This document shows, one piece after another, positions 1 through 64,000 of a stretch of DNA of 64,000 nucleotides; position 1 is the first letter of the stretch; every line of letters starts with the position of its first letter. Source of the DNA: Natrinema salaciae (lineage in GTDB: Archaea > Halobacteriota > Halobacteria > Halobacteriales > Natrialbaceae); assembly GCF_900110865.1 (NCBI RefSeq), contig NZ_FOFD01000002.1, forward strand, positions 1-64,000. The letters run 5' to 3'. The position numbers and the translations under genes were made by a program. A model generated the notes under the pieces. The model was not told the origin of the DNA. It saw only the letters and a program-made list of their open reading frames with translations, and did no database searches.

Positions 1-145
1 AGCCTCAGTTTCCCGAGGTTATCGCCGTCTATAGGGTAGTTTGGCCACGTGTTACTGAGCTATCTGCTACGAGTCTAAACTCGTGCAACTAGCATGGCTA
101 AATCGGACTCCAATAGCAATGACCTCCGGCAGGATCAACCGGAAT
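1..145 (-). rRNA. rrs: 16S ribosomal RNA, 5' end (partial)
   Basis: The reverse complement from 145 downward begins with the archaeal 16S start (ATTCCGGTTGATCCTGCCGG) and continues with conserved helices, including the segment read as GGCCAAACTACCCTATAGACGG. The mature 5' end is therefore at 145, and the gene continues beyond the left edge. It is the first gene of an rRNA operon transcribed leftward, out of the window. Sequence match to the universal archaeal 5' end is essentially unmistakable. Confidence 0.97.
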
Positions 146-349
146 GCTATCGTACTCCCCCGTGAAGGGGAAGGGCCGGTGGCCGGGAAAGGTGAGACAC
201 ACTCACACATAAATGGTCCACGTTCGATGACACTGATCGACCGACCAATCGGGCGTCACCGAACTACCAAGGCTAACATCAGATCCCATCTGTACGGCGG
301 ACCGCAGGGGTAGGATCCTCATTTCCTCCGGATGTATTCGTAAGCCGTC
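146..349 (-). other. 16S rRNA precursor 5' leader
   Basis: This stretch lies between the mature 16S 5' end and the nearest rRNA promoter on the minus strand. It has no convincing gene. It contains GC-rich inverted segments close to the 16S start, as expected for the 5' half of the 16S processing stem (bulge-helix-bulge) whose other half lies downstream of 16S, outside the window. Small reading frames here overlap conserved RNA sequence and are not believed. Confidence 0.6.
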
Positions 350-372
350 TGGGGTACATAACCCCTTCGGAC
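345..372 (-). promoter_or_regulatory. rRNA operon promoter P1 (nearest to 16S)
   Basis: On the minus strand this reads TCCGAAGGGGTTATGTACCCC, which resembles known haloarchaeal rRNA promoters of the type CGA-(N)-TTATGTACCCC. The TATA-like core is around 354-362, and transcription would start about 25 bp further toward 16S. It is one of four similar elements in tandem. Call by resemblance only. Confidence 0.55.
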
Positions 373-443
373 TCGAGCCATCCGAGATGACGGAACGGGT
401 TGAACGTTCCGTCGATCACGTCGTCTTTCGCGTCTGTATCCGA

Positions 444-475
444 GTGCCCTCGTACATATAAGGGCGTCGGATCGA
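444..475 (-). promoter_or_regulatory. rRNA operon promoter P2
   Basis: The minus strand reads TCCGACGCCCTTATATGTACG, which combines the haloarchaeal rRNA upstream box CGACGCCC with a TATA core at about 454-462. It is followed by GAGGGCACTCG, where initiation is expected. It shares its box with the elements at 531-555 and 737-762. Confidence 0.7.
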
Positions 476-530
476 ATCCGCGCCGGAAACCGCAGCCGGC
501 GAGGAGTTCCGCGTACGCCGACGGAGACGC

Positions 531-555
531 CCCGATTATATAAGGGCGTCGTCCT
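531..555 (-). promoter_or_regulatory. rRNA operon promoter P3
   Basis: The minus strand reads GACGACGCCCTTATATAATCG, again the CGACGCCC box directly joined to a strong TATA element (TTATATAA, about 536-543). It lies roughly 80 bp upstream of P2. Confidence 0.7.
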
Positions 556-736
556 GGACCGCCGAGGGTTCGGCGGGGGTACGACGGGTCCGAGCGCCCT
601 CGAGCGAGGCGGCAGCGGCGTGAACCGCGGCGGCCCCGGGGAGGGTGGATACAGCGTGGGTCCTCCGTGCCGGGTTGCGGCCGGAGGGAGCGTGGCGGCG
701 AGCGCCACGTCGTTCGCATTACAACCGAGTGCCGGG

Positions 737-762
737 TGCATACATAAGGCCGTCGTCTCGAG
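737..762 (-). promoter_or_regulatory. rRNA operon promoter P4 (distal)
   Basis: The minus strand reads GACGACGGCCTTATGTATGC, a third close copy of the box-plus-TATA unit, followed by CCGGCACTCG, which resembles the GGCACTCG seen after P2. It lies about 200 bp beyond P3. The 600-700 stretch between them is GC rich and shows no TATA element. Confidence 0.6.
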
Positions 763-941
763 GAGGGAGTGCACTACGTTGGACAGTCACGAGACGAGAC
801 GTTCGGATACGTACGGACGATCACGAATTACTCATGCCGGATCAGCTCAATTGACGCGGAGCCACGCGACGGAGCCGGAACTGCGGATCGAACGGCGAGC
901 CCACCACGGTGACTTTAGTCGCCAGCGATGGACGACAGCGT

Positions 942-2249
942 ATGGACGGACGACAGGGGGAAGACGAAGCGAGCCGCCCGACTCGGGCGAACGAGAACCC
1001 CGCCGATCCATTTGCCAGCGGCGTCGATCGGCGGCGACTGCTCGAGACGTCCGTAACCGTGGGCGCGACGGTCTCCGTAGCGGGGTGCCTCTCGGACGAC
1101 GGCGCGGCGCGTGCGCCGACGGTGTACGTGTTCAACAACGGCGACCGAACGGTGAGCGTCATCGATGCGGAGACAGACGAATCCATCGAGAACCCGTTTA
1201 TCGATACGACGGCGTCGTTTCCCGCGAACCAGTACGGGACGAGCGCGGACTCCGAGTACGACGTCTGCTGGCTCAACGTCAGCGGGGGCGTTCGCGCGTT
1301 CGATCAGCACTCGCTCGCGGAGATCGGGAGTCTCGAGACGGGCTACGGGCCGAACTATCCGAATCTGACGCCGGACGAGTCTCGGCTGGTGGTCGCATCG
1401 GGTGGGACGACCACCCTCGACCCCGATCCCGACGAGACGGAGCCCCACGCGATCCACCGGATCGATGCCGACCGCGAGAGCGACGGGTTCGGGGAAGTGA
1501 CCGGACGGATCGAGACGGAGTACACCGGCCCCTGTGACGTGACGCTCGAGCCGGACGGCGACTACGCGTTCGTGCCGGAAATCGCGAACGAGACGCTGGC
1601 CGTCGTCTCCGTCGATCCGTTCGAGATCGTCGAGCGAATCAGCGCCGGAGCGCCCGCCGGTGACGGGGAGGTCTTACCGTTCATGGCGACGGCATCGTTC
1701 GACGGCGACTGCCTGCTGGTGGAAAACGGCGAGGGCGAGCTCGGATCAGATCCGGCGGTACCACGAGTGGGTTCTGAGAGCATCTGGGACGTTTCGGACC
1801 CGACGGAGCCGGTCGAGCGCGAGCGAATCACGCGCGAGGACGGACTGCCGGCGGCACCGATCACGAGCGAAATCGGTCCCGACGGGGACGTGGCCTATCT
1901 CTTCACGCCGGACGCCGAAAGCGTGACCGTCGTCGACCTCGAGGCGGGGGCCGTCGATCGCGAGCTCGACGTCGGTGGACGGTCGATCTCGGGCGCGTGG
2001 GGGCCCGCCCGCGAAAAGCTCTACGTGCCAGTACAGACGGCGAATCGCGTCGCAGTGATCGATCACGCGCAGCGAGACGTCGCTACGACCATCGACGCGG
2101 GCGAATCGCCGACGGGTGCGGTCGCCGGAACCGTCCGTCCGGATACCGATGCGAGCCAGCGGCTCCTCGGGTCGCTCTCGACCCTCGGCGTCGACGTGGG
2201 CGAGCAGGAGATGGCGTTCTGTCCGGAGGGAAACTGTTACTGCGGGTGA
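942..2249 (+). CDS. YncE-like beta-propeller lipoprotein
   Basis: A 435-residue secreted protein. A twin-arginine signal (DRRRLLE then a hydrophobic run) ends in a lipobox with Cys49, so it is probably Tat-exported and lipid anchored. The rest has repeated propeller blades of the type VYVFNNGDRTVSVIDAETDE and VTVVDLEAGAVDRELDVGG, typical of the YncE/YVTN surface-layer fold. The last residues (CPEGNCYCG) form a Cys-rich tail unusual for the family. The ATG at 942 is preferred over an in-frame GTG at 909, because it gives a normal-length n-region. The ligand or partner is unknown. It stands alone, divergent from the rRNA operon. Confidence 0.8.
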   Translation: MDGRQGEDEASRPTRANENPADPFASGVDRRRLLETSVTVGATVSVAGCLSDDGAARAPTVYVFNNGDRTVSVIDAETDESIENPFIDTTASFPANQYGTSADSEYDVCWLNVSGGVRAFDQHSLAEIGSLETGYGPNYPNLTPDESRLVVASGGTTTLDPDPDETEPHAIHRIDADRESDGFGEVTGRIETEYTGPCDVTLEPDGDYAFVPEIANETLAVVSVDPFEIVERISAGAPAGDGEVLPFMATASFDGDCLLVENGEGELGSDPAVPRVGSESIWDVSDPTEPVERERITREDGLPAAPITSEIGPDGDVAYLFTPDAESVTVVDLEAGAVDRELDVGGRSISGAWGPAREKLYVPVQTANRVAVIDHAQRDVATTIDAGESPTGAVAGTVRPDTDASQRLLGSLSTLGVDVGEQEMAFCPEGNCYCG

Positions 2250-2282
2250 GACCGCCCGCGCCGGAAAAGCAGGCCCGAAGTG

Positions 2283-2897
2283 CTACTGGCGTTGGGTCGA
2301 ACGGTCCGATCCGATCTGGGCGAGCACGAGCCGTTTACAGCCCAGCAGGAGCTCCCGCAAAACGGGCACACCGTCGTAGACCCACAGCAGAAACGCGAAC
2401 ACGGCGAGTCCGAACTGGAACCAGACGTACGTCGACACGTCCCCGGCGAGCAACTCCCCCAGATAGCGGCCGAACAGCAGCGCGAACGACTCGAGGAAGC
2501 CCCGATTGAGGGAGCCCGCGGGGACGGTTGCAACCGGCCAGAGCACGATTTCGACGTAGAAGACACCCTCGTTGACGTAGGAGTAGAGGATGTCGGCCGG
2601 GAGGTGCAACAGGTAGCCGACTCCGAACGCGAGGCCGGTTCGCGGGCTGGCTCCCGCGTGCGCGATCGTTCCGACAACGATCGAAAGCGGAACGGCAAAA
2701 AACACCGAGTGTCCGAGGGCGTGCCCGGCGTCGAAGACGCCGAACTCCCACGCGAGCGGTTTGTCGATCACGTCCGGAAGGACCGATGCGAAGACGACCG
2801 CGAACGCGTCGAGTCCCCCGGGCGAGTCCCGGAATGCGAGGTGACAGAACAGTGAATAGGCGAGATAGCCGACGATCGCGTGTTCCCACGGCCACAT
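2283..2897 (-). CDS. YdjM/DUF457-type membrane-bound metal-dependent hydrolase family protein
   Basis: A 204-residue polytopic membrane protein with the histidine/aspartate pattern of the YdjM family: HAIVGY at the N-terminus, LPDVIDK around residue 40, GHALGHS around 60 and LLHLPAD around 97. These conserved polar residues in membrane helices are thought to bind metal, and the biochemical role of the family is poorly known. A TATA element on the minus strand (CTATATAAC, about 2926-2934) lies close enough to the ATG for a leaderless message. The gene converges on the lipoprotein gene. Confidence 0.8.
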   Translation of the reverse strand: MWPWEHAIVGYLAYSLFCHLAFRDSPGGLDAFAVVFASVLPDVIDKPLAWEFGVFDAGHALGHSVFFAVPLSIVVGTIAHAGASPRTGLAFGVGYLLHLPADILYSYVNEGVFYVEIVLWPVATVPAGSLNRGFLESFALLFGRYLGELLAGDVSTYVWFQFGLAVFAFLLWVYDGVPVLRELLLGCKRLVLAQIGSDRSTQRQ

Positions 2898-3392
2898 AAA
2901 TCAGTGATTCAGTGGACGGTGAATAGTTATATAGGGCTTGTCACTCCCGATCGAGCGGATCGAACCGCATTCGAGACCGGGCGAACGACGGCCAGCAGCG
3001 ACGAATGGGCGAGAACAACGGCGGTAGTGACTGCGTATGATCGAGTAGAGACGGTACGATCCGGCCGGAATGATCGACTCGAAGCCGAGTTCGATGTCAC
3101 CGGCGCGGTACTCGCCTGTAGGGTCGCCGTCGGCGAGTCGCGGTGCCCGGACGACAGTCCTCGAGATCGGTTCGTTTCACGCGGTCGCCGTGAGCGGCGG
3201 CGTCTCCGCGGGCGACTCTCGCGAAGCGTTTCAGTAATACGCTCATTACGCACCCGCCGAGCGAGAGGGCGTCCCCGGTGAGCGGAGCGGAGTCGGTCGC
3301 GAGCCTGAGACCGGTGTCCTCGCGTTCGAAATTCGAAGTTGCGATGTGACGGCGACTCACAGATATATCCGCGTGGTCGCCCTAGCACGACT
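2898..3392. other. Intergenic region with divergent promoters
   Basis: No gene is supported in this stretch; overlapping frames on both strands lack family features. The left end holds the TATA element of the leftward YdjM-type gene. The right end holds a TATA-like AGATATATCC at 3361-3370, about 27 bp before the GTG start of the ABC exporter, and a near-palindrome (TTCGAAATTCGAA, 3325-3337) just upstream that could be an operator. Confidence 0.5.
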
Positions 3393-4454
3393 GTGACCGA
3401 GTACGCAATCGAGGCCCGCGACGTGGCGGTGACGTACGCGGATGGGACCGAAGCCGTCCGTGGCGTCGACCTCCTCGTCGAGACGGGGGAGTTCTTCGGG
3501 TTCCTGGGGCCGAACGGCGCGGGCAAGACGACGATGATCAAGACGCTCGTGACGCTGTTGCGACCGACCGACGGCTCGGTGACGGTGAACGGGTTCGATG
3601 CCGTTGCGGAGCCACGGAGCGTGCGTGCGACGGTCGGATACATGGCTCAAGAGACGAGCGTCGATCCGGAGTTGACGGCTCGAGAGAACCTTCGGTTCGC
3701 CTGCGACGCCTACGGTGTTCCGCGAGGGGAACGGAGCGACCGGATCGACGAGCTACTCGCGCTCGTCGAGTTGACCGACGTCGCGGACAAAGTCGCGGAC
3801 GATTTCTCCGGCGGGATGAAAAAGCGCCTCGACGCGGCGACCGCGCTCGTCCACCGGCCGCCGCTGGTGTTCCTGGACGAACCGACGACCGGCCTCGATC
3901 CGGCCGCGCGAAACCGGCTCTGGGAGTACTTCCGGCGGATCAACGACGAAGGGACGACCGTCTTCCTGACGACGCAGTACCTGGAGGAGGCCGACCAGTT
4001 GTGCGATCGGCTGTCGGTCATTCAGGACGGCGCGGTCGTCGCGGAGGGCACGCCAGAGACCCTGAAGCGTCGCGTCGGCGGCGAGATCCTCGCCGTCGAA
4101 CTCGCGGACCCAGAAACGAGCGATCGTGCCGTCGCGATCGCGCGCGAGGAAGGGGTGTTCGCGGACGGGGCGACGATCGAGCCGACCGAGGTCGGGCTCG
4201 CGGTGACGGCGCGCGACGCGCGAACGCGCGGAACGGATCTGTTGGTCGCCCTCCGCGACGCCGGCATCGACGTGACGGGATTCGATGTCCGGGCACCGAC
4301 GCTCGACGACGTATTCCTCGCGGTGACCGACGACCGGAGCGGGGGCGAATCCACGTCGGCCGACGCCGCTCCGATCGAGACGGTCGGGAACGGCGGCGAC
4401 TCGAGCGGCAGTGATGGGCGAACGGGACCCGGGGAAACGGGGGGAAAGCGATGA
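3393..4454 (+). CDS. ABC-2 type exporter ATP-binding protein (DrrA/CcmA family)
   Basis: A 353-residue ATPase. Walker A (GPNGAGKTT) is near residues 39-47, the signature FSGGMKKR near 138, Walker B and D-loop (VFLDEPTTGLD) near 159, and an H-loop equivalent at FLTTQYLEEAD. The Q-for-H variant FLTTQ is typical of DrrA-type drug exporters. The C-terminal ~100 residues form the usual DUF4162-like region and an acidic, Gly/Ser-rich tail. The GTG at 3393 is chosen because a TATA element sits ~27 bp upstream; the longer TTG-initiated frame would read through that promoter. It overlaps the permease gene by 4 bp. The substrate is unknown. Confidence 0.9.
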   Translation: MTEYAIEARDVAVTYADGTEAVRGVDLLVETGEFFGFLGPNGAGKTTMIKTLVTLLRPTDGSVTVNGFDAVAEPRSVRATVGYMAQETSVDPELTARENLRFACDAYGVPRGERSDRIDELLALVELTDVADKVADDFSGGMKKRLDAATALVHRPPLVFLDEPTTGLDPAARNRLWEYFRRINDEGTTVFLTTQYLEEADQLCDRLSVIQDGAVVAEGTPETLKRRVGGEILAVELADPETSDRAVAIAREEGVFADGATIEPTEVGLAVTARDARTRGTDLLVALRDAGIDVTGFDVRAPTLDDVFLAVTDDRSGGESTSADAAPIETVGNGGDSSGSDGRTGPGETGGKR

Positions 4455-5293
4455 GTACGCCGAGTGTCGACCGTCACGGAGGGAGCTTCGCGAGCGACGT
4501 GTGGGTCACGTTCGTTCGGTGGACGATCAAGTCCGTCCGGAACCCGTTCGTGCTCGTCGTCTCCCTCGTGCAGCCGATCATCTTCCTCGTCCTGTTTACG
4601 CAAGTGTTCGGCGGCGTCGCGACGAGCGCGCTCGAGGGTGTGAGCTACGAGACGTACCTCGTCCCGGCGATCGTGATTCAGGTGGCGCTCGTCGCGGCCG
4701 CAACGTCGGGGATCGGGCTGGTCAACGATATCGAGAACGGCATGTTCGAGAAGACGCTGGTGAGTCCGATGAACCGCAGCGCCGTCTTTCTGGGCAAGAC
4801 GCTGGCCGAAGTCGTGCGTATCGTCGTGCAGGTCGTGATCGTACTCGGACTGGGCGTGCTACTAGGGGCGGAAATCGCGACCGGGCTGGTCGGCGCGGTC
4901 GCGATCACGGGCATCTGTGTCCTGTTTTCGGTCTGGTTCACCGCGTTCTCGAACGTGCTTGCCGTCGTGACCCGCGACGAGGAGTCCACGATCATCGGCG
5001 CGAACCTGCTCCAGCTCCCGTTGCTGTTCGTCTCGAGCGCGTTCCTTCCGCTGCCGGCGCTGCCGGAGTGGATTCAGACTGTCGCGACGTTCAACCCGAT
5101 CACCTACGGCGTCGACGCCGCACGCGCGGTGATGCTCGGCGAGGACACGATGACGGTCGTCGAAGTCGCGCGCTTCGACGGGCTGTGGAACACGCTCGTC
5201 CCCGCACTGGCGGTTCTGTTCGCACTGGCGATCCTGTTCGGATCGGTGGCCGTCTACGCGATCGGGCGCGCGGCCAGCGCCGACGTTCGGTGA
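4451..5293 (+). CDS. ABC-2 type exporter permease
   Basis: A 280-residue, six-helix permease. It shows the ABC-2 pattern: VSLVQPIIFLVLFTQVFGG in the first helix, ENGMFEKTLVSPMNRSAVFLGKT around residue 95, and FNPITYGVDAAR before the last loop. Together with the overlapping upstream ATPase (shared ATGA) it forms a two-gene exporter, one copy of each chain probably dimerising. The family includes daunorubicin-resistance DrrB proteins. The actual cargo (drug, lipid or polysaccharide) cannot be read from the sequence. Confidence 0.9.
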   Translation: MSTPSVDRHGGSFASDVWVTFVRWTIKSVRNPFVLVVSLVQPIIFLVLFTQVFGGVATSALEGVSYETYLVPAIVIQVALVAAATSGIGLVNDIENGMFEKTLVSPMNRSAVFLGKTLAEVVRIVVQVVIVLGLGVLLGAEIATGLVGAVAITGICVLFSVWFTAFSNVLAVVTRDEESTIIGANLLQLPLLFVSSAFLPLPALPEWIQTVATFNPITYGVDAARAVMLGEDTMTVVEVARFDGLWNTLVPALAVLFALAILFGSVAVYAIGRAASADVR

Positions 5294-5371
5294 CGGGTTC
5301 GGTAACGACCCGGTGGCGGGACCGAACCGGGTAACCGACACGATTTACTTCCCGCGGTCGTACGAGCGGGC

Positions 5372-5593
5372 ATGGACAGATCGGGTTTCGTCAAACTCGC
5401 GATCATCGCGTTCGGACTCGTGACCCTGAGTTTCTTCGTTCGGGGGACCAGCCGACTGGTGCTCGGCGCGGAGATCGCAGCGTTGCTCCAGGCGCCGTTC
5501 GCGGTCGTCGGCTTCGGCCTCCTCTGCTATCTCTTCGTCAGGGCGACCCTCGACGTGGTCGGCGTCTGGAACGTCGAAGATCCCGACGCGTGA
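5372..5593 (+). CDS. Small two-helix membrane protein, conserved hypothetical
   Basis: A 73-residue protein with two predicted membrane helices (about residues 7-25 and 35-57) and a short acidic C-terminus (NVEDPDA). Codon use and GC3 look like the neighbours. A TATA-like ATTTACTTCC lies about 28 bp before the ATG, giving a leaderless message. No family with a known function is recognised. It sits between the exporter and hisD with ~45-80 bp on each side. Confidence 0.65.
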   Translation: MDRSGFVKLAIIAFGLVTLSFFVRGTSRLVLGAEIAALLQAPFAVVGFGLLCYLFVRATLDVVGVWNVEDPDA

Positions 5594-5636
5594 GCGGAAG
5601 GAAACCGTTTTTCGACCGCCCCACGAACCCGAAGGC

Positions 5637-6932
5637 ATGACAATCGACGTGCAGGCGATCGCCGATCTCGGGCCGGACGACCGCGCGGCCTTCTTCGAGC
5701 GCGACGCCGGTATCGAGTCGGTCAGGGGAGACGTCCGCGAAATCGTCGACCGCGTCCGCGACGAGGGCGACGTCGCCGTTCGCGAGTTCACCAGCGAGTT
5801 CGACGACGTCGAGGTCGGGAACCTCGAGATAACCGACGAGTGCGAGCGCGCGTCCGACGAGATCGACGCCGAGGTTCGGGACGCGATCGAGACGGCCGCG
5901 GGGAACGTCCGGGAGTTCCACGAGGCCCAGCTTCCCGACGACTGGCGGCGTGAGTTCGATACCGGGCGGGAGCTCGGCCGTCGGTTTCGGCCGCTCGAGC
6001 GCGTGGGCGTCTACGTTCCCGGCGGTTCGGCGGCCTATCCCTCGAGCGCGATCATGGGCATCGTCCCGGCGGTCGTCGCTGGCGTCGACCACGTCTCGGT
6101 CGTCACGCCGCCCGCCGACGAGGTGAATCCGGTAACGCTGGCGGCGATCCACGTCGCGGGCGCGGACGCGGTCTACAGCGTCGGCGGCGCGCAGGCGATC
6201 GCGGGACTGGCCTACGGGACGGAGACGGTCACTCGCGTCCAGAAGATCGTCGGCCCCGGGAACAAGTGGGTGACGGCGGCCAAGGCCGAAGTGCGGGGCG
6301 ACGTCGAGATCGACTTCCTCGCGGGGCCGAGCGAAGTGGCCGTCGTCGCCGACGAGACTGCCGATCCCGAGCTCGTCGCCGCGGAGCTCGTCGCGCAGGC
6401 CGAACACGACCCGAACGCCTCGGTCGTGGCCGTCACCGACGACGAGGCGACCGCCGACGCCGTCGCAGCGGCCGTCGAGGAACAAGCCGGCGCGCGAGAG
6501 CGCGCGGCCGTCATTCGAGATGCCCTCGCCAACGACGCGAGCGGCGTCCTCCGCGCTCGATCGATGAGCGAGGCGATCCTCTTCACCGAGGCGTACGCAC
6601 CCGAACACCTCTCGATCATCGCCGACGACGACGAGTCGATCCTCGACCGAATCGACAGCGCGGGCAGCGTCTTCCTCGGGCCGAACACCCCCGTCGCGGC
6701 CGGCGACTACGCCAGCGGCACGAACCACGTCCTGCCGACCGACGGCGGTGCGCGCGTGACCGGCGGGCTCTCGGTCGAGACGTTCCTCCGGTCGACGACG
6801 GTCCAGCGCCTCTCCGCCGAGGGACTCGCGGGTCTCGGCGACGCGATCACTACCCTCGCGGATGCAGAGGGGCTCGAGGCCCACGCCGAGAGCGTCCGGA
6901 GGCGGCTTCCGGACGACGCGGAACGGGACTGA
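5637..6932 (+). CDS. hisD: Histidinol dehydrogenase
   Basis: A 431-residue enzyme of normal length that carries out the last two steps of histidine synthesis, oxidising L-histidinol to histidine with two NAD+. Landmarks are GVYVPGG near residue 125, KIVGPGN near 203, AGPSE near 228, QAEHDPNA near 257 (zinc and catalytic His), YAPEHLSI near 321 and the end block GDYASGTNHVLPT. A TATA-like TTTTTCG lies about 25 bp upstream. It is not in a visible his operon, as is common in haloarchaea. Confidence 0.97.
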   Translation: MTIDVQAIADLGPDDRAAFFERDAGIESVRGDVREIVDRVRDEGDVAVREFTSEFDDVEVGNLEITDECERASDEIDAEVRDAIETAAGNVREFHEAQLPDDWRREFDTGRELGRRFRPLERVGVYVPGGSAAYPSSAIMGIVPAVVAGVDHVSVVTPPADEVNPVTLAAIHVAGADAVYSVGGAQAIAGLAYGTETVTRVQKIVGPGNKWVTAAKAEVRGDVEIDFLAGPSEVAVVADETADPELVAAELVAQAEHDPNASVVAVTDDEATADAVAAAVEEQAGARERAAVIRDALANDASGVLRARSMSEAILFTEAYAPEHLSIIADDDESILDRIDSAGSVFLGPNTPVAAGDYASGTNHVLPTDGGARVTGGLSVETFLRSTTVQRLSAEGLAGLGDAITTLADAEGLEAHAESVRRRLPDDAERD

Positions 6933-7022
6933 TCGCCGGCCGAACCGAGTGCGGCCGGGTGTTTCAGATAGCTAACATCGCAAACCGGTTTTACGTAGCT
7001 GGAGAGCGGAGTAGGAACCGAG

Positions 7023-7235
7023 ATGGAACCGCGTGTCGACCCGATGGACGGCCGCGTCCTCGAGCGCAACTACGACTACGCACAGCGGAACGTGCGGCTC
7101 CTCTCGATGTGGTACGACTGCGAACTCGAGCGGATGCTCGAACTGCTGGCGGAGCACGACATCGAGCTCTCGCGGAACGACGAGCGACAGTTCGGGACGT
7201 GTTATCGGTCGTTCCGTCGGCGGGCGAACTGCTAG
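7023..7235 (+). CDS. Small conserved hypothetical protein (70 aa)
   Basis: A 70-residue, charged, Arg/Glu-rich soluble protein with two Cys residues near the C-terminus (GTCYRSF and RRANC). A TATA-like GTTTTACGT at about 6989 places the transcription start at or just before the ATG. The composition is unlike the acidic bulk proteome. No known family is recognised. An internal ATG at 7044 is an alternative start. Confidence 0.55.
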   Translation: MEPRVDPMDGRVLERNYDYAQRNVRLLSMWYDCELERMLELLAEHDIELSRNDERQFGTCYRSFRRRANC

Positions 7236-7340
7236 CCGAGTCGGCAATCCGTGCGGTCGGGGAGACGTAACCGGATTCAGCTAGGTCGGAGACCCGAGGG
7301 TGGCGTCACAGTTAACATCGTCGCGCCGAAATGGAGTGGT

Positions 7341-7715
7341 ATGAGCACGGACAGTATGGATGGCGGGGAGGCGGACACGCGCCCGACGATCGAAGTGACC
7401 GAAGACGCGGCCGAACAAGCGCTCTCCCTGCTCGAGGGCGAAGAGCTCGACGTGACGGAGGCCGGACTACGGCTGTTCGTCCAGCAGGGCGGCTGCGCCG
7501 GACTTTCGTACGGCATGCGGTTCGACGACGAGCCGGACGAGGACGACACCATCTACGAACACCACGACCTCCGCGTGTTCGTCGACCCGGCGAGTCTGAA
7601 GTACATCGAGGGCAGCGTCCTCGACTACGAAGACGGGCTCCAGGCCGAAGGGTTCCACGTGGACAATCCGAACGTCGTCAGCGAGTGCGGCTGCGGCGAG
7701 TCGTTCCGGACGTAA
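7341..7715 (+). CDS. HesB/IscA-type iron-sulfur assembly protein
   Basis: A 124-residue A-type carrier protein that transiently holds Fe-S clusters and passes them to apo-enzymes. The three ligand cysteines are visible: Cys52 in QQGGCAGLSYG, and Cys116 and Cys118 in the C-terminal SECGCGESF. An acidic N-terminal ~15 residues is a haloarchaeal addition. The ATG at 7341 is preferred over upstream in-frame starts because homologous sequence begins only at PTIEVTEDAAEQ. Could be called iscA or erpA; the exact subfamily is not certain. Confidence 0.92.
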   Translation: MSTDSMDGGEADTRPTIEVTEDAAEQALSLLEGEELDVTEAGLRLFVQQGGCAGLSYGMRFDDEPDEDDTIYEHHDLRVFVDPASLKYIEGSVLDYEDGLQAEGFHVDNPNVVSECGCGESFRT

Positions 7716-7925
7716 CTGTTCTCGTTCCCGCCCTTCCCCTCGCCTGCGGGCGATCACTCTCGAAGTGCGCGCGGCTCGACGAATCAGCCGGCGGCGGCAC
7801 GGTCACCGCCCCTTCGTCACGTCCGTTCGAGTATCGACATCGACAGCCGCGAGCCGCGACGCCGCTCAGAAACGGGCGGCGTACTGCGGCGATGCGAGCG
7901 GCCGCTGGCTCCGCCGTCGATCGGA

Positions 7926-8126
7926 CTACTCCTCGAGTTCGAAGGCAACTGTGACCTCCGCCTGGTACTCCCGGTCGTCGGTGCTGGCGAGTTCGACCCC
8001 GAGTTCGTCGACTTCGATCCAGTGGACGTTCTGCAGGGTCGCTTCCGCGCGGTCGATGGCGTCGTCGGCTGCGGCGTCGAAGCTTTCGGGGCTGGTGCCG
8101 ATGAGCGTTATCTTCTTGAAGACCAT
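7926..8126 (-). CDS. Dodecin
   Basis: A 66-residue protein matching the dodecin family from end to end: [44 protein letters not shown] and a final [13 protein letters not shown]. Dodecins form hollow dodecamers that bind flavin (riboflavin in haloarchaea) stacked between Trp residues; the conserved Trp is present in VHWIEV. It acts as cytoplasmic flavin storage and photoprotection. A TATA-like GCTTTACG lies ~30 bp upstream on the minus strand. The frame stays open upstream of this ATG, but the family homology starts here. Confidence 0.93.
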
Positions 8127-8221
8127 GGCCTGACTTCCTACACCGTATAGCGACGTAAAGCTGATCGTCGGTTTCGCGGAGTGAGTCCTCGCAGTCGTGA
8201 AACCGGGACCGGGACCAGGAG

Positions 8222-8881
8222 TCAGTCGGACCGGGACTCGAATCGCTCGCGGATCGCACCGGTGACGTCCGAGAGGTAGGCACCGCCCCACAGCGCGACG
8301 ATGAGCGCGCCGATCGAGTTGAAGACGAAGTCGAGCATGGTGTCGGCGAGTCCGTACTGGGTGAGCACGGCCTTGGTTCCCAGCGCGTCGGCCGCCAGTG
8401 CGATGGCGAACTCGAGGATCTCCCAGAGGACGCCGAAGGCGATGACGAACAGCAGGATGAACACGGCGACGAACCGCCGCGGGAGGTGGACGCCGTCGGC
8501 GTGTTCGTCGAACGCGCGGACGGTGGCGTAGCCCGCGGCGGCGACCAGCGACGCCGACAGCGCGTGCGTCATGTGGTCCCACCACCAGACCTGGCTGTAG
8601 AGCGTGGTGGTGGCACCCGGCAGCCCGACGGTACCGAACGCGTGGAGGAAAACGGCGGTGGTGATCCACAGGGTAAGTCGCGGGTCCATCGGGATCTCGT
8701 AGTCGCGCTCGAGCAGCGGCGGGAGCTGGGTGACGAGGAGCGCCACCCCGGTGTTGATCACGATCCCGGCGTTGCCCCGATCGATGCCGACGAACAGCAT
8801 GCCGACCAGCGAGAGCTCCATGAGGTAGGTGAGCTGGCGCTGACGGCGTTTGGAGGGGAGTCGACGCTCGAGGTTACCCAT
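8222..8881 (-). CDS. DUF2238/YjdF-like membrane protein
   Basis: A 219-residue protein with about six membrane helices. The block [10 protein letters not shown], then [14 protein letters not shown] and a final [25 protein letters not shown] match the YjdF/DUF2238 pattern of conserved D, H, E and D residues in membrane helices. Function is unknown. The ATG at 8881 overlaps the end of the preceding membrane-protein gene by 8 bp, so the two are almost certainly co-transcribed and translationally coupled. The 85-bp-upstream extension of the frame lies within that gene and is not used. Confidence 0.8.
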
Positions 8882-9494
8882 CCTCCACCTCCGTGGTCGG
8901 CCGGACGTCCGCCGGGAGCCGTCCTTCCGGAGGGACGTAGCGTCTGAAGTAGAGTTCGAAGACGATGCCGGCACCGAGCCCGGCGACGGCCGAATACACG
9001 AACTCCCACATCACCGCATCGTGATCGGACGAAAACGGGATGCCGAGCGTTTGCGCGGCGCTCCATCTGAGAAGCGCCCACAGCCCCGCGGCGGCCATCG
9101 TCGCGACGACGACGAGGACGATGGCGAAGCCGGGAGTCATCTGTACGGTGGTGAACGACTGAAGTTCGACGGCGAGGACGAGCGCGATCGCCGCGACCGA
9201 GAGATACGCCGCGAAGTGACCTGTCAACCGGTCGGCACCGACGGCCATCCCGAGCACCGGCAGGGCCGCCAGAAGCAGGACCTCCCACGGAAGCATCACG
9301 AGCCGGGATCGGAAGGCGATCGGCGGGAGCAACGCCAGCGCGACGAGTACGGCCGCGAACGTCGCCCAGAGGAACCCGTTCCCGGTCGCGAGTTCGGCGG
9401 CGCCGATGGCTGCGATCGCGACGACCAGCACCCACGCGACCGCTGCGTTGGTTCGCCCGTCCGCGATCAGTCCCTCGAGTGGAGTCTGAGACAC
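8874..9494 (-). CDS. Multi-pass membrane protein, partner of the DUF2238-like gene
   Basis: A 206-residue protein with about six hydrophobic helices and a polar C-terminus (RRYVPPEGRLPADVRP). FSSDHDAVMWEFVYSAVAGLGAGIVFELYFRRY echoes the YjdF type of helix with acidic residues, so the two coupled genes may be distant relatives or form a heteromeric complex. No function is known. It is the first gene of a two-gene minus-strand operon. Confidence 0.7.
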   Translation of the reverse strand: MSQTPLEGLIADGRTNAAVAWVLVVAIAAIGAAELATGNGFLWATFAAVLVALALLPPIAFRSRLVMLPWEVLLLAALPVLGMAVGADRLTGHFAAYLSVAAIALVLAVELQSFTTVQMTPGFAIVLVVVATMAAAGLWALLRWSAAQTLGIPFSSDHDAVMWEFVYSAVAGLGAGIVFELYFRRYVPPEGRLPADVRPTTEVEDG

Positions 9495-9578
9495 GGATAG
9501 CTCGTACTGACTGTTCTCACAAAAGCATATGTAGTCGACCGTCGGGGAGCGCTGAGACGACCCGTGACGCGACGGCGA

Positions 9579-10568
9579 TCACGCCGAGACGGCGAGCACG
9601 TAGACGGTGGCGTACGCGGCGAGTGCGATAGTTACGGCGGTCAGCGCCGTGAGCGCGACCTCGAGAACGCCGTCCGGCGACGGCAGTCCGCGATCGCTCG
9701 CGCGCGGAACTTCCAGCGAGGGGGTCTCCCGAACGACGCCACAGAGGAGGCCGACGCCGAGGATGGAGAAGACGAAGTGGTAAGACACCTCGAGCGTCGG
9801 CGGCGTCGCTGCGAGCGCGGCGACGCCGTAGGCCGCGCCGACGGTTGCCCGGCGGTCGACGGACGCGAGGGGCGACCGATCGGTGAGCCGGCAATAGACT
9901 GCGAGCGCGAACCAGATGGTCGCGAGTTCGATCGCGAACGCCCCGAGCAGGTGCAACGTCGGGTTGGAGTGGAGGACGACGCGCGACTCGAGAACGGGGG
10001 ACGGAAACGGGAAGAGCCAGTCCGGCGGAGCACCGGTCACGAGGTCTCCCCACGGATGCGACCAGAGGCCCCAGAGCGCGGCGACGGCGACCGTCGCCGG
10101 CGACAGCGTCGAGGCGCGAGCGACGCCGCGGGCGACGAGGATGCCGCTCACCGCGAACAGTCCCATGACGAACACGGCGAGGGAGCCGTCCCAGACGAGC
10201 GCGATCACGAGCAGGGTCACCAGGAGGCCGACGCCGGCGATACGGCCGAACCGTGCGCGATCGGAGCGGCCCCGAACCGCGAGCAGTCCGAACGCCGGTG
10301 CGGCGACCGCGCCGACGACCAGCGAGTGGGTGACGGAGCGGTGGACGACCCGGCTCGCGTCCCAGAAGGCCGTCGACGCCCCGAGCGCGCCATCGCCGAC
10401 CTGCCACTCGAGGAGGCCGACGAGCGCGTACGCGACGTCGATGTCCGGGATCGCGGCGAACGCGCCGGCGACGACGCCGACGGCAAGCGCCGACCGGCGC
10501 TCCCAACCTTGCCAGTCGGCGACGAGCGCTGCGACCGCGAACGCGAGGAGCGCGTGACCGACGAACAC
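9579..10568 (-). CDS. YdjM/DUF457-type membrane-bound metal-dependent hydrolase family protein
   Basis: A 329-residue polytopic membrane protein, longer than the relative at 2283-2897. The family residues are GHALLAF at the start, IPDIDVAYA near residue 40, VVHRSVTHSLV near 74 and SHPWGDLVTG near 169. A GTG at 10568 is the only suitable start near the family N-terminus. It is divergent from the aminotransferase gene. Physiological role unknown. Confidence 0.8.
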   Translation of the reverse strand: MFVGHALLAFAVAALVADWQGWERRSALAVGVVAGAFAAIPDIDVAYALVGLLEWQVGDGALGASTAFWDASRVVHRSVTHSLVVGAVAAPAFGLLAVRGRSDRARFGRIAGVGLLVTLLVIALVWDGSLAVFVMGLFAVSGILVARGVARASTLSPATVAVAALWGLWSHPWGDLVTGAPPDWLFPFPSPVLESRVVLHSNPTLHLLGAFAIELATIWFALAVYCRLTDRSPLASVDRRATVGAAYGVAALAATPPTLEVSYHFVFSILGVGLLCGVVRETPSLEVPRASDRGLPSPDGVLEVALTALTAVTIALAAYATVYVLAVSA

Positions 10569-10765
10569 GATATATCGGGTATGTGTTGGGTGTGCTTAAA
10601 CGGCTCGCACGCGTGCGGGACCGTCCCATGGTCGGGTATCGACGCGACGGCGACGACCGAACGGCGCGAACTCGAGAGATCACGGCGGGCGGAGAGTCGC
10701 CCGACGGAGACCTGTATTTCGCCGCTGCCGGTAGGTCTTTGCGAGTGGCACTCGAGCACACGCCC

Positions 10766-11977
10766 ATGGCTCAAACACCGTCGAACGAGACGGCTCGCGC
10801 GCCATCCGTCGGCGAACTCACACCTCCGGATCGGACCCTGATGGGGCCCGGTCCGAGCGACGTGAATCCGCGCGTGCTCCGGGCGATGAGCACGCCGCTC
10901 GTCGGCCACCTCGATCCTGCCTTCGTCGAGATCATGGACGAGGTACAGGAGTTGCTGCGCTACACCTTCCGGACGGACAACCAGTGGACGATTCCAGTTT
11001 CGGGAACCGGATCGGCGGCGATGGAAGCTGCGATCGGCAACGTCGTCGAGCCGGGCGACACGATGCTCGTTCCGACCAACGGCTACTTCGGCGGCCGGAT
11101 GGCCTCGATGGCCCGCCGCGCCGGCGGCGACGTCGTCGAGGTCGACGCGCCGTGGGGCGAACCGCTCGATCCGGACGACGTGGCGGACGCGCTCGCCGAA
11201 CACGACCCGGACGTCTTCGGCTTCGTCCACGCCGAGACGAGTACCGGCGTGCTCCAGCCCGACGTGCCGGCCCTCACCGCGGCGGCCCACGACCACGACG
11301 CGCTCGTGATCGCCGACAGCGTCACCTCGCTGGGCGGCGTGGAGCTTCGCGTCGACGAGTGGGACATCGACGTCGCCTACTCGGGTCCGCAGAAGTGTCT
11401 CTCCTGTCCGCCGGGCGCGAGCCCGCTCACTCTCTCGGACGAGGCCATGGAAAAAGTCCTCTCCCGCGAGGAGGAGCCCCGCTCGTGGTACCTCGATCTC
11501 TCCCTGCTCGAGGGCTACTGGGGCGACGAACGCGCGTACCACCACACCGCACCGATCACGAACGTCTACGCGATCCGGGAGGCGCTACGACTCGTCGCCG
11601 AGGAAGAGATCGAGGACCGCTGGGCGCGCCACGAACGACTGGCCGGCGCGCTGAAAGCCGGCGTCGAGGGGATGGGACTCGAGATGAACGCTCCCGACGA
11701 GTACTGGCTGCCGAGCCTGAACGCCGTCCGCGTCCCCGACGGGATCGACGACGGCGAGGTCTGCGACGCCCTGATAGAGCGGTACGACCTCGAGATCGCC
11801 GGCGGACTGGGCGATCTCGCCGGCGAGATCTTCCGGATCGGCTGCATGGGTCACTCCGCGCGGCCCCAGAACGTGATCTACGTGGTGACGGCGCTGGGTG
11901 ACGTCCTGGAGTCGATGGGCGCGGACGTCGATCCGGGTACCGGCGTGACTGCGACGCGCAACGCGCTCGAAGAATAG
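10766..11977 (+). CDS. Class V aminotransferase (serine/alanine-glyoxylate aminotransferase type)
   Basis: A 403-residue PLP enzyme. It has the AGXT/SPT landmarks [14 protein letters not shown] near residue 25, [11 protein letters not shown] near 78, the PLP-binding ADSVTSLGG near 184 and the Schiff-base lysine, Lys210, in [13 protein letters not shown]. It transfers amino groups between alanine or serine and glyoxylate or pyruvate; the preferred pair cannot be told from sequence. The ATG at 10766 is chosen because homology begins a few residues later, although the frame is open to 10583. Monocistronic. Confidence 0.92.
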
Positions 11978-12020
11978 GGGGTCGGTGTTTCGCGGGTTCG
12001 ACGATTCGCTGACGCTGGTT

Positions 12021-12344
12021 TTACGCCGACACTCGCGGTCCTGGTGGCGCTCGTTCGACCTGATAGTCCTCCCCGTCGACGACGATGATGGCCCACTCGT
12101 AGTTCGGGTTCGTCCGTTCGAGTCGCGCCTCGAGGTCGTCCGCGTCCGCTGGCTCGGCGACGAAACAGTGGAACTGTCCGGACGACGACGACGGAAGCTC
12201 TCCTGCCTCGAGGACGGTGTTTACGTGGACGACTTTCCATGCTCGTTCGGCGCGGAACTCGGGACCGTTTCCTTCGACGGTGTAGCCCAGTTCGGCGAAG
12301 ATCGACCTGGCCTGCTCGACGAGTCGCATGTTAACAGGACCCAT
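12021..12344 (-). CDS. Conserved haloarchaeal protein (DUF7116-like)
   Basis: A 107-residue soluble protein with a basic start (MGPVNMRLVEQARSIF) and a compact alpha/beta pattern (AERAWKVVHVNTVLE, WAIIVVDGEDYQVE). I associate it with a haloarchaeal family of unknown function. The start at 12344 is favoured over the internal ATG at 12329 because a TATA-like ACATTTATGG at about 12368-12377 puts transcription start next to it. It converges on the aminotransferase gene. Confidence 0.7.
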   Translation of the reverse strand: MGPVNMRLVEQARSIFAELGYTVEGNGPEFRAERAWKVVHVNTVLEAGELPSSSSGQFHCFVAEPADADDLEARLERTNPNYEWAIIVVDGEDYQVERAPPGPRVSA

Positions 12345-12545
12345 TCACTACCACCTTCGTCGGCATCCACCATAAATGTTAGTACGTAACAGGAATTCCC
12401 AGTAACGTTCCACGAATTCGAAATCCGACGCCCTATCGATTTCGCGGTGTTCCGGTAGTCGTCGTTTCCGGACGGTAATCGTCTATTATCGGCGCGGCGG
12501 ACACGGCCGTCTCTGGCGGGAGTCGATCGCGGCCCGACGGCGGAG

Positions 12546-12785
12546 TTATTCGTGAGCGGCGTCCCACTCCGTGGGCTTGCGAAAGTTCCCACACTGGTTG
12601 CACTTGATCCGCCCCATCGCGTCCATTGCGTTGTCGAGACTCTCGCAGTTCGTACAGAACCAGCCGTAACGGCGCTCGGCGTCGGCGGATTCGAAGGCGA
12701 CGAGAAACGGTCCCTTCGATCCTCTATCGCCGTCCGTCTCCGAGATGTAGACGGTATCGCCGTCGTCGGTCGACCAGGATTGCAT
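12546..12785 (-). CDS. Small zinc-ribbon protein (DUF5816-like)
   Basis: A 79-residue protein with two Cys pairs, WFCTNCESLDNAMDAMGRIKCNQCGNF, forming a likely zinc ribbon, followed by KPTEWDAAHE. The N-terminal half is a beta-rich FLVAFESADAERRYGW segment. It resembles a haloarchaeal family of small zinc-finger proteins of unknown role. It is monocistronic, with about 160-220 bp to neighbours. Confidence 0.78.
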   Translation of the reverse strand: MQSWSTDDGDTVYISETDGDRGSKGPFLVAFESADAERRYGWFCTNCESLDNAMDAMGRIKCNQCGNFRKPTEWDAAHE

Positions 12786-12975
12786 GTCCGCTGATAGCCT
12801 CGCTCGCGGTAAATGACTGTCTTTCCGGGTCGGTGTCGCCGACTCGAGTGGCGAGGGGATGGCGGCGAGCCGACCGGGTACGTTCGGGTGCGACGGAGCG
12901 ACATATGGGACAGGTTCGCAGTGTGGACAGTCCGTACTGAAAGGTTTACCCGGCCGGAAACCGTTCGGATGCCTA

Positions 12976-13386
12976 ATGTCGTTGGTCGTGGTTCCCGTTC
13001 GGTATCCGTTGTCGAAGCACTCCAGACGAACCCTCGAACGGGCGATCGAGGTCGCGCGCGAGCGTGACGCAGCGTTGACAGTTCTCCACGTCGATCTCTA
13101 TCAGAACGGGAAGAAAGTAACGCGTATCGACCTGAAAAACGCCGTCGAGAGCACGTTCGGACGGCTCGAGAGCGCTCGGTACGTCGTTCGCACCGGCTTT
13201 CTGGTCGAAGAGAGCATCCTCGACGAGGTCGCGGCGGAGCGGGCCGACGCCGTCGTCATCGGGAGCAAACAGGCGAGTCGCCTCCGCCGGATCTTCCAGC
13301 GGTTCACCGATAATCCGGACATCGACAGTTACCTCCGAACTCACCTCGACTGTGAAGTCATCACGGTCGAGAGTGCACGCGCCTGA
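12976..13386 (+). CDS. Universal stress protein (UspA-like)
   Basis: A 136-residue Usp fold protein: VVVPVRYPLSKHSRRTLERAIEVARERDAALTVLHV at the N-terminus and ADAVVIGSKQASRLRRIF in the C-terminal half. The usual ATP-binding GxxGxxxxGS loop is altered (GSKQASRLRRIF), so it may not bind ATP. The ATG at 12976 begins where homology starts; a TATA-like GGTTTACC lies about 30 bp upstream. It converges on another Usp gene 20 bp away. Confidence 0.85.
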   Translation: MSLVVVPVRYPLSKHSRRTLERAIEVARERDAALTVLHVDLYQNGKKVTRIDLKNAVESTFGRLESARYVVRTGFLVEESILDEVAAERADAVVIGSKQASRLRRIFQRFTDNPDIDSYLRTHLDCEVITVESARA

Positions 13387-13405
13387 TCTCGTCCGTAGGT
13401 GGTCG

Positions 13406-13849
13406 TTACTCGGTTTTGCCGGCGTTTCGAACGACGAACACCGGAACCGTGGCGTTGTCGACGACCCGCTCCGAGACGCTCCCCAGCGACGTCACCTTCT
13501 CGCGCGGGCTCTTGCCGCGCGTTCCGATAACGACCAGGTCGATCCCCTGCTCGTCGACGTACTCGAGAATCGTCTTCGACGGGGTCCCCTGTCGCACCTC
13601 GCTGACGGTCTCGAGTCCCTCGGCGGTCGCTCGCTCCTCGACGGCGGCGACGGCCGCTTGCCCCTCGTCGCGGAGCGAGCGCTCGAGGTCGGTACTGGTG
13701 TTCTCGTCGGCGGCAGCGGTGACGCGACTGTCGACGACGTACAGCGTGTGGACCGTCGCGTCGTTGTTCGCCGCGATCGGCAGTCCGTGAGCGAGCGTCT
13801 CGGAGATCGTATCACTTCCGTCGGTGGGAATGAGAATGTCGTCGTACAT
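13406..13849 (-). CDS. Universal stress protein (UspA family)
   Basis: A 147-residue Usp with the full ATP-type pattern: MYDDILIPTDGSDTISE at the start and DLVVIGTRGKSPREKVTSLGSVSERVV near residue 105, matching the G2xG9xGS loop of nucleotide-binding Usps. The ATG at 13849 is chosen over an in-frame ATG 12 codons upstream because the family starts at MYDDIL. It converges with the neighbouring Usp. Confidence 0.92.
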   Translation of the reverse strand: MYDDILIPTDGSDTISETLAHGLPIAANNDATVHTLYVVDSRVTAAADENTSTDLERSLRDEGQAAVAAVEERATAEGLETVSEVRQGTPSKTILEYVDEQGIDLVVIGTRGKSPREKVTSLGSVSERVVDNATVPVFVVRNAGKTE

Positions 13850-13983
13850 CTGTCGGCTAGCCGCGAATTGAACCGGGGATAGCATAAATCACCCCCTCGG
13901 TATCGGACGAGCGAGCCGAGACGACACGCAAGTGCTTCGTGTGAGATCCAGCGACGCGGCCGTCGGTCCGCCTCGACGATCCG

Positions 13984-14994
13984 TCACCGATCGGGCGAAT
14001 CAGCGGGGTTCTCGGCTGCCGTGCTCCCGTCGCCCGGTTCGACCGACGAGCCGGTGGTCGGCCGATCGATGCCCGAGTCGTCCACGGCGACCCGCGCCAC
14101 GCCGCTCGAGTCGTCGAAGACGTGGTGGCGACGCGGGTAGGCGAACTCGACGTCGAGCTCCTCGTAGCGGTCGCCGATGGCGTCTTGAACCGCCGACTGG
14201 ACGACGGTCTGCTTGTAGGGGTGTTTCATCCAGAAGAGCAGTTCGAGGGCGATCCCGTGATCGCCGTACTCGCCGATGTAACAGGACGGTGCCGCGGCGT
14301 ACCGGGCACTGCCGATCCGTATGTCCGGGCCGCCGGAGATGACCTCCTCGACGTTTCGGGCGGCCCGCTCGGCGGCCCGTCGCGCCGCCTCGAGGTCGCT
14401 ATCGTACGTGACCTCGAACGTGACCGAGATCCGCGTGCGCTCGTCCTCGGCGGAGTAGTTGATGACGTCGCGCGTATGGATCTCGGAGTTGGGAATGACC
14501 ATGAAGGCGTTCTGGAGGGTGAAGATCTTGGTGTAGCGGATCGTGATGTCCTCGACGAAGCCGCGGTGGCCGGCGTCGGCGATCTCGATCATGTCGCCGA
14601 TCTCGTAGGGGCGATCGGCCAGCACGTAGAAGCCGTTGATCAGACTCCCGACCACTGGAGCGAGCACGACGGCGATCACGGCCGAGATGACGGTCACGGA
14701 GAGGAGAATCTGCGTGTCGCCGACGCCGAGGATGCGGGCGGCGATGGCGGCCGTCCAGAGGATGATGGTGATCCTGACGGCGCGAAGGACGGTCCGGGTG
14801 ACGCTCGGCCGTTCGATCCGGCGAGCGACCGTCCGGCCGGCGATCCGAACGGCGACCTTCGAGAGATACCAGCCGACTGCGAGGACGAGGACCGCAAGGC
14901 CGATCTCGACTGCTCGCGGCGGGATCGGGATGGGGAGCGCGTTCCGGACGCCCTCGACTGCCGAACTCTCGTTCATATAGAGCACCCCGCGCAT
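13984..14994 (-). CDS. MscS-type small-conductance mechanosensitive channel
   Basis: About 336 residues. Three membrane helices come first (about 20-45, 60-80, 90-115), and the pore-lining helix includes [39 protein letters not shown], the conserved MscS core. A cytoplasmic beta domain ([31 protein letters not shown]) follows, then an acidic tail. It opens under membrane tension to release solutes on osmotic downshock. ATG codons at 14994 and 14976 are both possible; a CTTAACCA element ~27 bp before 14994 favours the longer form. Confidence 0.92.
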
Positions 14995-15133
14995 ATCAAC
15001 ACGCTCAGGCCCGGTGTGGTTAAGAGTTCTGACCATCAGTTTTGGGCACCGATATCGGAACAACCCGATTTCGAAAACGCGTGCTACTCAGAATACAATA
15101 AATCATTTAGCGGTCGGGAGTGTAGGGCCGGAT

Positions 15134-16201
15134 ATGGCACCAGACGAACTTCGCTCGACCGTCGAACGCGTCGGGGACCGGTTCAATCTCGGCGAATACG
15201 AAATCGACGCGTATCTCACCGTCTTAGAGCAAGGACAGCTCACGGCGAGCGAAATCGCGGACCGAACGGAGATTCCCCAGCCGCGCGTCTACGACACCGT
15301 GCGCAGTCTCAGCGATCGCGGACTGGTCGAGCTCCGGGAGTCCCGCCCCATGAAGGTCGTCGCGATCGATCCGGCGGAGGCCTTCGACGACGTACAGTCC
15401 TCGTTCGAGCAGATGATCGAGGAACTCGAGGCCCGGTACACCGCGCCGGCTCGCGATACGGAGGCCGTCTCGCTGGTCAAATCCCGATCGACGATCCTGC
15501 GGTACCTCGAGGAGGTCATCGACGCCGCGGAGTTCGAGCTCGCGCTGTCGCTGACGCCGGATCTGCTGACCCGGTTCGAGGCGGAACTGCGCGCGGCGGT
15601 CGACGCCGGCGTGAGCGTCGACCTGATCGTGACGCCGGCGAGCGAAGCGCCGGACCCGGAGGACTTCGCGTACGGCGAGGTCGCGACGACCGCCCGCGCC
15701 CGGCGGGGGATCACGACGCCGGTCGTCGCCGTCGCCGACGGCAACTATTCGGTCTACGCGACCCAGGACGCGCTGCGCGACGATCAGGACCGGTACGGCG
15801 TCATCTTCAACCGGTCCGCGCTCGGCTTCCTCATCTCCGGGTTCTTCGGAACCGTCCTCTGGACGACCGCCGAACACACGCTCGGGGAGGACGGCGCTGC
15901 CCGGACCTACCCCCGGAAGTACGCCTCCATCCGCCGATGCGTGAAAGACCTCATTGACGAAGGGGGCGAGTTCTACGCCACCATCGACGGTCGCGACGTC
16001 GAGGTCGGCGGGCAGCGGATCGTCCGCGGTCGCATTCGCGACATCTCCTTCGAGGTTAGCGAAGAGGTTGCCAGCCTCACGATCGAAACGGCGGACGGCG
16101 AAGACGTCTCCGTCGGCGGCCGCGTCGCCGCCCTCGAGGACGTCGAGGCCCACGAGATCCACATCGGGCGGAACGAACCGCCGACGCTCGAGGATCGCTG
16201 A
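15134..16201 (+). CDS. TrmB-family sugar-sensing transcriptional regulator
   Basis: A 355-residue regulator. The N-terminal winged helix-turn-helix ([38 protein letters not shown], about residues 20-60) is typical of TrmB, followed by a coiled stretch and a C-terminal sugar-binding domain (about 110-355). It probably controls the ABC transporter and enzyme genes directly downstream according to the bound sugar. The ATG at 15134 follows the in-frame upstream extension, which lacks homology. No clear TrmB operator (TACT-N7/8-GAGTA) was found by eye. Confidence 0.92.
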
Positions 16202-16534
16202 CACTCGCGGCGCGGGAAACCCGACTGTCGAGCGTCGAGTCGACGGCGACGCCGTTCGCTGAATCGGTCGTCGCATTCGCGACCACCGCTTCGGCGGATT
16301 TGCTCCGCGAGATACGTCGAGCAGTGTCGTATTCCATTGGCCGGCATCTGCCGACCGCCGGTCGACAATCGGGGATTAGAGATGCTCGTTCCGCCGCGTT
16401 GGAAACCGACGGAGGGCCGTCCTCGCAGTGTTCCATATTGGGTTCCCATAACGGAAACGAGATCTGAACACTCACATTTTATTACTATATTTATAGCTAA
16501 CAATTAAGGTGGAGAACGTGGTCCGTTCCTGCGC
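16202..16534 (+). promoter_or_regulatory. Promoter region of the sugar transport operon
   Basis: A 333-bp non-coding stretch between the regulator and the binding-protein gene. The final 70 bp is markedly AT rich, with a TATA element CTATATTTATAG at 16485-16496, about 40 bp before the ATG. The 5' part has no believable gene. A TrmB site is expected here, but no classical motif is apparent. Confidence 0.6.
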
Positions 16535-18001
16535 ATGGGACGTGATATCGCCGGCCAATGCGACCGCTCCCGCATCAGACGGCGGTCGTTCCTGAAAGCT
16601 GCATCGGCGTCGACAGCGGGAGCGGTCGCCGTCACCGGCTGTCTCGGGCGGGGTCGACAGGCGAACACCATCGTGATGACCGCCGACTCGGGTGTCGCGG
16701 GGATCATACACAGCGACGGCGACGGGCCCTCCGTCCAGCAGGCGCTCTGGGACGCCGGGCTCGACGAGGACATCCGCCTCGAGATACAGACCGTCGTCAG
16801 CGACTCCGCATCGCGGATGCAAACGGCTCAATCGGCGCTCGAAGCGGGGCGTGCTCCGCCCGACATCCACATGATGGACAGCGGCTGGACGGTTCCGTTC
16901 ATCCTTCGGAACCAGACGGTCAATCTGACCGAGGAGCTCTCGGGCGACGTGCTCGAGCGCGTGAACAATACGTACCTCGAGGCGATCCTCGAGACGGCGC
17001 GCGACCCACAGACCGGTGACCTGCACGCGCTGCCGTTCTTTCCGGATCTGGGGTTCACACTCTACCGCGAGGATCTGATCGAAGATGCCGGCTACGACAC
17101 CGCAAACTGGCCGTCGGAACCGCCGTCGTGGGAGGAGTTCTCGGCGGCGGTCCGCGATGCGCGGGACCAGGCCGGCCTCGACTACGGGTTTACGACGCAG
17201 GCGGCCGCCTACGAGGGACTGTCCTGCTGTACGTTCAACGAGGTGATGACGTCCTGGGGCGGGGCCTACTTCGGGGGGGTCGACAACCTCTTCACCGCGG
17301 GCGACCGGCCGATCACCGTCGACGAGGAGCGGTGCATCGACGCGATCCGGATGATGCGCTCGTTCATCGAGGGCGAGGAGGAAAACGCCATGGACGGCTA
17401 CGCACAGATCTGTCCGTCGGCGATCGTCCAGTGGACCGAACAACAGTCGCTCAACCCGTTCGCCAACGGCGAGGCCGTCTCGAACCGCAACTGGTCGTAC
17501 GCGATCGCGGAGACGGGCACCGAAGACGCCTTCGGTGAGAATCTCGGGGTCACGACGCGACCGTACGCGGTCTCCCAGCAGGAGGCCGAGTACGACGGCA
17601 GCGGCGGCACCGTCGCGGCACTGGGTGGCTGGAATCTCGCCGTAAGCCCGTTTTCGGAGCGTCAGGAGCAAGCGCTGCAGGTCCTCGAGGCGTTCGCCAC
17701 CGAGGAGGTCATGCTCACGGTCTTCGAACTCGGGGGCTACTTACCACCGAATCTCGATCTGGTCGCGGAGGCCAGTCCCGACGATGTCGGCCCCGTCGCT
17801 CGCTACGGCGACGTGGTCCAGCGGGCCAGCGAGAACGCGATCCCACGGCCGGCAACCGACCTCTGGCCGGAACAGTCCGCGCTGATATATCAATCGGTCA
17901 ACGCGGCGTATCGTGGCGAGCAATCCCCCGAGGCCGCGATGAGCGACCTCGCAGAAGAACTCGAGCAGAGCGAAGCGGAGGTGGAAACAAATGGCAACTG
18001 A
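16535..18001 (+). CDS. Sugar ABC transporter substrate-binding lipoprotein (family 1)
   Basis: A 488-residue extracellular binding protein. It has a twin-arginine signal (RIRRRSFLKAA) and a lipobox, with Cys36 (AVTGC), so it is likely Tat-exported and membrane anchored. The mature chain shows family-1 features: LPFFPDLGFTLYREDLIEDAGY near residue 165, PPSWEEFSAAVRDARD, and WNLAVSPFSERQEQALQVLEAFATEE late in the chain. It captures a mono- or disaccharide for the two downstream permeases. It overlaps the first permease gene by 11 bp. The substrate is not determined. Confidence 0.93.
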   Translation: MGRDIAGQCDRSRIRRRSFLKAASASTAGAVAVTGCLGRGRQANTIVMTADSGVAGIIHSDGDGPSVQQALWDAGLDEDIRLEIQTVVSDSASRMQTAQSALEAGRAPPDIHMMDSGWTVPFILRNQTVNLTEELSGDVLERVNNTYLEAILETARDPQTGDLHALPFFPDLGFTLYREDLIEDAGYDTANWPSEPPSWEEFSAAVRDARDQAGLDYGFTTQAAAYEGLSCCTFNEVMTSWGGAYFGGVDNLFTAGDRPITVDEERCIDAIRMMRSFIEGEEENAMDGYAQICPSAIVQWTEQQSLNPFANGEAVSNRNWSYAIAETGTEDAFGENLGVTTRPYAVSQQEAEYDGSGGTVAALGGWNLAVSPFSERQEQALQVLEAFATEEVMLTVFELGGYLPPNLDLVAEASPDDVGPVARYGDVVQRASENAIPRPATDLWPEQSALIYQSVNAAYRGEQSPEAAMSDLAEELEQSEAEVETNGN

Positions 18002-19034
18002 CACGGATACGGACGGGTTGATCGGCGGCGAGTCCGGACGGGAACAGGACCGTGATCGGACCGGCAACGCCCTCGTCAACTGGATGGAGGGTCTGAGTGA
18101 GGCCGCATACGCGTACCTGTTGTTACTACCAGCGTTCGCGTTGCTGACGCTGATCGCGTTCTATCCGATGATACGGACGTTCGTCATGTCGCTTCGCGCC
18201 AACGAGACGCGGGGACTCGATCCCCTCGGCGGCTTCGTCGGCATCGAGAACTACGTCGACATCCTCACCGGGAACGCGCGACTGGCTCGACAGTTCCTCG
18301 ACGTCGGACTGACGTCGTCGTTCCCGTTTATCGAACTGGGAACCCCGTTCTTCCAGCAGGCGCTGTTCGTCACGCTCGCCTTCGCGGTTATCAGCGTCAT
18401 CTTCGAGACCGTGATCGGGTTCGGCCAGGCTTACGTGCTCGATCAGGAGTTTACGGGGCGTCGCTGGGTCCGCGTGGCGATCATCCTCCCGTGGGCGGTG
18501 CCGATCGTCATTCAGGGGATGATCTTCTTCCTGCTGTTCCAGCCGACGGTCGGGTTCGGCTCCGACCTCATGCAGAGCATCGGCATCTTCAGCGGGACGC
18601 CGCTGGCCAACAGCCGGGACGCGTTCATCATCATCCTCGTGGCGGACATCTGGAAGTCGTCGGCGTTCATGGCCCTGCTGATCCTCGCGGGACTCCAGAG
18701 CGTCGACCGGAACCTCTACGACGTCGCCCGCGTGGCCGGTGCTTCGCCGTGGCAGCGATTCAAGATGATCACGCTCCCGCTCGTGATGCCGGCCCTACTG
18801 GTCGCGATGCTGTTCCGAACCATGGACGCGATGCGCGTCTTCGGGCTGATCGAGTCGACTGCCGGCTGTACGACCGTTCCCTCGCTGAGCTGTCTCGTCG
18901 TCGAGGCGATGTTCGGCGGGACCCGCATCTACGCGACGGCCGCGGCCGTGGCCTTCGCCACGGCGCTCGTGATCGGCCTGATCATCGGCGGCTACGTGCT
19001 ACTCTTCCGTGACACCGAAGGAGGGATGTACTGA
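17991..19034 (+). CDS. Sugar ABC transporter permease (MalF-like)
   Basis: A 347-residue inner-membrane permease with about six helices after an acidic, polar N-terminal ~35 residues. The ATPase-docking EAA loop is VARVAGASPWQRFKMITLPLVMPAL, near residue 245. It pairs with the second permease to form the channel of the importer. It overlaps the binding-protein gene and shares one base with the next permease start. Confidence 0.94.
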   Translation: MATDTDTDGLIGGESGREQDRDRTGNALVNWMEGLSEAAYAYLLLLPAFALLTLIAFYPMIRTFVMSLRANETRGLDPLGGFVGIENYVDILTGNARLARQFLDVGLTSSFPFIELGTPFFQQALFVTLAFAVISVIFETVIGFGQAYVLDQEFTGRRWVRVAIILPWAVPIVIQGMIFFLLFQPTVGFGSDLMQSIGIFSGTPLANSRDAFIIILVADIWKSSAFMALLILAGLQSVDRNLYDVARVAGASPWQRFKMITLPLVMPALLVAMLFRTMDAMRVFGLIESTAGCTTVPSLSCLVVEAMFGGTRIYATAAAVAFATALVIGLIIGGYVLLFRDTEGGMY

Positions 19035-20077
19035 TGTCCGACCCAACAGATTCCACCGATCCGAACGACACCGGAGGCATCGACGACGCCGGCGGCGGGC
19101 CGCCACGAGACCCGACCCTCCGCCGACCCGACGGCGGCACGACGGTCCTCGAGGACGACCGCGACGCCGAACTCGACCGCGGCCCGTTCCAGCGGTGGGT
19201 GGCGAACTCCATCTCCCACCCCGAGCGGGTGTACCGGGCGATGTTCTACGTCGCAGCGATCTTCTTCCTCGTGACGACGCTGTTCCCGTTCTACTGGCTG
19301 CTCATGGTGGCACTGACGCCGGAAGGACAGCTTCAGGACATCGTCTTCACGCCCAACGGCTTCAATCCGGGCGCGTTCGTCGAGGTATTCCAGGTGATCC
19401 CCTTCCACGTCTACATGTTCAACAGCTTCGTGATCGCGCTCGCTTCGACGGTCGTCGTCCTCGTCGTCGCCAGCCTCGCCGGCTACGCCTTCGGCCGCCT
19501 CGAGTTCCCCGGCCGAACGCCGCTCATGCTACTGGTGTTGATCATTTCGTTCTTCCCACCGGCCGCGTTCTTCATCCCGCTGAACGACCTCTTTAACACC
19601 TCGTTCGTGTTCCTCGAGCCGATCACCGGCGACGGCACGCTCTACAACACGCCGTTCGCCCTCGTGACCCCACTGTCGGCGATCTTCATGCCGCTCGCTA
19701 TCTTTATTCTCACGACGTTCTACGGACAGATCCCGGACGGCCTGGAGGACGCGGCTCGCGTCGAGGGGACGACTCGCCTCGGCGCGCTGTTCCGGGTCAT
19801 CATCCCGCTGTCGGCACCGGGCGTCGCGACGGCCGGCGTGTTGACCTTCATCGCCGTCTACAACGAGTTCTTCTTCTCGTTCCTGATGACGGACGGTCAG
19901 CCGGAAAACTGGGCGCCGATCCTCGACGGGATCCTCGCGTATCAGGGACAGTACGAGGTGTTGTACAACCTCATGGCCGCCGCGAGCATCCTCGGGGTGG
20001 TCCCCGTCGCGATCCTCGTGGTCATCGCACAGGAAAAGATCGTCAGCGGACTCACCGCAGGAGCACTCAAGGAGTAA
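19034..20077 (+). CDS. Sugar ABC transporter permease (MalG-like)
   Basis: A 347-residue permease. A long hydrophilic N-terminus (about 65 residues, rich in Asp, Gly and Pro) precedes the first helix, longer than in bacterial MalG. The EAA loop is EDAARVEGTTRLGALFRVIIPLSAPG, near residue 238. Its start codon shares an A with the stop of the upstream permease gene (TGATG), a sign of translational coupling. Confidence 0.94.
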   Translation: MSDPTDSTDPNDTGGIDDAGGGPPRDPTLRRPDGGTTVLEDDRDAELDRGPFQRWVANSISHPERVYRAMFYVAAIFFLVTTLFPFYWLLMVALTPEGQLQDIVFTPNGFNPGAFVEVFQVIPFHVYMFNSFVIALASTVVVLVVASLAGYAFGRLEFPGRTPLMLLVLIISFFPPAAFFIPLNDLFNTSFVFLEPITGDGTLYNTPFALVTPLSAIFMPLAIFILTTFYGQIPDGLEDAARVEGTTRLGALFRVIIPLSAPGVATAGVLTFIAVYNEFFFSFLMTDGQPENWAPILDGILAYQGQYEVLYNLMAAASILGVVPVAILVVIAQEKIVSGLTAGALKE

Positions 20078-20081
20078 CATA

Positions 20082-21269
20082 ATGGCACGAGTACGACTCG
20101 AGAACATCACGAAACGGTACGGAGAGGAAACGGCAGTCGACGACATCAGCCTCGAGGTCGAAGACGGCGAGTTCGTCACGTTCGTCGGCCCCTCGGGCTG
20201 TGGAAAGTCGACGACCATGGAGACGGTCGCGGGGTTGACCCAGCCGACCGATGGCCGGGTGTACATCGGCGACGACGACGTCACCGACCTTGCGCCCAAG
20301 GATCGCGGCGTCGCGATGGTCTTCCAGAACATCGCGCTGTTCCCACACATGGACGTCTACGAGAACATCTCGTTCGGACTGCGACTCCGGAAGTACGACG
20401 ACGAGGAGGTCCGGCGTCGCGTCGAGCAGGCTGCCGACATCGTCCAGCTCGAGGGGATGCTCGACCGGATGCCGGCGGAGATGTCCGGTGGGCAGCAACA
20501 GCGGGTCGGCATCGCCCGCGCGATCGTTCGCAACCCCGACGTCTTCCTGATGGACGAGCCGTTAGCGAACCTCGACGCGAAGCTGCGGGTTCACATGCGG
20601 ACGGAGCTCCAGCGGCTCCACCGGGAGCTGGATGCGACGGTCATCTACGTCACCCACGATCAGGCCGAGGCGATGACGATGTCCAACCGCATCGCCGTCC
20701 TGAACGACGGCAAACTCCAGCAGATTGCAGCGCCGCTGGTCTGCTACAACGAACCGACGAACCTGTTCGTCGCGGGCTTCATCGGCTCCCCGTCGATGAA
20801 TTTCGTCGAAGGTGAGCTCGTCGAGGGCGGTCTCGAGACGGAGAACTTCGCCGTCGATTTCGATCCAGCCTTGATCCCGGGGGCGGCGGTCGGTGACGCC
20901 GTCACGCTCGGTGTCAGGCCGGAAGACGTCCACCTGGCGCGGTACGCCGAGTCGCTCACCTCGTCGACGGATCTGATCGACGCACGGACCGACGTTCTGG
21001 AGCCGATGGGCGACGAAGTCTTCGTCTACCTGTTGCTCTCCGAGACCACGTCGGGGTCGATGGAGGAAGATCCAGCCAGGTCGCCGAACCAGCTGCTGAT
21101 GAGCGTGACCCCGGATACGGACATCGAGGCGAATCAGGACGTCAACGTGGTGTTGGACCGATCGAAGATCCATCTTTTCGATTCGGCCAGCGGTGACGCG
21201 TTAGTCCACGGTATCACTGACCTCCCGGACCGGGAGCCGGGGACGGCCCCGACGGAAGCCGACAGCTGA
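20082..21269 (+). CDS. Sugar ABC transporter ATP-binding protein (MalK/UgpC-like)
   Basis: A 395-residue ATPase of the CUT1 type. Walker A GPSGCGKSTT is at about 36-45, the signature MSGGQQQRVGIARA near 133, Walker B and D-loop VFLMDEPLANLD near 156 and the H-loop YVTHDQAEAMT near 190. The C-terminal ~150 residues carry the regulatory OB/TOBE domain (GVRPEDVHLARY). It drives the two permeases upstream, 4 bp away. Database names such as UgpC reflect family similarity, not a proven glycerol-phosphate substrate. Confidence 0.94.
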   Translation: MARVRLENITKRYGEETAVDDISLEVEDGEFVTFVGPSGCGKSTTMETVAGLTQPTDGRVYIGDDDVTDLAPKDRGVAMVFQNIALFPHMDVYENISFGLRLRKYDDEEVRRRVEQAADIVQLEGMLDRMPAEMSGGQQQRVGIARAIVRNPDVFLMDEPLANLDAKLRVHMRTELQRLHRELDATVIYVTHDQAEAMTMSNRIAVLNDGKLQQIAAPLVCYNEPTNLFVAGFIGSPSMNFVEGELVEGGLETENFAVDFDPALIPGAAVGDAVTLGVRPEDVHLARYAESLTSSTDLIDARTDVLEPMGDEVFVYLLLSETTSGSMEEDPARSPNQLLMSVTPDTDIEANQDVNVVLDRSKIHLFDSASGDALVHGITDLPDREPGTAPTEADS

Positions 21270-21438
21270 GCCGCCCGTCGACCGTGCGATACTCGAACGG
21301 CGGACGGCCGACGCGAGCCGTCATCGCCCTCGTTTGGCGACGGACCGAAGTCACTCGAGTCGAATGATTACATATAGCGACTGAAGGTGTATCGGTCCGA
21401 AACGAACCACACGTCGACCGCTCCAGAATCACAGGGAA

Positions 21439-22512
21439 ATGTCAGAACGAAGAATGGATATCGAAGCTGGGATCGTCGGTCTCGGCAACATCGGACAGTA
21501 CCACGCCGAACGACTCGTCGACCTCGGCGTCACGCTCGCCGGTGGGATGGACATCGCCGCCGAGGCGCGAACGCGCTTCGCGCGACGGTACGACGTCGAC
21601 GTCTACGACGACCATCACGAGTTGTACGACAACATCGACGCCGTGATCATCACGACCCCGAACAAGTATCACGAAGAATACGCGATCGATGCCTTCGAGA
21701 GAGGGCTCGACGTCCTGCTCGAGAAGCCGCTGGGCCACTCGTTCGGGAGCGCCGAGCGGATCGCCGAGGCGGCGGCGCAGTCCGACGGTCTCGCGATGGT
21801 GGGCTTCAACAACCGGTTCGCGAACACCGTCCAGATCGTGAAAAACCGGATCGATCGATCGGAACTCGGCCAGCTCTCACACGTCGAAGCGAACTACATT
21901 CGGCGACGCGGCATCCCGGGACGCGGGTCGTGGTTTACGCGTCAACAGATCGCGGGTGGGGGTTCGCTCATCGATCTCGGCGTCCACGCGATCGATCTCG
22001 CGCTGTACCTGCTCGGCTACCCCGACGTGAAGGAAGTAAGCGGCGTCGCCCGCAGCGAGTTCGGCGGTCGGGACGAGTACGCCTACCTCGACATGTGGGC
22101 CGACGACGCGGGACCGGACGGGTTCGACGTCGACGACTCGGCCAGCGCGTTCATCCGCTGTGCGGGCAACCGGACGATCTCGCTCGAGGTGGCGTGGGCG
22201 ACCAACCGGCCGGCGACCCACGAGTTCGTCGTCCGCGGGAGCCAGTCCGCCGCCCGATTCGATCTCCTCGAGGGCGATCTCAGCTTTCACTCGGCGAGCA
22301 ACGTCGGTCCCGACCACCTCGAGGACACGTCGATCGAGACGCGGCAGAACGATACCCACTCCGACGAGCAACGCGAGTTCTTCGAGCGAATCATCGACGG
22401 GGACGAACGCGGTAGCAGCGTCGAGGAGGCCCTCGAAGTCCAGCGAGTCATCGACGGCATCTACCGCTCGAGCGAGGAAGGACGGACGATCACGATCGGC
22501 GAATCGGACTGA
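21439..22512 (+). CDS. Gfo/Idh/MocA-family oxidoreductase
   Basis: A 357-residue NAD(P)-dependent sugar or polyol dehydrogenase. The Rossmann GIVGLGNIGQYHAERL is at the N-terminus, EKPLGHSFGSAER near residue 95 supplies the catalytic lysine, and GGGSLIDLGVHAIDLALYLLG near 173 has the conserved D and H. It lies 169 bp after the ABC ATPase and before a TIM-barrel enzyme. The context suggests oxidation of the imported sugar, perhaps to a keto-sugar; the exact substrate is inference. Confidence 0.9.
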   Translation: MSERRMDIEAGIVGLGNIGQYHAERLVDLGVTLAGGMDIAAEARTRFARRYDVDVYDDHHELYDNIDAVIITTPNKYHEEYAIDAFERGLDVLLEKPLGHSFGSAERIAEAAAQSDGLAMVGFNNRFANTVQIVKNRIDRSELGQLSHVEANYIRRRGIPGRGSWFTRQQIAGGGSLIDLGVHAIDLALYLLGYPDVKEVSGVARSEFGGRDEYAYLDMWADDAGPDGFDVDDSASAFIRCAGNRTISLEVAWATNRPATHEFVVRGSQSAARFDLLEGDLSFHSASNVGPDHLEDTSIETRQNDTHSDEQREFFERIIDGDERGSSVEEALEVQRVIDGIYRSSEEGRTITIGESD

Positions 22513-22747
22513 TCGATCACCCGCTAATCGGATCGGGCCGCATCAAACCGCCGAATTCAGGGGCGTCGAAGCCGCTATCCGGCACCGACGGACGGGCGGG
22601 CGGTGCGACGGGGGAATGTCGTGCACGACGGGGACGGGAGACAGTCGCCAACGGTCGGACGTGGAGACACGCGAGGAGATCGACGGCCCCGACCACCGAG
22701 TGAGTGCCGGCCCGCGTTTTATTTTGCCGGCTGTCGTCGCCCTCTGC

Positions 22748-23716
22748 ATGGAGATCGGCGTTCACACCCCACCGCTGGCCGACGAACCGCTCGAGAGCGC
22801 ACTCCCGTATCTCGACGGACTCGGCGTCGGCGCGATCGAGCCCGGGGTGGGCGGCCACCCGGGACAGGACCACCTCGAGCGGGCCGCGTACCTCGACGAC
22901 GAGAGCGAACAGACCGAGCTCCGCGACCTGCTCGAGGAGTACGAGATGCGGATCAGCGCGCTCGCGACGCACAACAACCCGCTCCATCCCGACGACGAGC
23001 GCGCCGCGACGGCCGACACCGAACTCCGCGAGGCGATCCGGCTGGCCGCCCAGCTCGAGGTCGGGACCGTCACCTGTTTCTCGGGACTGCCCGCCGGGAG
23101 TCGCTCCGACGAGACGCCCAACTGGATCACGGCACCCTGGCCGCCGGAACACGCCGACGCGCTCGAGTATCAGTGGGCGCAGGCGGTCGAGTACTGGGGC
23201 GAGATCGCCGACTACGCCGCCGACCGCGGGGTGGATATCGCGATCGAGATGCACCCGAACATGCTGATCTACGAGCCCCACGGGATGGCACGACTCCGCG
23301 AGGAGACCGGCGAACGGATCGGCGCGAACTTCGATCCCTCGCACCTCTACTGGCAGGGGATCACGATCACTGACGCGATCCGCTACCTGGGCGAGCGCGA
23401 CGCGATCCACCACGTCCACGCCAAGGACACCAGGATATACGAGGCACAGGCCCGCGAGAAGGGCGTCCTGGACACGACGGCCTACGACGACGAACCGAAC
23501 CGATCGTGGCTCTTCCGGTCCGTCGGCTACGGCCACGACGAGACCCACTGGAAGGATATCGTCTCGACGCTCCGGATGGTCGGCTACGACGGTGCGCTGA
23601 GCATCGAGCACGAGGACTCGCTGACCAGTTCCCGCGAGGGACTCGAGAAGGCGATCGATCTCCTCGGGCGCGCGATCTTCGAGACACAACCCGGGGAAGC
23701 GTACTGGGCCGAGTGA
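22748..23716 (+). CDS. Sugar phosphate isomerase/epimerase-type TIM-barrel protein
   Basis: A 322-residue xylose-isomerase-like TIM barrel. The metal-ligand positions are visible: IAIEMHPNM near residue 162, GANFDPSHLYWQG near 194, HHVHAKDTRIYE near 222 and a late ALSIEHEDS. Related proteins act as epimerases, isomerases or deglycosylating lyases next to Gfo/Idh/MocA dehydrogenases. The ATG at 22748 starts the barrel; the longer frame upstream has no homology and crosses the 235-bp spacer. It ends the sugar locus. Confidence 0.88.
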   Translation: MEIGVHTPPLADEPLESALPYLDGLGVGAIEPGVGGHPGQDHLERAAYLDDESEQTELRDLLEEYEMRISALATHNNPLHPDDERAATADTELREAIRLAAQLEVGTVTCFSGLPAGSRSDETPNWITAPWPPEHADALEYQWAQAVEYWGEIADYAADRGVDIAIEMHPNMLIYEPHGMARLREETGERIGANFDPSHLYWQGITITDAIRYLGERDAIHHVHAKDTRIYEAQAREKGVLDTTAYDDEPNRSWLFRSVGYGHDETHWKDIVSTLRMVGYDGALSIEHEDSLTSSREGLEKAIDLLGRAIFETQPGEAYWAE

Positions 23717-23728
23717 GCCGGTTCAGCG

Positions 23729-24037
23729 CTACTCTTCGACCGGGCTGTCGATCGACTCGTCGGACGAGCAGTCGCGAACCTCGACGTCGCTCCCGGGGCG
23801 GACGACGATCTCGTACCCCTCGTACTCGAGGCGAACCACTGCACTGCTGGTGGTCCCGGCGGTGGTGTGAAACAGTTCGTCGAGCGCCTCCGGGTTGACG
23901 ACCGTAAACAGCGGATCGTACGCCGGGGGCTCGACCTCGGTGACGTCGACACCCTCGTGTGCGGCGATGGCCTCGATGATTGCCTGGGTCGGTGGCACCG
24001 CCCCGTCGGACGTCGACGTGTTGTCCGGAGTGGACAT
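23729..24037 (-). CDS. HalOD1 (halobacterial output domain 1) protein
   Basis: A 102-residue stand-alone HalOD1 protein: PPTQAIIEAIAAHEGVDVTEVEPP, then YDPLFTVVNPEALDELF and VVRLEYEGYEIVVRPGSDVEV. HalOD1 is found alone or fused to response regulators in haloarchaea and is thought to be a signalling output module, but its partner is unknown. The start at 24037 removes an upstream extension without homology. It converges with the TIM-barrel gene, 12 bp apart. Confidence 0.85.
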   Translation of the reverse strand: MSTPDNTSTSDGAVPPTQAIIEAIAAHEGVDVTEVEPPAYDPLFTVVNPEALDELFHTTAGTTSSAVVRLEYEGYEIVVRPGSDVEVRDCSSDESIDSPVEE

Positions 24038-24175
24038 ACTAGCGCCTAAGATTTTCCAGCGGATAAGGGTGATGGCGATCGTACGCCAATGATGAACGGC
24101 CGTACGCCCCGCTGTGAGTGGGTACAACTGCACGTTTCCGTTCCCGGTGGCTGCGACACCGCCGTCGCTCAGTCA

Positions 24176-25585
24176 TCACTCCGACGACTCACCGCGGGCC
24201 CGCTCGAATAGCTCGATCGCTCGTTCGCGACGCTCGGCGTGATCGACGATCGGTGCCGGATACCCGGGAGCGGCTCGCTCCCGTTGTTCGGGCTCGAGGT
24301 CGTGCCAGCCGTGGATCTCGTCGGCGCTCGCGTCGGCGAGTTCGGGGACGTGCGTACGGATGTACTCCGCGTCGGGGTCGTACTCGCGACCCTGTTTCAT
24401 CGGGTTGAACACCCGAAAGTACGGCTGAGCGTCGGTGCCGGTCGAACTCGCCCACTGCCAGCCGCCGACGTCGTTCGCGGTGTCGTGATCCGCGAGCAGC
24501 CGCCGGAACCAGTCGTAGCCGACCCGCCAATCGAGGAGCAAATCCTTCGTCAGGAAGGACGCGACCAGCATCCGCACGCGGTTGTGCATCCACCCCGTCG
24601 TCCGGAGCTGGCGCATCCCCGCGTCGACGATCGGATAGCCCGTCTCGCCGGCTTTCCACGCCTCGAGTTCGTCGGGGTCGTCGCGCCACTCGATCTCGTG
24701 TTCGTACCCGTCGAAATTCTCGGTTACGATCGCCGGGTTGAACGCGAGGACGTGGGCGTAGAACTCGCGCCAGGCGAGCTGGCGCTGGAACGCCCGGACG
24801 CTCTCGCGGTCGTCGGTCGCTTCGGCCCGCCGGGCCGCCCGCTCGGTCGCCGCGTACAGCTCCCGCGGACCGATCGTCCCCCACTTGAGGTGGGGGGAGA
24901 GTCGCGAGGTTCCGCCGGCGGCCGGGTAGTCGCGGTCGTCGGCGTATCGGTAGATCGGCCCCGAACAAAACGCCGCGACCCGCTCTCGGGCCGCCGTCGT
25001 CGTGACCGTCTGCGGCGTGGCGTCGGGCTCGTCGAACCCGAGGGCCGCGAGCGACGGGATCGGATCGCCCGTAACGTCCGCGAGATCACCCGCATCGGGC
25101 GCGTCGACCGGCTCGCGCTTGTCGCGATCCCGCCACTTCTTCCAGAAGTAGGAGAACACGGCGTAATGGTCGCCCTGATTCGGCGTGATCGACCCCGGTT
25201 CGTGGTGGATCGCGTCGTGAACCGTGTCGACCGCGATTCCGCCGTCCTCGAGCGCCGCACGGACCGCTCGATCGCGTTCCCGAGCGAGACCGCTGTAATC
25301 CTCGTTCCAGACGACCGTTCCGGCGTCGTACGTCGCAGCGACCGCCGGAACGACCGCGCTCGCCTCGCCGCGAGCGACGAGCAGGTCGCTTCCACGGTCC
25401 CGGTACCACGTCCGGAGGTCGTCGAGCGCCTCGAGCAGACACGCGACCCGGATGGGCGAGGCGTGCTCGAGGACGGTCGGATCGAGGACGAACAGCGGGA
25501 CGACCGGCTCGCCGGTGGCCAGGGCGCGTGCGAGGCCGCGGTTGTCGCTCGCTCGGAGATCACGACGGTGCCAGTGGACGATCAC
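24176..25585 (-). CDS. phr: Deoxyribodipyrimidine photolyase (cryptochrome/photolyase family)
   Basis: A 469-residue flavoenzyme that repairs cyclobutane pyrimidine dimers using light, matching class I photolyases in length. It opens with IVHWHRRDLRASDNRGLARAL (antenna domain). The FAD-binding region includes SRLSPHLKWGTIGPREL near residue 230, GYPIVDAGMRQLRTTGWMHNRVRM near 313 and WASSTGTDAQPYFRVFNPMKQG near 375. Conserved Trp residues for electron transfer are present. This is a key UV-protection gene in brine surface archaea. Confidence 0.95.
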   Translation of the reverse strand: MIVHWHRRDLRASDNRGLARALATGEPVVPLFVLDPTVLEHASPIRVACLLEALDDLRTWYRDRGSDLLVARGEASAVVPAVAATYDAGTVVWNEDYSGLARERDRAVRAALEDGGIAVDTVHDAIHHEPGSITPNQGDHYAVFSYFWKKWRDRDKREPVDAPDAGDLADVTGDPIPSLAALGFDEPDATPQTVTTTAARERVAAFCSGPIYRYADDRDYPAAGGTSRLSPHLKWGTIGPRELYAATERAARRAEATDDRESVRAFQRQLAWREFYAHVLAFNPAIVTENFDGYEHEIEWRDDPDELEAWKAGETGYPIVDAGMRQLRTTGWMHNRVRMLVASFLTKDLLLDWRVGYDWFRRLLADHDTANDVGGWQWASSTGTDAQPYFRVFNPMKQGREYDPDAEYIRTHVPELADASADEIHGWHDLEPEQRERAAPGYPAPIVDHAERRERAIELFERARGESSE

Positions 25586-25924
25586 GCTCGACCAGTGGTT
25601 CCGGACGACCGAAAACGTCCGGATACCGGCGACCGACGATCGTCGAGTCGTCGTCGCTGTGATCTGTTATCAGCGTCTCGAGACGAAATACGACCGCTTT
25701 CGTCGACGGCGGCGTCACCGTTCCTGCGGGGGAGTCTACACGTGGCCGATCTGTCCACTTCCGTGACTGTTAATGAGTCATGAAACTATTTTCATCGGAT
25801 CTATAGAGTCCATAACAATGTTTGTTCCATCACGTCTCGTCGTGTAGAAGGCGTTTCCGACCCGGTCGCATCGTCGATCGCTCGGTTGGTCCGGTGCGTC
25901 GGAGAACGTCCACGAAAGACACCT
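25586..25924 (+). promoter_or_regulatory. Non-coding region upstream of cetZ
   Basis: A 339-bp spacer without a supported gene. Its last third is AT richer than the surroundings and includes a small inverted repeat (ATGAAACTATTTTCAT, 25779-25794) and TATA-like elements CTATAGAGTCCATAAC near 25801. If transcription begins just after these, the cetZ message would have a 5' leader of roughly 90 nt, unlike the leaderless genes around it. Confidence 0.4.
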
Positions 25925-27115
25925 ATGAAACTCGCACTCATCGGCTTCGGTCAGGCAGGGGGGAAGGTAGTCGACGAGTTCCTCGCGTTCGACGAACGTA
26001 TCGACGGGGGCTTTATCGAATCAGCGATCGCGGTCAACTCCGCGACGGCCGACCTCCAGGGGCTCGAGCGCGTTCCCCGGGAGAACCGCGTCCTCATCGG
26101 GGAGGCGCGGGTAAAGGGCCACGGCGTTGGCGCGGACAACGAACTCGGCGCGGAGATCGCCGAATCCGACAGCGATGAGATCCATCGAGCGCTCGACAGC
26201 GTCTCGATCCACGAGATCGACGCGTTTCTCGTCGTCGCCGGCATGGGTGGTGGGACCGGTTCGGGCGGCGCACCGGTCCTCGCGAAACACCTCCAGCGGA
26301 TCTACACCGATCCCGTGTACGGACTCGGGATTCTCCCCGCGACGAACGAAGGGGGAATCTACACCCTCAACGCCGCCAGATCGTTCCAGACGTTCGTCGA
26401 CGAGGTCGACAACCTGTTGCTGTTCGACAACGACGTCTGGCGGAGCGCCGGGGAGTCCGTCCAGGGCGGATACGACCACATCAACCGCGAGATCGTCGAG
26501 CGGATCGGGCTCCTGTTCGCCGCGGGCGAGGTCACACAGGGCGATCACGTCGCCGAGAGCGTCGTCGACTCCTCGGAGATCATCAACACCCTCACGAACG
26601 GCATCACGACGATCGGCTACGCCAGCGAAACGGTCGAAACGAACGACCGCGGCGTGCTCTCGTCACTGGACGCCGGGAGCGGACTGTTCTCCTCGCTGAC
26701 GGGCGGGGAAGAAGAGATCGAGGGCTCGACGACGAACCGGATGAGCAGCCTCATCCGCAAGGCCACTCTCGGACGGCTCACGCTCCCGTGTGACGTCTCG
26801 AGCGCCGATCGCGGTCTGGTCGTCGCCGCCGGGCCACCCCGCTATCTCAACCGCAAGGGGATCGAGCACGGCCGGCAGTGGCTCGAGGAGGAGACCGGGA
26901 GCATGGAGATCCGCGGCGGCGATTTCCCGACGACGACTCGGGACGAGGTCGGCGCGATCGTCGTCCTCTCGGGCGTGACCGAGGTCCCGCGAATCGATCA
27001 CCTGCGAGAGGTCGCGATCGAGGCCCAGGAACGGACCGAAGAAGTCCGCGCGAGCGCCGAATCGGAGTTCGAGTCGCTGATGGACACCGGCGACGAACTC
27101 GAGGAACTGTTCTAG
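25925..27115 (+). CDS. cetZ: CetZ tubulin-like protein
   Basis: A 396-residue GTPase of the archaeal CetZ family, sister to FtsZ and tubulin. The start MKLALIGFGQAGGKVVDEF and the GTP-binding loop VAGMGGGTGSGGAPVL (about residues 104-119) are clear; IYTLNAARSF and LLLFDNDVWR follow the family pattern. The acidic, flexible C-terminus (DTGDELEELF) is typical. CetZ proteins polymerise at the membrane and control cell shape and motility rather than division. The ATG at 25925 is the family start. Which CetZ paralogue this is cannot be decided here. Confidence 0.95.
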   Translation: MKLALIGFGQAGGKVVDEFLAFDERIDGGFIESAIAVNSATADLQGLERVPRENRVLIGEARVKGHGVGADNELGAEIAESDSDEIHRALDSVSIHEIDAFLVVAGMGGGTGSGGAPVLAKHLQRIYTDPVYGLGILPATNEGGIYTLNAARSFQTFVDEVDNLLLFDNDVWRSAGESVQGGYDHINREIVERIGLLFAAGEVTQGDHVAESVVDSSEIINTLTNGITTIGYASETVETNDRGVLSSLDAGSGLFSSLTGGEEEIEGSTTNRMSSLIRKATLGRLTLPCDVSSADRGLVVAAGPPRYLNRKGIEHGRQWLEEETGSMEIRGGDFPTTTRDEVGAIVVLSGVTEVPRIDHLREVAIEAQERTEEVRASAESEFESLMDTGDELEELF

Positions 27116-27188
27116 CCGCATTCGACGAGCCGTGGCGGGAGACGATCGGCCTCGTCGCGTTCGACCGGTGATCGCCGAGGACCGCCGA

Positions 27189-27653
27189 TCAGTGCCGCGA
27201 ATCCGACGGCCCGGCGAGCCTATCGACTGCCGAGCGGAATTCCGCGCTCTCACGGTACCAGAGCCAACAGCCGACGCCGGCGGTGAGCAGCGAGCCGACG
27301 ATCACACCGCCTGCGGCGACCAGAAAGGCGGTTGCACCCTCGCCGGAGACGGCAAAGACGTTCGCCGGATTGTCGTGAACGAAGAAGAAATACGCGACGA
27401 ACCAGCCGGTCGTGAGCATCGTCGAGACCAGAGCCGGCGCGCCGTACGTGTAGTTTCGGACCCAGATCAACCCGATCGCCATCAGCGGACCGAGGAACCC
27501 GACGATCGCCAGAAACGCCGGTTGGCCCTGCGTGAGCGGGGCACCCACCGTCGACTGAGCGAGCGCGAACAGCCCGCAGAGCATCAGGTAGACGAGAAAC
27601 GGCGTCGTAGCGATGATGCGTTGATCCACGTCGTATCGTGGTTCCCTCTCCAT
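27189..27653 (-). CDS. Four-helix membrane protein, hypothetical
   Basis: A 154-residue protein with a short charged N-terminus (MEREPRYDVDQR) and four membrane helices (about 14-34, 45-65, 72-92, 103-130). No conserved catalytic or transport motif is recognised. It converges with cetZ and is followed by a 73-bp spacer. Codon use looks native. Confidence 0.65.
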   Translation of the reverse strand: MEREPRYDVDQRIIATTPFLVYLMLCGLFALAQSTVGAPLTQGQPAFLAIVGFLGPLMAIGLIWVRNYTYGAPALVSTMLTTGWFVAYFFFVHDNPANVFAVSGEGATAFLVAAGGVIVGSLLTAGVGCWLWYRESAEFRSAVDRLAGPSDSRH

Positions 27654-27901
27654 CTTAACTGTTGTTCCCGTGGAACGTCCGGACGCCGTCGCGCGGCACG
27701 CGGCCGATTGGGCGGGCCGACCGCGTCGAGGGCGAGTCGGCCGGGACGAGCCGTCGGCCGGGACGAGCCGTCGGCCGAGCGCCGCGAACGCGCGGGAGTT
27801 GCGGCTCTAGGCACTGATTACCGCGCCGTCGACCGATCGGTTTCCGTGTCAGTCTCCGTAACGAGGCAATAACGAATTGTGACACGCGAAACTGTGCGGC
27901 T

Positions 27902-28090
27902 ATGAGGGGTCTGGAGAACGGTTCAACGACGCGGTCGACGATGCGGAAAGCGCTCGAGACGGTCCTGTTGAGATGCGACGACCGAACGGTCATCGAGGAG
28001 TGTCGTCGGTGCGGGACCACCCTCGAGTCGACGCTCGCGGACTGTCCGTCCTGTGGCTGCAGCGATGTCGTCGAGTATCGAATCGGGTGA
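27902..28090 (+). CDS. Small zinc-ribbon protein (62 aa)
   Basis: A 62-residue protein with a rubredoxin-like arrangement: EECRRCGTTLESTLADCPSCGCSDVVEYRI, i.e. CxxC-x(10)-CxxC. It resembles the many short zinc-finger proteins of haloarchaea, whose roles are mostly unknown. An internal ATG at 27941 could also serve as start. It is monocistronic. Confidence 0.7.
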   Translation: MRGLENGSTTRSTMRKALETVLLRCDDRTVIEECRRCGTTLESTLADCPSCGCSDVVEYRIG

Positions 28091-28204
28091 CCGCCGGCCG
28101 ATAGCTGCGGCCGGGTGGTCGGTCGTCCGGAGATCGAACGGAGCGACAATCGAACGACGGGAGGGACGATCGAACGGAAACGACGGGGACGCCGAGCCCC
28201 GAGT

Positions 28205-28906
28205 CTACTCGAGCGGCAGGGCCGTCGTCTCGATCGCGTCTCGTCGCCCGTCGAGCACCGCGAACCGCTCGCCCCGGCGCGACTCGAGCCAGTAGAGGAG
28301 ACGCTCGGCCCACTCGAGTTTCCGCGCCTTCGCGGCGTCGACCGCGGGGTCGTCGAAGTCCCAGCCGACGAACGTGAGGTCGGCAGCGCCGAGGTGATCG
28401 GCGAGAAACGCCGCGCGGTCGCCGTCGGTGAAACCGCCGAGGTTCCGGACCGGGTCTCGCGGTTCGGCCTGCGTCGTCGGCAGGACGAACTCGTGGTCGC
28501 AGTCCGGGACGACGGTTCGGATCGCCTCGCAGTTGTCACCGTGTCCGTGCACGGCGACCGGAACGCCCCGCGACGTGAGCCGAACGACCGTCTCCGGGTT
28601 CTTGTCGAGGTCGGTGACCATGCAGTCGGCGTCGATCCCGTGTCTCGCGAGGGTATCGACGGCCGTGGAGGCGGCGACGACGAAATCGGCCGCACGGGTG
28701 CGCTCGAGGTCGCGGTCGGTTTCGAGCGACGGTCCGGCCCCCGCCACGGCGACGCTCGTCGCGGGGCCGATCGCCAGGTCGGCGGGCTCGAACGCGTCCT
28801 CGAGGGTGGACGCGAGGCGGTCACGCCCTCGCTCGTCGCCGGTTCGGTCGTACCCGAAATCCCGGAGGATCGCCTCGTAGACGGGTTCCCACTCGTCGAA
28901 CTCCAT
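28205..28906 (-). CDS. mptE: 6-hydroxymethylpterin diphosphokinase (MptE-like, DUF115)
   Basis: A 233-residue archaeal replacement for FolK. Typical blocks are SVAVAGAGPSLETD near residue 50, DFVVAASTAVDTLARHGIDADCMVTDLDKNPE near 72, AVHGHGDNCEAI near 118 and LTFVGWDFDD near 182. It activates 6-hydroxymethyl-7,8-dihydropterin with ATP before condensation by dihydropteroate synthase. The folP gene lies just upstream on the same strand, 216 bp away, so the two consecutive pterin steps are linked in position. Confidence 0.9.
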   Translation of the reverse strand: MEFDEWEPVYEAILRDFGYDRTGDERGRDRLASTLEDAFEPADLAIGPATSVAVAGAGPSLETDRDLERTRAADFVVAASTAVDTLARHGIDADCMVTDLDKNPETVVRLTSRGVPVAVHGHGDNCEAIRTVVPDCDHEFVLPTTQAEPRDPVRNLGGFTDGDRAAFLADHLGAADLTFVGWDFDDPAVDAAKARKLEWAERLLYWLESRRGERFAVLDGRRDAIETTALPLE

Positions 28907-28995
28907 TCTCGACTCGTGCTCGGCGCTGTATCCGTTTGTGTGTTCGGTCTCGTGGAGACAACGCGGCAGCTACGGCGTCGCGGCGAACCCAGACG

Positions 28996-29112
28996 TCACT
29001 GGGCAACGTAGGACCACAATAATTCCGTGTTGTGGGCCGGGGGTCGCCTCCAAAGTACCCCTACCCGGGAGGCCGCCCGGCGTCCACTCCCCCATTTCGA
29101 AGCATCCGGCAT
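28996..29112 (-). CDS. Possible 38-aa small protein after folP
   Basis: An ATG 10 bp after the folP stop codon opens a 38-codon frame containing SKWGSGRRAASRVGVLW and ending in SYVAQ. It is Arg and Trp rich and shares the DNA of the double stem-loop. The tight spacing would allow coupling to folP. No family is recognised, and the frame could be accidental in a structured spacer. Confidence 0.25.
   Translation of the reverse strand: MPDASKWGSGRRAASRVGVLWRRPPAHNTELLWSYVAQ
29014..29081 (-). ncRNA. Strong double stem-loop between folP and mptE
   Basis: Two adjoining hairpins lie in the 216-bp folP-mptE spacer. The first (29036-29081) pairs GCCGGG with CCCGGC and, inside it, GCCTCC with GGAGGC around a 16-nt loop. 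The second (29014-29035) pairs CCACAA with TTGTGG around a 10-nt AT-rich loop. They could be a processing or termination signal for the folP message, a small RNA, or part of a short coding sequence (see 28996-29112). Structure is seen directly; function is not known. Confidence 0.4.
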
Positions 29113-29122
29113 AAGCTTTCTC

Positions 29123-30316
29123 TTAACGCAGTAGCTCTGACAGCTTCTCTCCGAGTCCGCCGAAGGGCCCGTTTTCGTCCGCGAGGCGATCTGAAACGTC
29201 CGAAACGGATGTGGTCGACCCCATGAGCAGGAGGCGTCCGTCGGACGTCCGGTGGACGACCGCACCGTGTTCCGCCGCGATCGTGGTCAGTCGCTCGCCC
29301 GCACCGGCCTCGAGGCCGTCGATCTCGAGGAGCTGGGCCTGCCAGTCGTCGGCGAACGCGGGATCGATCCCCCGCTCCACGAGCTGGGCTCGGAACTCGC
29401 GAGTCGAGTCGACGTCCAGGTGGGAGATCGTGACGTCGTCGAGGGTTACGCGCCGGCGCTCGGTGAATGCCTTCCCGATCAGCGCCGCGTCCCGCGTTTC
29501 CGCCACGTCGTGGGTTCGAATCACGTGCGCGCCGCGTTCGACGGCCATCGAGGTCGCTGCGAGGCTGACCGGGAGTCGTCGGTCGGTCTCTCTGCCCGCG
29601 ATCTCGCCGAGGAAGTTCTTCCGGTTGATCGAGATCAGCATCGGCCGCCCGAGCGCCCGGAACTCGCGGAGACGACGGAAGGTCTCGCGATCGTCGGCGA
29701 GCGTCTGCGCCTCGCTCCAGCTTCCGAACGCGGGATCGACGATCGTCTTGTCCGTCAGCCCGTTCTGTTTCAGCGCCTCGTAGACCTGATCGACGTAGTC
29801 CGCCTCGGCCGCCCACGCGGGCGACTTCCGGGCCGCCCAGTCGGTCTCCTCGACGGCCCCCGGCCGCTCGAGGTCCGGGGGACTCGCCATCTTCGCGACG
29901 GCGATGTCGTGGTCCTCGCAGACCGCCGGCATCTCGGGATCGGCGAACCCGCAGATGTCGTTGACCATCTCGAACCCTCGGGAGAGCGCCTCGTCGGCGA
30001 CCTCGGCGTAGCGCGTCTCGATCGAGAAGATCGCGTCCCCGGAGACGCTCTCGATGGTGTCGAGGGCGATGTGGAGTCGGTCGAGTTCCTCCTCGGCGGA
30101 GAGCACGTCGAACCGTTTGTTCGCGGACTCGAGACCGACGTCGACGATGTCGGCTCCCTCTCCGATCAGAGACTCGTCGACGTACCTGGCCGCCTCGCCG
30201 GGGTCGTCGTAGACGCTCGGGTCGTAGGGAGACTCCTCGCTGACGTTCAGCACACCCATAATTCGGGGCGGGTGGTCGTCCCCGATCCCCAAGCCGGCGG
30301 CGTCGACGCTGTTCAT
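29123..30316 (-). CDS. folP: Dihydropteroate synthase
   Basis: A 397-residue TIM-barrel enzyme that condenses dihydropterin pyrophosphate with p-aminobenzoate or an archaeal equivalent. Landmarks are IMGVLNVSEESPYDPSVYDD near residue 20, EGADIVDVGLESANKRFDVL near 55, EMVNDICGF near 115, LISINRKNFLGEI near 205 and GAHVIRTHDV near 240. It is about 120 residues longer than bacterial DHPS, with a C-terminal extension of unknown role. The DVGLESANK loop departs from the bacterial DVGGESTRPG. The start at 30316 gives the shortest chain consistent with homology. Confidence 0.9.
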   Translation of the reverse strand: MNSVDAAGLGIGDDHPPRIMGVLNVSEESPYDPSVYDDPGEAARYVDESLIGEGADIVDVGLESANKRFDVLSAEEELDRLHIALDTIESVSGDAIFSIETRYAEVADEALSRGFEMVNDICGFADPEMPAVCEDHDIAVAKMASPPDLERPGAVEETDWAARKSPAWAAEADYVDQVYEALKQNGLTDKTIVDPAFGSWSEAQTLADDRETFRRLREFRALGRPMLISINRKNFLGEIAGRETDRRLPVSLAATSMAVERGAHVIRTHDVAETRDAALIGKAFTERRRVTLDDVTISHLDVDSTREFRAQLVERGIDPAFADDWQAQLLEIDGLEAGAGERLTTIAAEHGAVVHRTSDGRLLLMGSTTSVSDVSDRLADENGPFGGLGEKLSELLR

Positions 30317-30387
30317 ACCTCGTCTGGGGATGCGACGCAAAAAGGTACCGCGGTTCCGGCGAAACCGCTATCGCGCCGATGGGACGG

Positions 30388-31596
30388 CTACCGGCTCGAC
30401 GAGGGGTCGGCGGGTTCCGAACCCGTCTCGAGGACGATGGTACCGTCACTGGCTCGAGCGGGGATACCGGTCTTGATCCACCGGTCCCCGTCTAGCGTCG
30501 CAGTCGTTTCGGCCGTCAGCGTCGGTCGATCGAAGTAGCCGTCCATGAGGGTCGGACCGGTGACCGCGAGTTCGTCGCCGTCCGTTCCCTCGAGAACGCG
30601 CGATCGAACGCCGGGGAGCGGCCGACCGATCGTCCCTGATTCGATATCGGCTGGCGTTCTAACGTGCGAGATGCCCGTTTCCGGGAGCCCACAGAGACGG
30701 ATGGAGTCGCCAGGGTCACCGGACTGACCGCCGACCGCAGTCGTCGCCGGTTCCACGACGCGGAGTCCGCCGCCGGCGGACGGGTCCCTCGTTCGAAGCT
30801 CGCGGTACTGCCGTGGGGTGACGAACGTTCGATCGGCCGCGGTCGTCTCGAGCACCGAGCGGACGTATTCCGGGTCGGGGGTCTCGATCGGACGATACTG
30901 GCCGCCATCGACGAGCGTCGCGCTCGCGCCGTACATGAGTTCGATCGGGTTCGAGAGCGGAAGCGAACTGCGGTGTGACCCGACCTCGCCATCCGCATCG
31001 GTTCGGGAGAGCGGCGTCTCCGCCGTCGCAGCGGCTCGTAGCGACGCGTGCGTGTGCACGACGGCCAGGGGGTCTCCCTCGTACCGGTCGACGTAGGCGA
31101 TCAACGCCGGCGCGTCGTCCGACCGACGGACCACGTCGATGCCGGTTCGCGAGTTCGAGCCGTTCATGCCGTCGTTCTCGAGCACCGTCGAGAGAGCGAC
31201 GCCCATTCGCGTGTCGGCGTCGGCCGTGATGGCCACGCGCAACGCTTCGCTGCTCGTCAGGAGCGTCATAATCGGACTCGAATCCGTCACGAGCGCCTTC
31301 GAGTCGGTTTCGCTCAGGACGCGTCTGATGTCCCTGTTCTCGTACTGCTGTGGCATAGTAACCGGGACACAGCCGGCTCTGAGAGATCCGTAAATCGCGG
31401 CGAGAGTCGAGTGCGGATCGGACAGGTGAATCGAAATCCTGTCGCCGGCCGCGATCTCCCTGTCCTGAAGCGCGCCGGCGAACGAATCGGTCGCGGACCA
31501 GAGCGACGAATACGTCGTCGGTTCGTCACCCACAACCGCCGTCGCCGTCGGATTCGCCCGCACTGCGGATTGTAACTCTTTCACGAAATTCGTCAT
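30388..31596 (-). CDS. Degenerate AMP-binding (acyl-CoA synthetase-like) protein
   Basis: A 402-residue protein with the N-terminal subdomain of ANL enzymes: TYSSLWSATDSFAGALQDREIAAGDRISIHLSDP and AIYGSLRAGCVPVTMPQQYE. The catalytic motifs have decayed. The P-loop TSGTTGxPKG is replaced by VDRYEGDPLAVVHTH, the A5 motif is CGLPETG, the A7 YRTGD is WIKTGIP, and the C-terminal lysine subdomain is missing. It is therefore probably not an active ligase; a binding or regulatory role is possible. A TATA element (TTTTATAAAC on the minus strand, about 31626-31636) precedes the ATG at 31596. It is next to orc1. Confidence 0.75.
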   Translation of the reverse strand: MTNFVKELQSAVRANPTATAVVGDEPTTYSSLWSATDSFAGALQDREIAAGDRISIHLSDPHSTLAAIYGSLRAGCVPVTMPQQYENRDIRRVLSETDSKALVTDSSPIMTLLTSSEALRVAITADADTRMGVALSTVLENDGMNGSNSRTGIDVVRRSDDAPALIAYVDRYEGDPLAVVHTHASLRAAATAETPLSRTDADGEVGSHRSSLPLSNPIELMYGASATLVDGGQYRPIETPDPEYVRSVLETTAADRTFVTPRQYRELRTRDPSAGGGLRVVEPATTAVGGQSGDPGDSIRLCGLPETGISHVRTPADIESGTIGRPLPGVRSRVLEGTDGDELAVTGPTLMDGYFDRPTLTAETTATLDGDRWIKTGIPARASDGTIVLETGSEPADPSSSR

Positions 31597-31818
31597 TACT
31601 GGTAGTTCGCAGATCGGCACAGTAGTTTATAAAATCTCGTTCCCCAGGGAATATGGAGGACATATGCCCATGAACTCGGACTTTTTATTTGATATATTCG
31701 TTCTATAGGGATATTTATATGCTAGAAGCCGATTCCTGGGAAAACACAGGTCCGTCGGGTATCGTGCGGACCGCGATACGGTTCGGACTGGACCACAGCT
31801 ATCGGATCGGCCGACGCC

Positions 31819-33048
31819 TCACTCCTCGCCCTCGAGGACGGCCAGCCGTGAGTCGCGCAGGAGTACTTTCTTGACGATCGAGGGGTTCTCGAGCAGGCGG
31901 TGTTTGGCGTGTGCGCCGCGACCGCGGCCGCGCCCTTCCCGTTCGGACTGGATCACGTTGAGGAAGTTCTGTTCCTGCAGGATCTCCTGAACGCGGCGTT
32001 CCGAGAGCACGTCGAAGTCGAGCCGGCGAGCGACCTCCTTGTACTGGTTGTAGATGATCTTCGTCGGGAACTCCTTCTCCGAGCTGTTTTCGGTCAGCAG
32101 CGTCAGCGAGTAGAGAATCGCCTTGGCTTGCTGGGGTGAGCCCTCGATCAACTCGTTGAACCGATCCGCCTCGGTCTTCTCCTTGGCGTCCCGGACGTGA
32201 TCGGCGGTGACCCGCGTGTCGTTTCGCTTCTTCGCGATCCGGCCCGCGTTCCGGAGGATGTCGATCGCCTTGCGCGCGTCGCCGTGTTCCTGGGCGGCGA
32301 GGGCGGCCGTGAGCGGGATCACGTCGTCGGAGAGCACCCCATCGTGGAAGGCGTCGCGGCGCTTCTCCAGGATTTCGACGAGCTGATTGGCGTCGTACGG
32401 CGAGAAGACGAGTTCGTCCCGCGAGAGGCTCGACTTGACGCGTTCGGAGAGGTGATCGGGAAAGTCGATCTTGTTCGAGATGCCGATGATACCGATGCTC
32501 GAGTCCGAGATGCGACGGTTCTCGCCGGCCCGTGAGAGCTTCCGGAGGACCTCGTCGTCCTCGAGCATATCGATCTCGTCGAGAATGACGATGGTCACGT
32601 CGGTACAGTGGTCGACGGCCTGCCAGAGGCGTTTGTAGTAGTCGCCGGTCCCGAGGCCGCGGTCGGGGACGGTAACGCCGCTCTGGTCGGGGTCGTTGAC
32701 GATCTGGGCGATCGTCTTCACGATCGACGCCTCCGTGTTCTGTTCGCCGCAGTCGATGAACGCGTATTTCACGGTGACGTCGTCGTTCTGCGCTTCGGTG
32801 ATCACGCGCTGCGTGACCGACCGAGAGATGAGCGATTTACCGGTGCCGGTCTTGCCGAAGATGAACAGGTGGTTTGGTTCGCTCCCGAATATCGCCGGGT
32901 TCAGAGCGTCCGCAACCCGTTGCATCTGCTCGTCGCGACCGACGATCCGATCAGGCCCGGGCAGGTGCGTGATCTCGAGCAGGCGCTCGTCGGCGAAGAC
33001 CGGATCGTCGTACCGAAAGAGCGGGTCTCGATCGTCGTTGGCGGACAT
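31819..33048 (-). CDS. orc1: Orc1/Cdc6 replication initiator
   Basis: A 409-residue AAA+ initiator. Walker A FGKTGTGKS is at about 65-72, Walker B VILDEIDML near 154, sensor-1 GIISNK-like IGISNKIDF near 190, and a C-terminal winged helix (about 305-395) has RVQEILQEQNFLNVIQSEREGRGRG. It binds origin recognition boxes and helps load the MCM helicase. The boxes lie immediately upstream at 33089-33611, so this is the cognate initiator. A TATA-like CTTTATTTC at about 33078-33086 on the minus strand drives it. Archaeal genomes often call this cdc6 or orc. Confidence 0.96.
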   Translation of the reverse strand: MSANDDRDPLFRYDDPVFADERLLEITHLPGPDRIVGRDEQMQRVADALNPAIFGSEPNHLFIFGKTGTGKSLISRSVTQRVITEAQNDDVTVKYAFIDCGEQNTEASIVKTIAQIVNDPDQSGVTVPDRGLGTGDYYKRLWQAVDHCTDVTIVILDEIDMLEDDEVLRKLSRAGENRRISDSSIGIIGISNKIDFPDHLSERVKSSLSRDELVFSPYDANQLVEILEKRRDAFHDGVLSDDVIPLTAALAAQEHGDARKAIDILRNAGRIAKKRNDTRVTADHVRDAKEKTEADRFNELIEGSPQQAKAILYSLTLLTENSSEKEFPTKIIYNQYKEVARRLDFDVLSERRVQEILQEQNFLNVIQSEREGRGRGRGAHAKHRLLENPSIVKKVLLRDSRLAVLEGEE

Positions 33049-33088
33049 TGCAGTACCCGGTCCCTTTCAACTGAACTGAAATAAAGAT

Positions 33089-33113
33089 GTGGGGATCGAT
33101 CGCGGATGTAAAC
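33089..33113 (+). repeat. Origin recognition box ORB1
   Basis: Reads TGTGGGG-ATCGAT-CGCGGATGTAAA, the most diverged copy in its 5' half. It abuts the TATA element of orc1 (about 33078-33086 on the other strand), so initiator bound here may repress its own gene. Confidence 0.7.
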
Positions 33114-33271
33114 CGTCCGTCAGAGCGACTCGAGCGGGACGTATCGGCCGCGTGACTGAGAGAAACGCGTGCCGCCGGCCTCGCGCTTCTAACCGCGACC
33201 GACGACGGCGACGTGAGTAAACCGAAGTGCCCCGTCTCGGACTGTACGTCCGGTGACGGGTACCGGGACGG

Positions 33272-33293
33272 ACACCCCCATCGCGGATGTAAG
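33272..33293 (+). repeat. Origin recognition box ORB2
   Basis: ACACCCCCATCGCGGATG followed by TAAG; shares the CGCGGATGTAA core with ORB1 and ORB4. Confidence 0.8.
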
Positions 33294-33441
33294 ATCCGCC
33301 ATATCGGCACGGCTGCAGGGTCGTTGTATCTGGTCTCGAAGATCGAATCCCGTTTTCCGGACGCGAACAGAATTCGGACGGCTCCGTCGAAACCGACTCG
33401 AACGAAGACTGAACGAATACTTCTCCGATTCGACGGGGGGC

Positions 33442-33466
33442 ACACACCCCCGTCGCGTTTGTAACA
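33442..33466 (+). repeat. Origin recognition box ORB3
   Basis: ACACACCCCCGTCGCGTTTG followed by TAACA; nearly identical over 23 bp to ORB5 but in the opposite orientation. It forms the left border of the AT-richer core. Confidence 0.85.
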
Positions 33467-33533
33467 CCAATAGCGTGGGGCGCTGGGGATTTATCTCGAG
33501 TTTTTCCGATCTGGAGCGCTATATCGCCCCGAA

Positions 33534-33557
33534 TTTACATCCGCGATACTGGTGTGT
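33534..33557 (-). repeat. Origin recognition box ORB4
   Basis: On the minus strand ACACACCAGTATCGCGGATG then TAAA. It forms the right border of the AT-richer core, facing ORB3. Confidence 0.8.
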
Positions 33558-33587
33558 TTCGAAACGAGACCCCCACACGTAGATCCG

Positions 33588-33611
33588 CTTACAAACGCGA
33601 CGGGGGTGTGT
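33588..33611 (-). repeat. Origin recognition box ORB5
   Basis: On the minus strand ACACACCCCCGTCGCGTTTG then TAAG, the inverted partner of ORB3. A further partial G-string (CCCCCACACG) is seen at about 33570-33579. Confidence 0.85.
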
Positions 33612-33620
33612 CCCTCTCAC

Positions 33621-34087
33621 ACTGCTCGAGGAGACGGCCGAACCCGACGGTCACGGGAACGACGGAAAGCGCCTCCCACGGAACGACGCAACTGGAAAAA
33701 CGGGAGACTGCGAAAGAGCTACGATCGAAGACCACAGGAGTTCGATTACGACGCGTCATCTGCGACGCAGCGAGTGTCCTTCTAGTTCTCTAGTTCTCTA
33801 GTTCCAAGTTGAAGAACAGAGAGAACAGGACGAAGAGTGGACCAGCGGAAGCTACCGAACCAAGGACCAAGCAGAACGGTATCCGGAACCAGCGATCACG
33901 CCCCCGCTTTCCGTCTTCGGAGCGCCGTCCAGGACGAGAACAACGCGCTTCTTTTTGCGTTCCCGCTCGGACCGTCGGGTATGAACACGGTCACTGCCAC
34001 GGCGTCTCCGTCCGGAGTCGTCGTCACCCCATCCGACATCGAACGGGAACGAACCACCGCTCGCCTCGAGTCCCGACAGCCGAACCG
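33621..34087. other. Non-coding stretch between the origin and trmJ
   Basis: No gene is supported in these 467 bp. Open frames here lack homology and cross the origin repeats. The stretch contains a perfect triple 8-bp tandem repeat at 33781-33804 and a purine-rich segment after it. The promoter of the downstream methyltransferase gene presumably lies in the last 100 bp, but no strong TATA element stands out. Confidence 0.4.
33781..33804. repeat. Tandem 8-bp repeat, three copies
   Basis: Three perfect, directly adjoining copies of TCTAGTTC. It contains CTAG, a rare tetranucleotide in many archaeal genomes, three times in 24 bp. It is about 170 bp beyond ORB5. The number of copies may vary between strains. 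Confidence 0.85.
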
Positions 34088-34849
34088 ATGAGCGACGAGC
34101 CGTCCGCGACCGATCGCGACCCCGGTCGAACGCTCCCCGCCGTCGCCGTCGTCGACGCGCAGTCGCCCGGTAACGTCGGGACGATCGCCCGCGCGATGAA
34201 GAACTTCGGTTTCGAGGACCTCCTGCTCGTCGATCCGCCGGCGCTCGATCCCGACGGTGAGGCGTACGGCTACGCCGGGCACGCTCGAGAAGACGTGCTT
34301 CCGAACGCCGAGGAGATCAGCTTCGATCACCTCGCCGAGACCTACCACACGATCGGCTGTACGGCGGTGACCAACGAGGACGACCGCAGTCACGTCCGGT
34401 TTCCCTATTCGACGCCCGCCGCGCTCGCCGATCGGTTGGCGACGGTCGACGGGCCGACCGCGCTCGTCTTCGGCCGGGAGCGGGTCGGGCTGACGAACGA
34501 GGAACTCGCCCGGATCGACGAGATCTGCTCGATCCCCGCGAGCGCGGACTACCCCGTCCTCAATCTCGGACAGGCCGCCACCGTCACGCTCTACGAACTG
34601 CGATCGCTCACCCTCGACGAGACGCAGTTGCCCGATCTCGAGCGCGTTCGTGCCCCCGAGCCGACCGTCGATAGACTCTACGACCAGTGGGCGGCGCTGC
34701 TCGAGGAGATCAACCACCCCGCGGAGAAACGCGACAAGACGATGCGGATGCTGCGGCGGATCTACGGACGGGCCGATCTGACCGAACGCGAGGCGAACAC
34801 GCTCCTGGGGCTCCTCCGGCGGGCGACCGAACGGCCGGCCGAGAACTGA
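34088..34849 (+). CDS. trmJ: SPOUT-class RNA 2'-O-methyltransferase (TrmJ-like)
   Basis: A 253-residue SPOUT enzyme. Motif 1 is VVDAQSPGNVGTIARAMKNFGF near residue 20, motif 2 LVFGRERVGLTNEELARIDEICSIP near 135, and motif 3 YPVLNLGQAATVTLYEL near 160, giving the knotted SAM site. A C-terminal helical part (about 190-253) resembles TrmJ. It probably methylates ribose at position 32 of tRNAs. The ATG at 34088 begins just before the domain; the upstream extension has no homology. Confidence 0.88.
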   Translation: MSDEPSATDRDPGRTLPAVAVVDAQSPGNVGTIARAMKNFGFEDLLLVDPPALDPDGEAYGYAGHAREDVLPNAEEISFDHLAETYHTIGCTAVTNEDDRSHVRFPYSTPAALADRLATVDGPTALVFGRERVGLTNEELARIDEICSIPASADYPVLNLGQAATVTLYELRSLTLDETQLPDLERVRAPEPTVDRLYDQWAALLEEINHPAEKRDKTMRMLRRIYGRADLTEREANTLLGLLRRATERPAEN

Positions 34850-34970
34850 CGCCCCTCGCTCGAGTGGGGACCGAGTAACTGATGGCGCGTGCGAGACGTG
34901 TCATTTCAGTCAGAACAGCCGCTCTCGCCGGCCAGTACAGTAATACGGCTTCAGTAACCACCACCACGGG

Positions 34971-36017
34971 ATGACCGAGATTCACCGACGGAAGGCGCTG
35001 AGTCTTCTGGGCGGAGGACTGGCACTTCTCGCTGGGTGTTCGGAACCCTCCGACGGGAACGGGAACGGGAACGGCAACGGTACCGAGAACGGGAACGGCG
35101 ACGAGACCGAGTCGATCAGCGGCGACCTCCCGCCGTACGCCTCGGTGCTCCCGACGAACGACACCTCGGAGTACTTCTACGGGGCGATCGACGTCGGGAC
35201 GATGGACACGCTGCTCAGTGACGAGGGGGCCGAAGCGGGCGAGGAGCCGACGGATCCGCTCGTCGGCAACCCGGTCGTCGTCGCACTCCTCTGTTCGTTC
35301 GGGCTCTCCCAGCTCGGTGCCTCGGCCGGATTCGACGCGTACGTCGCCAACAATCGGACGGCCGACGGCGAGGAACAGTTCGTCTACGCCGACGGCGTCT
35401 ACGCGCTCGTCGGCTCGTACGATCGGGAGTCCCTCGCGACGGACCTCGAGGCGGCGGGCTATACCGTCGAGAGCGACGGGGACCCGTACGTCGTCTACGC
35501 CGACAGCGAGAGCGGCGAGATCGTCGGCGTTTCGGACGACGTGTACGCGTACTCGTATCCGAACGGAAGCGATTCGGCGTTCGATCCCGTCGCGGCCGTC
35601 GAGCGAACGGTCGCGACGGCGGCCGGCGATCGGGAGCCGAAACACGAGGCCGACGACGACTTCGAACGCCTGCTCCGTGCGGGCGAGAACGGCGGGATCG
35701 CGTGCTGTCTGTACACCGACGACGACGCATTCGCCTCGGAGACCCTCTCGGACGATCAGGCGAGCGACGACGAGAGTCTCCAGTTCACGTTCGATTCCGT
35801 CGAGGGGGCGAACGGCATCCACCAGCAACTCGCGGTGACCGACACGGACGCGGCCGCGACGGCCAGCGCCGTCGTCACCTACGAGAGCGAGGACCGCATC
35901 GACGAGGCGCGTCTCGAGTCCTCGCTCGGGACGGAGGCGGACACGGTCGACGTCGTCACGATCGGCTCGCGCGTCGAAATCGACGCCGAGTACCGGGGAG
36001 AGTACGCTCGCGAGTAG
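34971..36017 (+). CDS. Predicted secreted lipoprotein, function unknown
   Basis: A 348-residue protein with a Tat-like signal (IHRRKALSLLGGGLALLAGC) and lipobox Cys23. A low-complexity linker of alternating Gly-Asn (about residues 29-44) follows, then a mature domain of about 300 residues with internal similarity between segments (YVANNRTADGEEQFVYADGVYALVGSY). No enzyme motif is visible. The linker probably extends the domain from the membrane surface. Related haloarchaeal lipoproteins of this build are uncharacterised. Monocistronic. Confidence 0.78.
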   Translation: MTEIHRRKALSLLGGGLALLAGCSEPSDGNGNGNGNGTENGNGDETESISGDLPPYASVLPTNDTSEYFYGAIDVGTMDTLLSDEGAEAGEEPTDPLVGNPVVVALLCSFGLSQLGASAGFDAYVANNRTADGEEQFVYADGVYALVGSYDRESLATDLEAAGYTVESDGDPYVVYADSESGEIVGVSDDVYAYSYPNGSDSAFDPVAAVERTVATAAGDREPKHEADDDFERLLRAGENGGIACCLYTDDDAFASETLSDDQASDDESLQFTFDSVEGANGIHQQLAVTDTDAAATASAVVTYESEDRIDEARLESSLGTEADTVDVVTIGSRVEIDAEYRGEYARE

Positions 36018-36086
36018 TCCGGATCGACGTCCCGTCGGACGACCGCTAGCCGTCAGCGCCCGCCTGCGCGCCGTTCGCCTCGTCTC

Positions 36087-36746
36087 TCAGTTCTCTACGA
36101 TCGGTGATTCGCGCGCTCGTTCAGGTCGTCCCGACTGCGACGCGAGCCGCCCGGTTTCACTGACGGTCCCGAGCCAGCCGCAGTCGCTACAGGCGAACAG
36201 CCCCTGCCCGTCGATTAGCGTGCCGCCGCAGTCGGGGCAGCTGTCCGCGGTCGTCGACTCGAGGGGTGCCGCATCGGCGACCGACCCGAGCGGCGTCGGC
36301 AGCTCGCCGGTTCGGAGGGTGGCGATCGCCTCGTCGGTGGTGTACGTCTCCTCGGTCGTCTCGTTCGAGTGGGGGAACACGCCGATCAGTTCGTCGTCGG
36401 CGTAGAGTTCGAGGCACAGCAGCGGCGTCACGAGCCGTTCGCGGGTCTCGCCGGTCACCTGCGAGGTCGTCGACCGCTCCCGGAACGGCGGGCTGACGCT
36501 CACGTCGCGCTCGTCGGCCCACTGCGTGAACCGCTCGTAGTTCTCGAGGACTTCCTGATGGGGGCTCTCCTCGGACAGCGCGACCTCCTTGGGCCAGCTT
36601 CGAAGCAGCAGGTCGTCGATCGCGCCCTCGGCCTCGCAGGCCTGCAGCGTCTCGATCTGCCCGTCGATGGGCTCGAGCAACAGCGGAGCGCGTACGTGAC
36701 ACACCACGGTCAGCGCCGCCGGATCGGTATCGGTCGTTTCAATCAT
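36087..36746 (-). CDS. Haloarchaeal conserved protein with C-terminal zinc ribbon
   Basis: A 219-residue protein. The N-terminal ~150 residues form a conserved haloarchaeal domain (VVCHVRAPLLLEPIDGQ, LLLRSWPKEVALSEE, SPPFRERSTTSQVTGE), sometimes annotated as HTH-containing. The C-terminus has SCPDCGGTLIDGQGLFACSDCGWLG, a clear CxxC-CxxC zinc ribbon. It may be regulatory, but no target is known. It converges with the lipoprotein gene. Confidence 0.7.
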   Translation of the reverse strand: MIETTDTDPAALTVVCHVRAPLLLEPIDGQIETLQACEAEGAIDDLLLRSWPKEVALSEESPHQEVLENYERFTQWADERDVSVSPPFRERSTTSQVTGETRERLVTPLLCLELYADDELIGVFPHSNETTEETYTTDEAIATLRTGELPTPLGSVADAAPLESTTADSCPDCGGTLIDGQGLFACSDCGWLGTVSETGRLASQSGRPERARESPIVEN

Positions 36747-36888
36747 GGGTCACGTGATCGGGCAATGGATGAGCCAATAAACCTTTTCGACGGTGCAGAT
36801 ATCGGCAGCAACCCTCGTCGCCTGACAGTCCGAACCGAGTGAACGCGCTCGAACCGAGACGACCGCCCTCACCTCGCGACGGGGTCGC

Positions 36889-37839
36889 TCACGGGGCCGT
36901 AGTAGAGCGACGCTCGAGCGCCGAGCGAAGCAGGGAGCGAAGCGCGTCGCGTTTGATGACGACGAACCCGGCGAGGATCGTCACTAGCCCGACGAGCGTG
37001 AGCGAATCGACGAGGTGTCCCAGCGCGATCCAGCTCACGCCCATCGCAACCACCGGTTCGGCGTAGCTGACGAGGATGACCTGCGTCGCCCCGGTTCGCT
37101 CGAGCAGTTCGAAGTAGAGGAAGAACGCGAACGCGCCGGAGACGAGGGTCAGGTAGCCGAACGAGAGCACCATGGCGGACGTGAGTTCGATCGCGGCGAC
37201 CGATTCCCCGCGCAGAAACGCCCATCCCAACAACACGCCGGAGCCGACCAGCATCGCCCACGCCTGGAGCGTCTCGATCGGAAGCGCCGAGTCGATCGGC
37301 CGGACGAGCACGCCGCCGAGCGCGAACGCGACGGCCGAGCCGAACACCAGAACGGCACCGGCGGCGACGTCGCTGCCGAGACCGACCGAATCGGGCTGGA
37401 CGACGGCGATCACGCCGACCAGACCGAGCGCGAAGCCCGCGATACCGGCGGGTGCCAGCCGTTCCTCGGGGAGCAAGACGCCGGCGAACGCCACCGTCAG
37501 GATTGGGGCCGTGCTGACGATGGTCGCCGCCACCGCACCGGAGACGTACAGTTCGCCGAGGTACAACAGCCCGTGATAGAGCGCGATGACGAACACGCCG
37601 GCGACGGCGACGGCCGTCCACTCCGCCCGGCCCACCGGTCGAATCCGATCGCTCACGACGGCCGCGTATCCGAAGACGATCGCGCCCGCGATCGCGTATC
37701 GAAATCCGGCGAACAGGAGCGGCGGAACGTACTCGAGGCCAATCTCGATCGCGACGAACGAGCTCCCCCAGCACAGCGCGAGTATCGAAAAGAGCACCGC
37801 TTCACGGTACCCCTCTGGAATTGAATCGGCTGAAATCAT
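36889..37839 (-). CDS. EamA/DMT-family transporter
   Basis: A 316-residue, ten-helix membrane protein of the drug/metabolite transporter superfamily. Two EamA repeats are visible, the first beginning LFSILALCWGSSFVAIEIGLEYVPP and ending with APILTVAFAGVLLPEE, the second ending with VSYAEPVVAMGVSWIALGH. Such proteins export amino acids, nucleosides or other metabolites. The ATG at 37839 is chosen. It is divergent from an Lrp/AsnC regulator, which may control it. Confidence 0.9.
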   Translation of the reverse strand: MISADSIPEGYREAVLFSILALCWGSSFVAIEIGLEYVPPLLFAGFRYAIAGAIVFGYAAVVSDRIRPVGRAEWTAVAVAGVFVIALYHGLLYLGELYVSGAVAATIVSTAPILTVAFAGVLLPEERLAPAGIAGFALGLVGVIAVVQPDSVGLGSDVAAGAVLVFGSAVAFALGGVLVRPIDSALPIETLQAWAMLVGSGVLLGWAFLRGESVAAIELTSAMVLSFGYLTLVSGAFAFFLYFELLERTGATQVILVSYAEPVVAMGVSWIALGHLVDSLTLVGLVTILAGFVVIKRDALRSLLRSALERRSTTAP

Positions 37840-38019
37840 ACTCGATTCGGAAACCACCACCGTATTTAGACTCTTCTACAAGCGACCGCGTTTCTCCGAA
37901 TCAAAAACCACACATATGAATGTATTTCGAATACGGCCCTACAATGAAGGTATCTGTTGTAGATATATCCAATCATATCCGTCGGAAGACACATATTGGC
38001 CGCGACCGAACCCCGCTCC

Positions 38020-38502
38020 ATGGACGACCGCGACGTACGCCTCCTCAAGGCGATCGCCGAACTCGAGACCGGAAGTCCCGAACGGCTCCACGAGGCGACC
38101 GACATTCCGATCTCGACGATCCACTATCGCCTCAACAACCTCCGCGAGGAGGGGATCATCGAGAACGACCGCTACGACATCGACCTCGAGGAACTCGGCC
38201 TCGGCGTCACCGTGTTGATCGAGGTCCACGCCGACTACCGGGGCTCCTACGAGACGTTCGCGGACCGGCTGTTGACCGTCGAGGGGGTCACGAACGTCTA
38301 CTTCACGATGGGCGAGACGGACTTCATCGTCATCGCGCGCCTGAGCGACAGCGGCATGGTCGAACGCCTGATCGCCGAGTTCGAACAGCTCGAGGGCGTC
38401 GACCGAACCGATTCGACGTTCGTCATCTCGGCGATCGAGGAACGGGACGCGCTCCAGAGCTACAGCCTCGAGACGCTGCTCGAAGAACTGGTCGAGACGT
38501 AG
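38020..38502 (+). CDS. Lrp/AsnC-family transcriptional regulator
   Basis: A 160-residue regulator: an N-terminal HTH (DDRDVRLLKAIAELETGSPERLHEATDIPISTIHYRLNNLREEGII) and a C-terminal RAM domain (VTVLIEVHADYRGSYE, VTNVYFTMGETDFIVIARL) that binds amino acids or other small molecules. The divergent EamA exporter 180 bp away is a plausible target, by analogy with Lrp-type control of amino-acid exporters. The shared 38020-37839 spacer is AT rich with several TATA-like elements. Confidence 0.92.
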   Translation: MDDRDVRLLKAIAELETGSPERLHEATDIPISTIHYRLNNLREEGIIENDRYDIDLEELGLGVTVLIEVHADYRGSYETFADRLLTVEGVTNVYFTMGETDFIVIARLSDSGMVERLIAEFEQLEGVDRTDSTFVISAIEERDALQSYSLETLLEELVET

Positions 38503-38570
38503 CGGTCGATGGGCTGGGCGGTGACGGCAGAACCGGCGTCGGCGAGACCGCGGATGCGAGTGCAGGCGAC

Positions 38571-40439
38571 CTACGCCCGCTTCTGGATCTCTTCGCGCAG
38601 GAGTTCGCTCACGAGGTCGCCGTCCGCTTTGCCGCGGAGCGCACCCATGCACTCGCCCATGAGCCCCGAAAACGCCTGCATTCCCTCCGCTTCGACCTGC
38701 GATTCGTTCCGTTCGACGACCTCGACGACGGCCTCGCGGACCTCGTCCTCGCCGGCCGAGCCGAGCCCGGCGGCGTCGGCCGCTTCCGCCGCCGATCGGT
38801 CCGGCTCCTCGGCGAGTACCGTCAGCAGATCCGGGACGCCCTCCCGTGCGAGGTCGCCACCCTCGGCCATCGTGAAGACGTCCTCGAGGTGGTCGCGGGT
38901 GAGGTTCTCGACGGGGACGTCGTCGCGCCGGAGTTCGGTCAGCGTCGACTCGAGCGTCGTTGCGGCGAGCGTCGGATCGATCCCGTCGGCGACGAGGTCC
39001 TCGAACAGCGGCATGTACTCGCCGTAGGCAACCTGTTCAGCCAGTCCTTCGCCGAGGTCGTACTCGTCCTGATACCGGTCGACCTTCTCGGTCAGGAGTT
39101 CGGGTTCGGGCACCTCGCTCGGATCCGGCTCGACGGGCGGCACGTCCGTCTCGGGGTACATCCGCGCCGCGCCGGGCAGCGGCCGCAGGTACCTGGTCGT
39201 CCCGTCGTCGTTCGCGCCGCGGGTCTCCTCGGGAACGCCCTCGAGTGCGGTCGCCGCCCGCTCGGCGACGGCGTCGATGGCCGATTCCGCGACGTCGGTG
39301 TCCGCGGCGACGATCGCGACGGCGTCCGCGGGGCCGGCGCTGACGGCCTCGCGGAGCGCCTCGACCTCGTCGGGCGTCACGCCGTAGGCGGGCAGTTCGT
39401 CTGTATGGAAGATCCCGCCCGCGCCGTGGCGCTTCGCGTGGTCGGAGAACTCGGTCCCGAGCCGTCGGTCGGGCGCGATCTCGCGACCCACGATGCCGTC
39501 GAAGCCGTACAGTGGCACCGCCATCACGGACCCGCCGCTGTTCAGCGCACCACCGATGACGCCGCTGTCGGTGTGCTCGAAGACCCCGGTCACGTCCTGC
39601 ACGTCACCGACCGACGCGTCGCGATCCGCGAGTTCGGCTCGAATCTCGACGAGTTCGGCCTGTCGGGCGACCTCGTTTCGCACGATGTCGTCGATGTCGT
39701 CCAGACTCTGGACGCCCTTGATCTCGACGCGAGCGCCCTCCTCGATCGAGACGTTGACGTCCTGTCGGATCGTCCCCAGCCCGCGCTTGACCTTGCCGGT
39801 CGACCGCAGCAACATTCCGATTCGTTCGGCCGCCTCGAGGGCCTGCGCCGGCGTCGAGATGTCCGGGCTCGTCCCGATCTCGACCAGCGGGATGCCGAGC
39901 CGATCGAGGCTGTAGCGCACTCCGTCGTCGGTCTCTTCGACTCGCTGGGCGCTCTCCTCCTCGAGCAGCATGTCTTCGATGCCGACGGTCCCCTCGCTGG
40001 TCTCGATCTCGCCGTCGGTGGCGATCAGCGACGAGCGCTGGAAGCCCGTCGTATTCGAACCGTCGACGACGATCTTGCGCATGACGTGGGCCTGATCGAC
40101 GGGGCTCATGTCCAGCAGTTGCGCGACCTCGAGGGTCGTCTCGAGGGCCTCCGCGTCGAGCCGGTGGGGCGGTTCGTCGTCCTCCTCGACGAGACAGGTC
40201 GTGTCGTACGCGAGATACTCGAACTCCCGTTCGACTTTGCTCTCCTCGACGGCTGCGTCGTCGAGCTCGCCCAGTTCGCTCCGGGTGGGATGGAGGTAGC
40301 GCGTGAACGAGCGGGTCGACGCCGCGGGTTCGCGAAGCTCGGTCGGACACTGGCAGAACAGCTTCGTCGCCGTATCGAGTTGCTGGTGGATCTCCAGCCC
40401 GGCGACGAGTCCGAGGGCCTCGTAGTCGTACTCGGTCAT
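38571..40439 (-). CDS. gatE: Glutamyl-tRNA(Gln) amidotransferase subunit E
   Basis: A 622-residue subunit of the archaeal GatDE enzyme that converts Glu-tRNA(Gln) to Gln-tRNA(Gln). The GatB-like cradle begins YEALGLVAGLEIHQQLDTATKLFCQCPTEL and includes TGFQRSSLIATDG and LGTIRQDVNVSI. An inserted AspRS-like domain (about residues 280-400) and the C-terminal YqeY-like tail (SGLMGECMGALRGKADGDLVSELL) complete the family build. The ammonia-producing partner gatD is not in the window. Confidence 0.96.
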   Translation of the reverse strand: MTEYDYEALGLVAGLEIHQQLDTATKLFCQCPTELREPAASTRSFTRYLHPTRSELGELDDAAVEESKVEREFEYLAYDTTCLVEEDDEPPHRLDAEALETTLEVAQLLDMSPVDQAHVMRKIVVDGSNTTGFQRSSLIATDGEIETSEGTVGIEDMLLEEESAQRVEETDDGVRYSLDRLGIPLVEIGTSPDISTPAQALEAAERIGMLLRSTGKVKRGLGTIRQDVNVSIEEGARVEIKGVQSLDDIDDIVRNEVARQAELVEIRAELADRDASVGDVQDVTGVFEHTDSGVIGGALNSGGSVMAVPLYGFDGIVGREIAPDRRLGTEFSDHAKRHGAGGIFHTDELPAYGVTPDEVEALREAVSAGPADAVAIVAADTDVAESAIDAVAERAATALEGVPEETRGANDDGTTRYLRPLPGAARMYPETDVPPVEPDPSEVPEPELLTEKVDRYQDEYDLGEGLAEQVAYGEYMPLFEDLVADGIDPTLAATTLESTLTELRRDDVPVENLTRDHLEDVFTMAEGGDLAREGVPDLLTVLAEEPDRSAAEAADAAGLGSAGEDEVREAVVEVVERNESQVEAEGMQAFSGLMGECMGALRGKADGDLVSELLREEIQKRA

Positions 40440-40502
40440 TGGCGGCCACTCGGTGGCGGAGGGGTAAAAAACCGTCCAGTCCGGGCCGTCGCCGCGGACC
40501 GA

Positions 40503-41108
40503 TCAGTAGCCGGTCTCTCCGTCGCCCGTTTCGGTTTCCGATTCCCGTGCCGTTTCGTTCCCGCCATCGCTGCCGTTCCCGTTCGGTGAGAGATCGAACC
40601 CGCCGTCGAACTCGACGCCGCCGCGCATCGTTTCGGGATGGTACTCGCAGTAGTACTCGGCGGCGTCCTCGCTCGCCTCGAACGTCAGCACCACCACTTC
40701 GCCCGCCGTCTCCGACGAGTCGGATGCCTCGAGGTCCTTGCCGTCCTCGGATTCGACGCGCAACTCGTGCTCCGCGCCGTCGACGTTGATCCAGACGAGG
40801 TCGTACTCCTGCCCGTCCGCGAGGTTCAGCGTCGGGTTCTCCTCGCCTTCGATCTCTTCGGGGGCGATCCCGTACCAGTACGCGGTTCGACCGGCGAGGA
40901 TGATCGGCTGCCGGTCGGTCTCCCCGAGTGTGCGCTCGTTCCCGCCACCGTGATCGTCGTCGTGGTCGTGGTCGCTGTGATCGTGGTCTCCGACGCCGTC
41001 CGCGGACTCGTTTTCCTGAGCGGATCCCGACGACGACAGCCCGATGGTCGCTGCCGTCGCTCCGAGGAGTCTGAGCGCGGTTCGTCGCGTTTGCTTGGTG
41101 CCGGTCAT
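40503..41108 (-). CDS. Secreted cupredoxin (halocyanin-like blue copper protein)
   Basis: A 201-residue protein with a Tat signal (QTRRTALRLLGATAATIGL) ending near SAQ. A His/Asp-rich spacer (DHDHSDHDHDDDHGGG) follows, then a cupredoxin domain. Type-1 copper ligands are visible as His in DGAEHELRV, and Cys, His and Met in YYCEYHPETMRGG. Such proteins carry electrons at the cell surface; the His-rich stretch may bind extra metal. The C-terminal ~35 residues are acidic and Gly/Asn rich. The ATG at 41108 fits the signal peptide. Confidence 0.88.
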   Translation of the reverse strand: MTGTKQTRRTALRLLGATAATIGLSSSGSAQENESADGVGDHDHSDHDHDDDHGGGNERTLGETDRQPIILAGRTAYWYGIAPEEIEGEENPTLNLADGQEYDLVWINVDGAEHELRVESEDGKDLEASDSSETAGEVVVLTFEASEDAAEYYCEYHPETMRGGVEFDGGFDLSPNGNGSDGGNETARESETETGDGETGY

Positions 41109-41380
41109 ACGTTGCGCTCGCAACCCGAGCGGCGAAAAAGCCGCACTCCCGTTTCTCGAGGTAGAGCACGGTTTGCCGATCGAAACGAGTCCCGGAGCAC
41201 GTCTAATTCCGGGTGGAGTTTCGATCGGCGGCATCTAACACCGGATTAGCGCTATCCCTGGCTGAGGCGGCGTCCGATCCGCTCCGCTGTCGCCAGCCGC
41301 GACGCGCTCGGCGCTCGTCTCGGATTTCGTTCTCGAGTCGGCGGCGTAATCCGGTCTTGGCCGTCGACAGCCGTCTGTCG

Positions 41381-42733
41381 TCAGTCGTCGGCAGTCGATT
41401 CGTTCGACGACCGTGACTGCGACTGTGACTGCGACTGCGACGAGGCCGCGCTCGCGTCGCCGATTGCCTCGAGCACGCCCTCGACGGTCGAGTTGTTCGC
41501 CCGTTCTCGACACGCTTCGTAGCCCTCGCGAGCGTCCTTCCCGGCGAAATTCCGCTCGGCGAACGGCCGCGTCTCGACGCAGACGAGCGGAACCGACTCG
41601 TCGAGCGCCTCGAGAATCGCCTCGCTCCCGCCGCCGGCGACGAAATCCGCGAGTACCGCGACGTCGGCGTCCCGAACCGACCGCTCGACGGCCGATCGGT
41701 CTCCCGCCGAGAGCCCCGCGAACGGGTCGACCTCGATCGTCTCCACGCCGAGCGAGCGCGCCGTTTCGGTCGCCGCGTCGCCGCTCGAGACGGGGCCGAG
41801 CGAGACCGCGATTCCCGCAGCCGCGAGTCGGGCGACGACGCCGGCGGCGGTCGACCCGGAACCCAGCACGTGCACGCGATCCGCGAGCGGTGCCGCCTCG
41901 CGGTCCGCGGCGAAGGCGGTCACCGTTTCGGTCCCCGTCACCGGATTCGGCGTGACGACTGCGTTCGCGTCGAACGACGCCGCGAGCGCGCCGCCGGTCA
42001 ACACGTTCGAGGGTGGCCCGTCTCGTGCGACCGAGCCGTCGGCGAGCATCACGAGCCGATCGCAGTAGCGCGCCGCCAGGTCCAGGTCGTGGATGGCGGC
42101 GACCACGGTCCGCCCCTCGTCGACCAGTTCGCGGACCAGCTCGAGCGTCTCGACCTGGTGGTTGACGTCGAGGCTCGCCGTCGGCTCGTCGAGCAGCATG
42201 ACCGGCGTCTCCTGAGCGATCGCGCGCGCCAGCACGACCCGCTGGCGCTGGCCGCCGCTGACCTCGTCGATCGGCCGTTCGGCCAGTTCGGCCGTCCGCG
42301 TCCGCTCGAGTGCCCGCTCGACCGCGGCGCGGTCCCCGGGCGTCGGCGGGGAGAACCGCGAGCGGTGTGGATACCGCCCCATCTCGACGACGTCGCGCAC
42401 GGGGAAGGAAAACGAGAGCGTCGTGTCCTGCGGAACGACGGAGACGAGTCGGCTCGAGGCCCGCGACGACACGCCGTGAACGTCGACGCCGTCGACCGTG
42501 ACCGTTCCCGAATCGGGCTCGAGCGCGCCGCTGACGAGTCGAAGTAGCGTGGTCTTCCCGGCCCCGTTCGGCCCGACGAAGCCGACGAACTCGCCGGGTT
42601 CGATCGTGAGCGAGACGTCCTCGAGTACCGAGAGGTCGCCGAACGACAGCGAGCAGTCGTCGACGGTGATCGTCGCGGGCTCGAGTCTCGAGCCGCGTTC
42701 GTCGTCGGTCTCCGCTCGTACGGAACCGATCAT
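41381..42733 (-). CDS. btuD: Cobalamin ABC transporter ATP-binding protein BtuD with C-terminal extension
   Basis: A 450-residue protein. The first ~255 residues are a FecCD-type ATPase: GPNGAGKTTLLRLVSG, VSGGQRQRVVLARAIAQE, VMLLDEPTASLD and AAIHDLDLA. A further ~170 residues (ADRVHVLGSGSTAAGVVARLAAAGI to ACRERANNSTVEGVLEAIG) form a Rossmann-like domain seen in haloarchaeal BtuD but not in bacterial ones. The end is a Ser-Gln repeat tract. It overlaps btuC by 4 bp (ATGA), so the two are coupled. It energises uptake of vitamin B12-type corrinoids. Confidence 0.92.
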   Translation of the reverse strand: MIGSVRAETDDERGSRLEPATITVDDCSLSFGDLSVLEDVSLTIEPGEFVGFVGPNGAGKTTLLRLVSGALEPDSGTVTVDGVDVHGVSSRASSRLVSVVPQDTTLSFSFPVRDVVEMGRYPHRSRFSPPTPGDRAAVERALERTRTAELAERPIDEVSGGQRQRVVLARAIAQETPVMLLDEPTASLDVNHQVETLELVRELVDEGRTVVAAIHDLDLAARYCDRLVMLADGSVARDGPPSNVLTGGALAASFDANAVVTPNPVTGTETVTAFAADREAAPLADRVHVLGSGSTAAGVVARLAAAGIAVSLGPVSSGDAATETARSLGVETIEVDPFAGLSAGDRSAVERSVRDADVAVLADFVAGGGSEAILEALDESVPLVCVETRPFAERNFAGKDAREGYEACRERANNSTVEGVLEAIGDASAASSQSQSQSQSRSSNESTADD

Positions 42734-43833
42734 AGCGAGTGTACCTCCCGGTGGGTGAGCAAGAACAGGAAAAACGGCGCACCGAGCGCTGCCGTAACGA
42801 TGCCGACCGGGACTTCGGTCGGTCCGGTCGGCCATCTCGCGACCGTATCGGCAACGACGAGAAACGAGGCACCTGCGAGGGCACTCGTCGGAAACAGGAT
42901 CCGGTGATCGGGGCCGACGAGCAGCCGCATGATGTGGGGGACAACGAGGCCAACGAAGCCGATAACGCCCGTGACGGCGACGCCCGCAGCGGTGACGATA
43001 CTTGCCAGTGCGAGCAAGAGCAGTTTCGTTCGCTCGACTTCGACGCCGAGGTGGTGAGCGTCCTCCTCGCCGAGTAGGAGCACATTGAGTTCGCGCGCGT
43101 ACGTCGCCAGGACGAGACCACCGAGGAGTGTCACCGGCAGTGCGAACGTGACGTCGCTCCAGCTGCGGTCTCTCAGACTCCCCATCAGCCAGACGACGGC
43201 CTCCCGGAGCCCGTCGCCGCTGTGGATGAGCATGTACGAAATCATGGCACCGAGAAACGCCTGCACGGCGACGCCCGCAAGCAACAGCGTCGCGACCGGC
43301 GTCCGTCCGCCGTCGGTGGCAATGGCGTAGACGAGAAACGCCGTCGTCAACGCGCCGACGAACGCGGCGAGATGAAGGCTACCGAACGGAACGAGGGCGG
43401 GAAACGCGATCGCTGCGACTGCACCGGCCGCACCGCCGGACGAAACGCCGATGATCGAGGGATCTGCGAGCGGGTTGCGAAAGAACCCCTGCATCACCGT
43501 CCCCGCAGCGGCGAGCGCGAACCCGACGGTCGCCGCGAGTACGATCCGCGGCAGTCGCATCTGTACCACGATGAACTGGTGCGTTCCGTCGATCGAAAAC
43601 GAGAACACCGACGAGTACTCGAGGCCCGGGACTGGTACCGACCAGCCGATGTAGGGGACGGTGGCCGTGCCGCTCTCGAGCCCGGTCGGAACGACGATCC
43701 CGTTGAGGATCGCCATCGCGACCGTTAGCGGTTCGATTCTGACCGGTCCGAGCGCAGCGCTGCCGATGACGACGGCGACGAGCAAGAGGGCGAGACCCGT
43801 CGACCACACCGCTGTTCGGACCGATCGCTTCAT
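42730..43833 (-). CDS. btuC: Cobalamin ABC transporter permease BtuC
   Basis: A 367-residue FecCD-family permease with about ten helices. Typical blocks are MRLPRIVLAATVGFALAAAGTVMQGFFRNPLADPSIIGVSSGGA near residue 100 and GVIGFVGLVVPHIMRLLVGPDHR near 285. It is the first gene of the btuCD operon and is divergent from btuF across a 60-bp AT-rich gap. Iron-siderophore permeases are similar; the B12 assignment rests on the haloarchaeal btuCDF gene arrangement. Confidence 0.9.
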   Translation of the reverse strand: MKRSVRTAVWSTGLALLLVAVVIGSAALGPVRIEPLTVAMAILNGIVVPTGLESGTATVPYIGWSVPVPGLEYSSVFSFSIDGTHQFIVVQMRLPRIVLAATVGFALAAAGTVMQGFFRNPLADPSIIGVSSGGAAGAVAAIAFPALVPFGSLHLAAFVGALTTAFLVYAIATDGGRTPVATLLLAGVAVQAFLGAMISYMLIHSGDGLREAVVWLMGSLRDRSWSDVTFALPVTLLGGLVLATYARELNVLLLGEEDAHHLGVEVERTKLLLLALASIVTAAGVAVTGVIGFVGLVVPHIMRLLVGPDHRILFPTSALAGASFLVVADTVARWPTGPTEVPVGIVTAALGAPFFLFLLTHREVHSL

Positions 43834-43893
43834 AAATAACAAATTCGATTGCAGTAGACAAATATTTGTTGAAGTAGGGTAGATGTACCGACG
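43834..43893. promoter_or_regulatory. Divergent btuCD/btuF promoter region with palindrome
   Basis: Only 60 bp separate the start codons of btuC (leftward) and btuF (rightward). The centre has a perfect 12-bp palindrome ACAAATATTTGT at 43858-43869, suited to bind a dimeric regulator or to act as a symmetric TATA region for both genes. There is no room for a full cobalamin riboswitch on either side. Confidence 0.65.
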
Positions 43894-45009
43894 ATGCGAC
43901 AACAGCTACTCGTTCTACTGACTGTTTTGCTAACAGTTTCTGCGATCGGTCCCGTCGCGGCCGGCGCGAACGCCGCGACCGGAACCGGCGTACAGGACTC
44001 GGGGGCACAGTGTGAGTATCCGCTGACGATGACCGACGCGACCGGTGAGGAGGTCACCATCGAGAGCGAACCCGACTCGATCGTGACGCTCTATCCGGGC
44101 GACGCACAACTCGCCTACTCCATCGGTGCCGAGGACAAAGTCGTCGGAATGCCCGTCAGCCAATACACCGAGTCACTCGACGCCGGTGACCGAACCGATA
44201 TCACCGGTGACGACGGGGTAACGCCCGTCGCCGAGGAGATCGTCGCGCTCGATCCGGACATCGTCCTCGCCGGGAACATCGCTCTGTACAATCAGGATCT
44301 CCTCGAGACGCTCGAGGAAGCCGGTATCACGGTCGTCGTCCTCGATACCGCAAACTCCCTCGACGACGTCCGCGAGAACGTCCGCGTGACCGGTCAGGTG
44401 ACCGGCGACTGCGAAAGCGCCGAGGAGACGGTCGACTGGATGGACGAGCGACTCGAGGTTTTCGAGAACGCACTCGAGAACGAGTCCGCGCCGCTCGCGT
44501 ACTACGACGGCGGCGAAGACGGAGATACCCACGGAACGGAGACGTTCCAACACGACGTGATGACCACCGCGGGACTGGAAAACCTGGCCGCAGCAGTCGG
44601 CGAGAGCGGCTGGGTCCAGCTCAACTCGGAGGTCGTCGTCGACGAGGATCCCGAGTGGATCGTCTATCCCGACCGGACGGATGCCCCACCGACGGCGGAG
44701 CATCTTCAGGAGACGACCGCCGTTCAGGAGGACAACATCGTTGCGGTCGACGACAACGCGATGAGTCAGCCCGGTCCCGACGTCGTCTACGCGATCGAAG
44801 CGATCGTCGAGGAGGTCCATCCCGAGATCTACAGCGAGATCGAAGGCGATCTCGAGGCGGTCGACGAAGCGTACAGTGACGACGGAAACGAGACGGAAAA
44901 CGAATCGGACGGCGGTGAGAGCGGTGAAAGCGCCATTCCCGGATTCGGCGTTCCCGCTGCGCTAGCCGCCCTTCTGGCCCTCGCCGGTCTCGTCGCCCGT
45001 CGACGATAA
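43894..45009 (+). CDS. btuF: Cobalamin-binding protein BtuF with PGF-CTERM anchor
   Basis: A 371-residue extracellular binding protein. A Sec signal (LLVLLTVLLTVSAIGPVAAG) is followed by a TroA/BtuF-like fold: SIVTLYPGDAQLAYSIGAEDKVVGMP near residue 62, EEIVALDPDIVLAGNIALY near 113 and ENIVAVDDNAMSQPGPDVVYAIEAIVE-like late sequence. The C-terminus has an acidic linker and then PGFGVPAALAALLALAGL-RRR, a PGF-CTERM signal processed by archaeosortase A and lipid-linked. It delivers corrinoid to BtuCD. The gene is divergent from btuCD. Confidence 0.92.
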   Translation: MRQQLLVLLTVLLTVSAIGPVAAGANAATGTGVQDSGAQCEYPLTMTDATGEEVTIESEPDSIVTLYPGDAQLAYSIGAEDKVVGMPVSQYTESLDAGDRTDITGDDGVTPVAEEIVALDPDIVLAGNIALYNQDLLETLEEAGITVVVLDTANSLDDVRENVRVTGQVTGDCESAEETVDWMDERLEVFENALENESAPLAYYDGGEDGDTHGTETFQHDVMTTAGLENLAAAVGESGWVQLNSEVVVDEDPEWIVYPDRTDAPPTAEHLQETTAVQEDNIVAVDDNAMSQPGPDVVYAIEAIVEEVHPEIYSEIEGDLEAVDEAYSDDGNETENESDGGESGESAIPGFGVPAALAALLALAGLVARRR

Positions 45010-45117
45010 CCCGCTGGCCGGTTGCGGGTCCCGTTTCGCGACCCCGTTCGATCTCGCGTCGCCCGTCGACGTATCGTTTTGAAAAGGGTTTACTCGCCGG
45101 CCCTCCCAGCAACGCGC

Positions 45118-45399
45118 ATGGTCGAGAACGTCATCTGGCCCGCCTATCTCGATGCGGCCCTCTCGCGGGCCGAGGGACGGCGCGTGGCCGAGGATCTGGC
45201 GGTCGAGGAACCGACGGTCGACGAGATCGCGAAAGCCGTCCAGCAGATCGGGTACGACGCCACGATCGAGCGGGACAAAGCCTACTCGCGGGAGCCGTGG
45301 GCCGACCGCGGTCGGGTCGTCGTCCGAGGGGCCGACGACTCAACGAAAAACGACCTCGTCCAGGCCGTCGCGGCGTACGTCGTCGCGATGCGCGAGTGA
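45118..45399 (+). CDS. srp19: Signal recognition particle subunit SRP19
   Basis: A 93-residue protein that binds the tips of helices 6 and 8 of SRP RNA and helps SRP54 load. The family pattern [37 protein letters not shown] is at the N-terminus, followed by the basic region [17 protein letters not shown]. The next gene begins one base after the stop codon, so the two form an operon. Confidence 0.95.
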
Positions 45400-45400
45400 G

Positions 45401-45658
45401 ATGCGCCGGGTTGGCGCAGTCGTCCGCACCGCACAGGGCCTCGCCGTCCTGCGGGCGGACGACGCTGACGGGACCGACGGCGACGGCGACGACGCGTTCC
45501 GCGACGAAATCGGCACCATGGTCCTCGACGACTCCCTCGAGGAGGTCGGCCGCGTCGTCGACGTCTTCGGTCCGGTCTCGAGGCCGTATCTGGCGGTGAC
45601 ACCGGACGACGATGTCCACCTGCCGTCGCTGGTCGGTTCGACGCTGTACGCGCGGTAG
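45401..45658 (+). CDS. gar1: H/ACA RNP protein Gar1
   Basis: An 85-residue protein of the Gar1/Naf1 fold: MRRVGAVVRTAQGLAVLRADD, IGTMVLDDSLEEVGRVVDVFGPVSRPYLAV. Gar1 binds Cbf5 and regulates substrate release in RNA-guided pseudouridylation. It starts 1 nt after srp19; this pairing is common in haloarchaea. A short acidic insert (DADGTDGDGDD) is haloarchaeal. Confidence 0.92.
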   Translation: MRRVGAVVRTAQGLAVLRADDADGTDGDGDDAFRDEIGTMVLDDSLEEVGRVVDVFGPVSRPYLAVTPDDDVHLPSLVGSTLYAR

Positions 45659-45774
45659 CTCGTCTCGCGGGGACCTCTCGGTCGGGGCTGGTGCTCCGCC
45701 GCCCGGACTCCCGCTCGGTTCGCTGCGAGTTCGGAGTGGAAAAACCAATAGGAGCGGGGTGCGAACGCCGCGCT

Positions 45775-46803
45775 ATGAACGACCGGACCCGGATCCTCGC
45801 CGCCGTCGGCGTGACGGTCCTCCTGTTTCTCGGCGTCCAGCTCGGTGCGCTGGCGCTGATCGAGCCGTTCACCGAGTCGGAACGCCAGGCAGTCGAGAAC
45901 CCCGAGGACCCGACCAACAGTATCCTCTACGTCGGGGTCATGCTCGTCGCGACCGGGCTCATGCTCGCGGCGTTCAAGTACGACCTCGACCACCTCATCA
46001 GGCTCCTGCTCGTCGGCGTCAGCGTGATGATCTCGTGGTACGTCTTCGCCGAACTCGTCCCGCCGCTGGTCGAACCGATGGTCTCGGGCGGCGTCGCGGA
46101 CGCCCTCGCGATCGCCGCCTCGCTGGCCGTCGGCGCGGCGCTGCTGTGGTATCCCGAGTGGTACGTCATCGACAGCGCGGGCGTGTTGATGGGGGCCGGT
46201 GCCGCCGCACTCTTTGGCATCAGCTTCGGGCTCCTCCCGGCGTTGCTCCTCCTCTCGGTCCTCGCCGTCTACGACGCGATCAGCGTCTACGGCACCGAAC
46301 ACATGCTGGACCTCGCCGAAGGCGTGATGGATCTCAAGATTCCCGTCGTCCTCGTCGTGCCGACGACCCTCTCGTACTCCTATCTCGCCGCCGACAGCAC
46401 GGACGACGTCCTCGAGGACGGCGGAGCCGAGACCGCCGTCGACGACGACGCGACTGCGAATGCGGATCCCGAAACCGGGACGAGTGACGATGCCGAGACG
46501 GAGGCCCTCGAGCGCGACGCGCTGTTCATCGGCCTCGGGGACGCCGTTATTCCGACGATCCTCGTCGCCAGCGCGGCCGCCTTCCTCGAGGTCGACCCGC
46601 TCGCGGTTCCCGGTCTCGCGTTGAACCTGCCGGCACTCGGCGCGGCCTTCGGAACGATCGCCGGACTGCTCGTGCTCATGTACATGGTGCTCGAGGGACG
46701 AGCCCACGCCGGCTTGCCGCTGCTCAACGGCGGTGCGATCGGTGGCTATCTGCTCGGCGCGCTCGCGAGCGGGCTCTCGCTCGCGACCGCGATCGGTCTC
46801 TAG
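45775..46803 (+). CDS. Presenilin/signal-peptide-peptidase-like intramembrane protease
   Basis: A 342-residue, nine-helix membrane protein of the archaeal presenilin homologue family (PSH). The first catalytic Asp is in VLAVYDAISVYGTE near residue 164 and the second in LFIGLGDAVIPT near 262. The downstream GLPLLNGGAIGGY takes the place of the PAL motif. A hydrophilic, acidic loop (about 205-255) separates the halves. It cuts membrane-embedded peptides; archaeal substrates are unknown. Its stop codon shares the tetranucleotide CTAG with the convergent lipoprotein gene. Confidence 0.9.
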   Translation: MNDRTRILAAVGVTVLLFLGVQLGALALIEPFTESERQAVENPEDPTNSILYVGVMLVATGLMLAAFKYDLDHLIRLLLVGVSVMISWYVFAELVPPLVEPMVSGGVADALAIAASLAVGAALLWYPEWYVIDSAGVLMGAGAAALFGISFGLLPALLLLSVLAVYDAISVYGTEHMLDLAEGVMDLKIPVVLVVPTTLSYSYLAADSTDDVLEDGGAETAVDDDATANADPETGTSDDAETEALERDALFIGLGDAVIPTILVASAAAFLEVDPLAVPGLALNLPALGAAFGTIAGLLVLMYMVLEGRAHAGLPLLNGGAIGGYLLGALASGLSLATAIGL

Positions 46804-47501
46804 TCGCCGCTCCCGTCGGTATCGTCGTCCTCGACGATCTCGACCTCGAGGTCGTCGTACTGGACGAGCCCCCGAATCAGCGTGTCGATTCGGCCCTCCT
46901 CCGACGCACCCGAGAGAACGTCGTCGGTTGGGTAGACGGCGGCGAGCGCGACGTAATCGCCCTCGTGCGTTCGCTGGATGGTGTCGAGGACGACGCCGAT
47001 CTCGTACGTTTCCTGTAGCGTGGCCGTCCCCTCGTACGACTGGAGCGAAAACCGTTCGCCCAGTGCCTCGAGCGCGCGGCCGCCGACGGCGCGAACGATC
47101 TCGAGGTCCGCGTAGTGGTTCTGGGCGCGTTCCGCGAGCTGTCTGTTCGAGAACTCGCCGAGGGGGTCGAACTCCTCGCCGCTGACGCTGACTTGCGGCG
47201 CCGCGAACACGCCGAACGCACCGGCTCGAAGCGGCTCCTCGCCGAACTGCTCGGCCGGGAGGTCGATCGACCGGTCGTAGACGCTACAGTAGCTCGTCAC
47301 CTCGACCGTCTCGCCGCCAACGTCAGTCTCGTCGATCCATCTCTTCGTCCCCCGGTACTCGTAGCCGGCTTCCGCCGCCGCGTCCTCGGAGACGCGCGCC
47401 GGGGCCGCCGAAAACGTCGTCGCCTCGGTATCGCTGAGGCAGCCGGCGACCGCGCCGACGCCGCCGACCGCGAGTGCGCCGATAAACCGCCGTCGATTCA
47501 T
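46800..47501 (-). CDS. Predicted lipoprotein (DUF6517-like)
   Basis: A 233-residue protein with a Tat-type start (MNRRRFIGALAVGGVGAVAGC) and lipobox Cys21. The mature part shows the haloarchaeal family pattern FSAAPARVSEDAAAEAGYEYRGTKRW, VEVTSYCSVYDRSIDLP and FGVFAAPQVSV. Function unknown; probably at the outer face of the membrane. The start at 47501 is fixed by the signal peptide. It overlaps the convergent protease gene by 4 bp. Confidence 0.82.
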   Translation of the reverse strand: MNRRRFIGALAVGGVGAVAGCLSDTEATTFSAAPARVSEDAAAEAGYEYRGTKRWIDETDVGGETVEVTSYCSVYDRSIDLPAEQFGEEPLRAGAFGVFAAPQVSVSGEEFDPLGEFSNRQLAERAQNHYADLEIVRAVGGRALEALGERFSLQSYEGTATLQETYEIGVVLDTIQRTHEGDYVALAAVYPTDDVLSGASEEGRIDTLIRGLVQYDDLEVEIVEDDDTDGSGD

Positions 47502-47587
47502 ATCACTCACTTCGACCAGATTCGCGGGAATAAGCGCCGCGGTGGTTGTCACTCGCTGATGACTCTTCGGGACCGTGTCAGGTCCGG

Positions 47588-48718
47588 CTAGAGTGCACCC
47601 ATCGAGACGCCCCGCAGTTCGAACCGCGCGCCGCCGTCGCGGCCCGCCGTCACCGTGATCGACCAGTCGTGTGCGTCGGCCACCTCGCGGACGATCGCGA
47701 GCCCGAGCCCGGAGCCGCCGTCCGCCGAGTATCCCGACTCGAACACCTGATCGCGAGCCGCGACGGGAATGCCGGGGCCGTCGTCTTCGACGTAGAACCC
47801 GTCGAGTACGGACCGTTCGGTCCGCCAGTCGGCACTCGACCGCTCGAGTCTCTCCCCACCGGTCGATGGATCACCGGCCGCGTCGGCTCCGGATTCCGTC
47901 TCGAGCACCCCGATCTCGACGGCGACGTCGTCGCCCGCGTGCTCGACGGCATTCCGAAAGAGGTTCTCGAAGAGGTGGCTCGCGAGCGAGGCGTTCGCGC
48001 GGATCGCGACGTCGTCGGAGACCGACACGCTCGCCGATCCGGTCCGGACGTTCGTCCACGCGGTTTCGACCGCGGTCGCGAGCGGAATGGATTCGGTCTC
48101 CTCGACGCGGTCGGTCGTCACGAGCACGAGCGCGTCGTCGATGATCGACTCCATACGCTCGAGCGACGAGCGCAGCGCGCTCCGATCGCCGTCCGTTTCC
48201 TCGAGGTCGACGGCGTCGTCCAACTCGAGGGCCTCCGCGCGGGCCAGTCCGACCGACAGCGGGTTCCGCAGATCGTGCGAGAGCAGTTTCGCGAACGACT
48301 CCATCCGGTCGGCCTGTTCCTGCGTTCGCTGCTCGAGTCGGTATCGCTCGGTGATGTCGACGTGCATGACGAGGACGTACTCGTCGCCGTCGTGGTCGTA
48401 CGGCGTCGCTTCCATCGTGAACCAGTGGTCCCCCTCCGGCGTGTGGCAGGGGTACTCGAGCGTGAACGCTTCGCACTCGCCGGCCGCGACGGCCCGGATC
48501 CCGCGTGCCGCTTCCGTTGCGTCGGGATCGTCGCTGCCGTCGCAGACCGCGAGGTAGTTTCGTCCGATGCCGCCCGCGTTCCCGGACTGTCCCTGTTCGA
48601 CCCCGAACGCGTCCCACGACTCGTTCGTGTAGACGATCTCGCCCTCGTCGTCGAGGATAGCGATGCGTGCCGGCAGGGCGTCGAACCCGGCGGTGACGAA
48701 CGAATTCGACCGTTTCAT
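47588..48718 (-). CDS. PAS-domain sensor histidine kinase
   Basis: A 376-residue soluble kinase. A PAS domain (about 15-125; ILDDEGEIVYTNESWDAFG and the end block YVLVMHVDITERYRLE) is followed by the H-box SHDLRNPLSVGLARAEALE with His148, then the ATPase domain: N-box HLFENLFRNAVEHAG, G1 EDDGPGIP and G2 GGSGLGLAIVREVADAH. There is no membrane segment, so it senses an internal signal. No response regulator gene is adjacent; orphan kinases are common in haloarchaea. Confidence 0.92.
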   Translation of the reverse strand: MKRSNSFVTAGFDALPARIAILDDEGEIVYTNESWDAFGVEQGQSGNAGGIGRNYLAVCDGSDDPDATEAARGIRAVAAGECEAFTLEYPCHTPEGDHWFTMEATPYDHDGDEYVLVMHVDITERYRLEQRTQEQADRMESFAKLLSHDLRNPLSVGLARAEALELDDAVDLEETDGDRSALRSSLERMESIIDDALVLVTTDRVEETESIPLATAVETAWTNVRTGSASVSVSDDVAIRANASLASHLFENLFRNAVEHAGDDVAVEIGVLETESGADAAGDPSTGGERLERSSADWRTERSVLDGFYVEDDGPGIPVAARDQVFESGYSADGGSGLGLAIVREVADAHDWSITVTAGRDGGARFELRGVSMGAL

Positions 48719-48864
48719 TGTGCCCTCTAGAGGGGCCACCTACTTGAGCCGTGTTGCCAACGAGACAGTCACGTGCTCGCAACGATCACGATCTCGTACT
48801 CTCCGCACCGCGGTCGCCGACCGAACGCGGACGGTGCGGTCCCGCCGGTGGGAGCGCGACCGCC

Positions 48865-50388
48865 TCACTCGCTTGACGGGAGTCGATACGTCGGCCCGTC
48901 GTCCGTGTCCTGCACTTCGATTCCCAGCGCCTCGAGTTCGTCGCGCAGTTCGTCGGCCCGGTCGTAGTTGCCGGCCTCGCGCTCGCGCTCTCGCACGTCG
49001 AGGACGAGGTCCACGACGTCGCCCGCGAGTGCAGCCGAACCGGTCGTCTCGCCGGTAAAGGAGAATCCGAGCACGCCGCCCAGTTCCTCGAGCGCGTCGA
49101 CCGCCCGCTTGAGCCCGCGATAGTCGTAGCCGCCCGTTTCGGCGTCGCGTCCGCTCTCGCCGGCCGCGCTCTCGAGGTGTCGGTTGATCGCCGTCGCGAT
49201 CGATAGCAGCGCGGACTGGGCCTCTCGTGTGTTGAAGTCGTCGTTCATCGCGGTCGCGAACGCCTCGCGTGCGCCGTCGACCTCGTCACGGAGCGACTCG
49301 TCTTCGGTCTTCGAACTCGCCGCCGGCGAATCCAGCGCCTCGACGGCCGCCTCGTAGCCGCGCTCGAGCTGCCCCCATCGCTCTTCGGCCTCGGCGATCG
49401 TCTCGTCGGCGTAGAGCTGCGTGCTGTTGTACGAACCGGCGGTCAGGAACGTTCGCACGACGTTCGTCCCCCAGCGATCGATCGCTTCCGCGACCGTGAC
49501 GAAGTTGCCCAGGCTCGAGGACATCTTCTCTTCGTCCATCTGGAACAGTTCGCAGTGGAGCCAGTACTTCGCGAACTCCTGGCCGGTTGCGGCTTCGGAC
49601 TGGGCGATCTCGTTTTCGTGGTGTGGGAAGACCAGATCTCGACCCCCGACGTGGATATCCAAGGTTTCGTCCAGGTGGGTCATGCTCATCGCCGAGCACT
49701 CGATGTGCCAGCCGGGACGGCCCTCGCCCCACGGCGAGTCCCAGGTCAGGCCCGCCGGCGGATCGCCGCCGTGGTCGACGCCCTCGTGGCGGTGCTCCGC
49801 GACCGCGTCGGGATCGACGCCCCCCGCCTTCCAGAGCGCGAAGTCCGCCGGATTACGTTTCTCCGAGCGCTCGTCGGGATCGCCCTGGGACTCGATCTCG
49901 TCGAGTTCCTGGTTCGAGAGCTTTCCGTACTCGTCGAAGCGGGTCACGTCGAAGTACACGGAGCCGTTGGACTCGTAGGCGTACCCCTTCTCGATCAGCG
50001 TCTCGACGAGGTCGACGATCTCGGGAACGTGCTCGGACACCCGCGGGTAGACCTCCGCGCGCAGGAGGTTCAGCGAACGCATGTCGTCGATCGTCCGCTG
50101 GATGTAGGTCTCGGCGACCGCGGATTCGCTCTCGCCCAACTCGTCCTCGCCGACGCGGGCGACGATCTTCTCGTTGACGTCGGTGAAGTTCTCGACGTGA
50201 CGCACGTCGTAGCCGAGGGACTCGAGCCAGCGGTGCATGACGTCGACGTGGACCCACGACCGCGCGTGGCCCAGGTGTGGCGGGTCCGAAACCGTCAGGC
50301 CACAGTAGTAGAGGAGAACGTTCTCGGGGTCCCGTGGCTCGAACGGCTCTTTTGCGCCCGTCAACGTGTTCGTCACGTGCAGGGTCAT
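48865..50388 (-). CDS. cysS: Cysteinyl-tRNA synthetase
   Basis: A 507-residue class I synthetase. The HIGH-type motif is PPHLGHARSWV near residue 36, the zinc and Cys site includes YYCGLTVSD and WHIECSAMS, and KMSSSLGNF is near residue 288. A C-terminal helical anticodon-binding part (DAREREREAGNYDRADELRDEL-like) completes the chain. It charges tRNA(Cys). The start at 50388 excludes an upstream extension without homology. Normal family length. Confidence 0.96.
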   Translation of the reverse strand: MTLHVTNTLTGAKEPFEPRDPENVLLYYCGLTVSDPPHLGHARSWVHVDVMHRWLESLGYDVRHVENFTDVNEKIVARVGEDELGESESAVAETYIQRTIDDMRSLNLLRAEVYPRVSEHVPEIVDLVETLIEKGYAYESNGSVYFDVTRFDEYGKLSNQELDEIESQGDPDERSEKRNPADFALWKAGGVDPDAVAEHRHEGVDHGGDPPAGLTWDSPWGEGRPGWHIECSAMSMTHLDETLDIHVGGRDLVFPHHENEIAQSEAATGQEFAKYWLHCELFQMDEEKMSSSLGNFVTVAEAIDRWGTNVVRTFLTAGSYNSTQLYADETIAEAEERWGQLERGYEAAVEALDSPAASSKTEDESLRDEVDGAREAFATAMNDDFNTREAQSALLSIATAINRHLESAAGESGRDAETGGYDYRGLKRAVDALEELGGVLGFSFTGETTGSAALAGDVVDLVLDVREREREAGNYDRADELRDELEALGIEVQDTDDGPTYRLPSSE

Positions 50389-50641
50389 TACGCTCACTTC
50401 CCCCGGACGACAGTTAAACGGTGTGATGCCGCTCGAGCGCGGCGCTCGCCCGCAGTCACGGCGTGCCGCCGCTACGGGACGGGCGAACTGCTTTGACGCG
50501 TTCGGCAGAATTCCGCTTTCCATCCCGACCGAAGCGACGACCGAGAGCGATGCGGGCCGACGACGTCCCCGTCGACCGGCGCGTCGACGCCCCCGGCTGG
50601 TATCGAGCCGAACGCGAGCGAGGGATCGGACCGGCCGATCG

Positions 50642-51145
50642 TCACTCCGGCCGTACGCCGACCCGCTCGAGCGCGTCCTCGACGGCCCGCAGCGCGTTCG
50701 CCCCCTCGAGTCGATCGACGACGACCACCAACGTCCCGTCGGCGATACTCGCTGCGCTCGGCGAGAGCTCCTCGACCGAGAGATGCGCCATCACTGCGGT
50801 CAGCGCGGCCGTATCCACGTCGCCGGTCGCGACGATCGCCGTCCGGTCGCCGCCGCACGGACCGAAGGCCGTGCCACCGACGGCGAGGAGACCGTCGTTT
50901 TCCGGGCTCTCCGCCTCGATCGGACCGATCCCGCTTTCCATCCGTACCCGGACATCTCGTGACTCGGTCTCGTACGCCGGCAACTCGTCGGCGTACCGGC
51001 GCAGCGCCGTCGCGATCGCGTCCGTTTCCCCGTCGACCGCCAGGTAGCGAGCCGCCGCAGTGTAGTTGACGACGCCGGCCTGGAGGGCAGTCCGCAGGAA
51101 GGGGTGGCGGTCGACCGCCCGGCGGGTTTCGGCTGCCAGTGACAT
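50642..51145 (-). CDS. Conserved haloarchaeal protein, ACT-like pattern
   Basis: A 167-residue soluble protein. The N-terminal block is MSLAAETRRAVDRHPFLRTALQAGVVNYTAAARYL, and the second half has the beta-alpha rhythm TAIVATGDVDTAALTAVMAHL and DGTLVVVVDRLEGANALRAVEDAL, resembling an ACT fold. This layout occurs in haloarchaeal proteins of unknown function. An ATG at 51172 could extend it by nine residues. Confidence 0.7.
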   Translation of the reverse strand: MSLAAETRRAVDRHPFLRTALQAGVVNYTAAARYLAVDGETDAIATALRRYADELPAYETESRDVRVRMESGIGPIEAESPENDGLLAVGGTAFGPCGGDRTAIVATGDVDTAALTAVMAHLSVEELSPSAASIADGTLVVVVDRLEGANALRAVEDALERVGVRPE

Positions 51146-51371
51146 ATCGGGGACGGCGTCTCGAGCGGGCATAACAGTTGTTGGTAACGCACTCGAAGAG
51201 TGGTGGTGTGTTGTGCTACTCGTATGCATATCTTTAACCGTCTGCGGGATCTATCTCTTATACGGAATAACGATTCATATCGTGTGTTCGTGTCGCGGAA
51301 CGCGCCTCGTTCTTTCAACGTTGCGGTCACGTGTGGCACATTGTGTGGAGACGGGTTCCCGGACCGAATCT

Positions 51372-51560
51372 ATGACTGAAAACAGGAACACGACGCCAGA
51401 TGGAACTGGACAAATCTCACGGAACGTCCGTATCGTATGTACTGAATGCGCCTTCTCGAAGCTGGTCACGAAGGAAGGGGAAACGGCCGCAGAAGTAATT
51501 ATCGAACACGGACGGGAAACTGGCCACAAACTCACTGCCGAGGAACCTGACGACGAGTAA
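51372..51560 (+). CDS. Small protein with a Cys pair (62 aa)
   Basis: A 62-residue protein: RNVRIVCTECAFSKLVTKEGETAAEVIIEHGRETGHKL. The CxxC and two histidines at similar spacing suggest a small zinc finger (CCHH-like). Its ends are acidic. An AT-richer upstream region with TATA-like elements (51225-51275) precedes it. Function unknown; one of many haloarchaeal micro zinc-finger candidates. Confidence 0.7.
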   Translation: MTENRNTTPDGTGQISRNVRIVCTECAFSKLVTKEGETAAEVIIEHGRETGHKLTAEEPDDE

Positions 51561-51652
51561 GCCCACGTCGTTCCGACCCACTTCGATTTAGCGTGCTCGA
51601 ATATATCGAAACTGTGCACCGTGCGACGATCTACAGATGAACAAGGCGAGTA

Positions 51653-51740
51653 CCTCGGGGTCGTTCGGAAGATCGACGATCTTCCGTACTGACGAGAGAG
51701 CTTTGCTCTCGCGGACCACTTGACCCCGAAGCGGGTCACT
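51653..51740 (+). ncRNA. Candidate structured RNA or mobile-element remnant
   Basis: In the 293-bp spacer before the NifU-domain gene, an outer 8-bp stem pairs TCGGGGTC (51655-51662) with GACCCCGA (51722-51729). Inside are two hairpins: a 9-bp stem with 3-nt loop (51666-51686, CGGAAGATC/GATCTTCCG) and a 6-bp stem GAGAGC/GCTCTC with TTT loop (51696-51710). A competing hairpin GACCC/GGGTC lies at 51722-51737. This resembles a three-way junction. It might be a small RNA, or a relic of an IS200/IS605-type end with its guide-like RNA; neither is proven. Confidence 0.35.
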
Positions 51741-51853
51741 GATCCCGTCGCCGTCGTCGCAGCCGCGACCGTCGCCCCCGTTCGATCCGCGCCGATTCAG
51801 CGGTCGACGGGGTCGCCCGACAGTATATACCGCTTCGGTGCCTCGAGTCGCCT

Positions 51854-52180
51854 ATGAGTGAGTCCGATCAGGAGCAGTCCCCCGAGGACGTCGTCAGGGA
51901 GGAAATATCCCTGTTCCTCAGACGAAACTTTCCCCAGATCGAGATGCACGGCGGCGACTCGTCGATTACCGACGTCGATCTGGACGACCGCCGCGTCTCG
52001 ATCAATCTCACCGGGGCGTGCAGCGGCTGCGGCGTCAGCCCGATGACGACCCAGGCGATCCAGCAGCGCCTCCCGTCCGAGATCGACGCCATCGATCACG
52101 TCACCGTCAGTACCGGGCTCGACGGGCTGGCCGAAGAGAGTTCCTCGGGCCGGGACGTTCCGCCCGACGTGCCGTTCTGA
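51854..52180 (+). CDS. NifU C-terminal domain iron-sulfur scaffold protein
   Basis: A 108-residue protein: a short acidic start, then LFLRRNFPQIEMHGGDSSITDVDLDDRRVSINLTGACSGCGVSPMTTQAIQQRL. The CxxC pair in ACSGCGVSP is the cluster-binding site of Nfu-type carriers. It passes Fe-S clusters to target proteins in the cytoplasm. It is 68 bp upstream of a BolA gene, a meaningful pairing for Fe-S biogenesis. Confidence 0.92.
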   Translation: MSESDQEQSPEDVVREEISLFLRRNFPQIEMHGGDSSITDVDLDDRRVSINLTGACSGCGVSPMTTQAIQQRLPSEIDAIDHVTVSTGLDGLAEESSSGRDVPPDVPF

Positions 52181-52248
52181 GTCCGCCGGTCACCGTCTCG
52201 CTGGCCGCGACCGCGGCGCTTTTGCCGCGAGCGGCTCACGTTCCAGCT

Positions 52249-52509
52249 ATGCAACCAGCTACCGTCGAGGAGATCATCGAATCGAATCTCGAGGACGCCG
52301 ACGCGACGGTCACCCACGCACGCGACGAGCACGACGAGGACCACCTCGCCGCGACCGTCGTCTCCCCGGTCTTCGAGGGGCTGCCGCTGGTCCAGCAACA
52401 CCAGGCGGTGTACGACGCGCTCGGCGATCACATGACGACCGACATCCACGCCCTCGAGGTATCGACGTACACGCCCGAGGAGTACGAGGATCTCGAAGCC
52501 GACCGGTAA
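52249..52509 (+). CDS. BolA-family protein
   Basis: An 86-residue protein: VEEIIESNLEDADATVTHARDEHDEDHLAATVVSPVFEGLPLVQQHQAVYDALGDHMTTDIHALEVSTYTPEEY matches BolA, including the F-x-G-x-x-x-x-x-x-H turn. BolA proteins work with monothiol glutaredoxins or Nfu proteins in Fe-S delivery. The invariant C-terminal-half His in DIHALEV is present. Its location next to the NifU-domain gene supports that role. Confidence 0.88.
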   Translation: MQPATVEEIIESNLEDADATVTHARDEHDEDHLAATVVSPVFEGLPLVQQHQAVYDALGDHMTTDIHALEVSTYTPEEYEDLEADR

Positions 52510-52681
52510 CCGCGGACGGAGGCCGTGGCGTTCGATACCGCCCGCAAACGGCGCGTCGATCCCCGTTTTCACACCGTGAATCGGATGCATAGCCCGAAAG
52601 CGCCACGCAATATGAAAAATAGAGAGTGCATGAAGATTTTTCTGGACAATTATATGGCTGGTGTGGTCGTAATGCGAAACA

Positions 52682-53185
52682 ATGGCATCGAAATCGCTGG
52701 GATCGATGGAATCGACCATGCTCGAGGACCGCGAGACGTCGGCGACGGTGAGCGACCCCGGATCGTTCGACCGCATTCTCGTCGCGATCGACGGCGACAC
52801 CGACGACGACGTCAGCGCGGCCGCCGTCTCGCTGGCCGCCCGTCACGGGGCTCGAGTCGACGCGCTGTCGGTCGTTCGGATGAACGCGTCCGTCGATCAC
52901 TGGGATCTCCGCGTCGAACGACGAGAGGCGAGCGCGGAAGCCGCGCTCGATGCGGTCGGCGACGCCGCCGATCAAACCGACGTGGCGGTCGCGAAGCGGC
53001 TCCGATACGGCGATCCGGCCGAACAGATCGAACTGTACGCGGAGCACAACGATGTCGACCTCATCGTCGTCGGCGAGCCGACGCGAACCGGCATCCGGCG
53101 ATATCTGTCGCCGACGAGCGTCACCGAACGGGTCCACCGCTCGGCCTCGGTTCCCGTGCTCACAGTTCCAGCCGACGACGACTGA
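52682..53185 (+). CDS. Universal stress protein (UspA family)
   Basis: A 167-residue Usp. The domain proper begins RILVAIDGDTDDDVSAAAVSLAARHGARVDALSV at about residue 30 and includes VDLIVVGEPTRTGIRRYLSPTSVTERVHRSASVPVLTV, where the nucleotide loop is degenerate. A ~29-residue polar N-terminal extension is present. A TATA element (CAATTATATGG, 52647-52657) lies about 27 bp upstream of the ATG, supporting this start as leaderless. Confidence 0.88.
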   Translation: MASKSLGSMESTMLEDRETSATVSDPGSFDRILVAIDGDTDDDVSAAAVSLAARHGARVDALSVVRMNASVDHWDLRVERREASAEAALDAVGDAADQTDVAVAKRLRYGDPAEQIELYAEHNDVDLIVVGEPTRTGIRRYLSPTSVTERVHRSASVPVLTVPADDD

Positions 53186-53281
53186 CACCGATCGACGGCC
53201 CGCCCCGCCGACGGACCGGACGGCCGCGATCCCGCCCGCCGGAACCGTAGCTTTATCCATCGCTGCTGACACGATACGGGT

Positions 53282-53743
53282 ATGGAGACGCTTCATCCTC
53301 GAATCAGACTGCTCTGGATCGCGCGCGGGGCGCTCGCGGCGATCGGCCTCGGCGTCGCGCTCGCCGCCATCGACCAGTGGCTGTTCGGCGTGCCGCTGGT
53401 CGCGATCGCCGGAGTCGTCGCGCTCGGACTCTTCCTCGGCGTCGTCTACGCCGTCCGCCTCTATCAGGTCTGGCGGTTCGAGTTGCAAGCCGACGCGCTC
53501 TATCTCGAGCGCGGCGTGGTCACCCTCGTCGAGACCGCGGTTCCATTCGTTCGCGTCCAGCACGTCGACACGCAGTTCGGTCCCGTCGAACGGCTACTCG
53601 GCCTCTCGAGCGTCGTGGTCTACACGGCCGGCTCTCGAAACGCGGACGTTCGGATCCCGGGACTGACGCCGGACCGTGCCCGAAGCCTGCAGGATACGCT
53701 TCGCGAACTGGCCGTGGAGAGCGAGGCCGAGGATGCCGTCTGA
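53282..53743 (+). CDS. PH-domain (bPH2, YdbS-like) membrane protein, operon 1
   Basis: A 153-residue protein with two membrane helices (about 12-32 and 38-60) and a bacterial PH-like domain: VWRFELQADALYLERGVVTLVETAVPFVRVQHVDTQFGPVERLLGLSSVVVYTAG. It overlaps the larger PH-domain gene by 11 bp. YdbS/YdbT-type pairs form membrane complexes in bacteria and some affect antimicrobial resistance; the archaeal role is unknown. A closely similar protein is encoded at 63257-63745. Confidence 0.88.
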   Translation: METLHPRIRLLWIARGALAAIGLGVALAAIDQWLFGVPLVAIAGVVALGLFLGVVYAVRLYQVWRFELQADALYLERGVVTLVETAVPFVRVQHVDTQFGPVERLLGLSSVVVYTAGSRNADVRIPGLTPDRARSLQDTLRELAVESEAEDAV

Positions 53744-55358
53744 CGCGAACCGACTGCATCCGCTCAGTGCGGTGTCGCTGGCCCTCCAGCGGGGCATCAC
53801 CGGATTTTCCGTTCCGTTTTTCCTCGCGGCCGTTGCGGGCATCGTCGGCATGGATGTCGACCGCACCGTCGACGTCCTGTTCGTGCTGTCCCCGATCGGG
53901 TTCGTCGTCGGCGTCGGCTACGGGCTCGCGTACTACTACCGGTTCACCTACGAGGTCACGTCGGACACGTTCGACGTGACCTCGGGCGTGGTCTCTCGAC
54001 GCTCCCGCGAGATCCCCTACCGCCGCATCCAGAACGTCGACGTCGCACAGGGCGTCGTCCAGCGCGTGCTCGGACTCGCCGTCGTCTCCATCGAGACCGC
54101 CGGCGGGGGCGACACCGAGGCGACGCTGAACTACGTTAGCGAGAACGAAGCTGAGCGGCTTCGATCGGAGATCCGCCGATTGACGGCGAAAACTGACGAC
54201 GAAGGGGCCACCGACGAACGAACGGCTCGGACGAGTCCGGCCGATTCGACCGCCGGCATCGACGAGACCACGCGACGGGAACGGGCTCGAGACGAGGGGA
54301 GGCCGATCCGCCTGTTCGAACTCGAGTTCCGCGAGCTCCTCGTTTACGCCCTGACTTCGTTTCGGTGGGGCGCGGCGGTGTTCCCGATCGCGCTGCTGTT
54401 CTTCGTGGGGGGTGCCGACTCCGGTTCGGGACCGGTGCCCGAATTTCTCCTGTTGGCCGCCGAGCCCTTCGGCGGGCCGGAGGGGGTCGAGGGTGCTGCC
54501 CTCGGCCAGCTACTCGTCCTGACAGCGATCACTGCGCTCCAGTGGACGGCCGCTACGTACGTCGCGAGCGCGATCTACACCGTCGCGAACTACTACGGGT
54601 TCCGACTCGGGCGAGCGGGAGACGACTTCGTCTACGAGCGCGGGCTGATCCAGCGCTACAGCGGCTCGATCCCCGCCGAGAAGGTCCAGTCGGTCTCCGT
54701 CACCGAGAACCCGCTCCAGCGGCTGGTCGGCTACGCCGGCCTCTGGGTCGAAACGGCGGGCTACGGACCCGATAGCAGTAGCGGCAGCCAGTCGGCCGTC
54801 CCGCTGGCCGACACCGATCGCGTCTACCGATTCGCCGAGAACTTGACCGGCGTCGAGACGCCCGAATTCCGGCGGGCACCGCGGTTGGCTCGCCGGCGAT
54901 ATCTCGCCCGCTACGCCATCGTCGCGGCCGCCGTCGTGGGTATCGCGTTCGGGCTCGCGCAGGTTTCGACCGTCGACCGCTGGTATCTCACGGCCGTCGT
55001 CTTCGTCGCGGTGCCACCCGCCGCTCACCTGAAATACGTCAACCTCGGCTACTTCGTCGGCGAGGACCACCTCGTGATCCGAAGCGGGTTCTGGAAGCGC
55101 CGAACGACCGTGATCCCGTACTACCGGATACAGACGGTCTCGACGCGCCGATCGATCTTCCAGCGCCGGCTCGGGCTCGCGTCGCTGGCCGTCGACACCG
55201 CCAGCTCACGGACGTTCGCCTGGGGGACACCGACGATTTACGACGTCGACCTCGAGACGGCTCGCGAGATCCACGGCACGGGCCGGAAACGGCTCCAATC
55301 GACACTGCGCGAGCGCGCTCGAGCGGACGATATCGGCCTTTCGGTGGATTTTACCTGA
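53733..55358 (+). CDS. Large PH-domain (YdbT-like) membrane protein, operon 1
   Basis: A 541-residue protein with three bPH2 domains interleaved with membrane helices: the first around 75-135 (FDVTSGVVSRRSREIPYRRIQNVDVAQ), the second around 315-375 (FVYERGLIQRYSGSIPAEKVQSVSVTE) and the third near the C-terminus (SGFWKRRTTVIPYYRIQTVSTRR). An acidic linker follows the first PH domain. Its last 16 codons lie in the 61-bp repeat copied again before fumC. The start at 53733 overlaps the upstream gene. Confidence 0.88.
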   Translation: MPSDANRLHPLSAVSLALQRGITGFSVPFFLAAVAGIVGMDVDRTVDVLFVLSPIGFVVGVGYGLAYYYRFTYEVTSDTFDVTSGVVSRRSREIPYRRIQNVDVAQGVVQRVLGLAVVSIETAGGGDTEATLNYVSENEAERLRSEIRRLTAKTDDEGATDERTARTSPADSTAGIDETTRRERARDEGRPIRLFELEFRELLVYALTSFRWGAAVFPIALLFFVGGADSGSGPVPEFLLLAAEPFGGPEGVEGAALGQLLVLTAITALQWTAATYVASAIYTVANYYGFRLGRAGDDFVYERGLIQRYSGSIPAEKVQSVSVTENPLQRLVGYAGLWVETAGYGPDSSSGSQSAVPLADTDRVYRFAENLTGVETPEFRRAPRLARRRYLARYAIVAAAVVGIAFGLAQVSTVDRWYLTAVVFVAVPPAAHLKYVNLGYFVGEDHLVIRSGFWKRRTTVIPYYRIQTVSTRRSIFQRRLGLASLAVDTASSRTFAWGTPTIYDVDLETAREIHGTGRKRLQSTLRERARADDIGLSVDFT

Positions 55359-55370
55359 TCGGTCTCGACG
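55310..55370 (+). repeat. Direct repeat copy A (end of PH gene)
   Basis: Its first 49 bp (55310-55358) are identical to 56728-56776 and the next 12 bp have two mismatches. Copy A spans the last 16 codons and the stop codon of the PH gene. Together with copy B it brackets the inverted Na/Pi-symporter-like gene. Confidence 0.95.
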
Positions 55371-55417
55371 CCGTCCGGGTTGTCGATAACGCTGCCTTCC
55401 GCCCCTCTCCTCGGCCC

Positions 55418-55440
55418 AACTCGTCCGTTCCGGACGAGTT
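55418..55440. terminator. Perfect 10-bp stem-loop after the PH operon
   Basis: AACTCGTCCG and CGGACGAGTT pair perfectly around a 3-nt loop (TTC). It lies between the convergent PH gene and the symporter-like gene, 60 bp after the former's stop and 43 bp before the latter's stop, so it could end transcription from both sides or protect 3' ends. There is no T tract immediately after it. It sits inside the segment bracketed by the 61-bp repeats. Confidence 0.5.
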
Positions 55441-55482
55441 CTCACCCGCCCAATCACTGACGATGGACTGCAGGGCCAGGGG

Positions 55483-56583
55483 TCAAGGGAACACGATGAG
55501 CAATAGCGGAACGAGCAGTAGCGAGAGGAGAACGCCGACGAAGTAGCCCGTGTTGTCGATGATTCGATTCTGGGCTCTGTCGATGAGCCTACCGTATGGC
55601 GCGTAGAACGCGAGCACGACCACCGACATGCCGGAGCCGATGGCCACCAGAACGAGGACGATCCGAATCCCGACGAACGTGTTCAATGCGACCGCGACGA
55701 CGAGCGTATCGATCAACGTCCCGATGTTCGCGCCCAGCACGAACGGCATGATCTCGCTTCGTTTGATATGTCCGCGGTTGTAGAGCGGAACGATCACGCC
55801 AAGCGAAAACGCGACGCTCGTCGTAACCCCCGTGACGACGAGCCCGAGTCCGAACGACACCCACTTGTCCTGTAACCTCGAGACGTAGCGCCGACGCAGC
55901 CGCTGTTTATCGATGCCATCGAGTATGCGATCGAACAACTGGAGGCTCAGGAGAATACAGCCGATCGCCAAGAGAAACGCGACGCCACCTCCGACGACGT
56001 CGATGAGTCCGTCGGTGACAATCGACAGCACGTCCGGGAGCGAGACCTCGAGGTCGGAAAGTGCCTGACTGCGTCTCTTCTCCGTCCGAATCGCTGGCAT
56101 CGCGGCGTATCCCAGTACCATCGCGGGCAGGTAGATCGAGTGGGTGAGCAGGAAGGTGAGGAGCCCGAGGCTCATCGACTCGCGGAGCGATTCGACCTCC
56201 TCGTTCAGGTAATCGAACGCCCCGATAAAGACGACGACGGCCCCACCGCCGAGCCGGGAGCCGACGATCATCAAGAACAGTTGCGACGGGAGAACGAGTC
56301 CCGAGTTGAACAGGGACAGCGAGAGGGCGGCGACGATCGACCCGTTGGCTAACACGTACGAGGCGATCCAACTGAGGCCGAGTGCCGATCCGTCGTCGAC
56401 GATAATCCGACTCAATATACCCCTGAGCGACGGTGTGAGCGCATCCGTTGCAGACCCCAATAACCGTATCGCGAAGAGGAACAGGACGACCGTCGCGACG
56501 ACCTGTACCGCGACCACCAGAGACGAGTCGTCGCGCAGCCATCCCGTACTGGTCTCCCGACTGATGTCCTCCACCCAGCACAC
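55483..56583 (-). CDS. Na+/phosphate symporter-like membrane protein
   Basis: A 366-residue protein with about eight to nine helices, related to Na/Pi-cotransporter repeats (LFLFAIRLLGSATDAL, ILSRIIVDDGSALGLSWIASYVLANGSIVAALSLSLFNSG, and the second half FGLGLVVTGVTTSVAFSLGVIVPLYNRGHIKRSEIMPFVLGANIGT). The second repeat keeps the GANIGT block, but the QSSS motifs that bind sodium and phosphate are altered (SLSL and TTSVAFS). Substrate or activity may therefore differ. GTG start at 56583. It is transcribed against its neighbours and is bracketed by the 61-bp direct repeats. Confidence 0.75.
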   Translation of the reverse strand: MCWVEDISRETSTGWLRDDSSLVVAVQVVATVVLFLFAIRLLGSATDALTPSLRGILSRIIVDDGSALGLSWIASYVLANGSIVAALSLSLFNSGLVLPSQLFLMIVGSRLGGGAVVVFIGAFDYLNEEVESLRESMSLGLLTFLLTHSIYLPAMVLGYAAMPAIRTEKRRSQALSDLEVSLPDVLSIVTDGLIDVVGGGVAFLLAIGCILLSLQLFDRILDGIDKQRLRRRYVSRLQDKWVSFGLGLVVTGVTTSVAFSLGVIVPLYNRGHIKRSEIMPFVLGANIGTLIDTLVVAVALNTFVGIRIVLVLVAIGSGMSVVVLAFYAPYGRLIDRAQNRIIDNTGYFVGVLLSLLLVPLLLIVFP

Positions 56584-56727
56584 GTTACATGCGAGGCCGG
56601 GTAAAGTATTGTTCAGGTCTTGACGAAAAACGGGATATCGAACGTCTCGTTTCCGCGTTCACAGATTCGATCGCGAAACGAGCGGGTCCGCTCGTCGCCG
56701 AGACCACCAGCCCCGTTCGGCCTCGAA

Positions 56728-56788
56728 CGAGCGCGCTCGAGCGGACGATATCGGCCTTTCGGTGGATTTTACCTGACCGGTCCCGACG
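56728..56788 (+). repeat. Direct repeat copy B (fumC promoter)
   Basis: The 61-bp partner of 55310-55370. In this copy the repeat is non-coding and ends 9 bp before the fumC start codon. It contains GGATTTTACC at 56764-56773, a TATA-like element about 28 bp upstream of the fumC ATG, so the fumC promoter lies in the repeat. Confidence 0.95.
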
Positions 56789-56796
56789 CTCCGCGT

Positions 56797-58209
56797 ATGG
56801 CAGACGACGACTACCGAATCGAGGAGGACAGCCTCGGCGAGATGCAGGTACCAGCGGACGCCTACTGGGGTGCCCAGACCCAGCGCGCCATCCAGAACTT
56901 CCCCATCTCGGGGATCACGTTCAGCCGCCGGTTCGTCCGCGGACTCGGCGTCGTCAAGAAGGCCGCCGCGCAGGCCAATCGCGACCTCGAACTCGTCGAC
57001 GAGGACGTCGCCGAGGCGATCATCGAAGCCGCCGACGAGGTCATCGCTGGCGAACACGACGACCAGTTCCCGGTCGACGTCTTCCAGACCGGCTCCGGGA
57101 CGTCCTCGAACATGAACGCCAACGAGGTCATCGCCAACCGCGCCGCCGAGATCATGGGCTCGGAGATCGGCGACCGCGTCGTCCACCCCAACGACCACGT
57201 CAACTACGGCCAGTCGTCCAACGACGTCGTCCCGACCGCGATGCACGTCGCCTCCCTCGAGGCCGTCGAGAAGGACGTCATCCCGGCGCTGGACACGCTC
57301 CGCGAGGCGCTCGAGGAGAAAGAGGAGGAGTTCGACGACGTCGTCAAGACCGGCCGCACGCACCTGCAGGATGCGACGCCGGTCACGCTGGGCCAGGAGT
57401 TCAGCGGCTACCGGACGCAGGTCGAGAAGGGACTGGCCCGCGTCGACCGGATCCGTGACCACCTCGGCGAACTCGCGCTCGGCGGCACCGCGACCGGGAC
57501 GGGGCTGAACACCCACGAGGAGTTCCCCGGCCGCGCGGCCGAATACATCACGAAGGAGACCGGCGTCCAGTTCCGCGAGGCCGACAACCACTTCGAGGCC
57601 CAGGCCGCCCACGACGCGATGTCCGAAGCACACGGGGCGCTCCGAACCGTCGCCGGCTCGCTGAACAAGATCGCCAACGACCTCCGACTGCTGGCCTCCG
57701 GCCCGCGCAACGGGCTCGGCGAGATCGAACAGCCCGAGAACCAGCCCGGCTCCTCGATCATGCCCGGCAAGATCAACCCCGTCGTCGCCGAGGCCGTCAA
57801 TCAGGTCCACAAACAGGTCGTCGGCAACGACGCCGCCGTCTCCGCCGGCGCAGCGGAGGGCCAGATCGACCTCAACCTCTACAAGCCCGTGCTGGCCCAC
57901 AATTTCCTCGAGTCCGCGGAACTCATCTCGAACGCGAGTCAGGTCTTCGGTGATCGGTTCGTCCGGAAACTCGAGGCCAACGAAGAGTACTGCGAAGAGC
58001 GCGTCGAGCAGTCGATGGCGATGGCCACCTCGCTGAACGTCCACATCGGCTACGACAAGGCCAGCGAGGTCGCCAAGACCGCGCTCAAGGAGGACAAGAC
58101 CGTTCGCGAAGTCGTCCTCGAGAAGGGCTACTTGGACGAGGAGGAGGCCGACGAGGTGCTCGATCCCCGGAAGATGACCGAGCGCGGCATCCTCGGCCAG
58201 GACGACTGA
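56797..58209 (+). CDS. fumC: Class II fumarate hydratase
   Basis: A 470-residue TCA-cycle enzyme that reversibly hydrates fumarate to malate. Family blocks are EEDSLGEMQVPADAYWGAQTQRAIQNFPIS at the start, GSGTSSNMNANEVIANRA near residue 103, KTGRTHLQDATPVTLGQEF near 185 and the signature GSSIMPGKINPV near 318. Normal length. A TATA-like element inside repeat copy B gives a leaderless transcript from the ATG at 56797. Confidence 0.97.
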   Translation: MADDDYRIEEDSLGEMQVPADAYWGAQTQRAIQNFPISGITFSRRFVRGLGVVKKAAAQANRDLELVDEDVAEAIIEAADEVIAGEHDDQFPVDVFQTGSGTSSNMNANEVIANRAAEIMGSEIGDRVVHPNDHVNYGQSSNDVVPTAMHVASLEAVEKDVIPALDTLREALEEKEEEFDDVVKTGRTHLQDATPVTLGQEFSGYRTQVEKGLARVDRIRDHLGELALGGTATGTGLNTHEEFPGRAAEYITKETGVQFREADNHFEAQAAHDAMSEAHGALRTVAGSLNKIANDLRLLASGPRNGLGEIEQPENQPGSSIMPGKINPVVAEAVNQVHKQVVGNDAAVSAGAAEGQIDLNLYKPVLAHNFLESAELISNASQVFGDRFVRKLEANEEYCEERVEQSMAMATSLNVHIGYDKASEVAKTALKEDKTVREVVLEKGYLDEEEADEVLDPRKMTERGILGQDD

Positions 58210-58284
58210 GACGGCGTCGGCGAGCGCTACGATTTTCTGTAACGTACTAGTCACTTATCGGCGGCGGTCCCCGACTCGGTGTCG

Positions 58285-59556
58285 ATGCCGCACGAAACCG
58301 ATGCGGAGACCGATCACTCGTGGCAACCGATAACAACCCCGTTCGACGCCGATCTGTACGACGTCGTTCGGACGGACGACGGTCCGTTTGCCGTCGGCGG
58401 CGGTGGAACGATCGTCGCGAACCGCGGCCAGGGCTGGGAACCCGTGGTCGAGTCCGGACCAGCGGGGCAGAACCGGACACTCCGATCGATCGCGACGATC
58501 GACAACGGCGCGCGGGTATGGGTCGCCGGTGCGTCCGGCGCAATCGGCGCGTACGACTTGATTCGAGACCGAATCTACGACTTCTCGTACGCGAATGACA
58601 TCTCCGGCTCGTGGCAGTCGATCGCCATCTTCGGAACCGCCGGCAGCGAGACGGTGTTCGTCTCCAACGCGTCCGGGACCATTCTCTCGGGTACTCTCTC
58701 GGGGCTCGAGGTGACCGGTTGGTCGCCGTCGAAACCCGGTTCGGGTGCGGCGATTCCCGCGCTCGCCGCGGCCGCCGACGGCGTGGTCTACGCCGTCGAC
58801 ACGGGGGGGAACGTCTACGAGAAGCGACCGGGAGAGTGGACCGCCATCGGTATCGCAGACGTCCAAGCTACGCCAACCGACGTGACGGTCGGCCCGCGGA
58901 AGGACGTCTACGTCGCCGCAGACGATGGGATGATCTATCGCTACGATCCAGCCACCGAACGCTGGAAACCGATCGAAACCCCGGCCGCCGGACTCCGCGC
59001 CGTCGACTGCTCCGACGACCACCTCGTGGCGGTCTCGGAGAGCAACGCCGTCTTCCGGCGACCGCTGGACAGTCGGACTTCCTGGCAGCGAGAACCCACA
59101 CCGACCGGGAACGACCTGCTCGCCGTCGCAACGGGGTATCCCGACATCGCCGTGGGAAAGGCCGGCACTGTTATCGAACGACCGCCTCGAACCCCGCCGG
59201 CGGAAGACCGCCCGTCGGAGACGCCACCAGCGGGGAACGCGTCGCGAGCCGGTCCCTGCGATCGACTCGAGAGCGAACTACTCGGCCGCCTCGACCGAAC
59301 GGAGTTGGAGTCCCTGCTGCGCCACGCAGACTGCGAGTCGCCGCTGCTCGAGCACCTCGGACTACTCGAGAGCGACGAGGCCGAATCCGTACTGGGAGGC
59401 CGTCTCGAGCGAGCGCCGCTCGCCGTTCTCCCGGTCAGAGAGGGCGTCGTGAGGGGCGACGAACGGAAGGGAAGCCACCGCCGCTCCTCGTGTGATTGTG
59501 CCGAAACCGAGTCGAAACTCGAGGACGTCCTCGTCGAGCGGCTGCTGTGCGAATGA
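58285..59556 (+). CDS. Beta-propeller protein with Cys-containing C-terminal tail
   Basis: A 423-residue cytoplasmic-looking protein (no signal peptide). About residues 12-300 carry propeller-like repeats of the type PFAVGGGGTIVANRGQGWEPV, ARVWVAGASGAIGAYDL, VVYAVDTGGNVYEKRPGEW and DVYVAADDGMIYRYDPATERW. The C-terminal ~100 residues differ: leucine-rich helices (CDRLESELLGRLDRTELESLL) with scattered Cys, ending in SCDCAETESKLEDVLVERLLCE. Function unknown. The ATG at 58285 is preferred to a GTG six bases earlier. Confidence 0.72.
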   Translation: MPHETDAETDHSWQPITTPFDADLYDVVRTDDGPFAVGGGGTIVANRGQGWEPVVESGPAGQNRTLRSIATIDNGARVWVAGASGAIGAYDLIRDRIYDFSYANDISGSWQSIAIFGTAGSETVFVSNASGTILSGTLSGLEVTGWSPSKPGSGAAIPALAAAADGVVYAVDTGGNVYEKRPGEWTAIGIADVQATPTDVTVGPRKDVYVAADDGMIYRYDPATERWKPIETPAAGLRAVDCSDDHLVAVSESNAVFRRPLDSRTSWQREPTPTGNDLLAVATGYPDIAVGKAGTVIERPPRTPPAEDRPSETPPAGNASRAGPCDRLESELLGRLDRTELESLLRHADCESPLLEHLGLLESDEAESVLGGRLERAPLAVLPVREGVVRGDERKGSHRRSSCDCAETESKLEDVLVERLLCE

Positions 59557-59607
59557 CCCCGTCCACTGTCGTCGCGGGTGTCGACCGTCTGCTGAACTTC
59601 CGGCTCG

Positions 59608-60039
59608 TCAGGGTCGTGCGATCAGCACGGACGCGTCGACCGTGCGCACGACGCGATCGGTCGTGCTCCCGAGGAGGTGCGCTTTCAGTCCCGAGCGGCC
59701 GCTCGCGCCCATGACGACGAGGTCGATATCGTGCTCGGCGACGTACACCGCGATCGCCTCGTGGGGATCCCCCTCGCGTGTGCGTCGCTCGTAGTTCACG
59801 CCGGTCGCTTCCGCCCGGCGTTCGGCGTCGTCGAGGGCGGATTCCGCTTCTTCCTCGAGCGTCTCCGTAACCTGCGGCGCGATCATCCCCGACGCACCCG
59901 CGGACATCTCCGTTCCCTCGTCGATAACGTGGAGGAAGTGGACCGTCGCCCCCTCCTCGCCGGCGATCGCGACGGCCTCGTCGACCGCCGCCGCGCTCGA
60001 GTCGCTCCCGTCGGTCGGTACCAGAATATCGTGATACAT
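59608..60039 (-). CDS. Universal stress protein (UspA family)
   Basis: A 143-residue Usp with intact ATP-binding features: MYHDILVPTDGSDSSAAAVDEAVAIAGEEGATVHFLHV and DLVVMGASGRSGLKAHLLGSTTDRVVRTVDASVLIARP, i.e. G2xG9xG(S/T). It is the most canonical of the four Usps in the window. The start at 60039 matches the family; a five-residue upstream extension is ignored. Confidence 0.94.
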   Translation of the reverse strand: MYHDILVPTDGSDSSAAAVDEAVAIAGEEGATVHFLHVIDEGTEMSAGASGMIAPQVTETLEEEAESALDDAERRAEATGVNYERRTREGDPHEAIAVYVAEHDIDLVVMGASGRSGLKAHLLGSTTDRVVRTVDASVLIARP

Positions 60040-60111
60040 GGTTGTTCGTTCCACCGGGATGCGGAAAAGCCGAAAGCGCGCAGTCGCGTGGTTGGTTCGT
60101 GGTCCACCTAC

Positions 60112-61188
60112 TTACCGGTTGGCCGATTCGACCTGTTCCCGATCGAGCGGGTCCTCGATGTCGCCCATAACGGCCTCGAGCAGGTCGGTGACGGTCACCA
60201 ACCCGACGACTTCACCGTTCTCGATCACGAGCGCCAGTTCCTGATTCTCGGCCTGGAACTGGTCGACCGCGTCGCTGACGTCGACGTCGGGGGAGAGCGT
60301 CATCGGCGGTGCCGCCAGTTCGGCGAAGTCGACGTTGCCCTCGGCCAGTTCTTCGCGGTGTCGAACCAAGATCGGCGTGTAGACGATCCCGCGGAAGTCG
60401 GTCGGGTCGGACCCGATCAGCGGATACCGCGTCTGGGGTCGGTCCTCCATCTTCCGGAAGTTCTCCTCAGGATCGTCGGCCGTCGACAGCGCGACGATAT
60501 CCTCGGGGGGGACCATCAGTTCGCTGATGGACTGCTCGCCGATCTGAAAGGCGTTCATCACCTCTTCGCGCCGTTCCTCCGGGAGTTCCCCCTCCTCGAG
60601 CACCGACCCGAGCTTGTTCCGGAGGTCGGCGCGGGACTCGATGACGTCCTCCTCGGTCTCGAGCCACGCGCCGGTCATCTCGACCCCGAAGAGCTTGAGG
60701 GTCAGTTTCGCGATCCCGTCGCCGAGCGTGATGATCGGCGAGATCACCCAGTGGAACCAGTACAGAGGCGTCGCACCGTACCGACACACCATCCGGGACC
60801 GCTCGACGCCCAGATACGTCGGCGTCTGTTCGCCGTGGGTCAGGTGGACGAGGTTGATGATGAGGAAGGCCAGGATCGCCCCGCTCCCGATCGTCGCCAG
60901 TGCCGTGTTCTCGAAGAACGGCTCGAAGATGGCCGCCAGCGCGGGTTCGGCGACGATCCCGACCGCGATACTCGAGGCAGTGATTCCGACCTGGCACGTC
61001 GTGAGATAGAGTTCGAGGTCGTCAGTCATCTCCCACGCACGCTCGAGTTTCGGGTTGCCACCGACGAACTCCTCCTCGGTAAACTGTCGTGCGCGGGTCA
61101 GCGCGAACTCGATAGCGACGAAGAAGGCATTCGCCAGAATGAGCAAGACGCCTGCGAACAGCCGGCCGCCGATGACGAACGAGTTCAT
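60112..61188 (-). CDS. CNNM/CorC-type membrane protein with CBS domains
   Basis: A 358-residue protein. The CNNM (DUF21) transmembrane domain takes up the first ~190 residues (LILANAFFVAIEFALTRARQ, CQVGITASSIAVGIVAEPAL, HLTHGEQTPTYLGVERS). A CBS-domain pair follows: VMNAFQIGEQSISELMVPPEDIVAL near 225 and ELALVIENGEVVGLVTVTDLLEAVMG near 322. Such proteins export Mg2+ or act in magnesium and cobalt homeostasis. A TATA element (GATTTATAGTT on the minus strand, 61211-61221) just before the ATG suggests leaderless expression. The C-terminal CorC-HlyC domain is absent. Confidence 0.9.
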   Translation of the reverse strand: MNSFVIGGRLFAGVLLILANAFFVAIEFALTRARQFTEEEFVGGNPKLERAWEMTDDLELYLTTCQVGITASSIAVGIVAEPALAAIFEPFFENTALATIGSGAILAFLIINLVHLTHGEQTPTYLGVERSRMVCRYGATPLYWFHWVISPIITLGDGIAKLTLKLFGVEMTGAWLETEEDVIESRADLRNKLGSVLEEGELPEERREEVMNAFQIGEQSISELMVPPEDIVALSTADDPEENFRKMEDRPQTRYPLIGSDPTDFRGIVYTPILVRHREELAEGNVDFAELAAPPMTLSPDVDVSDAVDQFQAENQELALVIENGEVVGLVTVTDLLEAVMGDIEDPLDREQVESANR

Positions 61189-61491
61189 CGCCCGAACGTT
61201 GGCTCGGTAACTATAAATCGGTCGGGGATTCTTGCAGCCGAACGAAATCGACGCAGTGACGGGTGGAATACCAGGACTATGATAGGATCTCGAACGCCGC
61301 GGACGCGGCGAGCGCCGTCGGGTCGACCTACCAGCCGGCGGGATACTCGAACCCGAGTAAACCGCCGATTCGGTCGTTCTTTTTTGCCTGCTCGTCACGC
61401 CCAAATCGGCGCAGTGGAGCCGAATCAAGCCAGAATTCGATGCAATAAAAGAACCCAAGCAGTTTTGGCGGATGCTCGCGTCAGACGAAAT
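61189..61491. other. Divergent promoter region of the CNNM and zinc-finger genes
   Basis: About 300 bp without a supported gene. The left end holds the TATA element of the CNNM gene. Near the right end are AT-richer stretches (CAATAAAAG at about 61443-61451) that may serve the zinc-finger gene. A T-run (CTTTTTTG) occurs at 61379-61386. Nothing else was recognised. Confidence 0.4.
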
Positions 61492-61725
61492 ATGCACACC
61501 TGTCGCAACTGCAACCAGTCGTTCCAGACCGAGCTCGCCCTCGAGTTACACCGAGATACGTGCAACAAGGGACAACTCTTCTGTCAGGTATGTGGGGAGC
61601 GGTTCCAGGAGGGGACGGCGACCCAGGACGGCTGGCACTACGAGTGCCCGAACGAGGACTGTGACGGAGACGGACTGCAGGACGACCTCTATCGCGTCGA
61701 GGACGTCCGCACCGCGACTCACTAG
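61492..61725 (+). CDS. Small zinc-finger protein (77 aa)
   Basis: A 77-residue protein with two metal-binding units. An N-terminal C2H2-like finger is CRNCNQSFQTELALELHRDTC. A second cluster is FCQVCGERFQEGTATQDGWHYECPNEDCDGDG with CxxC and further Cys. It belongs to the broad group of short haloarchaeal zinc fingers, which may bind nucleic acid or proteins. The start at 61492 is the family start; the frame is open much further upstream but without homology. Confidence 0.8.
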   Translation: MHTCRNCNQSFQTELALELHRDTCNKGQLFCQVCGERFQEGTATQDGWHYECPNEDCDGDGLQDDLYRVEDVRTATH

Positions 61726-61833
61726 CATCCGGGACCGATCGCTCCCGGACCGGTTCCGTTTTGGGATGCCGACGGCGTGACAGCCGCCGGTGACGCCGTT
61801 CCGACGGACGAGAACGGGAGCCGACCGTCGCCG

Positions 61834-62565
61834 TTACGAGAGCTCGTACGTCCGCTCGAGGTACGTGAACAGCTCCCCCACGGTCGCCGGATCGAACGTC
61901 CAGACGCCGTAGTACCGGCCGGCGGCGCGTTCCTCGGCGATCAGTGCACAGCGGTGGAATTCGTTTCCGCCGCCGTCGAACGCGACGAACCAGAACGCGC
62001 CGAGATCGCCGCCGGCGTCCGCGACGACCGTCACGGCGTCGATGAGCGCCACGTCGGTCTCCTCACCGAGGAACACTGCCACGTCGAGCGAGTCGTGCGC
62101 TCCGAGCCGATCGTAGACCGCCGCCTGTGCGCGGAGCGCGGTCGCCCGCTGGAAGCCCGCGTACAGTCGGCCGGTACCGACGCGCCACGCTCGTTCTTCG
62201 ATTTCACGAGAGGTGGCGATCATCTGCCGGCGATCGTACGACGAAAACAGCGTGTTCTCGAGGAATTCGAACAGGTCCGCCTGATCGTGATCGGTCTCGG
62301 CGAGTTCCCACGGCGGGTGGCTCTCGGGGGAGAGGATCGCGTCGAACTGGTCGATCCCCAGTGCGCCCCGAAATTCGCCGTCGTCGTCCCTGACGATGAC
62401 GAATCCCGTCCCGTCGAGCGCACCCAGCGCGCGGTGGGTCACGTCGACGTTCCGCGTGTCGAACTGGTGTCGAAACTCCGTGACGACCGACGCCTCGTCG
62501 GCGTGGATCTCGAGCGTTTTTCGCCGTCGGTCGACGGCTTCGAAGACGTCTCGAAGCGAGTTCAT
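61834..62565 (-). CDS. DICT-domain sensory protein
   Basis: A 243-residue protein with a DICT domain: SLRDVFEAVDRRRKTLEIHADEAS, LENTLFSSYDRRQMIATSREIEERAWRVGTGRLYAGFQ and DVAVFLGEE. DICT domains are linked to light- or stress-related signalling in haloarchaea and cyanobacteria. Its ATG overlaps the stop of the HTH gene upstream by 4 bp (ATGA), so the pair is translationally coupled and the products may act together. Confidence 0.88.
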   Translation of the reverse strand: MNSLRDVFEAVDRRRKTLEIHADEASVVTEFRHQFDTRNVDVTHRALGALDGTGFVIVRDDDGEFRGALGIDQFDAILSPESHPPWELAETDHDQADLFEFLENTLFSSYDRRQMIATSREIEERAWRVGTGRLYAGFQRATALRAQAAVYDRLGAHDSLDVAVFLGEETDVALIDAVTVVADAGGDLGAFWFVAFDGGGNEFHRCALIAEERAAGRYYGVWTFDPATVGELFTYLERTYELS

Positions 62566-62936
62566 GCGGAGCAGTCGTCGATCCGCAGGTACTCCCTGAT
62601 CGCTGCCGGAATCGTCGTCTCGGTGACCGCGTTCGCCTCGCTGTCGAAGGAGACGATCCCCAACTCCTCGAGCTGGGGGAGTATCACGTGGTACAGCCGG
62701 ATGCGGATCCGCTCTCGATCGGACGGGGTGGCGATCGTCTCGTCGGTACTGGCGGCCGCGGCCGCGAGCGCGTCGGCGAGTTCGTCGAGCGTCGCCGTCG
62801 GATGATCGTGGAGATAGATGACCGCGTTTCGAGCGTGATAGTTGCCGAATAGACGGATCACGTCGTCGACCGGAAGCCGACCGGCCGCTGCCCGGAGGGC
62901 AACCAGATCGGGGGTAAACTGCTTGTTGCCCATCAC
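62562..62936 (-). CDS. HTH-type (DUF7344-like) putative regulator
   Basis: A 124-residue winged-helix-like protein: [33 protein letters not shown], then [31 protein letters not shown], typical of the haloarchaeal DUF7344 family usually placed with sensor genes. It is the first gene of a two-gene operon with the DICT protein. A second ATG at 62933 would shorten it by one residue. Confidence 0.8.
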
Positions 62937-63256
62937 TCGGAGAGTATGCTACCACTGCACAAATACGTATGGCCGGCGACGGCGGCTGCGACCGCACTCA
63001 GACACGAACCCGCCGGTTCCGACTCCCGCGGAGCCGCGTCGCCGAGCCCGCTCGGCAGCGTGTCAGCCCGGTCCGGGCGACGCGCATACCGTCGAGCGGA
63101 CTCGAGACGAACGACACTGTTCCGATCTCGCTTCCGCACCCGACTCCGATTCTCCGTCGCCTTCTGATTCCGCTCCCGTCTCCGATTCTCTTTCACGCTC
63201 TGCAAACTACCGCCGCTTTCCAACCCTTTAATCGGATTAGTTCCCACACGATACGT
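62937..63256. other. Intergenic region upstream of PH operon 2
   Basis: About 320 bp between the HTH gene and the second PH operon. No gene is supported; the PH frame is open through it but has no homology and an Arg/Pro-rich composition. It contains low-complexity pyrimidine-rich sequence, with CTCCGATTCTC present twice (about 63144 and 63180). A TATA-like TTTAATCGG at about 63227 is ~28 bp before the PH gene start. Confidence 0.45.
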
Positions 63257-63745
63257 ATGGAACGGCTCACTCCGCGAGTGCGAGTCGTCTGGCTCGGTCT
63301 CGCGATCGCGCGAGCCGCGATTCTCGGCGGGATTCTCGTGGGCGCGGCGATCGTTCTCACGCGCACCGGCGTCTGGGAATCCGCACCCGCGGCCCTCGTC
63401 CCGGCTGCCGCCGGAGTCGCGCTCCTCCTCGCTCTCCTGCGCGTGCTCGTGGTCTGGCTGCGCTACGGCGTCTGGCGGTTCGAACTCCGGGACGACGACC
63501 TCTACATCGAACGTGGCGTCTTCACCCGCGTCAAGACGGTCGTCCCCTACGTTCGGGTCCAGCACGTCGACTCCCGGCGCTCTCCGCTCGAGCGAACCAC
63601 CGACCTCGCGACGGTCGTCGTCTACACGGCCGGCTCCCGAAGTTCGGACGTCGCGATCCCCGGACTGACGCCGGAACGCGCCGAGGACCTGCAGGAATCC
63701 CTTCGCCGACTCGCGATCGAGAGCGCGGGTGAGGACGCGGTATGA
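63257..63745 (+). CDS. PH-domain (bPH2, YdbS-like) membrane protein, operon 2
   Basis: A 162-residue paralogue of the protein at 53282-53743: two membrane helices, then [55 protein letters not shown] and [29 protein letters not shown]. The block from VWRFEL to the end aligns almost residue by residue with operon 1. The ATG at 63257 is supported by an upstream TATA-like element. It overlaps the next gene by 4 bp (ATGA). Confidence 0.88.
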
Positions 63746-64000
63746 GGAAACTCCATCCGGCCTCGGTTGCCGTCCGGTCGCTCTCGCGCAGCCTCAACAC
63801 CGGATTTCTGTTCTTCGTCGTCGGTATCGTGGTTTCGCCCGGCGGAAACGGAACCGACCTGCTGTCGGTGTTCGCGCTCGTGGCGGTCGGGGTCGTCGTC
63901 GGAATCGTCTACGAGTTCGCGTACTACCAGCGATTCCGGTACGAGCTCACGGACGACACGTTCGACGTCACCTCGGGGGTGCTCGCGCGACGGGACCGCG
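63742..64000 (+). CDS. Large PH-domain (YdbT-like) membrane protein, operon 2 (partial)
   Basis: The N-terminal 86 codons of a gene cut by the right edge. It begins [25 protein letters not shown], with membrane helices and then [21 protein letters not shown], matching the first PH domain of the protein at 53733-55358 (FDVTSGVVSRRSR). It overlaps the upstream PH gene by 4 bp. Confidence 0.88.

Follow-up and report, generated by a model that had tools for sequence, protein, structure and literature searches.

Putative duplication of a fumC promoter embedded in the end of an upstream PH-domain gene, with unrelated genes between the copies, in Natrinema and related haloarchaea

Results

In Natrinema, the last codons of the PH-domain gene upstream of fumC also contain the predicted fumC promoter, an arrangement that is the usual, and probably ancestral, state in this genus and in several related genera. 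In the window (the whole 64,000-nucleotide stretch analyzed, from the Natrinema species referred to here as G000), this junction is present twice, as a direct repeat that brackets a Na/Pi-symporter-like gene. As a likely history, the junction would have been duplicated, the cargo would have entered between the two copies, and recombination would later have re-homogenized them. Comparison with about 110 relatives suggests that such separations of the two neighbors happened many times, without a dedicated integration enzyme.

The repeat occupies 55310-55371 and 56728-56789 (spacing 1418) and is identical at 60 of 62 bp, with no mismatch in the first 49. A match of 59 of 61 bp with the first 49 identical had been described in the original prediction; recomputation reproduced it and extended it to the present length. 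Copy A had been said to hold 16 codons and a stop, a count that is corrected here to 15 complete codons and the stop (55356-55358). Likewise, copy B does carry the presumed TATA element of fumC, but not 9 bp before the ATG as proposed: the TTTTAC element starts 30 bp before it, and copy B ends 8 bp before it. The locus is composed as follows.

53676..55358, + strand: PH gene; ORF of 560 aa with bPH_2 domains, whose last codons (S-V-D-F-T-stop) correspond to the predicted fumC promoter core of empty-site relatives
55310..55371, + strand: repeat copy A; the PH gene end (15 codons, stop at 55356-55358) plus 13 bp
55349..55354, + strand: TTTTAC in copy A; D-F-T codons, promoter-type sequence still kept
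55372..55482, no strand: left spacer from copy A to the symporter stop; no blastn match in G006, G028 or G007
55483..56583, - strand: cargo gene, a Na/Pi-symporter-like membrane protein of 366 aa (Na_Pi_cotrans, Pfam E 1.5e-14)
56584..56637, - strand: region upstream of the symporter gene, moving together with it; homologs lie at unrelated loci in G028 and G007
56638..56727, no strand: right spacer, also present at the G006 site; a profile search gives a weak match to the PH tail over its final ~18 bp (from 56710)
56728..56789, + strand: repeat copy B; holds the predicted fumC promoter core and ends 8 bp before the fumC ATG (56797)
56767..56772, + strand: TTTTAC, presumed TATA element, starting 30 bp before the fumC ATG (TTWT consensus, PMC4983044)
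56797..58209, + strand: fumC, a class II fumarase/aspartase superfamily lyase of 470 aa

A genome search for further copies of the repeat or of the 1.4-kb segment had been proposed and was run. The 20-mer TTTCGGTGGATTTTACCTGA, with up to 3 mismatches allowed, occurs at exactly two sites in the 4.86-Mb genome, which are the two repeat copies (control, 0 matches), and the 1.4-kb segment between them occurs once. The window has just one other direct repeat of 35 bp or longer, which reflects PH-gene paralogy. This second repeat (53468-53743 and 63470-63745) shows 73% identity and is old; a second PH-domain gene pair lies ~6-10 kb downstream of fumC (paralog G000:C2:63739-65256), so that in most relatives the fumC region lies between the products of an old PH-pair duplication.

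If the PH gene and fumC were once adjacent, with the fumC promoter overlapping the PH gene end, as originally proposed, empty sites are expected among relatives. The comparison covered the region upstream of fumC in 28 other Natrinema genomes and in about 80 genomes from elsewhere in the family. In 19 of the 29 Natrinema genomes, ~24 bp separate the PH gene end from the fumC ATG and a single junction copy serves both genes, which makes the empty site the commonest state within the genus; empty PH-fumC junctions are also present in other genera of the family. In Natrinema thermotolerans (CP031304), blastn matches to both query ends fall within 135 bp of each other, fitting the same empty junction. 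In these sites, CTTTCGGTGGATTTTACCTGA is the predicted fumC promoter core and simultaneously the last PH codons, L-S-V-D-F-T-stop. Both the former adjacency and the overlap are thus borne out, with copies A and B in the window restoring the PH end and the predicted promoter, respectively.

The position of TTTTAC at -30 of fumC fits the haloarchaeal TATA consensus, TTWT, and a leaderless start, as found for 72% of protein-coding transcripts in Haloferax volcanii (PMC4983044); on this basis we infer promoter activity for the core. A promoter lying inside an upstream coding sequence is expected to constrain codons beyond their protein-coding role, and such a constraint was found. The Phe codon of the PH tail is TTT in 45 of 45 overlapped genes versus TTC in 31 of 40 separated ones (Fisher, 2e-15), and in the body of the PH gene TTT makes up only 12% of Phe codons (19 overlapped Natrinema). 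That TTT is fixed in overlapped genes, while TTC prevails in separated ones, points to a promoter constraint on the codons that is released once a second copy exists. The SVDFT tail was found in none of 19 PH paralogs away from fumC, a few of whose tails are possibly in the wrong frame. In Natronomonas and Actinarchaeum as well, fumC has a similar promoter core upstream of it, which makes it probable that the promoter came first.

The repeat core is the conserved predicted fumC promoter itself, rather than a by-product of insertion. This also speaks for a different explanation, that the repeat is merely a conserved regulatory motif present twice and that the cargo-bearing gene order is ancestral and was lost elsewhere; the small-membrane-protein clade described below, which mixes occupied and empty species, makes exact losses plausible there. 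However, only two sister species have the Na/Pi cargo at this site, the overlap exists without it in other genera, and near-identity over 62 bp far exceeds the ~16-bp core. We therefore regard an ancestral cargo order as very unlikely.

The cargo is lineage-specific, and three types are found at the Natrinema junction: the Na/Pi gene (G000 and its sister species, G006), a small membrane protein of ~107 aa without a Pfam match (G007, G009, G013) and an ABC-transporter operon (G011, G014, G025, G021). Every cargo site gives two overlapping matches to a profile of the 19 empty junctions, and the overlap amounts to 80 columns in G000, 117 in G007, 91 in G009, 100 in G013 and 25-48 in the ABC sites. 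For G000, the profile lengthens the duplicated part to ~56710-56789 in copy B, with weak conservation in the extra 18 bp (from 56710). In G007, a decayed fumC 5' end follows directly on copy A (score 55, versus 34 for the best of 300 shuffles), so the duplication there reached into both genes. This extension into fumC is clear in G007 and weak in G013 (5 of 300 shuffles were as good); flanks beyond the repeat, tested singly, gave no significant match in G000 (beyond 62 bp), G006 or G009.

Copy B begins at nearly the same PH codon (profile positions 154-158) in G000, G006, G007, G009 and G013, which carry two unrelated cargo types. A single ancient duplication, a boundary set by a functional upstream region, or coincidence may explain this common left edge. 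The small-membrane-protein gene occurs in 3 of 61 genomes, always at the PH-fumC site and in a clade with four empty species, and its divergence does not track that of the PH gene. This distribution could stem from transfer, from precise loss through recombination between the repeats, or from both.

Direct repeats that flank an insert and restore a gene 3' end resemble the attachment sites of integrases, as the original prediction had remarked while noting that no integrase is present. Both statements stand: the PH gene end is restored, and no integrase or recombinase gene was found in the 1.4-kb insert or among the ORFs of the other cargo stretches. That the locus is the remnant of an integrase-dependent element with the PH gene end as its attachment site is nevertheless extremely unlikely, since there is no match in viral contigs or phages and no further copy in the genome, and since the three cargoes are unrelated, the duplicated length varies from 25 to 117 profile columns, and duplications without cargo exist. 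Transposon insertion with target-site duplication would likewise leave the insert flanked by direct repeats, but neither a transposase nor inverted repeats at the insert ends were found, and to our knowledge a duplication of ~62-80 bp is far above the length of known target-site duplications; we count this explanation as refuted.

The homologous block that contains the symporter gene has one edge at the stop codon (55483) and the other near 56637. In G028 and G007, the same gene is found at an unrelated locus, next to another transporter gene. In this two-gene cassette, the Na/Pi gene is 93% identical between G028 and G007 while their PH genes are only 78% identical, so the gene seems to move between genomes; the contrast suggests recent transfer. 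The neighboring transporter gene of G028 had no match in eight genomes, in a search without a positive control. Matches on plasmids comprised symporter homologs and one empty junction.

Across the family, the overlapped state was compared with the separated one in 113 genomes. The overlap is present in 45 of them; in 42, the PH tail and a separate promoter lie at most ~1.1 kb from each other; 9 have cargo genes; and the remaining 17 lack a PH gene in the stretch read. Classes were assigned by sequence pattern and an ORF-length rule, with G030 and G078 corrected by hand and three Natrinema moved to the cargo class. In non-overlapped genomes, the segment is mostly present in two copies, the PH tail on the left and the promoter on the right, and the left copy drifts, its constraint relaxed. 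On a quick and rough protein tree built from short fumC pieces and PH, the overlapped label changes 13 times, and well-supported branches force at least 10 of these changes. An in-register stop triplet lies behind 21 of 45 separated promoters, versus a local rate of 1.9%; this is expected if the separated promoters are relics of a coding end, although these bases may have a promoter role. Duplications without cargo are seen in G071, where nothing lies between two near-identical cores spaced 31 bp apart, and in G035 and G032.

These cargo-free duplications bear on how the insert arrived. The original prediction had a ~1.4-kb segment inserted while duplicating the junction. Its insertion agrees with the empty sites of relatives, but because other lineages show the duplication without cargo, duplication and insertion may be two steps. 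A single step would involve cargo DNA that brought its own junction copy by a single crossover, or break repair that copied ~80 bp. Every cargo site indeed has the duplication, the cargo gene does move between genomes, and cargo-free duplication was seen in none of the 29 Natrinema genomes. Yet it does occur in other genera, and both copies in G007 and in G009 are host-type throughout the core, whereas mosaic copies would be expected after a single crossover with a foreign one. A one-step insertion is thus possible, though on the unlikely side. Under the preferred two-step history, the PH-end/fumC-promoter junction would have been duplicated in the ancestor of G000 and G006, after which one copy would only end the PH gene and the other only drive fumC, and the Na/Pi-symporter-like gene with its own upstream region would then have come to lie between them. 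Insertion into the overlap without two copies would damage one neighbor, so that only duplicated states would survive. Since no cargo-free duplication was seen in Natrinema, we infer rather than observe that duplication preceded insertion in this genus.

G000 and G006 are sisters (support 100/99) and have the insert in common, with 82% identity from the symporter stop through to fumC. The symporter gene (87% identity) and the PH gene (83.5%) have diverged about equally between them, which points to one insertion, likely before the two species split. Copies A and B within a genome differ at 0 of 49 positions in G000, 0 in G009 and 1 in G007, and at 20 of 51 in G006 and 11 in G013, and orthologous A copies differ at 13 positions between G000 and G006 and at 4 between G007 and G009. 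Within-genome copies are therefore closer to each other than orthologous ones in G000, G007 and G009 (0-1 of 49 versus 4-13), unlike in G006 (20) and G013 (11). Both A copies, of G000 and of G006, have TGAT behind the stop codon, where all other rows have TGAC, and a common origin of the copies is likely.

The insertion in G000 is not dated by the near-identity of its two copies, because the sister species has the same insert with strongly decayed copies; this contrast points to later homogenization. The simplest account would be that the copies share an origin and that their first ~49 bp were later converted in G000, through recombination between them, although a younger, separate insertion in G000 may also have given near-identical copies. 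We know of no experimental case of homogenization between 60-bp repeats 1.4 kb apart. In G006, a third, decayed junction copy lies at -121 to -69 of fumC, just before the copy presumed to work as the promoter.

Discussion

The locus offers a base-by-base natural record of how neighbors that share sequence may become separable: after duplication of the common piece, each copy retains a single role, and new genes take up the space between the two. In haloarchaeal operon-like structures, widening of the gap between neighboring genes together with gain of an internal promoter was counted in 108 of 466 cases (Seitzer et al. 2020, PMC7760734). The present locus resembles those events in both respects. 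The difference is that the accessible part of that report counts events and describes no route through duplication of a promoter in a coding end, whereas overlapped, duplicated and cargo-bearing states are all found here. Our literature search found no account of this PH-fumC locus and no description of separation by promoter duplication.

Like the integrase attachment sites of genomic islands and integrated viruses, the locus has direct repeats that flank cargo, with one copy restoring a gene end. It differs from them in the lack of an integrase, the unrelated cargoes, the variable repeat length and the cargo-free duplications, and in that the second copy is the predicted promoter of the other neighbor. 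Direct repeats on either side of a gene, one of which restores a gene end, thus need not imply an integrase, and near-identical repeats are not necessarily young. For the proposed homogenization, the closest likeness is the efficient gene conversion between genome copies of the polyploid Haloferax volcanii (PMC8223754), which is also non-reciprocal recombination in a haloarchaeon. In that system, however, allelic genome copies and long tracts are involved, while conversion here would act on ~60-bp repeats 0.6-1.4 kb apart and is deduced from sequence comparison.

A further, speculative reading, which we think unlikely, is that the duplicated junction would serve as a reusable docking site without an integrase, at which host recombination keeps the copies alike, admits cargo by crossover and removes it exactly. 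If so, different genes would come and go between the same two neighbors across species.

Three minor observations concern single lineages. In G021, the PH gene clusters with those of its own relatives, but both the ABC-operon junction and the fumC start (ATGAGC) are those of another Natrinema clade, a pattern that looks like fumC-side transfer between species. In genus g41 (L206, L208, L210), fumC seems N-terminally extended from an upstream ATG, and the promoter that overlaps the PH end precedes that ATG. In G027, the PH gene has been lost and ~110 bp of its tail are kept before fumC, as though selection acted on the promoter part alone.
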